Shown here: positions 1 to 64,000 of the stretch, piece by piece
Numbering within the stretch: the stretch's first letter is position 1
How the letters are laid out: each line of letters starts with the position of its first letter
From: Ochromonas danica
Lineage: Eukaryota > Sar > Chrysophyceae > Chromulinales > Chromulinaceae
Length of the DNA: 64,000 nucleotides
Direction of reading: 5' to 3'
NCBI GenBank assembly: GCA_015146655.1
Contig: VKHL01000008.1
Coordinates: 1-64,000, forward strand
The notes under the pieces: model-generated
What the model was told of the DNA's origin: nothing
What the model saw: only the letters and a program-made list of their open reading frames with translations
Database searches by the model: none
Translations under genes and position numbers: made by a program

Positions 1-1
1 T

Positions 2-919
2 GACAGCGTGAAGAAGTGTCCCACGAAGGTCGACAAGCACGAAGGCATCATTCACGCGACAAAAGAGAGGCTCCACAGTTTGTACGAGCACGCGAAGCAC
101 TCTGTGCAGGAGCGAATCTTCGAGAAGCTGAACCAGCTGCACGAGTATGTGCAGGGGCCTGAGCCGCAGCCGGTGACCTTCGGCGAGCGATTCGTGTGCC
201 GTCGTGTCGCATTCGATGGAATCGAAATCAATCTGATCCGCGCGCTTCCTTATAGATTGAGACACTTGGAAAGAAAGCCGCTGTGCGTGGATGTTCTCGA
301 GTTCAGCTTCTTGGGCTACGAGCGTTTGGACCTGAAAGCCACTCATCCGCATGAAGACATGCTCAGTTTCGATAGCGTAGTGTACCCGTCGAAGAAGAGC
401 CACAAAGTGACCGTGTGCAAGGCCGCGCCCGTTCAGGACCTCCTGGACGGTCACCACGTTGACGAGCACAAACCGTCGACGACCTACAGTTACCTGTCCC
501 CCGTGGAGGGCGAGGTCCATCACATGGTTGACGAGGTGGACACGCACGGTACTGACACAGCTGAGCCTGTCGGCGAGCTGGAACAAGGTGGTTTAGAGGG
601 ACTCTACATCGATCCTTTTTCAGCCGATCCGTGGGAGACAGGGCTCGATGTCGTCGTGTTCAAATATTGGTTTGAAAGGAAACTGCTTTTCGCCGTGTAC
701 AAGCAGAACATGAAGCGTCTCGCCGCCGACATCCTCAGCTTCAACCGCCACCACCATGCCTCAGATATCGCTGAAGAGCTTCACGGGGATCAGTCTTTTG
801 ATGATCTGGACTTGGAATGTCGAGAGTCGTCGGCGAAAACCTCCAAGAAGAGGGGAAGCGGCGCGGATTTCTCGCGATCTGCTCGGGGAGTCGTCGATTC
901 ACATCCAATTTTCTTTTAG
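2..919 (+). CDS. Unrecognised protein, 5' end outside window
   Basis: The reading frame is open from the left edge to a TAG at 917-919, giving about 305 residues. The first in-window initiator-like codon is GTG, so the true start lies upstream or in an earlier exon. I do not recognise the family. The middle is a folded-looking stretch with mixed hydrophobic and charged residues; the C-terminal part is acidic and then Lys/Arg/Ser-rich. Third codon positions are richer in G and C than in the neighbouring genes, and the ORF lies next to telomere-like and tandem repeats. It could be a subtelomeric gene, part of a mobile element, or horizontally acquired DNA; nothing in the sequence decides between these. 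No transposase, integrase or polymerase motif is visible. Confidence 0.5.
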   Translation, partial: DSVKKCPTKVDKHEGIIHATKERLHSLYEHAKHSVQERIFEKLNQLHEYVQGPEPQPVTFGERFVCRRVAFDGIEINLIRALPYRLRHLERKPLCVDVLEFSFLGYERLDLKATHPHEDMLSFDSVVYPSKKSHKVTVCKAAPVQDLLDGHHVDEHKPSTTYSYLSPVEGEVHHMVDEVDTHGTDTAEPVGELEQGGLEGLYIDPFSADPWETGLDVVVFKYWFERKLLFAVYKQNMKRLAADILSFNRHHHASDIAEELHGDQSFDDLDLECRESSAKTSKKRGSGADFSRSARGVVDSHPIFF

Positions 920-961
920 CTTGTGCACATTGGGCTGTGGAAAGGATTTGTATTTGATGAC

Positions 962-988
962 CGGTTAGGGTTAGGTTAACCCTAACCG
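962..988. repeat. Short inverted telomere-like TTAGGG repeat
   Basis: A 12-base arm, cggttagggtta (962-973), is followed after three bases (ggt, 974-976) by its perfect inverse complement (977-988). Each arm contains one full TTAGGG unit plus flanking part units, so the units point head to head. TTAGGG is a common telomere repeat in eukaryotes. This may be a relic of a chromosome-end event, a join in the assembly, or chance; only about four part units are present. Confidence 0.6.
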
Positions 989-1011
989 TATAGTTTGGGT
1001 AGATTAGGCGC

Positions 1012-1100
1012 GGGGGGAAGAGATCCTGCCAAAAACTTGATACTAACCGCGCGGGGGGAGGGGGGGAAGAGATCCTGCCAAAAACATGAAACTAACCGCG
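1012..1100. repeat. Two-copy tandem repeat, about 49-bp period
   Basis: A 25-base G-rich core starting with six G's occurs at 1012-1036 and again, identical, at 1061-1085. Each copy is followed by a similar ACTAACCGCG-type tail. The second copy has an additional run of G's before its core. No coding role is apparent. Confidence 0.7.
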
Positions 1101-1529
1101 GCATTACAGAAGACATATTAGCAATTCAGGGAATGGTACGAAAACCGAATACCACGAGCGGGGTGACTCGCCAACAGCGGCGGAATTCCACTTTGGGGTT
1201 TTCGTATTTTCGTATATTCGAGTGCTGTTGAAGAGAAAAAGAGTGAAAAATGGAAGTTTTTCTCGCCACTCTCTTCTCACACATTGAATTGTCAGTTGTG
1301 AATCAAGAATCACGACTTTTGGGAAACTTACGAAAATCCGAATTCCCGAAAGTGGCACCATTCCACCTTCCTCCACAGCTCTACCGTGTGCAGTACAGTA
1401 GTGCAGTGGAGTGGGAGAAGGGACTAACCCCCCCGCACGAAGAGAGAAAGAGCGTCAAGATCTGAAACAAACTGAAAAAAGGCAAGAAAGAAGAAGGGAA
1501 GAAGGAAGGAGGTGTGATGAGGTCAGCAG

Positions 1530-1690
1530 CAGTCACTGTGAGTCACTATCACACTGTCACTGTGTCACTGTCACTGTCACTGTCACTGCTGGAAGGGTCA
1601 TCCTCACAATCAATCCTCTTCTATCCTTCTATCTCTCTCTCAGTCTCTCTCAGTCTCTCTCAGTCTCTCTCAGTCTCTCTATCTCTCTTC
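1530..1690. repeat. GTCACT and CTCTCAGT simple repeats
   Basis: Runs of GTCACT/GTCACTGTCACT occupy roughly 1530-1595. They are followed by about five tandem copies of a ten-base CTCTCTCAGT unit between about 1630 and 1680. The reading frames crossing them encode only serine/leucine/valine repeats and are read here as noncoding. Confidence 0.75.
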
Positions 1691-1813
1691 CTGCTAGCCA
1701 CTCCTTGAAGATCCTCCTCCTCCTCCCAGACTACCCATTTGACTTCTTTGCCTGCTGGAAGTACTGCTTGTGACCAACTTCATTTGTCCTCTTATTAACA
1801 AGAGTACACAAGA

Positions 1814-2809
1814 ATGATGATGTCAATGAAGAAGCTCTTATGGGCTATGTTGCTCTTATTTGATGAGATTATGCTGGCGATGAAAACTCCCAATTCAAGA
1901 TATATTTCCTCTGGACTACGATCCTTCTCCACTGAGTCAACCAAGCGAGCAGAGTTAAGTCAGACTCCTCTCATAATCTTGCCAGGATTTGCTAATAGCC
2001 ATACCGACTATCATTCTTATCGAAATACTGACAACAGTCTAGTTCATTCTTTGAAAGCGAAAGGCATGAAAAATGTGGAAGTTACCAAAATTCATCGTTC
2101 CGATTGGCTAAAACTTCTTGCCTCTGTCAGAAATCCTCGTTTCTGGACATCACAATGCAGTCCTTATGAACTATTTGGATTCTATTTGGATGCGGTGCAT
2201 GATCAAGTAGTGGATACTTACAGAAAGACCGGCAAGCCAGCTATTCTGATTGGTCATTCGGCAGGAGGCTGGCTGGCAAGGTCGATTTTAGCTGATGGGA
2301 GATGGCGTGGCAGAGGCAGATCATTCGATACTTCAGATCTTGTAGCTGGACTTGTCACGCTAGGTACACCGCATTATCCTCCTCATTTTGATCATCCGGA
2401 TCCATCTCGTGGGGCTCTGACCTTCGTGCACGAGAACTTTCCTGGCGCGTATCTTCGAAAGGATGGTATCTTTTATGTCTCTGTCGCTGGAAACGCTGTC
2501 AGAGGAAATCCGCAAGGTTCGACAGCAAGTATTGGAAGACTAGCAGCCCACAGCTACCTCAAGGTGACGGGAAATTTCATCAACAATGGCGATGAGATTG
2601 GTGATGGTTTAGTGCCGGTTAGCCATGCACATCTAGATGGTGCCAAGCAAATCACCTTGGACAATGTTTCTCATGGCACCATTTCTACACGCAAGCTGCC
2701 ATGGTATGGTAACTCTGCTGTGGTTGATCAATGGCTTCCAACTGCTCTGGATTCGTTGAAAATTGGAGTGGATACGCAAAGCAAACCCGGATCTGTTGTC
2801 CGAATTTAA
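1814..2809 (+). CDS. Alpha/beta-hydrolase (lipase/PGAP1-like)
   Basis: Single-exon 331-residue protein starting at the first ATG after an in-frame stop. The lipase-type elbow GHSAGG (residues 147-152, nucleophile Ser149) is clear. GDGLVP (263-268) and NVSHGT (His287) sit where the acid and histidine of the triad are expected. An oxyanion-type ILPGFANS motif lies at about residue 55. Residues 8-23 are hydrophobic and followed by a Ser/Arg-rich stretch, so the protein may be imported into an organelle or anchored. It resembles plant and cyanobacterial lipase-like hydrolases; the substrate cannot be inferred. It is convergent with the gene ending at 3014. Confidence 0.85.
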   Translation: MMMSMKKLLWAMLLLFDEIMLAMKTPNSRYISSGLRSFSTESTKRAELSQTPLIILPGFANSHTDYHSYRNTDNSLVHSLKAKGMKNVEVTKIHRSDWLKLLASVRNPRFWTSQCSPYELFGFYLDAVHDQVVDTYRKTGKPAILIGHSAGGWLARSILADGRWRGRGRSFDTSDLVAGLVTLGTPHYPPHFDHPDPSRGALTFVHENFPGAYLRKDGIFYVSVAGNAVRGNPQGSTASIGRLAAHSYLKVTGNFINNGDEIGDGLVPVSHAHLDGAKQITLDNVSHGTISTRKLPWYGNSAVVDQWLPTALDSLKIGVDTQSKPGSVVRI

Positions 2810-3013
2810 CAATTTTTCCTTACCTAACAGGTTCTTTTGATATTATGTAGAAATAGCTTTAATCTGTACTGTACATACTACCGCGATGAGATGCGATGCA
2901 ATCCTCCGACAAGATTTTGATTAGTTTGACTCGTACAATTATCATTACAATGCATCGTTAATCATGTCATATATATTGTACCTACTACTTAATTAACATC
3001 AACAGCCCTCTTC

Positions 3014-6000
3014 TCATTTTGAGACATTGGCTCGCGCACGCATTTTACTGGCCTCGGTAGGTTCGAGCAAGCGACTCTCAGAACTGGAGCGGAGCCTGCC
3101 CGCACTATTTGGACGAGACGGGCTTTTCGTATTCGCTTTGGTGGGACCACTTTTGGTCTTGATAGGCTTGGGGCTACTGGGCGGCTGCTTGTTGTTGTTG
3201 TTATTGTTGTCGCTGCTTGATGACTTGCCAGCCTCATTCTTTGGCTGACTATGACTGCTGCTCTTTCTTCTCTTGGGCCCCTTCTTTCCAGTAACTTTCT
3301 TTTCATCAGAACTCTCCGTCAACTTATCTCCACTGCTAATTCTGCTTTCTGGTTTTTGAGGAGACAAGGAGCTAGCCTTTTGCGGACTATTGCTGTGTGA
3401 AGAGACATACGCATTATGCTCCTCCGTGTCCATGCTCGCATTATCATCATCTTCCTCTTCTAATCCAGGTGGTACTGTTGTCTCCACCTCATCAAAATGA
3501 TAAACTCTCTCACTGGATTCATCAAATAAGACTTGATCTGATCCTTTAGCAGGGCTGGATCCTTTAGCAGGAACAGACTTGGCTTTAGGTTTCTCCGTCC
3601 TCTCTGCACTCCCTCCTTTCGAACCTCCCCCATACTTTGCTATGTGAGATTCAAAAGAGCTGTGGATCATTGCGTTGAGTTTGGGATTCTTCGTAAAAGC
3701 AACTTTCTCAACACCTTTTCGATGGACAGGATGATGTTCAGGTAGCGGGTTTTCATCCAAAGCTAGATTGCTCATGAGAATGGTCTCCGTGTTGCTGTGA
3801 TGAGAATGCTGACCTCGAGGATGAGATTTTTTATGTCCTTTATCTGCTGAGTGAACACCTTTAGTAACACTTTTCTTGCTGGATTCTCGATGTTTGGATT
3901 TGCTGGCTGATTGAGGACGTTCATTAGACCTCACCTTGTCTTTCTTGGGTAAGGAAGAGTTCGATAGATCAAGAGAAGAAGCACTAGCATCAGTATTACC
4001 ATGATGCGGACGGTTCTCAACCACATGTGTCTCTACACTGTATTGCTGTAATCGTCGTCGAATACGATCAGCAAAGTCACTTCCACCACTGAGAGGACTG
4101 TGCAGCTGCTCTGTGGTTGATCCCAATTTACTTGCATTTGTTTCAGGTTCTGGGAGATCTTCGATACCAATGAAGCGAAACTCATCGGCTACTTGCTTGG
4201 AAGTAGTAGAATTAATACCAGCAGCAGCAACTCGTTGACGATAGCCACCATCATAGTCATAGTTATAGTCCATACTGTAGGTGTTCATGTGGTTACGCAT
4301 GCTATCGCCACTGCTTTCTTCACCACCACTCTCACATTCTTCTTCAACTCCATCTTCATCCATGCCCTGGGCATCATTAGTGTCCAGTTCGACTTGATTT
4401 TGTGAGCTGTCATCTGACTCATGTCCTGCCATACCTCCCTCAGGCAGCTGGTCGTCTTCTTCTTCATCACCACTGCCATCACTGTCGTATCCACGATGAT
4501 TCTTGCGATGAGGGGTCAACAAATCGATCACTTCCTGAAGATTACTCTGTCCAAGTCCTCCATATCCTTTACGAAAGACTGGATCGAGAGGACTCTTGGG
4601 TAGAAGCCATGCTGGCACTCCTTCCGTGGCATCAGCGTCGAGTGCCATGGGAGTTGCTGCCACGGGTTGATTCTTGACCTTGCTACTCAAAGGAGTCTTC
4701 TTCTCTCGTGCAGAACTGCTGGCGGAACGCGACACAGCTGGAGTGACATGTGAAGGAGTGGAGGTGGTAGCAGCAGCAGCAGCAGCAGGAGAAGAAGATA
4801 CTGCTGATGCTGCAGCAGGTGTAGAAGGTGATTTCCTCGCTGACACTGCAGGAGGAGAGCATGAAGAGGAAGAAGAAGAAGTGGAATCATTGTAATGCAT
4901 GCGCGAAGAAGACGTCGTGGGAGATTTCGCTGCAGGAGTCAACGATGATGAAGCTGAAGTGATTGTTGAACGACCAGCTTCTAGCTCCTTGCGATCAAGC
5001 TCTTCTTCATTTAGACGACGCAAGTCTTCCTCCCTCGTGTTGTCATCATCATGATTGTTGTTGCTCACTACATCCGCTTCATTAGCCACACTTTCCGAGC
5101 TACTCACATCTCCAGCTGCTTCCTCGCTCTCAGCAGTTGCAGCAGGACTGTTGAATCCTAAGAGATTATGTAACTCCATCTCAATGACCTTGAGTAACAA
5201 AGCCTTGTTCTCTGCAGTAGCAGGCTGGTGGTAAAGAAAACTGAGAGCATCCACTAGAGCCTCGTGAAGAGTTTCCGTCTGATCAGAAGAAGAGCCAAGG
5301 AGATGTTCTGACACTTCACTTGCTACCTGATCTAGAACATCGCCAGTGAGCAGAAAAGGTTCTTCACTACTGTCTTCTTCAGAGGAAGTTTGCTTTTGAA
5401 TAGCAAGCAGATGAGCATATTCAGCTTGTGCTAGAACATGTCCAACTGCCTCCTGCACTTCTTCATGTTGATGTCCTCCAAGCAAGAGCTTTTCCTCAGG
5501 ATGAGGAGTAGGTTGTGGTACTTCACGATAGTCATTACTCTGTTCAATATCTTGAATAAGTGACTCGAAGAAATCTTTGTGTGTTTTGGTGGTGAGTGCC
5601 TCGCTTTTCATCTCTTTGCCCTCACCATCTAACGTCCGCTTCCAAAGTTCTTCAGCATATGGATCATCATTCTATAGGATCACATTGTGTGGATGAGTGT
5701 GGTGGATAGCAGCATGTGAATGTTTCACTCACTTACCCCTTCATCTTCGCTGCTGCCGCTTGACTCACTCGGAATGTCAGAGCCAGAGTGGCTATTCTTG
5801 TCTTTCTCTCTTAAAGACAACACTTCAGCAGTAGGCCGTGGTAAGGACAAGGTTCCCACGAGGGAAGGTTTCTGCTTCTCTTGGGATAGTCTCGGCGAAG
5901 CAGTTGTTGTTGTCGTTGTCGTAATTGTTGTTGTTAACTTCTTAGAGGAGGAAGAGCGAGAAGAAAGAGTAATGTTGCTTGGTTGAGGACCATGTAAAGC

Positions 6001-6232
6001 TACAACTGTGAGCTCAGCTAAAAGAATCTTCATGGACTCAATTGCTTCAGCAGGGTCACCAGTATTCAAAACCTCTAAGATCAACTGACGAGTTCTTGCG
6101 GCATCCTCTTCCACTAGAAGATCATGATGATGATAATGATGATATTCTATTAGTCTAACATATACCTTTCTAAAGAGAGAATTACTTACCTAAACAGCGG
6201 GAGAGAACACCTCGGATAGAGTCTTGGCTCAT
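3014..6232 (-). CDS. Large acidic low-complexity protein, unknown function
   Basis: Three exons fit by phase: 6232-6190, 6113-5737 and 5671-3014 (introns of 76 and 65 nt with GTAAGT donors), giving 1025 residues. The start is an ATG at 6232, in a frame that continues across the splice as GTG GAA GAG. The first 55 residues look like a short helical N-terminal domain, reminiscent of LisH/centrosomal adaptors but without a firm match. The rest is mainly Ser/Asp/Glu-rich with poly-Ser, poly-Asn and poly-Ala tracts, plus a helical segment near residues 150-300. The C-terminus is basic. I do not recognise a family. The gene shares a divergent promoter with the pseudouridine synthase at 6410. Confidence 0.7.
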
Positions 6233-6409
6233 CTTGATTAGTCTGTCTATTTTCAACTTTCAACGAGGCCAACGCGCAGACCCGCAGAGGGTCACAACGC
6301 ATAACAAGAAAACGCGTTTCCCCACAAAAAACGCTGCAACAACAACTCACCCTAAGGTGGATTCCATGGAATCCAAAGACTTGGAGAAGTTGATGGAAAG
6401 GACAGATCA
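6233..6409. promoter_or_regulatory. Divergent promoter with two perfect palindromes
   Basis: This 177-bp gap separates two genes transcribed away from each other. It contains AAACGCGTTT (6310-6319), a palindrome with the ACGCGT core, and the 16-base palindrome GGATTCCATGGAATCC (6359-6374). Both motif cores recur in other divergent gaps in this window (61850-61860 and 24472-24491). A regulatory role is inferred from position and recurrence only. Confidence 0.4.
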
Positions 6410-7333
6410 ATGCGAGCCATTTATCTCATCATGTTGATGACTCTCTTTTCTCTCGCTACGCCATTATCCCCTGGCGGCAAAAATCTGCGAAAAGAAACTC
6501 TTCCTTCTCCTTCTTCATCCTTCCCTTCAGACCTCTTACCGCCTACCATCACGGAATGGTCAGGTGGTGCGGAAGACATTGGTAAACTAGTGCTCTACCA
6601 GGACGCCCATCTCATCGTAGCTTATAAGCCCCCTGGAGTGCTAATTCAATCAAGTGCTGACCGTCCACAGGATGGACAGGAAGAGGAGGTGAACATGATT
6701 TCCATGCTGCAGCGAATGCAGCAATCTGCCAAGGTCGACCCTGTCACTCTCCTGCACCGCATCGACCGCCCCTGCTCAGGCCTCGTTCTATTTGGTCGAA
6801 ACAAGGTCGCCTCGCGCAAGCTGAATGAAGCCTTTTCTGAGCGTCTTGTGACGAAAGGTTACGTTGCTATGGTAAACGGCAACATCACCCAGCCAGGCGA
6901 ATGCGACGACTACCTTCGACAGCTGCAGGGTGAGAAGACACGTGTTCTTCCTAAGAAGACGGAAAATAGTCAGCATGCGAGGTTGACATATCGTCCTCTT
7001 GGCATGATCGAGTATGACATCAAGCCTTCCTCTCAGCCCAGCAGTCGATCTCATCGCAAGATTCAAACTTTACTCGATATCAACCTTGAGACTGGTCGTA
7101 AACATCAAATTCGTGCGCAACTAGCTCATCGTGGCTGGACTGTCTGTGGGGATGGCAAATATGGTGCGCCTCAAACCTTCCTCACAAGAGACATCACCTT
7201 GCATGCGTATAAGCTCGAGCTGGCTCATCCACACACAGGGGAGCCCCTTCGATTCACTTGCCCTCCTCCAAAAGTTTGGGAACGACGCTTTGGTCCACAA
7301 GCATGGCAATCAGCATTGCGTCTGGTACGGTAG
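6410..7333 (+). CDS. RluA-family RNA pseudouridine synthase
   Basis: Intronless 307-residue protein. The catalytic motif HRIDRPCSG lies at residues 116-124 with the nucleophilic aspartate at 119. The family's KPPGVL motif is at 73-78, and the ETGRKHQIR motif lies in the second half. The family isomerises uridine to pseudouridine in rRNA or tRNA. The N-terminus (first 20 residues hydrophobic, then a Ser/Pro/Lys-rich stretch) suggests import into plastid or mitochondrion. No S4 domain is visible, so it resembles the short RluA/RluC-like catalytic core. The target RNA is unknown. Start chosen as the first ATG of the frame. Confidence 0.93.
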   Translation: MRAIYLIMLMTLFSLATPLSPGGKNLRKETLPSPSSSFPSDLLPPTITEWSGGAEDIGKLVLYQDAHLIVAYKPPGVLIQSSADRPQDGQEEEVNMISMLQRMQQSAKVDPVTLLHRIDRPCSGLVLFGRNKVASRKLNEAFSERLVTKGYVAMVNGNITQPGECDDYLRQLQGEKTRVLPKKTENSQHARLTYRPLGMIEYDIKPSSQPSSRSHRKIQTLLDINLETGRKHQIRAQLAHRGWTVCGDGKYGAPQTFLTRDITLHAYKLELAHPHTGEPLRFTCPPPKVWERRFGPQAWQSALRLVR

Positions 7334-7453
7334 TTTGTACAACTTCGTGACAGGACCAAAATAGTGACAAGGAGGGTAACGCATGTTAACACGCTAAGCA
7401 CTAACTACAATCAAAATACAGCCATCGTGCAATGTTCTCTTTCTATTGACATA

Positions 7454-10201
7454 TCAATTCTTCTCTGTACTCACAGTTGTGGGCACTTCAGCCAAGGAGA
7501 ACAACAGTTTCTGATAGACGCCTCCGTGAATCTGCAAAGTGAACTCCGTGACTCGGCGGAAAATAGTAGTAGCACTCTCGATGTTGCGGTCCTGGGCAGG
7601 AGATTGTAAAGAGTAAGCGGCTAGCTTCTGACGATATGGTCTCCCAACCGCGGCACGCAAGAGAATCTTGTAGATTCGCTTCTGGAAAAGCTGCCAGATA
7701 GGACTGCGCGCTGAAAGAACTTCGTCAAGTGCCAGACTAATCTGTCCTTCTAACTCTTTAGCGTCACTTGGGAGGCGAGACAGGTATCGTTTCAACTCCA
7801 ATGCAATAGTATTTCTGTTGACCCCTTCTTCTCCGCGTGAGGTTGAAGAAGTATCACTTAGAAGGGCATCAAGGCGATGCTGAAGCTCCACTTCTTCAGC
7901 CTCCCGCGGCAATAGTCTATATCGTTGAAGCAGCTGACGAGTCACCAGAACAAGAGTGCACTCTATGCAGACCTTGTCCACAATATCTCGCACTTTTGCA
8001 AGGCGAGAAGCATCGAATGCCAGAGTGGCGGGAACCATATTTTGCTTCCAAGCCTGGGCAGAATCCAATCGAACCGGTAACTGTAGCAGTTTAACGAGGG
8101 CTGACCCAATAAGGGCACGCACAACATTATCACTTTCCAGTGGACCGGATGATGAAGAAAGCAAAGCAGAAAGCTCATGTGGGGAAGATGCAGGCAAGGA
8201 ATCAGCTTCGACCAGGTCATTCACTGTCTCAACAAGTACTGCCTCAGGCTGCACAACCGCCTCAAGAAAGGCTTTCACAGCAGTAAGACTGACCAACCCT
8301 TGATCAACGTTTTGTTGAAAGCGTGCCGAAAGATATTTGGGGCCTTCTCTTTGCAAGACAGGAGCCAACAGCGAGACATAATAATTCGCAGCATCTCGTT
8401 GTACATCTTCCACCAAGCTTGATGCTTGCTCGAAGTATAATGGGAGCAAGAACCATACTTCTTCTAAACTGTATTTCTCTCGAACATTTGGCAGATTTAG
8501 TGCAGGTGGTGGTTGCAATGGTACCACTTTGCGACTCGCGGCAACTCGCAACAACTCTCCACGAGGACGTTGACAATAGAAAGCATCTTCAAAATCACGC
8601 CACCATCGCTCAGCGTCCTCAACACGATACGCTGCTTGTAACAAGACCAGCTCACGGAATAAATTACGCAATCGAGGAAGGAGATCTTCTGTTGCGTCAC
8701 GCAATCCATCGTGGTCGATCATATGTGCCAGCATTTCTATGTCAACTACAGCCCGTAAATGATCACGAGCAGCTGCATAGCGCTTCGGAGTTAGTCCGGC
8801 AATGTTGTTACATAAGTCTTCAAGATAGTTTATTAGCACAGCACTTGATCGTGGCTTGTCAGACAATACGAAAGCAGTTTGCGGCACCCCGGAGACATTT
8901 TCACCAAAGGCTACAAGTTCTACTTCTATCTGTGCCTTTTCCTCTTCCAGATCGCCCGCAATAGAGACTACTTTGACGGTGTAACATTCTGTGCCTAATA
9001 ACACAGGTACAACCATTCCACACTCTAGCTGAGTCCACTTCTCAAGATTGGAGCGTCGTAGAGAGTTCACCAAGCGATCCGCCATACTTGCGAGCAGGCG
9101 TTCTTTTAAACGAATAGGCAGGCTCTCTCCGTTCGCAGAGAGTTCTTCTTCAGGGCGTGCGGGGAGACGAAAATTGACGTCAAATGTAATTTCATGAGCT
9201 AAGCGGTCGTTATTGATTCCTGCTAATTGGGATAAACGCGTCAATTGCTGCATCAGCACCTGCCCCTCAGCCTCTTGTGGAACAACTGTAGTAGTGGCCT
9301 CGCTCTGAGCCGATTGATTCGAGGATTGTGAAGAGACACGAGGAGAAGGAGGAATAGGAGAAGCTGGTCTGTTAGAACCTGAAGACTCAATCCCCGCCAC
9401 GAGCTCCTCAATTCTGTGACGCCCACGTGTTGGACCAAGCAGATGCAGCATAGCCTCGGTGATCTTTTTCACTTGATATTCCGCACTTTTTAATAATACC
9501 TCGCTGTCAGATCGCTCTTTCCCTCCTCCTCCTCCTCCTCCACCTTCTCGCTCTGATTGCAGAATGGCCATCCGTAAAGCCAACAAATTGGCATAGCTTT
9601 GTGAGAACGTTTCTTCCAATGTCTGGACCATTCGAACAGTATCTAAAGCTTTCCACTCATCAAAATAGCGTAGAAATTGCTTCAAGGACAGGTCGAAACA
9701 GTCCAAGAGCTTGAACAGGGTTGGGCAGTGGGTGAGATCTCCCTGTGCAATGAGAGCAGTCAGGCGCATGAGGTATTTGAAGACGAAGGTCGACCAATAA
9801 GTACACTGAGTTGCTTTGGATTTCAGATCTGATCCAGTATTTGTCACTCCTTGTGTATCATCTGGAGCGGTGTTGTCGTCGAAGACTTGGTCACCAAACT
9901 TGGAGACTAAGATTGCCGTGGCGACCTTTCTTCCCAAGATAGCAGGTGCTTTTGGGTCATTAAAGCGATCATAAAAGGTATGGGGAAGGATGGCAGTAAT
10001 GATCTTAAAGAGATCATGGCAGTGCAAAATGTTCTTCTGCGCTGCGGGCAAGTTGAGCGCAGAAGAGTTGAACTCTTGGAGAACTACTTGAACTGCTTTT
10101 GATTCATTCACCAAGGCTTGAAGCTTCTTCTTCACATCCTTAGAATTCTTTGCATGGACTAACCAAGTCTGAATAAGGAGAGCTGCACGATGAGTATCCA
10201 T
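7454..10201 (-). CDS. T-complex protein 11 (TCP11) family protein
   Basis: A long uninterrupted frame of 915 residues from the ATG at 10201; an upstream in-frame ATG at 10339 would add 46 residues that look less like protein. The start has an IQ-like RAALLIQTW element. The central part contains the TCP11 pattern: HEITFDVNFRLP, then helical blocks around DIEMLAHMIDHDGLRDA and a later segment on lateral helices ending near PKYLSARFQQNVDQG. TCP11 proteins are poorly understood; the mammalian founder acts in sperm and cAMP signalling, and plant and algal members are uncharacterised. A Gly-run (nine glycines) and Ser-rich linkers lie between domains. The 3' end converges on the pseudouridine synthase. 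Confidence 0.8.
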   Translation of the reverse strand: MDTHRAALLIQTWLVHAKNSKDVKKKLQALVNESKAVQVVLQEFNSSALNLPAAQKNILHCHDLFKIITAILPHTFYDRFNDPKAPAILGRKVATAILVSKFGDQVFDDNTAPDDTQGVTNTGSDLKSKATQCTYWSTFVFKYLMRLTALIAQGDLTHCPTLFKLLDCFDLSLKQFLRYFDEWKALDTVRMVQTLEETFSQSYANLLALRMAILQSEREGGGGGGGGKERSDSEVLLKSAEYQVKKITEAMLHLLGPTRGRHRIEELVAGIESSGSNRPASPIPPSPRVSSQSSNQSAQSEATTTVVPQEAEGQVLMQQLTRLSQLAGINNDRLAHEITFDVNFRLPARPEEELSANGESLPIRLKERLLASMADRLVNSLRRSNLEKWTQLECGMVVPVLLGTECYTVKVVSIAGDLEEEKAQIEVELVAFGENVSGVPQTAFVLSDKPRSSAVLINYLEDLCNNIAGLTPKRYAAARDHLRAVVDIEMLAHMIDHDGLRDATEDLLPRLRNLFRELVLLQAAYRVEDAERWWRDFEDAFYCQRPRGELLRVAASRKVVPLQPPPALNLPNVREKYSLEEVWFLLPLYFEQASSLVEDVQRDAANYYVSLLAPVLQREGPKYLSARFQQNVDQGLVSLTAVKAFLEAVVQPEAVLVETVNDLVEADSLPASSPHELSALLSSSSGPLESDNVVRALIGSALVKLLQLPVRLDSAQAWKQNMVPATLAFDASRLAKVRDIVDKVCIECTLVLVTRQLLQRYRLLPREAEEVELQHRLDALLSDTSSTSRGEEGVNRNTIALELKRYLSRLPSDAKELEGQISLALDEVLSARSPIWQLFQKRIYKILLRAAVGRPYRQKLAAYSLQSPAQDRNIESATTIFRRVTEFTLQIHGGVYQKLLFSLAEVPTTVSTEKN

Positions 10202-10755
10202 CTCATTCTGTTTAGATGTCTTGAGAAGAAGGAAGAGGACCAGGTGGCACCCAAACCCTCTCCAGCCTCCTAGACAGCCAGATTCTGGAGATTTAGATGG
10301 ATTATCTATCCTGAAGGGATCAGTTGCTGTACATAACATGGATATCCTGAATCTATATCATCTACCTAGTGATAAAGGGCTATACAAATATCAGAGATGG
10401 GGGATTTAAGGACAATATATGCTTATTTAGAATAAACATATTCATAATCATAACCATGCTTTCTAAACTTACTAGACTAACCTCCAACCTTGTGGATGTT
10501 ATGTGGGGGAGCAAAGAGAGGCAAAGATCGCCCAACTCCCAAATGTTGACTTATAAACCACTTTTTCTCACGTTTGATACAATGTGCGGGGTGGGTGTGA
10601 ATCCCAATCCACTTCTCTTCCCTCCGCTGCTGCAGATCATCTCCATAACAACAACAAGCATTGAAACAACGAGACTAACTTCTTCTTCTTCTTTTAGTTG
10701 GAGTTATTAATACTTTACTACCTTCTTTTATCAAAGAAAAAAAAGAGTTGAGAAA
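10202..10755. other. Divergent intergenic region
   Basis: Lies between the TCP11 gene (minus) and the CaMK-like kinase (plus). It contains AT-rich stretches, a TTCTTCTTCTTC run near 10680 and several short frames without coding character. If the TCP11 start is at 10339, the gap shrinks to 416 bases. No RNA gene or repeat element is recognised. Confidence 0.5.
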
Positions 10756-12014
10756 ATGGGATGTACTTCCAGTGTTAGTGATTATTCTTTTCTTATTTTT
10801 CTTATTTAATTTTTTGTTTAGTTTTAATGCAAGATATTTGTTGGATGTCAATCAATCCTTGTTCTGTCTGTCCTACCTATTAGAGCAACCACATTCAAGA
10901 AAGAAACGAAAAGAATGAGACCGGTTTAGTTCTAGCGGATAAACCTGTCTCCTTGAACGACTCTTCTACACCCAAGGACAATGCGGCACCAGAATTGCCT
11001 CATACCTTTACTGCAAGATACAAATTGGGCGATGTTTTGGGAGAAGGTGGTTATTCTATTGTTAAATTAGGTATTAGCAATGTGGATAAGAAGAAAGTCG
11101 CAGTGAAAATTGTCGCTAAGAATGGTCTGTCTCGTGCTGATGAAGAGTCTCTGCGTGAAGAAGTGAAAATCCTTTCTGCACTCACCCACCCGAACATTGT
11201 CCGTGCTTATGATTTCTTTGAAGAAGAGAAAAGCTTCTATGTAATCTTGGAATATCTAGATGGTGGTGAGTTATTTGATCGTATTGTAAAGAAGACTTTT
11301 TATAATGAGAAAGAAGCGCGTGACCTCGTCGTCATCCTCTTGCGCGCGTTAAAATATCTTCATGATCGAAACATTGTTCATCGAGATTTGAAGCCTGAAA
11401 ACTTATTGATGACTAGCAAAGATGATGATGCCAATGTCAAGCTTGCTGACTTCGGCTTTGCGGCCGAATGCACGGAATGCAATCTCACTGTCCAGTGTGG
11501 TACCCCAGGATACATCGCACCCGAGATCATCTCCGGCAAACCTTATGGTAAGCCCGTGGATATGTGGTCCTTTGGTGTGATTTTCTACATTCTGTTGGGT
11601 GGCTATCCGCCTTTTCAAGATGACAATGAACATGCTCTAATGCGCAAGATTACTCGTGGAGAGTATCAGTTCCACAAAGACTACTGGGGATCTGTGTCAG
11701 ATGAGGCAAAAGATCTTATTCGCGGTCTTCTGACTGTCGACATGAATCAACGCCTTACCATTGATCAAGCTCTTTCGCACAGCTGGGTGAAAGCTGCGGA
11801 TGAGACCTTGGCTGCTCGCAATCTCGAGTCCAATCTTGCCGAGCTGCGCAAGTACCAGGCCACGCGCAAGTTGCGTGCTGGTGTGAAGGCCGTCATTGCT
11901 ATCAATCGCATGAGAAACCTCGTGGGTAGTCAACGCAGTAATGATAGTTCAAAGTTGGCCAAAAGCAAGTCTGACGAAGATACTGTGGAAGGAGACGACA
12001 CATCTCGGATCTAG
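10756..12014 (+). CDS. CaM-kinase-like Ser/Thr kinase, acylated N-terminus
   Basis: The kinase frame has no ATG between its upstream stop (10881) and the domain. A 16-nt first exon, ATG at 10756 encoding MGCTS, joins in phase 1 to an acceptor at 10935 (intron 10772-10935, 164 nt). The spliced protein is about 364 residues. Motifs: GEGGYS loop (41-46), VAVK Lys (63), HRDLKPEN (154-161), DFG (177-179), CGTPGYIAPE. A basic-hydrophobic segment after the kinase (roughly 305-332) resembles a CaMK autoinhibitory/calmodulin-binding region. No EF hands follow, so this is CaMK-like and not a CDPK. MGC suggests myristoylation plus palmitoylation. The first exon is an inference; the kinase call is firm. 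Confidence 0.85.
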
Positions 12015-12231
12015 TTTTCTTTTTCTAGCGATGTTGAATGGACAAGACGGTTCTCGTTCGTTGTGTTGGTTTTCCTTTATTCGTTAGTTTGACATGTATA
12101 GCCGTCGCTCTTTTACCTGTGTTTCTTTCACAGCTTAGTATGTTGTAGACTATGGTTCAAGATCTATCTTGTATGAGGTGTCACATGTGAGTATTGAACT
12201 CCAGAGAATGGAATTAGATTAACCTCTTCAG

Positions 12232-15200
12232 CTAATTCATACTAATTTTGGTGGCTAGTGTCAGCTCATTGCTTGTATGGTTTTGAACAGCCTCAAATAG
12301 GAAATTCTTCCATGCCCGAACCATCTCGACGGGGCTGTCGGGATGGAAGAAACGATGTCTGCGCTTTAGTAACTGATAGCTATGAAAGTCACGCAAGTAA
12401 GGCATATGCGCGATTTTAAGAGCAGTATTGACATAGTCAAGGAGGCTGGTGACCACGAGAGGAGAATATAGAGAGGTATCCAACGCTCTCCATTGAGACA
12501 AGATAGAATTATTGCAGTTCTCATCAGGAGCAACCCAACGCCCCAAGACATCATCTTCACCACTTCCTTCGCCTGGTGATAGCTCCGACATGGTTTTAGC
12601 AACGCCATAATGAATCAACTCATACAGACCAAGAACTAATCTCCCTGCAACGCTTCTCTTCGCAGGCAAAGTCACTACAGGTACACCCATAGTCAATGCC
12701 TCCAAGGCGCTAACCAAAGACCCAGTTATTGGAAATGGTTCCAATACTACATGGGATATTTCAATCACTTGCATCATTTCAAGAGGATTTGAAATATTTG
12801 GAAAGAGAATGTGTCGTTTAATCTCTTGTCGACCATCTTCAGGAAATATGGACAATATACGCTCCACCAGAAGTTCCTGCCAAGAAAGGCGAGGTTGCGC
12901 ACTGTCACAGAAAAGCACATAACCAAGATGATCACGCTGCAATATCAATTTTACAGCTTGATCAAAGTCAGGATGAATCTTGGCCGCACTGTGACCAATG
13001 ACGTAAAGATGCGCATTGGGAGGAAGGTTCCAGCTAGCAAGATATTGCGAGCGCAATTCCATGATGCGGTACTGACAGAACAACATGGTTTGTGCTTGAG
13101 AACGATAAAGATCGATAAAGTAAGTTCCAAAATTATGAAAACGTATGAGGCTTTCGCTATAATCGTTATCAGCATCGGCAACCTCTGCTTCAAGTGATGA
13201 AATAAAGTAGTCCACAGTGGGAATGCCTGTGGTATCTGGATGGCCTAACATAGCAGCCTGCACTGGAGCAATGCGTGCATAAGACATGAAATAGGTCAAC
13301 GGGTCCAATGATATCTCCGGGAAGATGAGCACATCCAGTTGCAATGATCTTAAATAAGCAATACTCTTGCCCAGGTTATTGTGATTTTGTAGTATATGCG
13401 TATGTGAAGTGGCTTCCAATAAACGACGCTGGATAGAATCATAAAATACGGACTTTTCTCCACCTTCTACGAAGATCACATGGGTTTCAATATCCTGAAG
13501 CAATGCCATCACCTCTGGATCACGACTGCGACCACAAAGCAGTTCTATAGCTCCAGCACTTACTAGACCTGCATGATGATAAAAGAAAAACCGAGAAACA
13601 AAACCAACGCGAAGCTTTCTACTAAAACCATTGTTCTCTCTCACAATGGATGTGGTAGGCAATGAAGAACTAAAAGCCGCCATTGCAGAAGTGGTGTTTG
13701 ATAATATATTGTTGACATATGACAGTTCTTGCTGTTGCTGTCCCAGAAGCGTACTGTTCAGATCATCAAGCGGGGATTGCAATCGATTTGCCTCCGCTTG
13801 CATCGCCTCAGAAGATTCGATGAAATAACCTTGTCGAAGAGCCGGACATAACGAGACATAGACTTGATATAGCAGATGACGGAGCTCCTTATTGCTTCCC
13901 AAATCATGGAAGATATAATTGTACCCTAAATAGTATGTCATGTGGATTGGAGAAGAATTGTCCACTTCACGACCTTCGCTGTTTAATAATGATATCAAGG
14001 CTTGAGCATGCAAATTACGTAGCAATTGAAGATCTGATCCGCTTGGCATTATTCGATGAATAATTGTAGCCCGTCGCACTTGCAAGTAGAAAGTGGGAAG
14101 CTGTCTGTCAAATGCCACTGTAATTGCTTTATCCATGGTCTGGCGGCTCTCTTCGACATGTCCCATCTGCTCCAACATGAAGGCAATGCTCACTTCCGCT
14201 GACTGCTTACCCAACGCTAAAGCTGAGCGGAAACTGGTCAATGCTTGTTCTATTTGGCCAAGCTATCAATTCATCCATTTTCAATCGGTTAGAGCATTAT
14301 CGCAGAAAAAGAATATTCTGGAGACTTACCGTGGCGAGCAAGTTACCAAGTTCATAAAAGATCGTGGAGGAATGTGGAAAGAGTTGTGCTGCTTCCTCCA
14401 AGCAAGTTCTGGCTTCGTAATATCTCAGCACAGCTTGGAGAAGATCACACTCACGAACTTTTGCCTGCTCGAAGGCTTCTGGAGAGAGCGGCTGCACTTG
14501 TCTGTTCTGGTCTAGTCCACTGCTCTCCCCACTTGCATTAGACAGTGTCGAAGTAATTGCCGAAGATATCTGGGTGGCATTGTGGTAATGCTGTGCAGCA
14601 TCTTCCCACCTACCCAGTTCTTGTAATGCCAACCCCAAGTTGAAATGAGCCACTGGGTCATTTGGATTCAATGCAAGTCCTTTCTCAAACTGCTCGAGAG
14701 CTTCTTCTATTCGACCCAATCTCTTATAGCAAGCTCCTAAGGTACTGTGATAAGGCTGTCCCTGTGCTGGAGGGACATGTAACAAAGCTCGTTCCACATA
14801 TTCGGCTGCCGATAAAAGATCGTTTTTCTTGTAGAACAAGATACCCAATAGATGTAATGCATCAGCATGAGTTGGATTTTCATTCAAGATTGATCGGTAG
14901 ATATTTTCAGCCTGGTCCTCAAGACCGCTATTATGGTATTGGACTGCCACTTGCACAGCGGATCGCATAGTAACCATATCCAATGCTGCCTGAGAAGGTA
15001 AGGCAGCAATACCACCTACGCGAAAATGACGTACAGAGACAGCAATGGCATTGTTCCTCTCTGTGTTCATCCAATAATGGCCATCACTACTTTGTTTTCA
15101 AGTTATATAGAGGGATGATGGCTTACCCATTAGCACCACTCGCAATGCGTACTGTGTTCCCGCTGCTAGACCATCAGCATGAAAGACAACTTCATTTTGT

Positions 15201-15591
15201 TGGAAGCATTTTTCCGCAAAGTCTTGTGCTAAATTCGTGGCAATACCAATGCAGATCTTCGAGTCATGGAATGACCCCGGCGCTTCATATCCTTCTAGTC
15301 TGATCTCAATCTTCAAATTGCCATTCTCTAATACTTGACCATTAGAAGGGTGAATGATTTCTATAGACAAGGGACAGAGTGGAGAAGTTGAGGACAAGGA
15401 GGTGTGTTGGACAAGGAAAGGAATGACATACCAAGACGAGGTCTTTGACGGGAACCCATAAGAAAATTTGAAGGATCAAGTATCACACCATAATGAGTGC
15501 TTGAGAACAATAGTAAAATGGCAACTATCCAACCAAATGAGCATATTGCTTTCATGTCTTCATCACTCAAATGGCAAACAATATCTCCCAC
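12232..15591 (-). CDS. Signal-anchored TPR glycosyltransferase, GT41 (OGT/SPINDLY-like)
   Basis: Four exons fit by phase: 15591-15432, 15360-15127, 15060-14330 and 14262-12232, giving 1051 residues. Order: a hydrophobic signal anchor (about 13-35, after MKAICSF), an Ig/FnIII-like beta domain starting EIIHPSNG, then about six TPRs (roughly 150-390), then the GT41 catalytic half. The catalytic half shows LRVGFVSRFF, DVLIFPE, MLGHPDTTGIPTVDYFIS and VVLEPFP. GT41 enzymes transfer GlcNAc or fucose to Ser/Thr; classical members are nucleocytoplasmic, whereas this N-terminus predicts entry into the ER/Golgi. The second and third introns split the beta domain from the TPRs and interrupt the TPR array. 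The donor sugar is unknown. Confidence 0.87.
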
Positions 15592-15647
15592 ACTGCCAGG
15601 AGATAAACGACTGAAAAAGCTGTTTGAAGAAGACTGTTAACTTCCCA

Positions 15648-15688
15648 GGTAAAACGGTTGTAAGCCAGAGGTAAAAGAGGTAAAACGG
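15648..15688. promoter_or_regulatory. Paired GGTAAAACGG elements upstream of phosphagen kinase
   Basis: The ten-base word GGTAAAACGG occurs twice (15648-15657 and 15679-15688) in the 185-bp gap between the divergent GT41 gene and the phosphagen kinase. A related TAAAACG word is repeated before the MAP2K-like gene at 61817-61855. Role inferred only from repetition and position. Confidence 0.35.
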
Positions 15689-15776
15689 CGGAAGGGTTGC
15701 ATCTGTTGATCTGCTACTGTTACCACAAACAAATTCCTCCTCATTTCTTTGACTTCTTAGTGATCGTTTGAAAAAG

Positions 15777-17883
15777 ATGGGAACTGGCGCGAGTGTTGTT
15801 TCTAAAGAAGAAGTGCATTCTTATCCACAATATCATATTTTAGGTGGAGATGCCAAATTCGACGAACTTCAAGAAGATGGAAAAGTTCATCTTGACAAGA
15901 TCAAAGATCCCTACCTCGCTTATGGCGGTAGATATGCTGGTGATATCAAAGATACAGTCGATTTTAAGTATGTGACATTTGATGATCTCCCAGCATTTAC
16001 GCCAGCGCATCGCTCTCTCATGAGCAAGGTGCTCACAAAGGAACTCTTTGAAAAGCTCAAGAATGTCAAGTCCAGCAAAGGTTATTCTCTTTCCAACGTG
16101 ATTATGACTGGAGTAGTCACTCCCCACTTGGGAGTGGGCGCTACTGCAGGAGACGAAGAATGCTGGGAGCTCTTCAAAGACCTGTTCTACCCCATCATCA
16201 AGGGTTGGCATGGATATGACGCGTATCTCCAGAAACACCCCATGGATCTTGACCCAACCAAGCTCCACTTTACCCCTGAGCAAAGAGATCTCTTCAATCA
16301 CTATGTGGCTTCTACTCGTGTTCGCGCAGCTCGAAACATCTCCGGTTTCGCTCTGCCTGCCGGCACAACTGATGAAGACCGCAAGGCTGTAGAGGAAGTG
16401 CTGAAGCAAGCTTTTGCGGGATTGAAGGGCGAACTGTCCGGACATTATCATGAGCTGGGATCTTTGACTAAGGAGCAAACTGATTTCTTGCTGGAGAGAG
16501 GATTCCTCTTTCAAATCCCTTCCTCACGTAACCTCCTGACTGGTGCTGGAGCTGCTCGTCATTGGCCAAATAACCGTGGCATTTTCTATAATGAAGCTCA
16601 GACTGCGCTTGCTTGGGTAAATGAAGAAGATCATTGCCGTATCATCTCCATGGAGTTGGGCGGAGATATTCCATCTGTCTTCACTCGTTTCTGTGAGCTC
16701 TCTAAAGCCCTTCAAGCTTCTGCAGAGGCCAACGGCACCAAGCTTATGTGGAATGAGACTTTGGGCTTCATGGGTACTTGTCCATCCAACTTGGGTACCG
16801 GACTTCGAGCTTCTGTGATGATCACTTTGCCAGAGTTCAACAAGCTTATGGAGAGCGGCTCTGCCGAAGATAAAATGCTCCTAGAGGAGGTTTGCGAGGC
16901 ATATGATCTGCAGCCACGAGGAAGTGCTGGTGAGCACTCTGCTGCTGTTGGAGCGAAGTTTGACGTTTCCAACAAGCAGCGTTTGGGATTCTCCGAAGTA
17001 CAGCTTGTGCAGAAGATGATTGACGGTGTGACACAAGTCATCCACTTCGAGCAATTGCTTGCCAAGGGAACTCCTCCCAGTGAGGTTCGACACAAGATCG
17101 AGGAGGCTCTTTCCAAGAAGGCCATGTGAGAATCACACCCATATTCTCTCCATGTCAAACAGCAGCAATATAACCATAAATGTATTTTACTATAGCCGCA
17201 CCATCTTTGTGGGACCTCCAGGATCTGGCAAGGGAACCCAAGCTCCTCTAATGAAGAGTCTATTTGGTATTGCTCATCTCAGCACTGGAGATATGCTGCG
17301 TGACGCTGTCGCTCGCGGAACTCCCCTTGGTCAGCAGGCAAAAGCCGTCATGGAATCGGGCAAACTTGTCAGCGATGAACTTGTTGCAGAAATCGTGGCC
17401 GAAGCAATCAACAGACCTGAATGCCGCAAAGGATTTATTTTGGACGGATTTCCTCGCACTGCTCCTCAAGCTGAACTCCTGGACAAGATGTTGGCGAAGA
17501 CCCACACTGCAATCGATTGTGTCGTGAACTTGAATGTGGAAGATGATCTCTTGGTGAAGCGCATCACTGGTCGTCTTATTCATCCCCCAAGTGGCCGATC
17601 TTACAACATCTACTTCAATCCTCCGAAACACGAAGGTGTTGATGATGTTACTGGAGAGCCTCTGGTGAAGCGTCAAGATGACACGGAAGACAAGCTGAGA
17701 ACTCGTTTGGAGGAATTCCACCAAAAGACAGAGCCTGTGCTCCACCATTATGCGAATAAGGTTGCCCAGATTAAGGCCGACGACGGCATGGAAGCCATCG
17801 CAGAGAGAATTCGCACCGCACTTGTGCATATTGTGGAGCAGAAGCAGGCTGCAGCAGCAGCCAGTGTCGCCACACACCACTAA
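15777..17883 (+). CDS. Phosphagen kinase-adenylate kinase fusion (spliced)
   Basis: Exon 1 is 15777-17125 and exon 2 is 17196-17883, joined by a 70-nt intron (GTGAGA...TATAG) that keeps phase 2 and gives 678 residues. Start is the ATG giving MGTGAS, a likely N-myristoylation site. Residues 1-449 form a complete guanidino (creatine/arginine/taurocyamine) kinase: STRVRAARNISG (179-190), NEED (282-285), reactive Cys335 in TCPSNLGTG. CPSNLGTG is closer to creatine/taurocyamine kinases than to the CPTNLGTT of arginine kinases. Residues 450-678 are a complete adenylate kinase: GPPGSGKGT (456-464), DGFPRT and a long lid without zinc cysteines. If the intron is retained, translation stops two bases into it, giving a stand-alone phosphagen kinase; an in-frame ATG at 17152 could then start the second enzyme. 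Confidence 0.85.
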
Positions 17884-17966
17884 GAGAGAAGGAGATACAC
17901 AGTTGTTGGGCTTGCCCACTGCTCGTTGACTTCTAGGTTTCATAAGTAATATAAAAGATGTCTGTG

Positions 17967-18683
17967 TCAAGAATTCGATTCTTTCTGATATGCTATCCCA
18001 CAATCACTGATGCTAACTTGTTCTAAGGGCTCGCCACTGGCACTACCAAGTCGATTGATAAGACGTAAAACCTCAAAGCTCTGTTTATCGGCAAGACAGC
18101 CAAAGACCACGTACTGTTCATCAAGATCTGGCATCTTACGAAAGGTAACTTGAAATAAAGATCCATTAGTATCAGGTCCGCGATTGCAATAAGAAATGCA
18201 GCCAGGCCCCGTGTGGCGGAAAAGAAAATTCTCGTCGCGGAAGTAACGGCCATCAAAAATGGATTTCGAACATTCTCCGTCCATTCCCAAAAGATCCCCT
18301 CCTTGAAACATTGAGTTTTTTATGATTCTATGGATACTCGTATTTTTGTAATGGTAGTTGATGCCATCCTCACAAAGGCCTTTGCTACCTGCACAAAGTT
18401 CCAAGAAATTGGTTGCAGCAACTGGCAGTAAGTCTTTGCGAAGCTCAAAATATAGTGTACCAATAACTCGAGGAGAGCTTATTTCACCAGAAGGCAATCT
18501 TCTTCCTCCAGCAGCACTAATTTCAAGAAATACCACTGGATTATCTTCTCGATCCCCCACAAAGCCGGCTGTAGAGGAAGCTGAAGGCGGATTATAAGCA
18601 GGTTTCATCAAATCCAGCGCCAGCATTCGCTCAATACCATCTTCTTCTGCTTTGAAGTTGAGGAGGGACTTTTTTGAGTTCAT
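17967..18683 (-). CDS. Divergent cyclophilin-type peptidyl-prolyl isomerase
   Basis: Single exon, 238 residues. After a 50-residue N-terminal extension the cyclophilin fold is clear: GTLYFELRKDLLP, NFLELCAG, then SIHRIIKNSMFQGGD with the catalytic arginine present, and NGSLFQVTF. Two active-site positions differ from cyclophilin A. The usual GSQFFI is GSLFQV, and the region with the conserved Trp and His reads LDEQYVVFG. It may therefore bind proline poorly or act as a scaffold. No signal peptide is seen. It is tail-to-tail with the kinase fusion (83-bp gap). Confidence 0.88.
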   Translation of the reverse strand: MNSKKSLLNFKAEEDGIERMLALDLMKPAYNPPSASSTAGFVGDREDNPVVFLEISAAGGRRLPSGEISSPRVIGTLYFELRKDLLPVAATNFLELCAGSKGLCEDGINYHYKNTSIHRIIKNSMFQGGDLLGMDGECSKSIFDGRYFRDENFLFRHTGPGCISYCNRGPDTNGSLFQVTFRKMPDLDEQYVVFGCLADKQSFEVLRLINRLGSASGEPLEQVSISDCGIAYQKESNS

Positions 18684-19026
18684 TGTTGATCAAATCTGCC
18701 AGGTTGTCAAAGAAGATGGTTGGTGGCATGCTGTAAGATGGGAAGGCTTCGTTCAGTTTTGCGCGGGAAGTACGATGTGCCACACCAAGAAGAGCTTGCC
18801 GCGCTGTATGCGAAGGACAGACATATAAATAATGTACAAGACATCACACACATGACTTGCAGATGCTATCTATAGAAGATAGGTAATACACACTACTCAT
18901 CTAAATTGGCTGTAAATCGTTTGGAGATACCATTAAATCTTCTGATGTTTTCGGTTTTGAAAAATTCAACAAGCACATTGCGTGGGGAGGCAATAATAAT
19001 CGAAGGCAAAAGGTGATGAATTGGAA
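18684..19026. other. Divergent intergenic region, nothing recognised
   Basis: A 343-bp gap between the cyclophilin (minus) and the DUF1990 gene (plus). It should hold both promoters. An ATG at 18731 on the minus strand opens a short frame that is not in register with the cyclophilin. No repeat or RNA gene is seen. Confidence 0.5.
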
Positions 19027-19839
19027 ATGATGAGAGGGATGGGCCTCTTGTTATTGTTACAACTGGCATGGATAACAGCCACATATGCAGCACCATGGAG
19101 CCATTTTCTTGACTGGTTTCGATCTAATAGCGAGCAATGGACGATTCTGTTTCCCAAAATGACATTTCTTCGACCTTCACAAGAAGCTCTCCAAGGTGAA
19201 GTAACTCTCCTTTTCATTAACTCCGTCGGCTGCTCTAATTGACACAGTTATACAGTGAACTTGATAATATTCAAAGAAAAGCCAATGACCATTCAGGATA
19301 TCTTTGAAAACAGTACAGATCTGCTTGCCACCTCTCACGCCCATGGCTTCAAGGTTAAGCAACGCCAAGGGATTGTTGGGAAAGGATACGAAGATTATAA
19401 GCGTGTTTCGCAAAGTATATTGTCTCTAACACTTACAAACAAATTAGCTTGGGCATTTATCTCAAAGTTGGTACCTTTGCCCCGGAAAGGTGACACCATT
19501 TGCACAGTCACTCGATTCTATCGCACTCCCATTTGGTCCCTCAATCCTTGTCGCATCACTGAGTTGGTCAATAGCAGAAGGATTGAGCGACAAGATGAGC
19601 ATGATACTTTTGTTGACTATGATGGGCAATGTTTGGTGACAAAGATTGCTTATCAAACTGTGCAAGGACATATGCTCTCGGGTCGAGAAAGCATGGCTGT
19701 TAGACTACTTGGAAATCAGTCAGTTGTACTTGAACTTGTTTCTATATCGCGTGGCTTTGCACTGACGGGACGACTTCTCGGTCCGCTGATAGGTCCCTTG
19801 CAGGATCGCTTCCTGAAAGATCATTTTCACTTTGATTAA
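19027..19839 (+). CDS. DUF1990 (UPF0548) protein with signal peptide
   Basis: Two exons, 19027-19195 and 19256-19839, joined in phase 1 across a 60-nt intron, give 250 residues. The start is the first ATG (MMRG), followed by a leucine-rich signal peptide probably cleaved near TYA/APW. The mature part matches the DUF1990 pattern: a GYEDYKR segment, SKLVPLPRKGDTI, WSLNPCRITEL, AYQTVQGHMLSGRES and a C-terminal SISRGFALTGRLLGP. The family occurs in bacteria and plants and is uncharacterised. The signal peptide suggests secretion or plastid routing. Confidence 0.83.
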
Positions 19840-19894
19840 AGAAAATCATTCAACCTTTTATTTGCACATCGTGTATAAATACAAGCTATGGACA

Positions 19895-21307
19895 CTATTC
19901 ATTGCTTTTCTGCTTGCGATTCAACCACCCTCGTCGAAGTCGACGAGGAGCATTGTTGGTAGTTTTGGGAGATTCTTCTTCCCGATTATCCAAGTAGCCT
20001 TTGTGGTTGTTGACAGCATTTTCACTGTTATCCCCTCTCTCAACTCGACGACTTCTGCGAGCTCTTCGTCCTTCGCCTGAATTAGTCGTGGAAAGTCTCT
20101 CAGGTTTGCGTTCTTGAATATCTTTCACGATGAGATCCTCCAGCGCTGGACGAATCTGTTCACTTTCTTGCTCATCCAACAAAGAGAAATAGAATCCCTT
20201 TATGTCATTGAGACGTCTACCAATGACAAATATCGGCTGCAAACAAATTCATTAACATATCTCTCTATCAACTCCAACATGAAAGTAATCACTCACCTCC
20301 AACAAACGAACCAAGTGATAATTTTTCTTGCAGTAATGAAAAGTAGCCATGAGCTTGACATCTTCTGCATACGTGAGGATTCGATCTGCCTTGCGATGAG
20401 CTCGATGCAAAGAGCGAGTATCCTCTTCTGTCACAATGGCATCGCTGGGCACATCCGAAAGATCGGCTTCTGTAGGGCTATAAAGTTGGAAATCTTCAAG
20501 ATTTGCATATTTCTCGTCAATCTTTCCCGCAGGAGAAGAATTCCAAAAGTCTCTATCCGACTCTGCATTCTCTCCCTCTTCATCGCTGTAGTCATCATTA
20601 TCTTCATCGGACGCTACATCTCCATCATCATCTCCCTCATCTTCTTCCTCATCATAGCTATCCTCTTCATCATCCTGTTCGTCGAAGTACTTCTCTCTGT
20701 CGAGAAGGTCTTGTAACGTGGGTGGTTCCCAATCCTCCTCTTCTTCCTCTTCCTCTTCCTCCTCTTCATCGTCACTATCATCGCCTAAATACAGTTGATT
20801 GAACTTTTCATCTTCAAACTCTCCTTGAAGTGTAAGCACGACAGGTGTGCGGTAGAGCTGCAGGTCGTTGTCGTCCAACTGCATGGTGACATGATCCAGC
20901 AAGTGGTCATACTTGGGGTGATCTGGCCGCACAGGCTTCAGCTCTCCATCTTCAAAATATGTCAGCATAACAGGCATATCCACAGGGAAGCCAACGCCAT
21001 ACTGTGTGCCATTGAGACTACCAATTGAAATCATATAGCATTGAATGAAAGTTGCACGCTCTGAAGTGTTCTCAAAGAAGTTTCCTATCGAATTTGCTGG
21101 AGGCGTGGGAAGGAGAAAGTCTTTGGATTGTGCTTTTCTCTTCCATTGCCCATCAGAGGAACGCACAATTGAATGTGGTTGGATGGGTAACAACAAGGTG
21201 GGGGCAATAACATTGGAAATGATTGGACGATTGGAAGAAAAGAAGAACGAATTAGCAAATGGTAGAAAGAAAATGATCCAACTACTCAGTATCGTCCAAT
21301 GCATCAT
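19895..21307 (-). CDS. DUF3727-like acidic plastid protein
   Basis: Two exons, 21307-20297 and 20236-19895, join in phase 0 across a 60-nt intron and give 450 residues. The first ATG (MMHW) starts a signal peptide ending ANS/FFF, a plastid-type address with phenylalanine at +1. After it, GTQYGVGFPVDMPV and a later LRTP-type strand (YRTPVVLTLQG), and at the C-terminus FVIGRRLNDIKGFYFSLLDEQE, resemble the DUF3727/DUF1292 domain of cyanobacteria and plastids. About 110 residues of almost pure Asp/Glu are inserted in the middle of the domain. The C-terminus is Arg-rich. Function unknown; the domain match is from memory of the pattern and moderately certain. Confidence 0.65.
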
Positions 21308-21481
21308 GGCCAACTGGATTGTGATCAATAGACTAACTAGCAATGCCTCAAATGCAATGGCAATGGCTCTCCCTGCCCAACACTGACGCTGAGGCGAACC
21401 ATTACTGGCTGGCTAGCTGGCTGGCTGGCTGGCTGGCTGGTTGGCTGGCTGGCTGGCTGGCTGGTTGGCTGGCTGGCTGGT

Positions 21482-21524
<43 letters not shown>

Positions 21525-21633
21525 AGATTTGGAGCTCAAAAGAGGAGCAAGGAGCAAGGCAAGGCTAGATGCCCAAATCTGAAGGTCTGGAAGGGCAGGT
21601 AAGGCGATGGAGTGATTTTGTTATCTGCTGGCA
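21308..21633. other. Divergent intergenic region with GGCT microsatellite
   Basis: Separates the DUF3727-like gene (minus) from the MiaB-like gene (plus). About one third is the TGGC repeat listed separately. The remainder is G/A-rich and contains no recognisable element. Confidence 0.6.
21406..21524. repeat. (TGGC)n microsatellite
   Basis: About thirty tandem tetranucleotide units TGGC, with occasional TTGG and AGCT interruptions. A frame through it reads Trp-Leu-Ala-Gly repeats, but it lies in a promoter gap and is not considered coding. Such a tract is likely to vary in length between strains. Confidence 0.95.
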
Positions 21634-23526
21634 ATGTTGTCTTCTCTTGCACGACCTTGGTGCTTGCTATCTCTATTATACTTTCTTGCTCTTTTCTTTG
21701 AAGAGAGAGATGCACTCAGCTGGTCTCCCTCTCTCATGACTAAGCCCGCTTTATCATCCCCCACCATCACGAAGACATTCTTTATTGAGACACATGGTTG
21801 CCAGATGAACCTCGCAGACTCTGACATTGTTCGTTCTGTGCTTAACTCTATGAACTACACAATGTGTGATATCTTGGAGGAGGCTGACCTTGTTCTCATC
21901 AACACTTGTGCCATTCGTGAGAATGCAGAAAGCAAAGTTTGGCAACGCCTCAAATACTTCCAGTCTCTGCAGAAGAAGAACAAGAAGCTGGGTAAGGCAG
22001 AACGATCTCCACTAATTGGAGTGCTGGGTTGCATGGCTGAGCGACTAAAGGAGCAGGTCAAGCAGGCCGGCGCAGACTTTGTGGCGGGGCCTGATGAATA
22101 TCGCCTTCTGCCTTCGCTACTTCCTCAGACACAGACACAAGGGAATAGCGTTGAGAAGAAGCTATTAGATGAAGTGATAGATGGAGAAGAGGAGGTGGTG
22201 GTTAAGGGTAATCGCTATCTATCACAGGAGGAAACCTACGCGGACATCCGCCCAGCACGTCTGCATGAAGGACTGACACATGCCTTTGTGACTATCGCTC
22301 GTGGCTGTGACAATCACTGTGCTTTCTGCATAGTTCCTTACACTAGAGGAAGAGAAAGAAGTCTCCCTGCGAGCTCAGTCATGGATGAGGTAGACAAGTT
22401 GCTGTCAGAACGGTCAGAAGAGGTGCGTGAGGTTGTATTGTTGGGACAAAATGTGAATAGTTACCGCGATATGACTTCCTCTTCCACTCTCCCTCCTAAT
22501 CACTTTCTTCTATCCTCTCAAGGGCTTGCATCAGGTTTTCAATCTCGTAGTCGGAAAAGAGAAAGTGGTGGAGATGATGGTGTGGCTTTTGGTGAGCTTT
22601 TGCTTCGACTGGCTGAGAGACATCCCGAGACAAGATTTCGATTTCAATCACCTCATCCCAAAGACTTTCCTGATGTTCTATTACATCTCATCGCTCAGAC
22701 TCCTAATATTTGCAACTCTCTCCATATGCCTGCACAACATGGCAGTTCTGACGTATTGCATCGGATGAAACGAGGCTATGACCGCCAAGCATACATCGAC
22801 CTTATTCATCGTGCACGATCGATTATTTGTAGCAGTGAAAATGGATTAAATCTTGCTGATCCCCGACATGTGGGTTTAGGTATTAGCTCTGATTTCATTT
22901 CAGGATTCTGTGGTGAAACAGAAGCAGACCATGAAGGCATGCTTTCTCTTCTACGCACGGTTGGGTTTGATCAGGCTTTTACTTACAAATACTCTCGACG
23001 AGAGCAAACCTATGCTGGTCTTCATCTAATCGATGATGTACCAGAAGATATCAAAAGTCGACGATTAGCTGAAGTAGTAGACACTTTTCAACTCACAGCT
23101 GCTGTACGAAACAGCCTGATCGAAGTGGGGAAGTTACATGTTGTCTTGGTAGAAGGAAATGCTTCTTCAGGGCCCCAGCAATGGACCGGACGAACGGACA
23201 CCAACAAACGCATGGTATTTTCTAACAGTCCTATCTTGCATCACTTGGAAAAGGATGAAGCACAACAGTTTGCCAAAGTTCTGCCTTCGAAAGTTTCAAC
23301 TCTCATTCAAGAAACTATCGAAAATAGACGCAGTAAATATCGTTCAGTAGTGTTAGCAGGACAGTATGAAGCTGCTGGTAAGCGAGAAACAGAATTGACG
23401 GAGGTGACCAAGAGCAGCTATGTCATCGTTAAGGTGATGAGTGCCAAAGGTCATACATTAATAGGGACACCCATTGCGACTACCACTCTGCAAGATGCAA
23501 CGAAACTTGGCCTTCCCTTCCTTTAA
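21634..23526 (+). CDS. CDK5RAP1: MiaB/CDK5RAP1-type tRNA methylthiotransferase, organelle-targeted
   Basis: Intronless 630-residue radical-SAM enzyme that adds the methylthio group to i6A37 of tRNAs. The N-terminal UPF0004 domain has ETHGCQMN, NTCAIRENAE and GCMAE cysteines. The radical-SAM motif is GCDNHCAFC within ARGCDNHCAFCIVPYTRGRE. VVLLGQNVNSY follows, and a TRAM-like C-terminus is present. Residues 1-35 form a signal peptide or anchor ending near DALSW, suggesting plastid or mitochondrial import. Insertions at about 160-185 (acidic) and 285-315 (Ser/Arg-rich) interrupt the usual spacing without touching catalytic residues. Its stop is only 26 bp from the stop of the convergent gene. 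Confidence 0.95.
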   Translation: MLSSLARPWCLLSLLYFLALFFEERDALSWSPSLMTKPALSSPTITKTFFIETHGCQMNLADSDIVRSVLNSMNYTMCDILEEADLVLINTCAIRENAESKVWQRLKYFQSLQKKNKKLGKAERSPLIGVLGCMAERLKEQVKQAGADFVAGPDEYRLLPSLLPQTQTQGNSVEKKLLDEVIDGEEEVVVKGNRYLSQEETYADIRPARLHEGLTHAFVTIARGCDNHCAFCIVPYTRGRERSLPASSVMDEVDKLLSERSEEVREVVLLGQNVNSYRDMTSSSTLPPNHFLLSSQGLASGFQSRSRKRESGGDDGVAFGELLLRLAERHPETRFRFQSPHPKDFPDVLLHLIAQTPNICNSLHMPAQHGSSDVLHRMKRGYDRQAYIDLIHRARSIICSSENGLNLADPRHVGLGISSDFISGFCGETEADHEGMLSLLRTVGFDQAFTYKYSRREQTYAGLHLIDDVPEDIKSRRLAEVVDTFQLTAAVRNSLIEVGKLHVVLVEGNASSGPQQWTGRTDTNKRMVFSNSPILHHLEKDEAQQFAKVLPSKVSTLIQETIENRRSKYRSVVLAGQYEAAGKRETELTEVTKSSYVIVKVMSAKGHTLIGTPIATTTLQDATKLGLPFL

Positions 23527-23552
23527 CATTGCTCTAGTTGTAACATCATTAT

Positions 23553-24425
23553 CTATTGTGCTGTGGACTGCTTCTGCAGGGATTTGATTGCTCGCGCCAA
23601 GTTACCCACTGCGGGGGCACCCATTAAGTAAACCCATGGAATCCAACTACACACGCCAAAGGCATCAGCATGAACATAATGATATGCATGAGTCAGATTG
23701 ACGACAGCTATTTCCACGAGTGGTCCTGCCATTGCTGTGGCCAGACCAAGCAGCAACCCGCTGGGACTGCGGTCAAATGCAAACAACCCCAACACAGCTT
23801 GAGATGCCAAGACCATATGAATCACTGCCACCTCTACACCCTCGTGATCCAGTAGACCAGAGAGATAATACTGCAAACTAAAGAAAGCGATTGAACAGAA
23901 GATTATTGGCCAGGGAGGAGGAAGAGATGATGATGGCGATGATGATGATGATGATGATGTTGCTAGACGATTTGGCCAAGGGATTTGGTCAAAGCGGAAG
24001 GTCAAATAGGACATTACTGCTCCAGCAACAGCAAACAGTGCAGGGGTCCAAAGTGAAGTCTTTAACCAAATTTGTTGTCCTTCCTGCCACCAAGTCGTCA
24101 TCACAATAGAAGAGAATGATGGATTGTACTCCAGCACTCCAAATAGCCCATGATAGTTGTCCAATGAGGTACCCAGAGGAGCAGACAGAGTAGCCATGGT
24201 AATGATAGTCTTCCACTCACCTTCATCGGGTAGAAATGATCGCAACGGGACAGATTGAGGTTTTGGATGAGAAGCTGCTGGCAAAGAAGATCTTCTTGCA
24301 GACTTTAAGGTTTGAAAGAAAGAGGAAGAGGAAGAGGAGGAAGAAGACGTTGGCCTCCATCCTAGAGTAAGAAAGAAACAGGTTGATAGAACTATCCACA
24401 CCGCCAATGCTTGCATCTGGACCAT
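23553..24425 (-). CDS. INSIG-like membrane protein, probably plastid-targeted
   Basis: Single exon, 290 residues, with five or six hydrophobic segments. The second half matches the INSIG pattern: LWTPALFAVAGAVMSYL, then FDRSPSGLLLGLA and SWIPWVYLMGAPAVGNLAR. The corresponding INSIG segments read WWVPP, FDRSRSGLGLG and SWLP...GGVTVGNIGR. INSIG proteins hold sterol sensors in the ER. Here the N-terminus is a signal peptide followed by a Ser-rich stretch (nine serines), more like a plastid presequence, and the LDNYHGLFGVLEY motif is shared with plant/algal relatives. A role in sterol control is therefore not implied. An ATG at 24416 is an alternative start. Confidence 0.72.
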   Translation of the reverse strand: MVQMQALAVWIVLSTCFFLTLGWRPTSSSSSSSSSFFQTLKSARRSSLPAASHPKPQSVPLRSFLPDEGEWKTIITMATLSAPLGTSLDNYHGLFGVLEYNPSFSSIVMTTWWQEGQQIWLKTSLWTPALFAVAGAVMSYLTFRFDQIPWPNRLATSSSSSSSPSSSLPPPWPIIFCSIAFFSLQYYLSGLLDHEGVEVAVIHMVLASQAVLGLFAFDRSPSGLLLGLATAMAGPLVEIAVVNLTHAYHYVHADAFGVCSWIPWVYLMGAPAVGNLARAIKSLQKQSTAQ

Positions 24426-24471
24426 CTCGATCTTGTTGTTGATGTTTTATCTTCTTCCTTCCCTTGTCAAC

Positions 24472-24491
24472 TTCCATGGAATTCCATGGAA
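24472..24491. promoter_or_regulatory. Tandem TTCCATGGAA palindromes in divergent promoter
   Basis: Two perfect ten-base palindromes, TTCCATGGAA, sit back to back in the 261-bp gap between the INSIG-like gene and the ADP-ribosylglycohydrolase-like gene. The same ten bases, except for the outer pair, form the centre of the 16-base palindrome at 6359-6374. Candidate dimer-binding site; inferred. Confidence 0.35.
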
Positions 24492-24686
24492 TTACTGTAC
24501 ATGTAAGGTATGATGACAGCATTTCTGATACACCCCTTAGACTAACAACTTTCTTATTTAATATCATCTATTACTATGGAGCTTTTCCTTAGAAATGAAT
24601 TATCTCTATAATTATCTGTCTTCTTTGATATATAGACTTTAGTTAACAATTATTGTTTGCGGTGGAAATAGGGAAGCCCCGCGCAA

Positions 24687-26103
24687 ATGACAATAACGAC
24701 GAATGTTGATGTTCTAGTGTTCTGGCGTGGCAGGATGATGATAATGGTGATGATGATGATGATCATAGTCATATGCATGATGAGACTGTCCTCTGCCTTG
24801 TCCTTTCAGCCTACTATCACATCCTCTCCTTTGATTAAGATCTCCAAGCCATCTCAACTACCCGAAGGCATTGCCTTCTCTTTCTCCGAGTTGACCAGTT
24901 TACCCATCATACAGCAACGTGCAGCCTGTGCCATCATCGGAGCAGCCGTAGCTGATGCTGCTATTCGTCCTTTCCATTGGGTCTACAACTTGACTGCATT
25001 GCAGGAGGTCGTGGGGCAGCACGAGCAGGTCGAGTTCTGGCCCACTAACGTCTCGCCCTTCTACTCGCTGCCCACCGGTCATCGCTCTTGTTATAACGAT
25101 CTCTCATTAGTCACGCTGCGCTCACTTCCTAATTCGCTCTCTATCTATGACCCCTTAGCATTCCAAAAGGAGATGCTGGAGATGTTCTCTGAGCATTCAG
25201 ACTATGCCATCAGCTTCAAGAAAAGAAGCGAACCATACGACCCTGCAAAGTAAGACTCACACACTCTCTTCTATTTCACACTCTGTCTTACCCCACCACC
25301 AGGCGGGGACAGCAACGACAGGCTGTGCCCGGTCCATGGCAACAAGCGGCTGTCACTGCCTATCTGACAGATCTCCAGGCTGGTCACACACCACGTGGCA
25401 GTCCTGAGTCACTCGAGAGTGATGGGTTTTGTTCTTCAATTCCTGTGATTGCTCGAGGATCGGCCTGGGAGATGAAGCTGCCTTCTTTCTTGGAGCAGGT
25501 CTCGACTGCTTCTCGTCAGCTTTCCAGTCATCCCGTGGCGCTGTCGCACTCGGTAGCAGCAGCTGCTATCATACGAAGACTGACTCTTACTGGACCTAAT
25601 GGTCTTACATTAGATAGCTTTGTTGATGCCGTAGGAGAGGCTTCCACAGCGGCCTCCTCGCATCAGAATGCTATTGCAGAAGGCCTCAGTCAAGTGAAAG
25701 TAGAACTTGACGTCGTTTTGAGATCACTGCTGAAGGAAGACTTCTCCTATGCTGCCGAGAAATTGGGTCGAAACTGTGCTAATCCAGGCTCTTTCTTGGG
25801 GGGTTGCTTGATAGCTTTGCAATGCCAAGCCTTTCAACCTGCAGTGCGCCAGCTGATCCGCAGCGGGTAAGTTATCCCCTAAGTCATCCTGCTTATACGA
25901 TTGTATTATGACAATGAGGATGAGACAGAGGCTGCAACTGCTCGCGTGGCAATCTTCTTGGCGCTTGTCTTGGTGCAGCTTTTGGTATCAGCGACGAAGA
26001 TGAGGCCACAGAAGAGCACCTCAAAGCTATTCCATTGAGCTGGTTGCTGCGCACTGATCGAATCGAGGAGATCCTTTGTTTAGCATTGCGGGCTGTTCGG
26101 TGA
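24687..26103 (+). CDS. ADP-ribosylglycohydrolase / J1-crystallin family protein
   Basis: Three exons (24687-25249, 25303-25866, 25929-26103) join in phase 2 at both splices and give 433 residues; the first intron is only 53 nt. A signal peptide (MMIIVICMMRLSSALS) is followed by FQP, a plastid-type cleavage context. The domain begins AACAIIGAAVADA. It ends with the characteristic GCNCSRGNLLGACLGAAFG and an IPLSWLL motif near the C-terminus. The family hydrolyses ADP-ribose from proteins or related bonds using Mg ions. The usual first acidic metal motif (GDALG-type) is replaced by GAAVADAA, as in J1-crystallin-like members, so activity is uncertain. Confidence 0.82.
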
Positions 26104-26227
26104 AGGACACAGCAAGCAGCTGGTTAAGGCATACAATATACGTAACATATACAATGCTGATACACTAAGCAGGGTAACAACTAAAGCAGCATGAACTTAA
26201 ATAAAGAATAAATAAATCGCATGAGCT

Positions 26228-27629
26228 TTATTTGTTGGTTTTGCGTCGCTTTCTTTCCAGTCGCGCACGCACAATTTCCTGCACTTCTGGTAAAGGAGTG
26301 AGCTGTTCGGGACCATGAGATCGGCCAGTAATCCACTGTCAATCAATAACACAGGAAGAACAGTCAAGAGAAGCAGAGAAAGAAAACAAAAAACACTCAC
26401 AGGATGGAGCAAACACTCTGAAGCTGACAATCGTTGAGTAGGATCAATTCGTAGCATGCCTGCAACCAAGTCCTTCGCGTCGTTGCTGATCTTCTTCCAC
26501 ACTGGCTTGTGTATATCATATTCACCACGCGAAATACGGCCATAGAATTTGGATTCGGTATCATGTTCTTTCACAGGAAAAGCCTGTTCACCTGTGAGCA
26601 TCTCATAAAGCACACAGCCAAGTGCCCAGACATCTGCTTGTGGCCCATAGGCTTGTTCTACCACCTCTGGAGCGAAATACTCCTTTGTCCCCCACATGTC
26701 CTTCAACCGTCGATATCGCTTGCGTTTACCTGATTCCTCGGGATCATAGCCATCTTCATCAATGCGTACCAAGGCAGAGAGTCCAAAGTCGGCGATTTTG
26801 ATGTCGAAAGTACCTCCACCAGGGCTCATACACAATAACAGATTCTCTAACTTAAGATCTCGGTGAACAATACCAAGGCTGTGAAGATAATGCACACCAA
26901 GAAGAATTTGCTTCATCTGGCGAGATGCTACAACTTCATTGTAAGTGGGAGTGTGTGCAAGGAAGTGGTACAAATCGCCTCCATCGACCAACTCGAGCAC
27001 AATCCACAGGCACTTAGGTGTCTCATAGAGCTCATACATACTCACCACATGTCGATGCCTTACGCGCTTCATGATCTCAATCTCAGTGCTCATGCTTTGC
27101 GCATCATTCATGTTACTATTCTTCTTCACAATCTTGCAAGCGAATGTTTGTCCTGTCACTTTGTGTGTGGCCAAACGAACTTCACCTGAAGCACCATGGC
27201 CTAGCAGCTTTCCCAACTCATAGGTTTCCTTGACTAAGGTGTCAGTAATCTTGTCATGAAGATCCAGCCGCCTTCTAGCCACTTCAGCAAGAAGTTGCTC
27301 ATCGGTCACCTCACCCAAGGGAATAGCCATCGCAGTCTCATGGTCATAGTCTAGTTCAGCCGAGATGACAGTGTGGATCTTAATGTCAGGGTTGACAATG
27401 TGGATATTTGAAGATGACCGACTGTCCCTCCTCACCAGCGAAATAGGCTCCTGTAGAAATAAGAATAAAAAAACACAGACGAGAAGAGATATAATCCAGA
27501 GAGTCAATGAGAAATACAAAAAAGAAAATAATGAAGTTTGAGGAAGATTCTTACGTCTGCCACACTACTGCTGCTTTCGTGCTTACTTCGCGGGTGGTTG
27601 CTGTTGGGCTGGGAGTGGCAAGCTCCCAT
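26228..27629 (-). CDS. CaMK-like Ser/Thr kinase with MGAC N-terminus
   Basis: Three exons (27629-27555, 27450-26401, 26335-26228) join in phase 0 and give 410 residues. Exon 1 encodes MGACHSQ, predicted to be myristoylated and palmitoylated. Kinase motifs: GHGASGEV loop, FACKIVKK, HRDLKLENLL, DFGLS, WGTKEYFAPE and DVWALGCVLYEMLTG. The activation segment has an unusual basic insertion (ESGKRKRYRRLKDMWG). The last exon replaces an intron-read tail with a 35-residue basic end rich in Arg/Lys. No EF hands. Best described as a CaMK/AMPK-group kinase; partner and trigger unknown. Confidence 0.87.
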
Positions 27630-28084
27630 ATTGTTAAGGGAAGATGACTGATTGTGGCCTATTTGCTCAGGGAAGACCTCGGAATCGAGGGAAAACAGTT
27701 TCGGGAATATGGTGGAAAGAAGAGAAAAAGGGAAAGGGAAGGAACAGCCTCCGAGTGTGACAGTTCGTTCTCTTTCTCTTTGCTTTGCTTTGCTTTTGTT
27801 TCGCCCACCCCAACAGCAGCACGAGCACGAGCAGGCACAGCACAGCACACACACACCCAGCACAGCACAGCACACACACCCAGCACAGCACAGCAAGAAC
27901 AGCACCCTGCTCTTCGCTGGCTGGGATTGAACTTCCCACCCCACGCAAGAAACATTGACAACAGTTAGTCTACTCTATCTGATCAGCAATATCATGTGTT
28001 AATGTGTGTATACGACAAGTTAAAGCTACTGCAGTACGGAAGCATTTGTGAGGAAGAAAGTTCTTTTATCAATTAGACTTCAAT
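27630..28084. other. Intergenic stretch with CAGCACA minisatellite
   Basis: This is the promoter side of the CaMK-like gene and the 3' flank of DEP1 on the same strand. It holds the 23-bp repeat at 27834-27896. Frames reading Cys/Val or Ala/Gln repeats through it are products of the repeat and are not taken as genes. Confidence 0.6.
27834..27896. repeat. 23-bp CAGCACA-rich tandem repeat
   Basis: Nearly three copies of a 23-base unit built from CCAGCACAGCACAG followed by a CA run. CCCAG landmarks lie at 27856-27860 and 27879-27883. Confidence 0.85.
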
Positions 28085-29516
28085 TTACAACTCGAAGTCT
28101 TCAAAGCTTTGAATAACCTTGAAATTGTGTTCCTCAGAAATGGGTGCATTACCAGGACGAACAGAAACCAATGAGGCCACGCCCGCCTCAGCCGCAGCTT
28201 TAGCTTCACCCAACACATCCGTCACAAAGAGAATCTTTTCAGGAGGTACTCCAAGAGTGAGAGCAATCTCGGTGTAGCTGCTGCTCTGTTGCTTCATGCC
28301 CACCTTCGTGTCAAAATACGCCGTCAGATAGGGAGTGAGATCCCCTTGATCGGAGTAGCGGAAGAGTAATTGCTGAGCCTTTCTCGACCCAGAAGAATAG
28401 ATGCAGACCTTAACACCCAGTTGTGTTGCAAAGAAGATGATGCGTCGAGCCACATCTTCAAAGACGAGCGCTTGTAGCTCTCCTGAGGCATAGCCTTCAT
28501 CCCAGATGAGACCTTGCAACGCCTTCATAGGTCCCAACTTTCGATCAATATCCACACAGTAGGATGCATACGCAGCAACAGTGGCAGCTGTTGGTTCAGC
28601 AGGAATGGCGGGTGCTCCGGCCTCCTCCTGCTGAGCAGCTTCTAACAAACCTTTTACTATCTCCTGGACAGAAGACTCAGACCAATGCTCCTTTAAGTAA
28701 CGCTCAAAATGCTTTTGCGAGAAAGGGAAAAGGATATCCTTGACGAAAGAGATAGGTGTCGTAGTACCCTCAATGTCGAGCAACAGGTGGGTGTAGGAAG
28801 TTTGTCTGGTGGGTTTTGGCGCCACAGTCAGTCCTAACTTGTGTTGCTGTACAGCTACCTCGAAGAGATAGTGCAGGCACTCAGCGTGTCTCTTGGCCTG
28901 CTCCCAGGTCTTGCCCCAAACATACAGACCGTGCTGGCGGACCAGCACTGCTGGAGAGCGAGGACGACGAGCCATCGCCGCAGCCAAGCTATCAGTCAGT
29001 TCATATTCCCAAGCAGTGTTATCAATAACTGGAATGACTAATTCGTCGTGGAAGCCATGTCCATCGATGCCTTTGATCATTTCCTGGTGGGAAATACGGA
29101 AATCTGACTGTCCAGCTGCCAGTTGAGTGACAAGATTGCAACTAACAGCATGAGAATGGAAAACAGCACCTGACAATGACAATAAGAGGTGAGACCAGAA
29201 GTCATTGAAAGTGTGAAGAGGGTGGTGACTCACCAGCTCCAGCGGCCTGAAAGATATGCAGGTAAAGTGGAGTGCTGTCCGAAAGCTTGCGATTGTTTGA
29301 AGAAGTTTGGATGATGTTTCCAGTTAGGTCAACAGTAAAGAGGTCATGAGGTGTGAGCCGTTCTTTATGCAGTCCCGAGGGTGTGAGTACCAAGTGGTCG
29401 CCATGACGAATGCCAAGACTGCCTCCCGTGCCGATCGCCCAACCAAGATGGTAAAAAGAGCGCGAGAGCTCACATACTAAGTTACGAACTTCGTTATCCT
29501 TTTCGATATCCACCAT
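28085..29516 (-). CDS. DEP1: DEP1: methylthioribulose-1-P dehydratase-enolase-phosphatase
   Basis: Two exons, 29516-29234 and 29169-28085, join in phase 1 across a 64-nt intron and give 455 residues. The N-terminal half is a class II aldolase-like MtnB domain: GTGGSLGIRHG, LTPSGLHK, FHSHAVSC with zinc-binding His, and RQHGLYVWG. The C-terminal half is an HAD enolase-phosphatase (MtnC): LLLDIEGTTTPISFVKD, YSSGSRKAQ and FVTDVLGEAKAA. Together they carry out two successive steps of methionine salvage. This fusion is known in plants. Start is the ATG of MVDIEKD; the frame upstream has no ATG. No targeting peptide, so probably cytosolic. Confidence 0.95.
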
Positions 29517-29683
29517 CTTTACCAGCGAAGAAGAAAGCAAACAGTGCTGACAAAGAATATCCACAAAACTCTCCTTTCCTTCCACCCAGAATGCCAGAAT
29601 AACAGAATCTCAGTTCTAGCACTCTGGGAATTTGGCTTTGTGATGCGAGGGAGAAGGGTGGGGAGGGCAAAGGTTTTGGATGA

Positions 29684-30163
29684 ATGGAGGAAACATCAAC
29701 GAGCACATCTGAAGCTTTGCATCTCGCCACCGCTGTCATTCAAACCCTTCAGCAAAGACTTGATGGAATAGATCAAGCGACACAAGTGTTGGAAAGCTTT
29801 TCTTCGCTGGATTCAGTGGAATCCCAACTCTCCAAACATGAGGCAGCGAAATTCGATGTCGCCTTGGCTTATTCCTTAGCCACGCTCTACTTTGTGGAGA
29901 TGAATATCCAAGGCAAAGATACCAAGAACCATCCTATCCAAGAAATCCTCCGCAGGATAAAAGGTTATGTGGCACAAGTGAATGCCCGTGAGCCCTCCAC
30001 TCAACAGCCAGCAGAGTCCACTTCCCCTGCCTTGACTGAGGATGGTAAACGTAAGCAAGAGTCTTCCTCCTCAACAAAAGGCAGAGCAAGAGGTGGTAGT
30101 AAGAAGGTGAAGATTGATGCAGCAGTTGCTAACCGCATAGTTCGACACAACTTGTCCTCTTGA
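29684..30163 (+). CDS. C1D: C1D/Rrp47-type exosome cofactor (Sas10/C1D family)
   Basis: Intronless 159-residue protein. The helical N-terminal domain carries KFDVALAYSLATLYFVEM and NHPIQEILRRIKGYV, the hallmark of the Sas10/Utp3/C1D family. The C-terminus is basic and ends with NRIVRHNL, as in other C1D proteins. C1D/Rrp47 binds Rrp6 and structured RNA and helps the nuclear exosome process rRNA and small RNAs. Divergent from DEP1 with a 167-bp gap. Confidence 0.92.
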   Translation: MEETSTSTSEALHLATAVIQTLQQRLDGIDQATQVLESFSSLDSVESQLSKHEAAKFDVALAYSLATLYFVEMNIQGKDTKNHPIQEILRRIKGYVAQVNAREPSTQQPAESTSPALTEDGKRKQESSSSTKGRARGGSKKVKIDAAVANRIVRHNLSS

Positions 30164-30355
30164 CCACCTGTGCTGCTGACACACACTCTCTCTCTTAGCC
30201 AATCTGCCAAACACTGTCAGACGGTGAATGCTGACACAGCGCAAGGAGATGAAAGATCGATAGTGGCAAGAATAACGGTTGATATAACTTCGAAGAAATA
30301 GTCTTAATGTGCTTCTGTAAATATTTACTCAACTCCTTACCCAGCTTTTCACTCT

Positions 30356-31356
30356 TCATTCACCATCGGCCAGGCTGGATACTTGCACCCAAGTTTCATC
30401 CACACCCTGCTTCCACAGAGACACCCGATGATCACCTGTAGAGATCGCTAACACTGTCCCTGTGAGAGACCAGCTCAGTCGCCAAACAGGGGCCTCGAAA
30501 ACGCGCAACAAGGTTGGCTCCCAAGGTCCAGAGGTGCGATCTTTCTGTCGCCAAATAAACACTTGGCGGTCTTCTGAGCAGCTCGCAAAAAGTCCGTATG
30601 GAAGGGCAGCATTAGGTGCCCAAGCGACATCACGCACCCAATCGGAATGAGGAGTGGTCACTGTTCGTGGCTCCTCCGTCCAAGCAGTCTCAAGAGATCC
30701 CTCCACCCATCGCCACACTCGCACAATGTTATCACATGAACCAGTGACTAAACGGAACACTAACGCTCCGTTGTTCTCAGGAGAATGAGAAAGAACAGCA
30801 TGGTAAGGTGCCCAGGAAACAGAATTGCAACCCAACGCATCGTTCACCAGGAAGCGCTCACTCCTATTCAAGCATGACACCAAAGACGTCAAAAAAAATA
30901 ATCCTTCTTTTATTCAGAATTCCAACACAGTGCTTACCATACACCATTCTTGTGTTCGATGATGACAACATTTCCACTGGAAAGCGCGCAAGCCAAGACG
31001 AGGCCGAGCTCGTGGGGGGCCCAGGCAATAGAGTTTGCTGAGACATCCGCATACTTCTGGTGAAAAACAGGAGTCCAACTACCACTACTCACTTCCTTGT
31101 GAACACTCACAGCCCCTTCATAGGTGCAGGAGGCGAGAAGGACACCGAACTTTGGATGAGCCCAGGCTACTTGCCAGACAGGACCACTGCGAAGGTTCAA
31201 GACAGATGAGCAGTGGTAGATATCTCCATTCACATCAAAGATACGCACTGTGGAGTCAGAAGAGCAGGTAGCAAGTTTTTTGGAGTAGTAATCGAACTGG
31301 CAGTCATGGATCATATCATTATGTTGGGACTCAATCGTCGCAATCGCAGTCGCCAT
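30356..31356 (-). CDS. SEC13: SEC13, COPII coat and nuclear pore WD40 protein
   Basis: Two exons (31356-30938, 30863-30356) join in phase 2 and give 308 residues. It has six WD40 blades: HNDMIHDCQFDYYSKKLATCSSD, GPVWQVAWAHPKFG, NSIAWAPHE, GCNSVSWAPY, DWVRDVAWAPN and APVWRLSWS. SEC13 pairs with SEC31 in the COPII coat and also sits in the Y-complex of the nuclear pore. The splice regenerates a tryptophan codon (NGVW/SERF), supporting the junction. Length is normal for the family. Confidence 0.95.
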
Positions 31357-31657
31357 TATTTTTAATTTCCTTTGTATGCTAAAATCTCCTCGAATAAATA
31401 ATATATAATTATTGGGATAATAAATGCGCTTCTTCGGGGTCCTTTGAATAAAAGACAGCCGGGCTAACAAGGCAAAGAGGAAATTCCCCAAACCATCCCA
31501 GCATCATCTCCTTGTTCGCTATTATTGTGATGCGCGTGAATTACATTTTCTGGTTTTATCCCACTGATTACTGATCAACTACAGTACAATTATCCCACAA
31601 AATTATCCATTACAAACTAATGAATCTAAGTTTTAAATAATAGTTGAGAGGATTGAT
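31357..31657. other. AT-rich intergenic stretch, nothing recognised
   Basis: A 301-bp AT-rich gap between the SEC13 start and the stop of the armadillo-repeat gene, which is on the same strand. It contains the SEC13 promoter and the 3' flank of the upstream gene. Confidence 0.5.
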
Positions 31658-34600
31658 TTAAGATGATGATGATGAAGGTACCAAGAGCAGCTCCATAGCA
31701 TTCTTTGCCCAGAACTTCTTTTCGTCATCCCCTCCTTCTCCAGTTTCACGCAGAATGGACGAGGACGCCAAACTCGTTAACACATCCAAAGCACCCAGCG
31801 CTAACAATCTTTGGCGATTGCCTTCGTTACCTTGACACAGGAAGTAAATGGTCCGACATCCTTCTTTCACTATACTCACCTCCCCAATATAGTCTACGAG
31901 ACAGGCATCCGCATCGCCGTTAGGGAGCAATAAGGAAGAAGCCCCACCACCTCCTTCACTATTGCTTTCTTCGCTACCATCCAAAGTCAATTGAGACTTT
32001 TCGGGAAACACACTTGGCGATCTTCCCCTGATCATGCTGCCACCGAGGAGACTCTTTGAGGTTCCCGGGATGGCTAAGTGCTTGGATAGCACGGAGAGCA
32101 CTAACTTACCCATGTTGGACTGCCCAAATTTGTCCTGATTCATTTTGGAATGAGCACAAAGAACACCCAGAGTAGCCAAGATAAAAGCTAGAATGTGGTC
32201 TGATTTTTCATAGCGATTGACCAGAGTTTGCAACAGCTTAGGCTGTAAAACCTGACCGAGCTTCGCCTGGCCTGCCTTGTCCCGACCCATGCCAATCATA
32301 ATAGAAAGAGTGAAGTCAACAATGCGTTCTTCGTCAAGGTAACGATTCAATACTGTGTTCAGAATATCAGGCGCTCCAGAAAAAGCGATCTTCGTTTGAT
32401 TGAAACCATTTCCATCGCAAACATGAAAAAGAGCTTGAATGAGCGACTTAACGATTTCTTGATTTCGTACATGGAGCTCCAGAGCCTCAAGTAAGCCCTC
32501 GCACGCACCAGCTTGTCCAAGGGCGTGCTTATTAGGAGGGAAGACCATACTTAAGTTTGTGATAGCTCGAGCAGCATTTTCCATGACACTAGTATGAGGG
32601 CTGTGTCGAAACCCACGGAGAATAAGAACCACCACAGGGCAGACATTTGACGAACCAAATGTGGCTTGATTTTGCTCGTTATTCAAGGTCAGAGCTTGCA
32701 CGGCAAGACATCCGCACACAGCAACCTCTTCTCTTCCCTCGTGGAACTGAAGGGCTTTCGTAACTGCTTTACAAGCGCCGAGCTCGCCCATCTGTTGTCT
32801 TTCCAAAGAAGAAGTCTCGCCTTGAGATAGAATAGAGATTGTTTGGCACATGTAGCGAGCAGCATTCTCGTCAGCAAGATGATTGTCCAACGCCTGCACA
32901 ACGACGCGGCAGGCACCACTTTCATATAGCACAGCACGGTTGCGCCGCCCAGCTAAGTAATGTGGGTTCCTAGCCAATACCTCTCGAGAAATAATACGAC
33001 CCGAAGGTGTTTGGGAAGTCGGGGTAGTCGTCGAGGGAGATGAGGATTTCGCAAGAGACTCACAAAGCTTGCCGATAGCATCACAACAAGATTGAGCTGT
33101 GTCCAAATCATTTACGTGAATTTCAGCTGTTTCGACAATTAACTCACAGGCATTGAGCATTCCAAAGCGTTCTTTATTGTGGTCAATACTACAAAGTTGG
33201 CCGATGGCTGACACAATGAACTTTACCACTGTAGCTTCGCTCATGTGAATCAAGAGAGCAGCTTGCAATACATCGCATCCACCTGCAGGGCCAAACCATC
33301 TCGCATTACCAGGAACCATGGCGAGAGTACTTATCGCTATACAGGCTCGTGCAGTCAAGATAGGGCTATTAATATGTTTCTTCAGTGCACTGGAAAACCA
33401 CGAATCAAGAAAAGACAATTAGCTACGAATACAGACAAATAGAACTCAAGCAGCTGACCTAATGACGGCTTCACATGCGCCCGCGTGGCCAAAACGCACA
33501 GCAAATCCATTACTTGTTTGTTCAGACATAAAGGCTATCACCTTACAGCCAGCTACTGCTACTTGCTCACTTGCGGGATGCGACTGTATGATTAAAGGTA
33601 TACTCTCACATGCCCCAGCAGCGCCTGAAATAGCATGCAATGTACACAATGGTAAGAAATTGAAAATTCCTAACAGGTAATGAGAACAATAAAAGTGCAC
33701 ACCTAATTTGGAGATGTTAAGCTCGTGACTCTCAGCGAGAACAGCAGCTGCTCGGCAACCCCACTTTGCAACCTATGCAAGCATGCAATAATAAGTAACT
33801 ACTATCTCTTAATGGATGCGAAGGAGAACTTACCAGAACACTTGATGGAAAGAGATGTAACGCCTCCACAATATACTGACAAACCCCAGAGAGGGTGGGA
33901 TTGGATGCAAGTGCCTCATTGTTATCCACTAACACAACTAATGCTCTGCAGCAGCAATAAGCAGTTGCCTCAACCTCAGCATACTTCATAAGCGCGCGAG
34001 CAACAGCGTCACATGCCCCAGCAGCAACAAGGCGCTGTTGGAAGCCTTCAGCTTCATACCCTGTTGCCAGATAGTAAATGGCTGTGCAGCCCCATTGTAC
34101 CACACCCGCACTACTTTGATCTCTGGAGAAGACAGATAGTATTCCGTCGTTTGAGACGTGTCTTTGCAAAGTCGAGGTGACTATCTTCGAGATATGATGC
34201 TTCTCCATTTCAATTTTGTTATATTGACTCTCTGCCAAAGAGCCAATGGCTCGACAAACCCACTCTGCGACACTCGTGCTCGCAACATGAATGGTCAAAG
34301 CATGAATGATATGTTCACAAATTCCACTTTGTCCCAAATGATCTGTGAGAGATTTCAAACCGCAAATGGCTTGGCAACAAGCTTCCACTACCTCTTCTGA
34401 ATCTATGTAGCGCTTCAGAACACGGAGCACAAGTTTGCAGACGTCATATTCATCGAATTTGCTAGAATTGCTGGTGCTATCTGCACCAATTGCACCAATC
34501 GCAATACAAGCATAGTAGGCAATACGAGGAACCTCGAGATTTTCTTGAAGCACTTGTGCAATACTACCCAATACATTCTGACCTGATTCTGTCATAATAT

Positions 34601-37600
34601 CTCCAAGCCTGCCTTGATTGGCTGAATTTCCCAAGACAATCAAATGGAAAGCTCTGAGAGTGACTTCGCAAAGCACGACATCGCCTTTCATGGCCTTGTC
34701 AAGGATTTTTGATAGCTGATCTAATACACCAAGAGATCCTAAAATCTCTTGATTGAGCTCCACGGCTGCATTCAAGGCCAACCACTGGTTCGAAGAAGTT
34801 TCCACTCTTGACGAATCAGGCAAACAAGAGGTTCCCAAGGTTATAGTGGTGATGATCACTATAAGTCGAACCCAGTCTCGCTCTTCAAATTCTCTGATAC
34901 CCAGTTTGCTCAAGTCACGCATCTCATCAACGCTATAGCGCTCAACAATATCATGTAGGATAGCGACTAAGTTTGCTAGGAGCCCTTGATCTCGCAGTCG
35001 AAAGCGGATAGAAGAATCCAAAGCAAGATTATTCAATGCATTCACTGCAAGAACCACTATCTCATAGTTCTGGGCAAAGTCTACGAGGATCTTTTGAAGA
35101 AGTCCAAGACACCCGGACTCAACCAAACGCTCGTTGTTGTTCTTTATTTGATTGCCTTTCTGACGCATAGCTTTGATAGCACGTTCTTCTTGGTCACTTA
35201 ATCCTGTAGAGATTAAAGAGCTAGCAGCATCCATTAGTACATTCTTACCATTCCCAAGACTTTGCTGCTGTGATTGCTCATAATTCGCAGAAATAGGAAC
35301 TACTGTCTTTCCAGTGGAGTCATCAGATTTACTTGTCCAATTCAATGCGAAAGACAGTCTTCTCAGCAATGGAGCCTTTGAATTAGACTGCTGAGATTGA
35401 GAACCATCACTATCAAGAGAAGCAGTGGGGATGCCATCATTTTCTGGTGGAATAACCACATTCAAATGATCAACGTTCTCTCCAAACGTAACCCAGTCGG
35501 TTGAGGTTAATGGAGAACCCGCTCCTCCTATACTGCTTCGACTGGGTCTTTGAGACTCTTCCACTTCAAAATCTGCGAACATCTTCTTGTCTTTATCATT
35601 GGATGAAGCGAAAAGCGTTGCAAATGCATCTTCGGTTGGAGAGAAGCACAAAGAACTTATCGCTCGACAACTTGCACTGACAGTGGAAGGAGAGCTGAGA
35701 TGTAGGGCGGCCACTTGAACAAGCATATGTCGACTGTCCTTATCTGAGTACAGTGCAGCGCCAAGCAAATTACGACAGCCAGCATCTGCATCAAGCCGAA
35801 AAATCAGATCGAATATCAAGCTGACAATGACATCATCGTTTCCAGCGTAAGCTTCCAATAACTGTTTCATCAAGCCCACAACATTTGCAGAACGCAATAA
35901 GCCGATGTTATAATCACTGTTGCACAAGAGAATCAGTGAAAACAAGCACCAAGGAACAAGATCTCTTTGCTCACGGAGATATCTTGCAAGAATGGAAGAC
36001 AGAGTCGATGCTGCTCCGGCTCCGCCAAGCTTGGCTGTATAGCTGTCCTTGTCCAAGGAAGTTTTCTTCTTATTCTTGCTGTCGTCGATGTTTTCGCCTC
36101 TCCCATCGAGCATGTTGCATCCAATGGCGAGACAGCAAAATAATTGAGAACCGAGCATGGCGATGGTAGAATTGTTGTCTAAGAACTTTGTTGTCAGTCG
36201 TGCCAACAACTTGAAGCCTCCGTTCAAAAGAAAAGCATAGGTAATTGACTTCAACAGATGTTGCTCAGAGCTGCTCAAAGGAGACCAAGCAGTGTTGCTT
36301 GCCTCCCAACCAGACAATTCAGTTAAAACAGACACCGAGAGATGCAAGACATTCACAAGAGCGTAGAGGCTCTGCTCTGCAACTGCTTCACTCTCGGGAT
36401 GCTGTTCCATGGCTTTAAGGACAAAATCTCCAATGCTGTTTTCTATAAGAGTCTTTCTTGATTCTGCATGAACCTCAGAAAGTGCTCCGATAGTGTGGAG
36501 AACTTCCTCACAGACATCTTCGTTGCCGAGATGATGGACCAGAGCTTGAATGAGTACCTGGCAACAGTGGTGTTGATGCAGTTCCTGGACAAAAGAAGGC
36601 TCAGCAGAAATGTTAGAAATCGTCATGGCGGCCCACTGAACCAAGTCATCGTTTGCTACAAATCTAAAGCAATATCTATAATCAGTAAAAGCAGAATTTA
36701 GGGAAACGACAAGGCCTCACCGATTCATTAAAGCCACTAACTCCACACAAATATTGTTGTCTTGTAAGACTGTCAATGCAGTGACAGATTCAGCTAACGT
36801 GGCGAGGGCATAGACTATCCATTGTAAGATGTCATCGCGGAAAGCATACTTGCGAATCAATTCCATGCAAAATTTTGGCGTTCCTAGATCAACAAGTATT
36901 TGCAGATTTCCGTCATGAAGCTCACCTAACTGATGTATCGCACGACATCCTTCTTGTATAATAATGACATTATCAATATGCTTTTTGAGAATAGCTATAA
37001 TAATAGAGCAGGCATTGGCGCTACCCAGACGTGTTTGATTCTCTTCGCTGGGGAAAGATAGATTTGCAAATGCCCAACAGACACTTGCTGCAAAGTCAAC
37101 ATCATCAAGGAAATAATCGGTACACAGAGGTGATATAGCTTCACACGCGCCACAGTTATTGAGTTTTTCCTTGTTGGTCGGATTGCGGCGAGCGAGAGTT
37201 CCTATCACTCTCAGTCCCCATGTCACGGAAGACATAGATGGATCTAACTTCTCAGGAAGAACCTTCCCTACTATTAGTTCACATAAAAATCCTTCGCCTA
37301 ACTTGTCTTGACACCCTAATGAGCTATTACACTCATCAAGATCAAACAGTAGAATGGCGTCGATGCATTTGCACGTTTCCACAACGACCGCCTCTTCTAA
37401 AGGATGCTCATGTAAAGACAAGATCAAAAAGTCACATACACCACAAGAAACTAATTTAGATACATCTTCTGTTTCTTGAATGATTGCCAAGATAAGTTTT
37501 AATCCCGCCAGCAGACAGTTTGGTGCTGCAACTTGACTGTGACACGCTTTCAGAATGCGAAAGATGGTAGCTGAGCTGGTTAATTTTTTTCTACCAAAGA

Positions 37601-38124
37601 TATTCTCACCAAAGATGGAAGTCCATGTTTTATCAGTTGATGTAGCTACAACGTCAGTATTGGCTCCCCCACCACTGCTGGATCTGCGCTTGGCTGAAGA
37701 TCCGTCCCTTTGGTTTGTCAATAGAAACATAGCCTCAAGACAAAGCTGACAGAGGATAGGTACGTGCATCTTTTGGCCAAGGATGTTGTCAACAGCACTA
37801 CAGAGCCCCTGATCATTTTGTTGAATAGCGACAGCAGTCGCTCGGTCACCTACCAAGCGAATGACCATCTCCAGAGCTGCTTGCAGATAGCTATCGTCCT
37901 TCACGATATCCATTCCGTGCTTTAAGATAGAAAGACATTCACTTGCATGACGAACTTCACCGAAATTCTCCACACTAAGCAGGCGCGGATCGATTTGATC
38001 CTTTCCTACACACAAAAAAGATCATAAATCAATCAATCAATTATAATGGCCAGTACATCTTTAATCAAAAGAGAACCTCACCACTGGAAAATAAGGTTAG
38101 TAGGCTTGAAGTAGCTCCAAACAT
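31658..38124 (-). CDS. Giant armadillo-repeat protein, 2041 residues
   Basis: Six exons fit by phase: 38124-38082, 38005-36721, 36663-33834, 33772-33703, 33624-33459 and 33389-31658, with introns of 76, 57, 61, 78, 69 nt. The total of 6126 nt is in frame. The protein is built from about 42-residue helical repeats with a recurring signature: a small loop like LGxxGACExVxxALxxH, then helices ending ACRAIxxLA. Clear examples are HAGACEAVIR, LGQAGACEGLLEALELH and GHLGACKAV-type units. Ser-rich loops interrupt the array near the middle. ARM-fold scaffolds bind proteins; this subtype is frequent in stramenopiles and mostly unstudied. The start MFGATSS is the first in-frame ATG; an upstream exon remains possible. 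Confidence 0.87.
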
Positions 38125-38348
38125 GCCGTAAAGATATTCTGTTATTACACCATACAAGTGCAGTCAAATAGTAATGCAATCCGAATCATCTTCATCATGA
38201 AGCTCACCAAGAAGTTATTACATTGCGTGGATTTGTTTCCTGTATTGCAAATGTCGTAAATATGGAGAATTAAATCGAAATCGACATCCAAATCGTTCTT
38301 TATCATCAATTGCCATTTATTTGTTAATATCAACCTCACTTTAAGGCT

Positions 38349-40121
38349 ATGGGCGACGAAGGTGCTCCCATGGGACGGGAATATACCGGTCCTATAAACA
38401 AAAACATAGTTCGCACATTCGATGAGGACATGAAGTATATTCGTAAGGTGACACCTTGGAAGTATGAGATTAGTGAAGGATTCGTGACTGGCATGCAGTG
38501 CAAAGGCTCCTTCTATGTTAACTCTGCCCTAGAAGACCTCATGTTTGATGAGCTGAGATGCTCTTGTTCATCTGGCAACTATGGTGGCTTTCTTCCCGCT
38601 GTGAAGCAGATCGCGAATGTTGCTGCCTTGCCTGGGATTGTCAAGAAGTCCATCGGGTTACCTGATGTCCACTCGGGATATGGCTTTGCTATTGGCAACG
38701 TGGCAGCCTTTGATATGGCTAATCCAGAGTCTGTGGTGAGTCCAGGAGGCGTGGGGTTTGACATCAACTGTGGTGTTCGTCTTGTGCGCACTAATCTGAC
38801 GGAGGCAGAGGTTGGACCAGTTCGAGAACAGCTGGCACAAGCCCTCTTTGATCACATCCCTGTAGGGGTTGGCTCTAAGGTAAGAAGTTGCTTTGATGAA
38901 TGATGATGATCCACTTTCATTTCTTGTGTTTCACAGGGAGTAATCCCCACGACCATGGCTGACCTCAATGCGGCTCTAGAATTGGGCATGGACTGGAGCG
39001 TGAAAGAAGGGTACGCTTGGACAGAAGATAAAGAGCATTGTGAGGAATATGGTCGCATGCTTCAAGCAGATCCTAGCAAGGTCAGTGCTCGTGCCAAGAA
39101 ACGTGGTTTGCCACAACTGGGCACATTAGGGGCAGGCAATCATTACTGTGAGATCCAAGTAGTCGACGAGATTTTTGACCATTTAGCAGCTGCACGAATG
39201 GGTATTGATCGTATTGGCCAGGTTTGTATCATGATTCACTCTGGATCACGTGGGTTGGGACATCAAGTGGCCACAGATGCACTCACGGCAATGGAGGCGG
39301 CTATGATCCGCGATGGCATTGTGACCAACGATCGCCAACTTGCTTGTGCGCGTATTCAATCTAAAGAAGGGCAAGACTACTTGTCAGCTATGGCTGCTGC
39401 TGCAAATTATGCCTGGGTCAATCGTTCCTCCATGACTTTCCTTGTTCGACAAGCTTTCGCAAAACAGTTCCAAACACAACCAGACGATTTGGATATGCAT
39501 GTTGTCTACGATGTGTCACATAATATCGCCAAAGTGGAGCAGCATTTAGTAGATGGAGAGATCAAAACATTGCTAGTTCATCGAAAAGGCAGTACAAGAG
39601 CCTTCCCTCCTCATCATCCTCTCATTCCTGTAGACTACCAGTTTATCGGTTAGTCTAGTTTTGTTGAATCTGCACCTGTTGTCATTCCTGAGATAAACTG
39701 ATGTGTTTTGTGAATGAGTTAGGTCAACCAGTTCTCATAGGAGGAACCATGGGTACATGTTCGTATGTGCTCACGGGCACTCAAAGAGGCATGGAAGAGA
39801 CATTTGGTTCGACCTGTCATGGCGCAGGAAGAGCACAAAGTCGCAACAAGAGTCGTCGCAACCTTAGCTACCAAGAGGTAATATATAATTTTGGCTTGCC
39901 TAACTATCCTAGTGCCTTAAATCGCTGCATTGCTGATCTTGTAGGTGCTGGCTAAGTTGGCTGAGAAGGGCATTTCCATTCGTGTGGCCTCGCCCAAATT
40001 AGTTATGGAAGAGGCGCCTGAGTCCTACAAAGATGTCACACAGGTGGTGGATACATGTCACAACGCTGGTATCTCCAAGAAATGTATTAAGCTCAGACCT
40101 ATAGCGGTTATTAAAGGTTAA
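38349..40121 (+). CDS. RTCB: RtcB 3'-phosphate RNA ligase
   Basis: Four exons (38349-38879, 38937-39648, 39723-39877, 39945-40121) join in phase and give 524 residues. RtcB joins 2',3'-cyclic-phosphate or 3'-phosphate ends to 5'-OH ends in tRNA splicing; in animals it also seals XBP1 mRNA after IRE1 cleavage. Visible motifs: [27 protein letters not shown] with metal-binding Cys141, [32 protein letters not shown], the guanylylated-histidine region [11 protein letters not shown], and the usual C-terminal end [10 protein letters not shown]. No targeting sequence. It is divergent from the ARM-repeat gene. Confidence 0.97.
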
Positions 40122-40276
40122 CTGAATTCACCATGTAGATAGATACCTACAATGTCAAATGCTTACATCAATACCATATCATTTTGTGTGGAGAGAAGTT
40201 GACCCCACGCATCACAACAATATCTAATGTCTCGTGGTTTCATTGGAGGAGAGTTTTAGCAAAAACAACAATACAG

Positions 40277-41347
40277 ATGCCAGGAGAGTTTGATATAGCG
40301 GTACACTCATATATCCTTCGATTGAAACTTTCTCATGAAGTCAAGATAGCAGACCACCAGCAGCCTCGCGACACATCGAATAGCGATCCCAGCCCATCTT
40401 ATGCTCCTACACAATTGGATCACTCAGTTGACAAAGTACACGATAAGATTGAATCAGAAGATCAATCAAGTGGTACCGTTTTCTCTAATCAAGGTCCAGC
40501 ACCATACAAGGGTGACATTTTGGAAGACCCACAGCTGTTGTGGACGGAGGATGTTTGGACAAGTGAGAAGGAAATACAGGCGAAAGAGAAGTTGAAGCAG
40601 CAAGGAGACAAAGTCTCTGAGTATTGGCGGAAAAAGTATGAAGAGAAGGCTGGTGCCTATTGGCATCAATTCTACAAGAGAAATGCTGACCACTTCTACA
40701 AGGATCGCCATTATCTCCACGTCGTCTTCCCTGAACTACTTACCCGTGCTGATGCATCTATTGATCCTGCTCATTCCTATCATCTATTAGAGGTTGGTTG
40801 TGGTGTAGGCAATGCAGTTATTCCTCTCGTAGACTTCAATAACAATCTGCAGGTTGTTGCCATGGACTTCGCTGCGAGTGCAATTGAGATTTTGAAACAA
40901 CATCCCTTGGTCCGTGACCTCCATCGGATTGAAGCCTATGTAAACAATCTAGTACTTGATGATTTGCCAGTAGCGCCTGAAAGTATGGATGGGATCTTGT
41001 GCATGTTTGTGCTCTCCGCTCTCTCACCTCGAGATCATCCCCACGCCCTGAAGAAACTATTCAATGCCTTGAAGCCTGGAGGCAAACTGTTCTTTAGAGA
41101 TTACGGTCGGTACGATGAAGCACAACTACGTTTTAAGAGAGGATCGAAGTTAGATGAGAACTTCTACGTGCGGCAAGATGGGACCTGCTCGTTCTTCTTC
41201 TCAACAGAAGATCTCCAGCTGCTGGCTCAGGAAGCGGGATTTCTTGTTGAAGAGCTTCAGCCTGTGCTTCGTCAATATGCCAATCGCCAACAAAAGAAGG
41301 CGCGGTATCGGGTGTGGATGCACATGAAGCTCGTCAAGCCCCTCTAA
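40277..41347 (+). CDS. METTL2/6/8-type tRNA m3C methyltransferase
   Basis: Intronless, 356 residues from the first in-frame ATG (MPGEFDI). The family transfers methyl from SAM to C32 of tRNAs. The acidic N-terminal region leads into SEYWRKKYEEKAGAYWHQFYKRN, typical of METTL2/6. The SAM site is LLEVGCGVGNAVIPL; MDFAASAIEILKQ, DGILCMFVLSAL and the LFFRDYGRYDEAQLRF motif follow, with FYVRQDGT. The longer N-terminus is more like METTL2/8 than METTL6. It follows RtcB on the same strand after 155 bp, so two tRNA-maturation genes are adjacent. Confidence 0.93.
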   Translation: MPGEFDIAVHSYILRLKLSHEVKIADHQQPRDTSNSDPSPSYAPTQLDHSVDKVHDKIESEDQSSGTVFSNQGPAPYKGDILEDPQLLWTEDVWTSEKEIQAKEKLKQQGDKVSEYWRKKYEEKAGAYWHQFYKRNADHFYKDRHYLHVVFPELLTRADASIDPAHSYHLLEVGCGVGNAVIPLVDFNNNLQVVAMDFAASAIEILKQHPLVRDLHRIEAYVNNLVLDDLPVAPESMDGILCMFVLSALSPRDHPHALKKLFNALKPGGKLFFRDYGRYDEAQLRFKRGSKLDENFYVRQDGTCSFFFSTEDLQLLAQEAGFLVEELQPVLRQYANRQQKKARYRVWMHMKLVKPL

Positions 41348-42190
41348 GGACTTGAGTGGTTGTGTTGGGTTAGTCATCATCGTGTATCAAAGCTAATATA
41401 TAAGAAGAGAGTTGTTAGTGGATGGCAGTGATAGAGGTCAGTTGTGCACTTGCCCACTTACTCAGTAAGGTGGATGTCAATGGACTAGAGATAGAGAGTC
41501 TTCTTCTTGGTGCTATCCTTCCATTTGTTGATGTCAACCGTCCTTTTCTCCAGATCTCTCTTAGAGGAAGTTCTCTTGTGGTCCATTTCTCCGATGGATA
41601 TGAAATTACGTATTGAAACAGAGTCATAAGTACCACTATTAGTGTTGAGTGAAGGATGTCTCTGGTAGCTCATCAACTGAGTCAGACGGCTGGAGAACTT
41701 CTGCGGTACGATAACTTCAATGCGTGGATCATAGCCAGCAGGTACTTGAGAATCCTCCTTGCAGATGCTATTCCATGGGATCATGGTCCCATTGTCTTGA
41801 ATGATGAAGCCTCTACTTCGCTGTGTCATGGTCTCTGCTTCAGCCACAAAAGTGATCAATAAATGACAACGAATCAAGGCAACGGTTATGGGCCAAATTC
41901 CCAAACTTCTCTCAAATATTCAAATCCCCAGACCTCCAGACCTCCAGCCATCCACCCATGCGCACCTCTTGTAACAAGAAATTAACAACCAAAATTAGAC
42001 TATGAAGAGGTCCTACTATACGAACTATCCTTATAGATATTACACTACAATCTTGCTATTAAAATTTTCTTAATAGAACACGAACAAAGAGTAAAGGGAC
42101 AAACTTGACGAGTTGATCATTCGCCCACTGCATCGCCTCAATAAAACAAAGCAATTTATACCAGCTAGCTGGCTGCTTCCAATATACGTT
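41348..42190. other. Intergenic region, one weak ORF
   Basis: Between the methyltransferase and the helical protein gene. Apart from the weak minus-strand ORF at 41485-41829, it shows a short CCAGACCT/CCAGCC run near 41930-41950 and AT-rich sequence. No RNA gene recognised. Confidence 0.5.
41485..41829 (-). CDS. Possible small hypothetical protein
   Basis: A 114-residue frame from an ATG at 41829, polar, Ser/Thr/Lys-rich, ending in a basic tail. It contains regularly spaced PxxYDPRIEVIVPQKF and SGTYDSVSIRN segments. I do not recognise it. It is the only frame of reasonable length in this gap, and codon use looks similar to neighbours, but transcript evidence is lacking. It could be a short structural (for example ciliary) protein or chance. 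Confidence 0.35.
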   Translation of the reverse strand: MTQRSRGFIIQDNGTMIPWNSICKEDSQVPAGYDPRIEVIVPQKFSSRLTQLMSYQRHPSLNTNSGTYDSVSIRNFISIGEMDHKRTSSKRDLEKRTVDINKWKDSTKKKTLYL

Positions 42191-43618
42191 TCAAGCATCA
42201 TGGTGATGGAAAGGATGGTCACCGTCGATGTCTAACTCCTCTAACTGATGGATCGCTTCCAGCATTCGCTCTCGCGTTTGATAGAGTCTCTGCAAGCACA
42301 TGCTGCCTTCTTGTGCGAAGTGCTGCGAAGCAGCGAGATGCATTGCACACTCATTGGCCATCATATAGACCAAAGAACAATCACAACCAGCGGGATGTTC
42401 ACAAATTGTCTTGACTTCACACTCCACAGAATCTGATGCAGCCACTAGAGCTTCTTCAAGTGCTTTCTCAGGAGAAAATTCGCTGACACTATGTCTTCGA
42501 GCATTCTGTTTGAAGAAAATGTGTAAGTAAAGTAGAGCTCTGATCAAAAGCAAAAGGAATCTTCTCACCGACAAGGAAAGAGAGTCCTGCTGGCTACTGC
42601 TCGCAGCGCCCGAAGAGCGAGTTTCGCATTCCTCACTACCCACACTGAGCACGCGCTTAATAGGTGACGGTGGTCCTTCGGTCTGATCGACAGAGCCAAA
42701 TGTTCCATTGTTGTGGTCGCTACCATTTGTTACGATGGAGCGATAATAACTAATCTTTTTGGACAGGTTAACGAGAGCATTCATAGATCGACAGCAATGC
42801 TTGAAATGATCATCAGCTAGAGTCAGCGTAGGATTGTGCACTTGGATTGCTTTGTCAACGACATCGCTGATCTGAATAGAAGGATTTGCCAATTAAATAA
42901 GATATTCGAAACAGAACAGGAGCTGATAAATGATACGAACCTTTGCAATAAGATTTAGACGACGTTCAAATGGCTCTCTCTTTTGCGGCGAGGGGGCGAC
43001 TATTGTTTGTGAAATACGTTCAGTCCAGGGGACATATGGAAGAACTTGTGTCTCCTTGAGATATTGAACTTCATCATAGAAATCCAACATGGCCGCTATA
43101 GCTTTCTTTTCTGTTAAAAGAATATCTAGGAACTGCTTGTTCTTTGTAATTACGGGCTTCAACATTTTCACTTGATTCTCGTTGAATTTTATGCATGCAG
43201 TGATTCGTGTCTGAATGTGCTCAGACTGTAGGATGAGAGCACTGCAATCTTTGACACATTCATCTATGAGGCTTCTCATCTCTTTGTCCACTTCATTTGT
43301 TCGACCAACAAGATTGTCATACTCCGCAAAGATCTTGTGACCCTTCTTTTTCACACGCCATTTATGAATCGCAGCTGACACATGCAATGGATCAAATTTC
43401 TTTTTGGCAGCTCGATTAGCTTTGTTTTCAGATCGAATGATTTTCGTGGCAGCTGCAAGGAAGTCATCACATTCAATCAAGACCTCTTGTGCAATAAAGA
43501 TTAGTTTTTGGCTTTCAGCAACGTAGGTTGTATTGTGTGGCTCGTCAGTCTTTTGAGATTTGGAAACACCCAAAGCATTTTTGATTTTATTAAAGGAAAT
43601 CTTCTTGACGTCTTTCAT
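42191..43618 (-). CDS. Unrecognised helical protein, possibly BAR-like
   Basis: Three exons (43618-42941, 42871-42569, 42505-42191) join in phase 0 and give 431 residues; the first donor is GTTCGT, unusual for this genome. The N-terminal 230 residues are predicted helical and strongly basic-acidic, with long amphipathic stretches (for example HIQTRITACIKFNENQVK). The middle is Ser-rich. The C-terminal part has a Cys cluster (CEHPAGCDCSLVYMM) and ends in His-rich DGDHPFHHHDA. The helix pattern recalls BAR or arfaptin-like dimers, but there is no firm match. Function unknown. Confidence 0.7.
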
Positions 43619-44068
43619 AATTACCGAAATAGATTTTTTCTCATAAGTAATCGTTAAAAGTCCACCAGATCATTTGCAAAATGTCGGCTTAGACTGTCAT
43701 CACTGCAAGTTACTCCTTGCCCTGCTGAGCGCTGTTGTGTGTGCACACAACGCAACAACACAGACACAGTCACAGAGCACCAGACGAAATTTTCGTTGGG
43801 TGACGACTGGGCAGTAATAATCACAATAATAATACATATTGATATAGGCAGAAGACATCAAACCGCTGTTCTTTATCACGGCAGAATGGTATATACTGAC
43901 AGTGCTATACGACAGAGAAGAAAATCAGAAATGCATGTGACCTAATCTTTTATCCAGGCACACGGTTCACAAGGAGTTTCTTCAAATTCCTAGATCTGGA
44001 CCTGGTAGGTCTCCTAGAACAAATCCGGAAATCCATCAAAATCATCCTGCCGATTTTGAGAAGTAACT
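43619..44068. other. Divergent intergenic region, nothing recognised
   Basis: A 450-bp gap between the helical-protein gene (minus) and MOCS1A (plus). It carries a few ACACAG-type repeats near 43745-43780 and small frames without coding character. Confidence 0.5.
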
Positions 44069-45240
44069 ATGAGGAATCACCGCCTCTTCAGCACGATACC
44101 TTCAGTTCAATCTCTTAATGCCTTAGTCGATAATTTTGGACGAAAGCACAGCTATTTAAGAATCAGTCTGACGGAAAAATGCAATTTGAGATGTATCTAC
44201 TGCATGCCAGAACACGGAGTACCACTAACAGCCAACGATCGATTGATGACGACTGAAGAAAGAAAGAAAGCCATATCTCTTTTCTCTAAACTCGGAGTGA
44301 ACAAGATACGGTTTACAGGGGGTGAGCCCACTGTTAGTAACCAACTCTCTGAACTGATCGCCTATACCAAGCAACATGTTCCTACCATTGGTATGACATC
44401 TAATGGCATCTTACTATCTGATCGGTTGCGTGGCTTGGTTCAAGCTGGCCTCTCATCTGTGAACATCTCTCTGGACACTCTTCAAGAGGACAAGTTCGGC
44501 AGGATCACGCGTCGAGATGGAAAGCTCTTGCGCAGAGTCTTCTCTTCCATCTACAAAGCAGTATCTCTAGGATTGCCTGTAAAGGTGAATTGTGTTGTTA
44601 TAAGAGGTTTAAATGACGAGGAAATAGCAGACTTTGCTCGTCTCACTCAAGAGCTCCCCGTTGATTGCCGATTCATAGAAATTATGCCTTTTGATGGGAA
44701 TGAGTGGAACCCACAACGCTTCGTTAGCTATAGGGAGATCATTCAACGGTTACTAGATCAGGTATGAGCTTTCTTCTTTTCTGATTCCATGTCCACATGC
44801 ACTAACATGTCGTGGTATATATATTCAAGGGTATAGAACTGAACAAAGTAAACCAACTTGATCGACATGACACTACAAAATGGTATCGCATGAACTCAAC
44901 TGCAATGGGTCGGATCGGCTTTATTTCTTCAATGTCTAGGTATACCTCATAGCTGGTATATTAGCTTCTTGTCGTTCCTTGACACTTGTTTTCTATTAGC
45001 AATTTCTGTGGTGGGTGCAATCGTCTACGGCTGACAGCAGATGGAAAGCTGAAGGTTTGTCTCTTTGGCGATGATGAAACAGACCTTCTTAAACCTATTC
45101 GTGAGGAGTCAAGTGACGATGAACTTGCTCAGATTATTCTTCAAGCGGTCCAACGGAAGAAGGCAGCACTCGGAGGACATCCGGATCTGACTGATCTTGC
45201 TGCTGCTCGCAATCGTCCAATGATTCTCATCGGTGGATGA
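44069..45240 (+). CDS. MOCS1A: MoaA-type GTP 3',8-cyclase (molybdenum cofactor)
   Basis: Three exons (44069-44761, 44830-44939, 45000-45240) join in phase and give 347 residues. MoaA is a radical-SAM enzyme that starts molybdenum cofactor synthesis by rearranging GTP. The N-terminal cluster CNLRCIYC has cysteines at 38, 42 and 45, and RFTGGEPT follows. The C-terminal cluster NFCGGCNRLRLTADGKLKVC is split by the last intron, and LGG-type ends follow. The first 16 residues (RNHRLFSTIPS) suggest a mitochondrial presequence, where this step occurs in plants. No MoaC domain is fused. Confidence 0.96.
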
Positions 45241-45594
45241 GGTTTCAGGACCTTTGCGCCTGTAAACTATGGATTTAACGAAGTGATACTCATTAGAATG
45301 GAAGCCATAAGAGAAAGATTATCGCCAGCCAGATTGTAAATTAAGTTTACATGCTCTGCCGAACCAGGTTGCCAGATGAGGCTACGATATTCACAACAAT
45401 CAAAGGTCGACGAACTCTTTGGGATACAGACAAGAATAGCGAAAGGAAGAATAGAATGGTTGCGAACAACCTTAGTTTGGAAGAAAGTGGTAGAAGCAAA
45501 GCATCATGCTAATTAGATTGGAAATACGACACAGAATAGATAAAAGAGTAGTCGCCCATGATATCAGACCAAATCGACGGCATCTTTCAATTGA
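45241..45594. other. Convergent 3' gap, nothing recognised
   Basis: A 354-bp gap between two converging genes; it contains 3' UTR sequence. No tRNA or other RNA gene was recognised. Confidence 0.5.
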
Positions 45595-47760
45595 TCAACT
45601 GGAATCAACTGGTTGACAAAATTGCATTTGATTCAGCTTCCTCAATTGTTGAAAAGACTCTGGGAGACACCTACCACCACAATACGTCAATCACATCACA
45701 TGAGTTCCTATATTAAATAATAATAAGAGGGAAACTAACCATGGGTTACACACAGAGCAAGTATCTGGCTCGTAGCATTGAGTGAGATGACGAAGCATCT
45801 TCTTGCAAGGCTTGCACCAAGGAAATAGACACTCTCGACCATGCACATCTGTTCCTTTACAATCACGGATGTGCAACATTAGGAACTTTGTACTCTTGCA
45901 AATTTCAGCATGCTTAGGAGAAGCATGCGATCCATTGCACGTTCTAGCATGGCACATAAGTACCAATAGTTTAGAAGCTTCTTCTTTGGCAAGGAGACCT
46001 TCCCCATCAAAGGCTTTCTCCTCTGCAGGACCCATCCCATCCCCACCCTCAGTAGCTCCGTCTTCAACTTCCCCTCCGTCAATACCATCCACTTCATATT
46101 CATCTTCGTCACTGTAATCATCTTGATCGCCATCTTCTCCACTGTCTTCAATACCTTCGCCATAAAGTGCAATCACATTTGGATCTAGTTCAATGGCATT
46201 GGATCCTAAATTAATATCGATCCGAGGCACTTGCAGTTGCTTGCAATGAGGACATTCGTGCTTATACACTGCCCACCACGGATTGTCGTTAACAGTACAC
46301 TGGTATCCTTCTCCGCAAATAGAGCAGTTATAATCAGCCTGTCTAGGTTTGCGGGGGTTGGGCACAATTTGGTTCAATCTTCTTCTCCGGCGCGAAGACA
46401 TGAATTCTTCTTCTCTGACTGTTATAGTACCAGGCGCAAAAGAAGATTTCAAGTCTAGATCAACTGCAGAGCTATAATACGGTCCAGGAGGCTTATGCAA
46501 CTCCTTCTTTAGCGATGAACATTGCTGAGATTGCTGACCAGAAGGCAGCGTATTAGAAAAGGTGCGTTTATGCGGATTGCTTGCACTGATGCTACATTCC
46601 GGTTTATCAGCACTTGCCTCCAAGTCAACTCGATAGTTAGAGAATTCGCTATCATCATAAAGATCAACGCCGCAATCAGACATATTGTCGAAGATATTCT
46701 CATTCATTTCGGCATCATCATCCACGACAAAATAGTGCATGTACTTAGCATCCTCGTTTTTGACAGCCACAGGATGAAATGCTTCAGGACAGTAGTTGGA
46801 AATACCAAGAGAGCCAACGGGAACAAGACGAGGATCAACATTCGCATTCATATCGTACGGCTTAACTTGACTCGCACCAGAAGAATTTGCACTTGAATGA
46901 TAGGGCGAAACCACCCCCCGTTCCGATTTAGTCGATAGAGATGCCGAAGCCGAACCTTCCTCAAGAGAAATCTGCGAAGCCTGCTTGCTATGAATACTGT
47001 TGGTGCTACTAATTTCGGTCGTCTCTGCTCCAGGTTCGATCTTTACATCCACCACACGCGATACCTTGGAAGAACCTGCTTTTACCTCTTTACCTTTGCT
47101 GCGAGCCTTGTTAGCATTAGCGGCTGTAGGTTTGGGACCAGCTTTCCCTTTGGTCGCCGTCGCTGGAGGGGCCGAGGAAGGAGTGGGTGCATCCTCCTGT
47201 TTCTGCTGCTGCCATCGCTCATGAAGCCGGGCTTTCACGGGCAAAATGGTCTTTACGATTTTGGTTTCCAAGCTTGAAAGGTCTTGGGTTCCATGATATT
47301 CAACATCCTCTCTAATATCGCTGATTTCCTTAATCTGTGCCACAAAACAGGATAAGAGAATGACATAGCATTTTTGTACTTTAGTACTTACCACTGACTC
47401 TACAAGAGCAACAAATTGAAGGAGCTTGATTTCATTGGGTTGTAAATCTATCATAGCATCCAGGGAGATGTAGATGAGACAGGGCGAGGAATTAAAGCAT
47501 CCATTCGTATCCCATTACCTCTTGAACCATCGATGGAAAGATTTGTTCGAAGCCAATTGCAATCACTCAACAACGCGCGTAGTTCAGGTAGATATTGCCT
47601 CTTTAACTATTGAACAGAGGAGAGGGTGAAACCTGGCTTTGCAAGCAGCTGGCAAGAAAGGACTTACTCTCCCAATGGTCTCTCTAATTGCATTCTTGGC
47701 AAGATCGGATTGCATGGAGAAGCTCTTGGTAACTCCAGAAAAATTATGAATAGTCGCCAT
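45595..47760 (-). CDS. TAZ zinc-finger protein, nuclear regulator candidate
   Basis: Five exons fit by phase: 47760-47668, 47606-47519, 47447-47392, 47334-45740, 45670-45595, giving 635 residues. The C-terminal part has a TAZ-type zinc finger as in CBP/p300: LMCHARTC...CKSTKFLMLHIRDCKG...CLFPWCKPCKKMLRHLTQC...CSVCNPWCLPES. The tail CLPES is restored only by the last splice. A separate Cys cluster (CSICGEGYQC...HECPHCKQ) lies near residue 400, and an acidic stretch separates the two. The middle is Ser-rich with a Lys/Ala-rich basic region. No acetyltransferase domain is present. TAZ fingers bind transcription-factor activation domains, so a transcriptional adaptor role is inferred. Confidence 0.8.
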
Positions 47761-48285
47761 ATTATTGTATCAATGTGAGGTCTAGTCAATTCACTAATAA
47801 AGCATGCTTCTAAGAAAAATTGCTGATTCGTCGTTCGCTCAACTGCGTCAATTCCTGAAAAACTGATAAACTCGCCTAGCAAAAATAAAATAATCTGCTC
47901 TCCGCTGTTCTCTACCGAGCGTTAATATAACTTTGCAAAATAATAAAGAAGTGTATATGAAATGATGCAAAGGTCCGCAGGTCTCGCAAGGTAAACAGCG
48001 AAGCGTTGACGATGAAGACGGAGAACAGCAGAAGGGGAGGTCTGCGAGGGGCTGAGGGCTGACGTGACCCCTTCCACTTCAACGAGGTTAACTTCCCATC
48101 CTCAACGCGTGGGAGATATAATAATGGTGACGAAAGGTTGATCGGAAATTCGCGAGCTCGAAATTTCGTTTTCCTTTGAAGATGTGGGCGTTTTCCAATA
48201 TGTCAAGTTAAACAACACCTTTGCTTCCCGCACTTGCGGTTTTTGGTTGGGCTGCTTCATAATCGACCAGAAACATTTTTCGATA
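47761..48285. other. Divergent intergenic region
   Basis: A 525-bp gap between the TAZ gene (minus) and the PSGQ/EGF gene (plus). It contains ACGCGT (48105-48110), a core shared with two other divergent gaps, and TGACGTGA (48060-48067), which looks like a bZIP site but may be chance. No gene is supported; an open frame continues upstream of the PSGQ gene's ATG from 48184. Confidence 0.5.
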
Positions 48286-49335
48286 ATGAAGTGGCTATTC
48301 CTACTCTCCATTGTTCTCATGTTGTCTACTAAGATGACCACGGTTGGTTCGGCGCCTACGGAAGTTCCGACTGGCCAACCTTCTGGCCAACCTTCTGGCA
48401 AACCTTCTGGCCAACCTTCTGGCAAACCTTCTGGTCAGCCTTCTGGTCAGCCTTCTGGTCAGCCTTCTGGCAAACCTTCTGGTCAGCCTTCTGGAAGCCC
48501 TTCTGGCCAGCCTTCCGGTCAGCCTTCTGGCCAGCCTTCTGGTCAGCCTTCTGGAAGCCCTACTGGCCAGCCTTCCGGCCAGCCTTCTCGTCAACCAAGT
48601 GGACAGCCAACAGCTCGCCCCTCCACTCAACCCTCTACTCAACCAAGCTCTTCTCCAAGTGGACAGCCTACTTCCGTTCCCAGTAGTGCCCCTTCTTATC
48701 GTGCTGAATCTTGGGGACAAATTACTTGGGACAAGAGAAGACATCGCCAAGGTGGCCTGTGCGAAAATCACTGCTCTAATCATGGTACATGCGAGTACAA
48801 TAACAATTGTAAATGCTTTACTGGATTGGATGGAGAACCAGAATGGACTGGTCCCGATTGCTCTTTGAGAACTTGCCCCAAAGATTTTGCTTGGGTGGGT
48901 GAAGTCGTGAATGCGAATGACCTTCACCCTTGGGCTGAGTGTTCTAATAAAGGTGTTTGTGATCGCACCACTGGTACTTGCAACTGTTTCGCTGGATATG
49001 ACGGTGTTGCATGCCAGCGCACGGTTTGTCCTAACAATTGCAATGATAGAGGAACTTGCTGGCCTGAGAAGCTACTTGCCTCCAAGGCTGGTCGCACCTA
49101 TTCTGAGCCTTGGGATGCTATGAAGCACGTTGGGTGCTTCTGTGATGCTGGTTACCGTGGTCCTGCATGTGATTTGCAAGAGTGTCCTTCTGGTACTGAT
49201 CCTCTAGATGGCTATGGAAACGAGGCAGGACGAGACTGCTCTGGCCGAGGACTTTGCAATTATCAGGAAGGAACTTGCCAATGCTTTTCTGGTTTCTATG
49301 GTACTCGATGCCAATATCAGACGACAATTTTCTAA
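48286..49335 (+). CDS. Secreted PSGQ-repeat protein with EGF-like modules
   Basis: Single exon; the ATG at 48286 ([13 protein letters not shown]) starts a signal peptide, giving 349 residues. After it come about twenty [16 protein letters not shown] tetrapeptides, then a Ser/Thr/Pro linker. Four EGF/tenascin-like modules follow, each with spaced cysteines ([60 protein letters not shown]). Proteins of this make-up are common in stramenopiles and are thought to be secreted or wall-associated. The stop comes soon after the fourth module, so a longer ancestral form is possible. Confidence 0.88.
48366..48612 (+). repeat. 12-bp coding minisatellite (PSGQ repeats)
   Basis: A CCTTCTGGYCAR-type 12-base unit repeats about twenty times in the PSGQ gene; the period is a multiple of three so the frame is kept. 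Variants change the last codon between Gln, Lys and Ser. Copies towards the 3' end are more diverged. Confidence 0.9.
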
Positions 49336-49564
49336 TTCATTCACCGAAGCCGAGTCTGCTTGTGAGTTGTCTGCCATCCTGAGAGTAAATGTGTGTTCTG
49401 GATGCTCTTATTCTGTGTGTGTTAATAAGAAAACTTCACTTGTAGTTTTTCTGTGCTGGGAAAGGTTATCATGGTGTTCTGTCGTCAACTGCCACCTGGC
49501 AATGCGCGGGAAATAGTAATATTGGCTGTCGCGGCACTGGAGCGCCTCCTTCAGAAGAAAAAGT

Positions 49565-52500
49565 ATGGCCAAGGGCCATAATTATGAATCAAAACTTGCT
49601 GAAAATCAAAACATGAAATGCAAATCAAAAGCTACTTTCAATTGTGTCATATTACTTATCTGGATGAATATTTTCCTTCTCTGTAGCAGCACACACCTGT
49701 CAGAGCAGCTGCCTTCCACTCCCGGTCGCTTTCTGACCCTAATTGGGACTGTTGATGGCAACATTCATGCCTTTGATGATGATATGAAAAAAGTGTGGAC
49801 AACTAGTTCTGGTCCTAGTATGGTTTCTGCTGTGAACAATGCTCAGAGTTCGACTAGTAAAGCAGGTGGTGCGGTAATTCCCACTTTAGATGGGGGGCTG
49901 CTTTTCAATGGACCTGGTGGAATACGCAAGACTTCGGTTACAGCAAGGGTTTTGACTGAGAGTACACCTTTCGTAACTGAAGATGGTTTGCTTTTCACTG
50001 GCGGAAAGCAGAATCGACTTGTTGGGGTGGATGTCAATGATGGAACTTTGATCCATGACATCTCTGTTGGTAGCGATGACTATCCTCAACTACCAAATAG
50101 AGGAGGAGTACCGAAGCCAGTTGCTTCAACGAAGAGACGTAGTGTAAAGTCTCCTTTGTGGCTTGGTCGTGTAGATTATACGCTTCGTGCGGTGGATAGT
50201 CGCAGTGGCGAGGAAGAGTTCAGGTTATCATACGCAGAACTTATGCCTCTTCTAGAAGCTAAATCTGGAAGGTTGCTGCATAGGAGAAGTGATACCATTG
50301 TCTCGGATTGGCCAGAGAAGGACGAACTTTTGCTGAAGCTTGAAGATTCAGCTGCAGATGACAATCTCCAGGAACCTGCCTGGAAGTCTGTTGTATCTAC
50401 TCCTGAAGGAGATCTTTATTTTCTAAAAGACGATGGGCATGCTCTGCATGAAACACCGTTGCGATTGAGATCTCCAGCTTTAAATGTCTTTGTGGTCAAG
50501 ATTGATGATGACTCTCCGCAATTCCACTCCAGCCTTCCTGTACACTATTCTATTAACGACTTGCAATGGAGAAATAAAATCCATATGATTGGTAAAGAAG
50601 CGAGTTACAAGAGCGTGAAAGATGAAAGACTATCTCTGCCTTCTCCAGCTGTTCCTCGCCCCCTCAAGTCAATGGTGGTTATCCAAGCATCTACTGAAGA
50701 CAATGAGACAAGTTTCGCCATGGAAGCTTTTCATGACGCCTCGGATCCATTGGATGTAAATTTAGCCTTGGATGGCTTCAACAGCTGGAATGATCAAGAC
50801 ATTGATTCGGGAGAAATGGTTGAAGATGTTGACGTCGCTGAAGACACCAGTGAAGAATGGTCGCATTCAACCCCACCTCTAACAGCGCAAGACGCATCTC
50901 ATCTTCTCGTTTCGCCTGCGAATAATCACGTTTTAGGGCGCCGAATCGCATCTCCTCCTCGATTATCGGTTGCTATCTCTAGAAATGCTTTGTCAGCTCC
51001 TTCTTCGTCGTCTTCGAAACCCCTACAGAGCCTTTTGCCAAATGAAACCGTAGGAGCTGAAACGAGCCGTGCGTTATCTCCGATCTCCCAGTTCTCACCT
51101 GGGCCAGATGCTGCTGAAAGTCAAGCCGCAAGAGGAGTGCGAGGTTACTATCGTATTGTACAAGCAGATCAAGATGACCAATTATGGGTACCCATGCTTC
51201 AGCTTCCGAATGAACTCTTTGAGAACTCCAGAGAAACTGAATATCCTTTACAGCCAGTCTCCTCGACTACCTTGTCACGTAGAGGGCGACGAACGCTCAC
51301 AGGGAAATTTGGGAATTTGTTGCGAGCAGTTCTGATTGGTCTTTTTCTGGCCGCCATAGTCATTATTGGATGCTCAACATTTGTCATGTATCGTGCGGTC
51401 CGCATTAAGCCAGAGCTATGGACTGAGAAGTCATGGGTTGTCCTTGTCGTGTCATCCTATTTGACTGCCTTTGGGATGGAGTTGCCGCAGTGGAAGAGTC
51501 TTCCTGAGCCTGTGTTACCGAAGGAAAATGTTCCTGAATTCGATGAATTTGGACAGCGCGTCACTAGAGTTGGTGCGTTGGTAGTCTACGAAAGTGTGCT
51601 AGGATTTGGTTCTCATGGTACTGTGGTCTTTCTTGGGGGATTAAATGGCCGTCCAGTTGCCGTCAAGAGAATGTTAGCTCAGTTTGTGAAAGCTGCAGAC
51701 AGGTATTATCAGTTCCCTCTTATGACTTTGGCTTAAATAATGAGGTTTTTGTCGGAACAGAGAGATATCCCTTCTTATTCGCAGCGATGGTCATCCTGGT
51801 GTAGTACGTTACTTCTTGAAAGAAGAAAAGAATGATTTTGTTTATTTAGGTCTTCAACTTTGTGAAATGAGTCTGAGGTTTGTGTTCTAGCTTTTATATG
51901 AGTGCCTTTTTCTTACTTTAATATGCACTTTATCTTAGGGACTTTATCGTGAAGCTTCGTCAATCTGTAAATCAACTGGCTCTCGATGAAGCTTATTCTA
52001 TTCCCGATGAAGTGCGCCTCAGCTTATTGCAGGTGAGAATTCGAGCTGAAGATTTGAGTTTCTGTCGCTTCTTAATGGTAATTGGTGTATGCAGGTTGCT
52101 GAGGGATTGGCTCATCTACACTCGTTGCGAATAGTCCATCGAGATATCAAACCTCACAATATATTGTTGGCTTATCCTACAGAGCATGCCCTTAGTGAGG
52201 AGTGTCAAGTACATGCACGTGATGGCCAGTTGATTGAGATTCAATCTATTAGTGCTCTTAGTAACTATGTACTAAAGATAAGCGATATGGGTCTGTCGAG
52301 GCAGCTAGACAGAGATGAAATGAGCTTCTCCGCTGCCTCTATGGGCTGGGCATTGCAGAAGGATGCTCGTGGAAATAGTGCCTCGGCGTTGGTTGATGGG
52401 AATAGTAGTCGTTCAACCGAGCAGAATATGGATGGGATGATGGGCACTGTCGGTTGGCAAGCACCTGAGCTCATTGCTGGCAGACGACTGGCCCAACAGG

Positions 52501-54230
52501 GCCAATCTTTACTTCCCAGTGCGGGAAGTAATAAGAGCGATCGAGCGAACGAAGAAGAAGCATGTGCAAGTGAAGTAATGGATGCCGATGACGATGTTCA
52601 AGTGCCGAGAGTGCAGAGGCGAACTCTGACTGTTGATGTTTTCTCTCTTGGGTGCGTAATCTTCTATGTTCTAACTTGTGGTGACCATCCTTTTGGAGAG
52701 TGGTTTGAGCGTGAAGCCAATGTGGTCGCCGGCAAGTGCAGTCTGGAGAAGTTGAACCCATTTCCCGATGCGCTGGATCTGTTGGAATGCATGCTTCATC
52801 ATGATCCAACGAAGCGGCCTAGCAGTACTCAAGTGTGTAGTCATCCATTTTTCTGGCCTGCTGCTAAGAGGCTTGATTTTCTTATGGAGCTATCCGATCG
52901 ATTAGAGAAAGAAACTGCGGACTCTGCTCTCGTACTAGCCATGGAGATCAACGCGCAGGTTGTTGTGGGCACTCGTTGGGATAGAAAGCTTGATCCGGCC
53001 TTACTTGAGGATGTTGGTAAATATCGGAAGTATGATGTGACTTCTGTCCGTGATCTACTGCGGATTATTCGCAACAAACGACATCACTTTCATGATCTTT
53101 CTCCAGAACTGCAGGCGAAAGTCGGCTCAGTTCCTGTCGGTTTTCTGAACTACTTTGATCGCCGCTTTCCTCGCTTATTATTGCATTGTTGTCGTGTTGC
53201 AAAGCGATTTTTGAAACATGAGAAAACCTTTGCTGCTTGGATTCAACACACAGAGACCCCCAATAGCGGGTCAGCCTTGTTGATTCCTGCTCCTGCCCCT
53301 GTAGTTTTATCCGCGCCGCCACTTGCACCAACCCCTGTTTGTGCTTTCCCTGAGTCTGTCAAAGTGGCCGGCATGTCGGAGTTGCTTCCAACGTCCTTTG
53401 ATAACTCTACTATTGGTACTATAATCTCCGCTGAAGAACCTGTCGGTGGTTGCTCTGTAGTGTCTCCGCCACCTTCACCTGCGCCTGTTGCAGTTACAGC
53501 TATGTCTGCTGTTCCAAACGATTTGATTGACAATTCTTCGCGAGATGACTTCTTCGATAATTCCGACATTGTTGTTTGGTGGGGAAGTAGTCTCCATGCT
53601 TCCATGAAGGGCAATGGGTGGTGGCGTGATGCGGGCACGTGGTCAAACAACTGTATGAGTCTGTTGATGAGAAATGGGACGAAGAAGAACAAGCCATCTC
53701 ATTTGACCAAGGCTGCTAGCGATCTCAAGTATCGCACTCGTCTCTGCACGCATTGGGAGAGCACTGGAGGTGCTCTTTGCCCTATGCGAAAGAAAGGTAA
53801 ATGCATTTTTGCCCATGGTCCCCAGGAATTGCGAGTTAAAGAGACAAGGAGAGACAAGTGGGGACGCAGCCTGTCTGTTTCCACTTCATCTGTAGCACCC
53901 GGAACAGATCTGTTGAGATTTTCTGGAGGAGAAGATGTGCTTGGAGCAGCACGGTCTATTGAAAAAGTGCGAGTGATGGAGGGAACTATCAGTGATTTCG
54001 AGCGGTCATCAGCCACTGCTTCTGCCGTCTCCCCTGCCCGCATGATGAACTTACCTCATCAGATGTATATGATGGGTGGTCACGTGCCTCAGCATGTGCC
54101 GTACTATGCCATGCCTCACCATGGCGACTTGACTTTCCCAAACAGAGGTCCTGATGGTTCACTACATTATAGAATGGAGTCCTATGACGACTCCTCGCGG
54201 ACTACCAACGCCTCTGACAACCATTTGTAA
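49565..54230 (+). CDS. IRE1: IRE1 kinase/RNase with C-terminal CCCH zinc finger
   Basis: Four exons (49565-51702, 51761-51877, 51939-52032, 52095-54230) join in phase and give 1494 residues. Order: signal anchor (about 20-40); a lumenal PQQ-like sensor beginning LIGTVDGNIHAFDDD; transmembrane segment (about 584-606); kinase (GFGSHGT near 680, Lys701, HRDIKPHN 798-805, DMG 847-849 instead of DFG, GWQAPEL). The KEN RNase (about 1044-1152) shows SVRDLLRIIRNKRHH and FLNYFDRRFPRLL, with the catalytic Arg, Asn and His present. The C-terminal 340 residues include a CCCH finger, C-x10-C-x7-C-x3-H (1334-1357), ending IFAHGPQEL as in TIS11-type RNA binders. IRE1 senses unfolded proteins and cuts mRNA. 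A shorter start at 49613 is possible. Confidence 0.93.
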
Positions 54231-54398
54231 ATAGCACCTCACCTAAGCCACTATATTCGCTTGTGTGTATGTTTGTGTCCGCTTTAGTGGCAGTTTGACC
54301 ATCTTTGCTTGCCTCAAGCTTAACTCGTGTATATTCGCTTGTGTGACTCCCTTTCGGCTTTATTTACATCTTACATTGTAGATAGGAAATACATTGAG

Positions 54399-55061
54399 TT
54401 AGGAAGGCTGTCCATTCTTCACCTTTGCCTTTGTCCACCGCTCGAAGTGTTGTAAAGAAGCCTCATAGGCGGCGCTGTAGGCATCACGCTCTTTCTCGAT
54501 ATGTATCCGCGTCAAGCGCTCCTGATCAAGTTCTCGGAGTGCCTGTTCCTTGGCTAGATGAAGATCCTCATTGAGTTGTTGAGTACGAGCAAGCTTGGAC
54601 CGAGTTTCAGCCAGCTTGAACTCCAGAAGACGAAAGTCCTCCAATTCAATGTGTTGTGTTGCAGAACCACCACTCAGACCATTAGACTGATGTATCTTCT
54701 CATATTCAGAAAGAGAGAGCTTGAGGTGCTGATTTTCGTGATAGAGTTGATCGTTAGCACAGCGTAAGGCGAGATTCTCAGCGGTGAGGTCGCGCAGTTG
54801 CTGATCAAAATCTTCTGTTTTGGACAGCAACACGCGCAATCGATCTTGTAACTCTTCTTTCTCGCTTTCTGCAACTGCTAACTCATAAGCAGAGAGAGTA
54901 CCACGTGATAATCTACTTTGACTTTGGCTTTGGTTATGGGAGAGCGAGAGGTCGTGCAGCTGGAGTTGTCCTTCCTCTTCCTCATGCTCCGCAAACATAC
55001 TATCAAATTTCTCGAGTTCTTGTAGGAGCTCTTGTTCTAAATCTAATTCCAAATCACTCAT
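54399..55061 (-). CDS. Coiled-coil protein, unknown function
   Basis: Single exon, 220 residues from the first ATG. An acidic N-terminus (about 45 residues) is followed by an almost continuous coiled coil with heptad leucines (for example AVAESEKEELQDRLRVLL, ENLALRCANDQLYHENQHLKL). No other domain is seen. The size would suit a centrosomal, ciliary or kinetochore-type protein, but there is no specific match. Confidence 0.75.
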   Translation of the reverse strand: MSDLELDLEQELLQELEKFDSMFAEHEEEEGQLQLHDLSLSHNQSQSQSRLSRGTLSAYELAVAESEKEELQDRLRVLLSKTEDFDQQLRDLTAENLALRCANDQLYHENQHLKLSLSEYEKIHQSNGLSGGSATQHIELEDFRLLEFKLAETRSKLARTQQLNEDLHLAKEQALRELDQERLTRIHIEKERDAYSAAYEASLQHFERWTKAKVKNGQPS

Positions 55062-55220
55062 GATAGACTACTCACAGCTGTTCTCGCAATACAAAAGGAT
55101 ATTTTTGTTTCAAAAAAGGAATTTGCTTGTTTGGTCTTGTTTTCGTTTTGGGATGAAGAAACGAAAAACTGTTTTTCTGTTGGCGGACGAATGGGTGAAG
55201 AAGAAGGACAAAGACCAAAG

Positions 55221-56744
55221 ATGATCCTCTGGAAGCTCTGTCTTGCACTGCTTTTGTGCTGCTGCCAAAGTTTTCGATTTCAACGCTTTCATGTGAGGCC
55301 GTACTCTCTTTCCTTGTCCAGTGCCACGGAAGAAGATGAAGCTGCACTCATCAAAGACACCCTATCGCTGTGGCAACAATTGAAAGATGCAACTGGAGGC
55401 AGCTTGTCAGTGAACAGTCAAGAAGATGCTGAGCTTCTTGTTGAGAAAATGGAAAAGATCAAGCAGGCATCACGTGCTCCCACACCTTCCCCTATGCCTG
55501 TGGACAAAGTCAAACGCTCTTCAAAGCTCCTCTCCAAACTATTGGCTTTGAGTGAGAAAGGTGATGAGAACATCGTGTTGTCACACTTGCAAGACTATGT
55601 GGAAGATGTGCGAGAAAACAATTTCCAGGGCAACGCTAGCGTGGCTCGAGCTGTTCTCTTCAACCTCTGCGACTGGGCGTCAGCCACAGGCATCAATGAT
55701 ACCTGTGATGCTCTGACCTCGGTTAAGTTGCTGACAAACAGTGCCCAGCATGTTGGGTATTTTCTATCATTCGTTGCTTCAAGCCCTTGCTCCTCTCCTG
55801 GCGCTTCTGAGCTTGTTAGTGCAACGTTACAACGAGATATTCTGAGTAGGCTGGAAATATTACAGAGAGAGGATCTGAATCAAATTGTTCGGCAACTATC
55901 AAAGCGTGGCTATATGATACAGGCGATGGATCTCGTACGTGCCATGCACCATAGTCTTCATGGCTCCCCTGACTCACAGACCCTTGAGTGGCTGGTGAAG
56001 GGTTTTGTTTTAACCGCCGAACCAGTCCGGCAATGCAAAACCATGAAGTCTCTTCCGAACCCAGAAAAGAAATTCCCAGAGATACTTTTGTTGGGACGGT
56101 CAAATGCTGGCAAGAGTAGTTTGCTTAACGCTCTGCTGCGGCGCAAATCCCTCGCCTCAGTCAGTGCGAAGCCAGGGCATACACAATCTCTCCAACTCTA
56201 CGAGCTTCGTTGTCGAACAGGACGATTAATACTTGTAGACTCTCCAGGTATGGGTTATGCTGAGTCAGTCCCCGATGAACGCCGACGGAGTTGGAAAGTA
56301 CTTCTGCAGCGATATCTTGCCGTTCGAGATAACTGTAAATTGGTGCTACACTTAATGGACTATCGCACAGGATTGACTGCGATTGACGAAGAGATTGTGG
56401 AGATGGTACGACTTGCTGAAGAGGAAAGACGACGAGATGGTCGCTCACCCTTCCTTTATCAACCATTATTGACCAAGGCTGATCAGTATTCACATCCTAT
56501 TACCCTCAAGACCGTCAAAGAGCGACAAGCAGAAATAAACAAACTCTATCCAGGAGTTGAAGCAAAGGTTACGTCGTCACGGAGTGCGCGGGGCCTGGAG
56601 GAGGTTTGGTTCAGTCTTATTGCCCTCGTGGACAAAACACTGCCTCAAATCCATAACAAGACTGATAGCAAAAGTGAAGACAATTACTCTTATATACAGA
56701 GTGGAGTGAATGGGAGTGAGGAGCCACGCAAGCAAGCTCTATAG
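55221..56744 (+). CDS. engB: Plastid EngB/YihA-type ribosome-assembly GTPase
   Basis: Intronless, 507 residues from the ATG giving MILWKLCLALL; an earlier in-frame ATG at 55191 would add ten polar residues. The signal peptide ends CQS/FRF, a strong plastid address. The GTPase half: P-loop GRSNAGKSS, VSAKPGHTQSL, G3 DSPGMGY, and the SRSARGLEEVW segment. The expected NKAD-type G4 reads LTKADQ. EngB acts in large-subunit ribosome assembly; bacterial forms are about 200 residues. Here about 280 residues of helical sequence precede the GTPase, partly PPR-like in appearance. The stop codon overlaps that of the MAPEG gene. Confidence 0.93.
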   Translation: MILWKLCLALLLCCCQSFRFQRFHVRPYSLSLSSATEEDEAALIKDTLSLWQQLKDATGGSLSVNSQEDAELLVEKMEKIKQASRAPTPSPMPVDKVKRSSKLLSKLLALSEKGDENIVLSHLQDYVEDVRENNFQGNASVARAVLFNLCDWASATGINDTCDALTSVKLLTNSAQHVGYFLSFVASSPCSSPGASELVSATLQRDILSRLEILQREDLNQIVRQLSKRGYMIQAMDLVRAMHHSLHGSPDSQTLEWLVKGFVLTAEPVRQCKTMKSLPNPEKKFPEILLLGRSNAGKSSLLNALLRRKSLASVSAKPGHTQSLQLYELRCRTGRLILVDSPGMGYAESVPDERRRSWKVLLQRYLAVRDNCKLVLHLMDYRTGLTAIDEEIVEMVRLAEEERRRDGRSPFLYQPLLTKADQYSHPITLKTVKERQAEINKLYPGVEAKVTSSRSARGLEEVWFSLIALVDKTLPQIHNKTDSKSEDNYSYIQSGVNGSEEPRKQAL

Positions 56745-57245
56745 TGCCAGGTCGGGCACAGCAAGGGAGAAGATCTTGATCAGCAGCACGAGACCCACCG
56801 TCCAGACTGCGCTGCGCACCACCGACAGAGGCACATTGAAGGCAAATATGTAGACAACATTGTAAAGAACACGGGTACATAAGAAAGCATTAGCCAGCAG
56901 AGTAAGTTCTTCCTGCTTCTCCACCGGAGCGTAAATCAGAGCAAGAATCGTGGCAGCGAAGAAACCAATAAAAGCCTCCCATTGGTTCATGTGCGCAGAG
57001 AATGCTCTTTGTGAAGTGAGTCGTTGCCATGTCCAGGAACCGTCATTCTTCCCTTCGTAACGATGAGAGGATTGCACATTGTCGTACTTTCCTTGAAGCA
57101 GAAGACAGGTCGCAGCATGAGCCAGCTTTGACAAGTAAACAAGAAAAAACATGGCCACTATAGCGCCTCGAGTAGAATAAAGTAAAGGCACATCCTTGAG
57201 ATATGGCTGTATCACGCTGATATACACTGCAGAGAAGAATTTCAT
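56739..57245 (-). CDS. MAPEG-family membrane protein
   Basis: Single exon, 168 residues, with four hydrophobic segments. The MAPEG pattern is clear: RAFSAHMNQWEAFIGFFAATILALIY, then LCTRVLYNVVYIF and an LRSAVW-like segment (VVRSAVWTVGLVLL). MAPEG proteins are glutathione-dependent membrane enzymes or proteins of eicosanoid and peroxide metabolism. No plastid signal. The stop codon lies within the last six bases of the convergent EngB gene. Confidence 0.9.
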   Translation of the reverse strand: MKFFSAVYISVIQPYLKDVPLLYSTRGAIVAMFFLVYLSKLAHAATCLLLQGKYDNVQSSHRYEGKNDGSWTWQRLTSQRAFSAHMNQWEAFIGFFAATILALIYAPVEKQEELTLLANAFLCTRVLYNVVYIFAFNVPLSVVRSAVWTVGLVLLIKIFSLAVPDLAL

Positions 57246-57402
57246 CTTTTCGTTGTTTTTCTATTTCCAGCAGGATTGTTCCTCTCGTGTCAGTCTAACG
57301 TCCAGGAAAGATTATTCGGTTGCGCGGGGAGGACATTATTGTGTTGCGCGCGCTTTGGCTCTGCTCGGTGGACGAGCTGTCGGCGCGCTAGCAGACATCG
57401 AA

Positions 57403-58227
57403 ATGTTGGCTGGAAAGGCTTTCTCCCTTCGCAGTGCTTTGCGGTCCTCTCCATGGACAATAGCGGCTAGACTTTCGTCTACTCACCCTGAAATAATTGC
57501 TGAGCTAAGGTCCACAGGCATGGCTGGATCTCGTAGAAGTAGAGCGATGCGCGAGGGTAATGGCTCCCTGTAACTTCATTGTTTCCTTCCTCTCTTCCTT
57601 TCTTCACTCACTAAATTCTATGTGCTTTATGTTAGAGGGAAGAATTCCAGGGGTGCTGTATGGTGTGGATGATGATCGCAACGTCTTGAAGAGGATGGTG
57701 ACCATCGACAAGAAGAAGCTCCTCAAGGAGTTGAACCAGAAGGGCTCCTCCTTCGAGAACACTCTCTATAATTTAGTGTTAGAGAGTGAAGCAGGTTCCT
57801 CTTCTCATTTAGTAGTTCCAAGGCAGGCTCAGTTCTGCCCATGTAAGTACAGCCCCTGCTTCTCTCTTATGTGAGGCTGGCTAACCTCAGGCATTGCCAT
57901 GCCATGGTTCTAGTGACGGGTAATCCTCTTGCTGTCAACTTCCTTCGTTACTATCCTGGAACAACTCGATTGCGCATTCCTATTGATTTCGTCAATGAAG
58001 ATCAGAGTGCAGATGTGAAGCGCGGCAGCTTCGTTATTAACGTCAACACTTTCGTGGACTGCTTCTGTGAGGGAGAGGTTCCTCGCTCCCTCGTCCTTGA
58101 TTTATCGAACGCTAAGAGAGGAGATATCTTCCGACTTAGCTCCCTCACTTTGCCTCCTGGAGTTCGTCCTACAAGAAACATGCCTTTAGATTTGGTGCTC
58201 GCTGTGGTGAAGTCATTCCGTGGATAA
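57403..58227 (+). CDS. Organellar ribosomal protein bL25
   Basis: Three exons (57403-57556, 57636-57842, 57914-58227) join in phase 1 and give 224 residues. GRIPGVLYGVDDD is the bL25/CTC signature. VPRQAQFCP is followed, after splicing to an acceptor at 57913, by LTGNPLAVNFLRY, matching the family's usual order. The C-terminal beta domain contains VPRSLVLDLSNAKRGD and LPPGVRPT. bL25 binds 5S rRNA. The N-terminus (LRSALRSSPWTIAARLSS) looks like a mitochondrial presequence. The second intron could also be mis-spliced at an earlier acceptor (57890), which would put the frame out. Confidence 0.9.
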
Positions 58228-58286
58228 ACTAACTCTCTTTCAACACCTTGTAATGCAACTCCACTAAACCTCATGTATTAAAATCT

Positions 58287-61200
58287 TTACAACCACAGCT
58301 TTCTCAATGTGTTTTTCAAGTAGAGATTTCGCAAAACCAGTACGGCCACGGCCAATCCAGAGAGGAGCAGGACAAGAAGACTGGCGTTGAAATCTGTCGC
58401 GAGGGTATCGAATCCTCCAGAGGGCACATGAGTAAGAACGCGGATGCCCCGACTTCCAAAGAGAGAAAACAGAACAACTGTGCAAGTAGATTCCAAAACC
58501 GACGGAGTGGTCAGAGCGTGCAGAGATCCTGTACCTTCCATACCTAAAGGACCAGTGAGGGATTGCACAGGATTGAGAAGCAAATAGGGACTATAGCGAA
58601 GAAGACCTTCTTCTTTCTCTGCAAGGCAAGAAAACAAATTTATAAGGTTGATCAGCTGCGAAAAGAAGAACAAACACCACACACTCACCAGCAGCTGTGG
58701 GCTCCGAAAGTGGTCTACGAGGACTAACGAGACGCAAGTCTAGAGAGAACGCCTCACCAGAGTCAAGCGTGATCAATAGATTTTTGTTCGAAATTCCTTT
58801 GGAAGAAGTGGTGTAGTGAAGATGAGAGACTGCGCGTGGCAGGACATAGACCTTCTCCACGGAAAGAAGCTGTGGTTGCAGAAAGGCAGTTCTTTCGTCC
58901 TGCACTTCACTGTTGTCCAATCCCAGAACTCGGGGTAAGCTCTTCCATCCAGGAGTCAGCTCGTGTTTGCCAATAAATCCCTCGTATAAAGCAGCGACAA
59001 ACAGCTCCGATCTCTTAGCCTGTTCACGACAATAAAGTCTCAGATTCACGATGAAAGACAACTAAAATCGAGTCAATTACCTTTGGATTCCAATAAGAGA
59101 CAAGAACAAAGTTCTCGATGAGGAGAGAATGCACAGGCTCAGCAGCTTGTTCAAGAGAGAATCTGCGAATGAGACGACCTGAGGCAGCATCCAAGACATA
59201 CGCTGATAGGGTATCGTTTTGTCCCCACAGCGAGCAGGCAACCATAAGATTAGGGTTGTTGTACTTGCGCAGGAGGTTATCATCTCCTAACGAACGACCA
59301 ACAAAGACAAAGTTATTTCAAACTCGAAATCCACAAAAACAGAGCAACTTGCCTAAAATAGACACTGAACTCTTGACTGGATCATTAACATCAACGTATG
59401 ACGTCGAAACAAGCCGCGCATCTCCATCAGCAGCAGCTAATGGGTTCTGAGCAACAACTCGAGCAACTTTACAAGAAACTTCTGTGGATAGAACAACAGA
59501 ACAACTTTCCCCAGTAACCCGGAAGAAGGATAATGCGTTAGGGAGAGGATAGTCTCTCGTATGCAAGAAAGTGGTAGAGGACTCATTGTAGCCCACGAAG
59601 GTTTGTGGACGAACTTGCAACAAGTTGTCGTTTGCCCTGTAGACCTAAAAACACCAAAACAAACAAGCAAGCAAATAAATCGATCGGAAGAGGCAATTTG
59701 AGGCTTTCTCTTGTCAAACTAACCAATGAAAAGCTTGAATGAGAATTATGTGTTGCTCGTGCTGCGGTAACATACTGAAGCTGACCAAGATCGACAGGAA
59801 AGGAGATCGTAGGAGCAGAAAGATGCAGTTCGATGTCACCTAGGCGTAGTGAAGAAGAAGAGTCCTCGGCCCAATGTGAATGGCTTGAGGCATCATAACG
59901 CAGAGAAGAGAAAACTTGCCCCCTGTCCGCATCAACAATCCACAAGAATGAACCAGAGGACAGCGTGTCCACCACAACCAAGATAGCATTGTCATTGGCA
60001 TCTTCCAAATTTTCATTACTTTCCGTAGAATGTGGCTGCCAATGGATAGGTGCGGTGCTGACTTTCCACACCTGATCATTGGCAGCAGAAGAGGGAGGAA
60101 GCAGGGAAGTGATCCAATCCGCCCCTCCCTTCTGCAGAGCCACTCCATGCACTCGCAGATTTAGATCGTCCCAATTCACAGGGCTCTTCGCGCTCACTTC
60201 CTTATGAGAGAGAAAAGCCGCAATGCCGTGATGATGAAGAGTCACACCGGCAGTCACTTGCAATAATCCGTTCAGAACATCTTGCCAATTCTGGGATTCC
60301 TTGCGGACCACATTAGCATTAAGCTTGTTGTGCGATTCATCAACAGCAAGGAGAGGAGACGTGCTCAGAATGAATGCTTTGCGGGCCTCGGAGAGACCTT
60401 CATTTCTTGCCCACAAGACATTGTCTGGAACTGTGTAAGTGCGAAGACCACCCTCTTTCACTAAGGAGGCCAATCCTGTTTCGGGACTGACCATAAGTAT
60501 CGTCCCAGGAACATGAGAAAATAAAGTGCTTCTTCTAAAAGATTCCAAGAGCTGTTGAGGCCCAGCGATGGTCAAATCTGAAGAGGATGGTTGAGACGAA
60601 ATGAAGCGCACATCGACAACTGGGCCCCCAGCTTTGCTTGCCGACCAAACTGGGAGACGATCACCTTCTTGACTCACTTCATCGTCAATACGAAGCTTCC
60701 AACTTCCATTACTCTGTTCAGCGATGATCAAGCCGCAGGTTTTCTTTTCATTAGCCTGTGTTGAGCAAATCAAAAGCGAGGGCTGTGTGCTTTGAGATGC
60801 AGACCGAACCAATAGTGCCTTAACAATATCGATCTTTGGGCCTTCATGTCTCCACGTTAGCTCGCCCGAGCTTTTCTTGGCGGTACCACTTCTCAGGATG
60901 ACAGTCACTTCCTTGCTGCCGCGGCGAACATCCCACTGGACTAACTCACCTTGAACAACTTGCACAAACTCAAGGCTTGAAGCTTCTTTCGCCTTCTCCG
61001 CGAGCTTCAAGGCAGCTGTCTTCTTTTCTTCGTCGATTTTCAAGAAAAAAGTGTCGACGCATCTGGATTGATCGTCCAACACGCATCCCGCGGCGACGGT
61101 CGACAAAGAAGAAATCTCAGAGGGAGTCAGCAACTGGAAAAATTCGACAGGACTCTTGGAAGCAAGATCAGCAGAAGGGGTCCAGATTGTCGGACTGCTG

Positions 61201-61673
61201 TCAAGAGAGGAGAGCAGGTGCACTTCTCCGCGAAACAACACCACCAGCGTGTTATCCTGTTGATTGAAGAGAAGGTCAACCGCCTCGACAGAACCCTTCT
61301 GTGATAACTTAGGCAAGGAAGCGTCCCATACAACAGTCCCCAGGTCAGCAGAGATCTTTCTCACGAGTCCCAGGGCCTCTCGATGTTTGCTTGTCACAGT
61401 GCTCAGCACGTACACCTCACTTTGGAACAACACCACCTTATCAACGACTTCGGTGGAGGGAAGAACCATCCTCCAAAGCAACTCTCCCGTCTTTTCGCTA
61501 ACCAGCGAGAGGATATTCTCTTGTGTGGTTACGAGCAAGTCTCCTTTGTAGGCCAGCACGGATTGGATGCGACCAATTGTCGCCAATTCACGTACTTTTA
61601 CCGAGCTTGATAAGACTACAGCAACCCATGAAACAAGAATAATCAATACGGTTAAGAAAGAAAAGCCTTTCAT
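58287..61673 (-). CDS. EMC1: EMC1, ER membrane protein complex subunit 1
   Basis: Five exons fit by phase: 61673-59724, 59644-59353, 59286-59081, 59019-58689, 58618-58287, giving 1036 residues. EMC1 is the large lumenal subunit of the complex that inserts tail-anchored and multi-spanning proteins. A signal peptide (FLTVLIILVSWVAVVLSS) leads into PQQ-like blades (GELLWRMVLP). The C-terminal DUF1620 part contains LGDDNLLRKYNNPNLMV, SYWNPKAKRSELFVAALYEG and RYSPYLLLNP. A transmembrane segment (LLVLLLSGLAVAVLVL) precedes a short cytosolic tail. The second intron uses a GC donor (GCAAGT). Divergent from the MAP2K-like gene. Confidence 0.96.
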
Positions 61674-61998
61674 TGTGGGCTTCGATTTCTTCTCACGGTC
61701 TTCTTCTTCTCACCTTCCAATCTCTGATCTCCCTCACTCGGCCAAATATTATTCTTTCCCACGCATTGGCAGAACACTCATACCCAGAGTTTGACTTTTT
61801 GGCCCTTTGGACGAAACGTAAAACGTCTCAACGTAAAACGTTCAACGGCAAAACGCGTTTGTGGAGGTTTCCAGTTCGAGTCGAAGGATAAGTCCTTTGC
61901 TTTCATGAAATCTGCTGCCATTAACTACTGACTGGAATTTTCCTGATTTAATAAAATAAATTAACTTTGAGAAAGCTCTAAATAGTTGAGTTGAAAAG
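61674..61998. other. Divergent promoter region EMC1 / MAP2K-like
   Basis: A 325-bp gap. It contains the TAAAACG/AAACGCGTTT cluster at 61817-61860; the sequence near the MAP2K start is AT-rich. No gene or RNA is recognised. Confidence 0.5.
61817..61860. promoter_or_regulatory. TAAAACG repeats and AAAACGCGTTT element
   Basis: CGTAAAACG occurs at 61817-61825 and 61832-61840, and GGCAAAACG at 61847-61855: three copies exactly 15 bp apart. The last runs into AAAACGCGTTT (61850-61860), identical to 6309-6319 in another divergent gap. Candidate promoter elements; the role is inferred. Confidence 0.4.
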
Positions 61999-64000
61999 AT
62001 GGGAGGGGCAGCTTCGATAGAAGTTGCGAAGAATATGGAATTGGATTATGCGGCGATAAAGTCGTCGGGAATTGATTTCACGGCAGCCTACTCAGCCTTG
62101 GAGAACAAGCTGCATAAAGGGCACAGTGAAGTGATACGAGGCGATATGTCTATCAATTTCCTCGCCATTCGACAACTCTCGCAGAATCTTCGCAATCAAG
62201 ATTCCCTCGAGCGAACGAGACAGAAAGTTCTGAAATCGCACAGCATGCCAGGCAATCACAAATTTAAAAGCAAGAGCTATGACAGCATGGATGAGTATGA
62301 CGAGCCTTACGATGATGGAGCCGATGACTTGGACAACGCCGACCTGTCTCTCGTGCGGGACGAGTTGTTGGCCGAGGAAGAAGAAGACGTCAAAGCAATC
62401 GAAGAGCCAGCTCCAAGAAAGAAGAAGCCGGCGCTCTTTCTTCATGTCAACTCTTCCAAGTCGATCATGGATGATGAGCATCTGGGTAATAATGGAGGAG
62501 GGGGGCCTGCGGGGCCTCTACCCAAAGCACTCAGTCCCAGCGCCCACGCTCGGGTCAGTCCACGCGGTACACTTTATATGGGAAAGTGGAAAGTCATGGA
62601 GAATGGCATCTTTCCTGACAACAGCGAGACTAACTCTTCTTCTGAGCCGATGTCGACCTTTGAGGCGCGGAAGAAGAGTTACAGACAAGACCACGGCTAT
62701 GTGGGCGAGGTGACTGCTGCTGGAAGCTACCTGTGGCGTGTGCGCCGAAATGATTCTGGTGAGATTGTCACCTCTGTGCCGTCTACTGATGAAGACGGCA
62801 TGCTCTTGCCGGCGTTAGGAGGAAAGAAAGACTTCGTGGAGATCTCCACTTTGGGTAGTGGTGCTTCGGGTGTGGTGACTGAAGCCCTTCATGTTCCTTC
62901 ACTTACAATAGTTGCTTTGAAGATCCTGCCTATATATAATGAAGAGAAGCGTCGACATGTCTCTCGAGAGCTCGCAGTGCTGTTCCGCAACCTCACTGAG
63001 ATGCGCCTTGTCGATGATCGTCTCGACTGGCAGGACAGCACCAAAGTCAACCAAAACAATAATAACAATCCTTTCGAGGCATCTAGCAGCAACCGGCGAC
63101 GTTGTCCGAATGTTCTGTCTCTTTTTAACGCTTTCATCGATCCTCGCTCGGGAATGATCAACCTTGTGGTGGAGTACATGGACGGTGGCTCGCTAGAAGA
63201 CCTTGTCAAGCAAGGAGGTTGCAGCGATGAGCAGGTCTTGGCGGATATCGCTTACCAGACGCTCAACGGACTATGTTACTTACATAAGAACAAGCACGTT
63301 CATCGCGATATCAAGCCTGCTAATATCCTTTGCTCAACATCGGGAACCATCAAGATTGCTGACTTTGGTATTTCTAAGGCCTTGGATAAATCTTCAGGAT
63401 TCGCCAATACTTTTGTTGGAACAGTCTGCTACATGTCTCCGTAAGTTTCGATTTTATTACCATCAATCTTTTTGCATTGATTATTCATGTGGTTATCATA
63501 TTTTTCAGAGAACGTATTACTGGCGAGGTGTACAGCTTCCCTTGTGATCTCTGGTCACTGGGTCTGACTCTGTTGGCGGTGGCACGTGGCCGCTTTCCCA
63601 TTTCTCTTAAGGATGCAATGGACAATGATGATAGTGATCCAGGGGTCATTGGAGGACCGGGAGGCTATTGGGCGATGATCAAGGCCATCTGCGATAACGA
63701 TCCCCCGGAAGCAGGACCAGATTTTTCTCCTTCATTTAACTCCTTCATCGACAGTTGCTTGCGAAAGGATCCAACACAACGTTTGACTGCTCACCAATTG
63801 ATGCAATCGCCCTTTGTTTTGAGCGCTGTCAGTCCTGGGAAGTATGATTGGAGCCCTGAAGATTTGGATGACGAGAACAGTCAGTCGCAACACACTTCTG
63901 CTTCTTCGTCGCATCGCGGTCAACAACAGCAGACTCCCTTAACCGCTCGACTTACCTCCGTTACTATCGCGCGTACCGCTCCTAAAGAGTCTTTGCCTTG
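61999..64000 (+). CDS. MAP2K (STE7)-like kinase, 3' end outside window
   Basis: Exon 1 is 61999-63440; a 68-nt intron leads to exon 2 from 63509, which is open to the right edge. The start encodes MGGAAS, a likely myristoylation site. A 280-residue N-terminal extension (acidic and Ser-rich) precedes the kinase. Motifs: GSGASGVV loop, VALKIL, VVEYMDGGSLEDLV, HRDIKPANIL, DFGISKALDKSSGFANTFVGT, and after the splice MSPERITGE and PCDLWSLGLTLL. The SSGFANTFVGT activation segment fits MAP2K phosphosites. A poly-Asn insertion lies between the N-lobe helix and the hinge. After the kinase there is a Ser/Gln-rich tail. Its MAP3K and MAPK partners are unknown. Confidence 0.9.

Follow-up and report, generated by a model that had tools for sequence, protein, structure and literature searches.

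An algal gene predicted to join phosphagen kinase to adenylate kinase through an in-frame splice

Phosphagen kinase (PK) and adenylate kinase (ADK) are two classical energy-buffering phosphotransfer systems. Flagella and muscle contain the two together, and both buffer the ATP/ADP/AMP pool. To our knowledge, the two enzymes are known as separate proteins. In Trypanosoma brucei, one flagellum holds the flagellar arginine kinase AK3 together with adenylate kinases of the paraflagellar rod, and an N-terminal insertion, which the authors compare with the acylated calflagins, specifies the flagellar location of AK3 (PMC4517888). In the relevant passages of that paper the PK and ADK of the flagellum are separate polypeptides, unlike the fusion described here. 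Among stramenopiles, PKs and some ADKs rise in flagellate or spore stages: Phytophthora infestans induces a PK early in sporulation and has high levels of two ADKs in zoospores (PMC3471859), and in zoospores of Aurantiochytrium three PKs are higher, as is one of the eight ADKs (PMC12221091); the parts of these two papers that deal with the kinases treat them as separate proteins and mention no fusion. A fusion of TPI with GAPDH, two enzymes of one energy pathway, is widespread in stramenopiles (PMC3527533). As presented in the pertinent sections of that source, it differs from a PK-ADK fusion in its enzymes and in carrying a mitochondrial targeting signal, in place of the putative myristoylation motif found here.

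Among solved structures, the best matches of the PK half reported below are two-domain PKs, an arginine kinase (4RF6) and a taurocyamine kinase (4WO8), each matching in two stretches. These likewise carry a second enzyme domain in the chain; theirs is another PK, whereas here it is an ADK. The top matches of the ADK half are the long-form ADKs of yeast (1AKY) and human (AK2, 2C9Y). In contrast to these, the fused ADK domain lacks an independent start, and its translation would continue from that of the PK in front of it.

The window analysed is the first 64 kb of the 380-kb contig C8, in a genome assembly of 31.2 Mb and 337 contigs. The features of the locus are as follows.

15777-17125, plus strand: exon 1, phosphagen (guanidino) kinase; 449 codons and 2 bases of codon 450
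17055-17125, plus strand: PK tail, residues 427-449, a candidate linker with limits taken from the domain matches
17126-17195, plus strand: predicted GT-AG intron of 70 nt, GTGAGA...CTATAG, phase 2
17127-17129, plus strand: TGA inside the donor, from reading the sequence; if the intron were retained, PK would end in ...SKKAM and this stop
17152-17154, plus strand: ATG in the ADK frame, within the intron and 22 nt past the PK stop; the rival start
17196-17883, plus strand: exon 2, long-form ADK with lid; 228 codons and a stop codon, preceded by the third base of the Ile codon that the intron interrupts

An earlier note on this DNA had proposed that removal of 17126-17195 in phase 2 joins PK to ADK, and the joined reading bears this out. 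The frame is open throughout: the coding sequence is a multiple of 3 without an internal stop, its product has 678 residues, and the protein reads ...LSKKA-I-RTIFVGPPGSGKGT... across the junction. Four Pfam domains lie above their cut-offs in this one protein, namely PF02807 at residues 77-142 (86.3 bits, cut-off 25.7) and PF00217 at residues 205-426 (201.1 bits, cut-off 22.4) in the PK half, followed by PF00406 (186.2 bits, cut-off 26.8) and the lid domain PF05191 (58.6 bits, cut-off 26.6) in the ADK half; PF13207 also matches, overlapping the ADK match. About 24 residues lie between residue 426, where the PK family match stops, and the first ADK strand (residue 451), and some solved PKs align as far as residue 432. 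Our guess by eye is that the PK tail is helical; it would serve as a linker. The 801-nt junction stretch 16700-17500 matches the genome at full length in a single place, its sole other match being the PK part of a paralogue on contig C39. The earlier note had also described both enzymes as complete. For the ADK this holds for the catalytic domain; it does not hold for the N-terminus, which has neither a methionine of its own nor the N-terminal exon of a free-standing ADK on contig C88.

The NEEDH and CPSNLGTG motifs, which we take to be active-site motifs of PKs, are kept in the PK half (WVNEEDHCRIISM and TCPSNLGTGLRASV, aligned to 4RF6). Aligned with yeast 1AKY, the ADK half covers the P-loop, LSTGDMLR at the AMP site, ILDGFPRT, the lid and the later arginine segments. 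Both halves are probably active. Tyr68 and Glu314, presumably substrate contacts of arginine kinase, are not kept: when the PK half is aligned with domain 1 of 4RF6, GVGVYAGD is replaced by GVGATAGD and GEHSES by GEHSAA. Because both positions are replaced, arginine is not the default guess for the substrate. The PKs of Aurantiochytrium have been assigned to a phosphotaurocyamine pathway, according to the relevant part of the source (PMC12221091).

Gene structures were predicted jointly on both strands by a model whose training set comprised the window and the next 200 kb (264 kb in all). The PK-ADK gene was withheld when the coding, splice-site and length parameters were trained, and its 70-nt intron counted as non-coding background. 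An earlier one-strand model had chained unrelated genes via introns that were too cheap; it was discarded, and the joint model alone was used. The model predicted 95 genes and 229 introns in the 264 kb, and its output at the locus was exactly 15777-17125 joined to 17196-17883. The fusion scored 181.65 and two genes 171.72, a difference of 9.9 nats, and the fusion was retained in 23 of 24 settings of the intron and start penalties; two genes were returned in the remaining setting, that with the costliest introns and the cheapest starts. The model's second choice, a 37-nt intron at 17126-17162, was 9.1 nats worse and falls below the minimum of 50 nt among the introns used in training.

The 228 predicted introns outside the PK-ADK gene, which are model predictions made without RNA, have a median length of 65 nt and a range of 50-146 nt. 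At 70 nt, the intron stands at the 72nd percentile of this set, in agreement with the earlier description of it as one of ordinary size. Its donor is at the 27th percentile, its acceptor at the 46th and the summed site score at the 29th. The donor is thus below average and has T at position -1, as do 15 of the 228. Locally, the acceptor is the best-scoring one in 17131-17500 and the donor the second best in 16701-17196. As a control, the other predicted gene ends were searched for a donor within their final 33 nt that is followed 50-146 nt later by an acceptor, with both scores at least as high as those of the candidate and the stop skipped; such a pair was found at none of the 94 ends, a result that is not fully independent of the model and the percentiles, since all three use one set of trained scores.

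The genome contains nine exon-level ADK matches on eight contigs, and the nearest free-standing relative of the ADK half is the gene on C88. Its first exon, MSVVDISKVATVELIREIERRVRCSELKNE(K), is followed by a 66-nt GT-AG intron and then by RTIFFGPPGAGKGTQAP... The intron, which was first read by eye, interrupts, in phase 2, the codon that immediately precedes RTI, and the model trained on C8 predicts it exactly (1330-1421 joined to 1488-2124 of locus L004), with weak splice sites (donor at the 10th and acceptor at the 27th percentile). An intron is needed here, because the exon 2 frame contains no ATG between the upstream stop and RTI. Alignment of the C88 protein with the Plasmodium AK2 structure 3TLX begins at residue 7 of the former, so that the first exon belongs to the ADK family. 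At the junction, C88 has AA|G CGT ACC ATT (K-R-T-I) and the fusion AT|C CGC ACC ATC (I-R-T-I), so that codon position and phase are identical.

This shared intron position suggests that the PK replaced the small first exon of an ADK. After duplication, a PK gene would have been placed ahead of an ADK gene, and a splice donor at the stop codon of the PK would then have been joined to the ancestral first-intron acceptor of the ADK, displacing its first exon. Retention of that acceptor, with the first exon exchanged for a PK, is the simplest account of the two gene structures as they now read. The ADK half and the C88 ADK are 66.5% identical over 209 codons, and codon positions 1/2/3 differ at 29.7/13.4/64.6%. 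Against human AK2 (2C9Y) the fused ADK scores 224.7 bits and the C88 ADK 260, which places the fused ADK further from AK2.

Three PK matches were found in the genome, on C8, C15 and C39. Over 437 residues, the PK half and the C39 PK share 79.6% identity, and codon positions 1/2/3 differ at 18.8/11.0/57.4% (437 codons). The C39 protein begins with MGAGAS and has a short C-terminal tail. Less similar to the PK half is the PK on C15, with 44.8% identity over 359 residues of its main exon; the gene model gives it three exons.

L001 (G000:C15:132802-136455), 2863-2925, 2716-2784 and 1495-2631, minus strand: three predicted exons of the C15 PK

Judged by eye, the first of these exons, which begins MFSKLSSRAIPAIAFTAGAGA, is predicted to encode a leader resembling a mitochondrial presequence. 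If that leader is mitochondrial, the C15, C8 and C39 PKs together would make a mitochondrion-to-membrane phosphagen shuttle. An ADK P-loop pattern was not found within roughly 1.4-1.5 kb downstream of the C39 and C15 PK genes, and none of the nine ADK matches listed lies on either contig. Unfused PK and ADK genes persist in the same genome as the fusion. In the comparisons with C39 and C88, third codon positions differ far more than first and second positions, so both halves look selected as protein. Since the ADK is conserved and has no other credible start, this is indirect evidence for the spliced form.

The locus could instead hold two separate genes, or a dicistronic message, with PK ending at 17129 and ADK starting at 17152 with an additional MSNSSNITINVFYYS before its first strand. 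The ADK frame is indeed open from 17152, the sole ATG upstream of the P-loop in that frame, and two genes are what the model chooses when two introns are forbidden, as well as in the one penalty setting mentioned above. The earlier note had argued that, with the PK stop 22 nt ahead of this ATG, a promoter for a second gene would not fit. The gap was confirmed, and gaps below 160 nt separate just 3 of the 33 same-strand neighbour pairs in the 264 kb (18, 72 and 155 nt), the smallest two of which may be split gene models. The start context at 17152 is poor as well: among 87 predicted starts it ranks at the 8th percentile, compared with the 98th for the PK ATG. The additional stretch is AT-rich like introns, with 34% GC against 48% and 51% in the exons, and an intron occupies the equivalent site in the C88 paralogue. 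Two genes are accordingly very unlikely. An assembly artefact joining two unlinked genes can be set aside as scarcely conceivable: the junction coincides with a well-formed intron that shares its acceptor position with the free ADK, which misassembly would hardly yield, and no alternative arrangement of 16700-17500 occurs in the assembly.

A different possibility is that the intron is real and the unspliced PK alone is the main product, the fusion being minor. The claim that retention of the intron would give PK alone follows from the TGA at 17127-17129 in the donor. That stop within a below-average donor speaks for such a product, as does the C39 paralogue, a PK without ADK. Against it, the ADK exon is constrained as protein and has no other credible start, which argues that a translated spliced form must have mattered; PK as the main product is most unlikely. 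Strong support for the in-frame joining of PK and ADK by splicing comes from the identically placed intron of C88, from the gene model, whose training excluded the gene, and from the shortage of space and the absence of a good start for a second gene. One gene thus very probably encodes a single PK-ADK polypeptide of 678 residues.

In such a polypeptide, the ADK half would convert AMP + ATP to 2 ADP and the PK half would recharge the ADP from phosphagen, giving a net conversion of AMP + 2 phosphagen to ATP. The fusion would hold both activities at a fixed stoichiometry in one place. Its N-terminus, MGTGAS, has the form MGxxxS, which we take to be an N-myristoylation motif and which is common to the C39 paralogue. 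Myristoylation there would hold the fusion at a membrane, plausibly that of a flagellum; judging from the motif, the chances of membrane anchoring are about even. A motile flagellum is likely in this organism, given a radial-spoke gene on C41. The retained and spliced forms could also act as a switch, in which one transcript gives either a myristoylated PK alone or a membrane-tethered PK-ADK that recharges AMP, ADP and ATP at a single site such as the flagellar membrane. We consider such a switch improbable, and if it did operate, AMP signalling and phosphagen buffering would be coupled or uncoupled by splicing. Elsewhere in the genome, at about 1000-2058 of L007 (G000:C34:110820-114296), a nucleoside-monophosphate kinase exon is preceded by an Ala/Pro-rich frame with MGGSASLYRK, which may be another myristoylation-like N-terminus.

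The PK and ADK families are ordinary ones, and their combination is not described in open-licence PMC papers, among the matches listed; domain-architecture databases may already record the pair. In viral contigs, a scan with the fused protein gave 5 stretches and a scan with the PK pair alignment gave 73, with no relative confirmed in either, and in prokaryotic genome contigs none of the 76 stretches from the PK pair alignment was confirmed. An algal fusion is not expected in either set, so these scans say nothing about algae. A natural fusion would argue that a fixed one-to-one proximity of PK and ADK is worth selecting, and would offer a single polypeptide for assaying the coupling of phosphagen to AMP. 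With the unfused paralogues still present, one genome shows how such a fusion can arise, in which the last exon of one gene is spliced to the first-intron acceptor of another.

The genes next to the locus were also recorded. On the minus strand, window positions 12232-15459 hold one predicted gene with TPR repeats and a weak glycosyltransferase-41 (GT41) match that stays below the cut-off, as in O-GlcNAc transferase-like proteins. A frame for a cyclophilin-type peptidyl-prolyl isomerase lies at 17967-18683 (minus strand), convergent with the fusion gene and 83 nt past its stop, and 19255-19839 (plus strand) matches DUF1990. At exon level, the light-harvesting family PF00504 has 47 matches in the genome, which is compatible with the stramenopile origin supposed in the earlier note. 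Together with the radial-spoke gene, these matches make a flagellated alga most likely. Four PF00504 matches in G000:C224:8673-16382 have equal scores and are spaced 2407 nt each, which looks like a recent tandem array.
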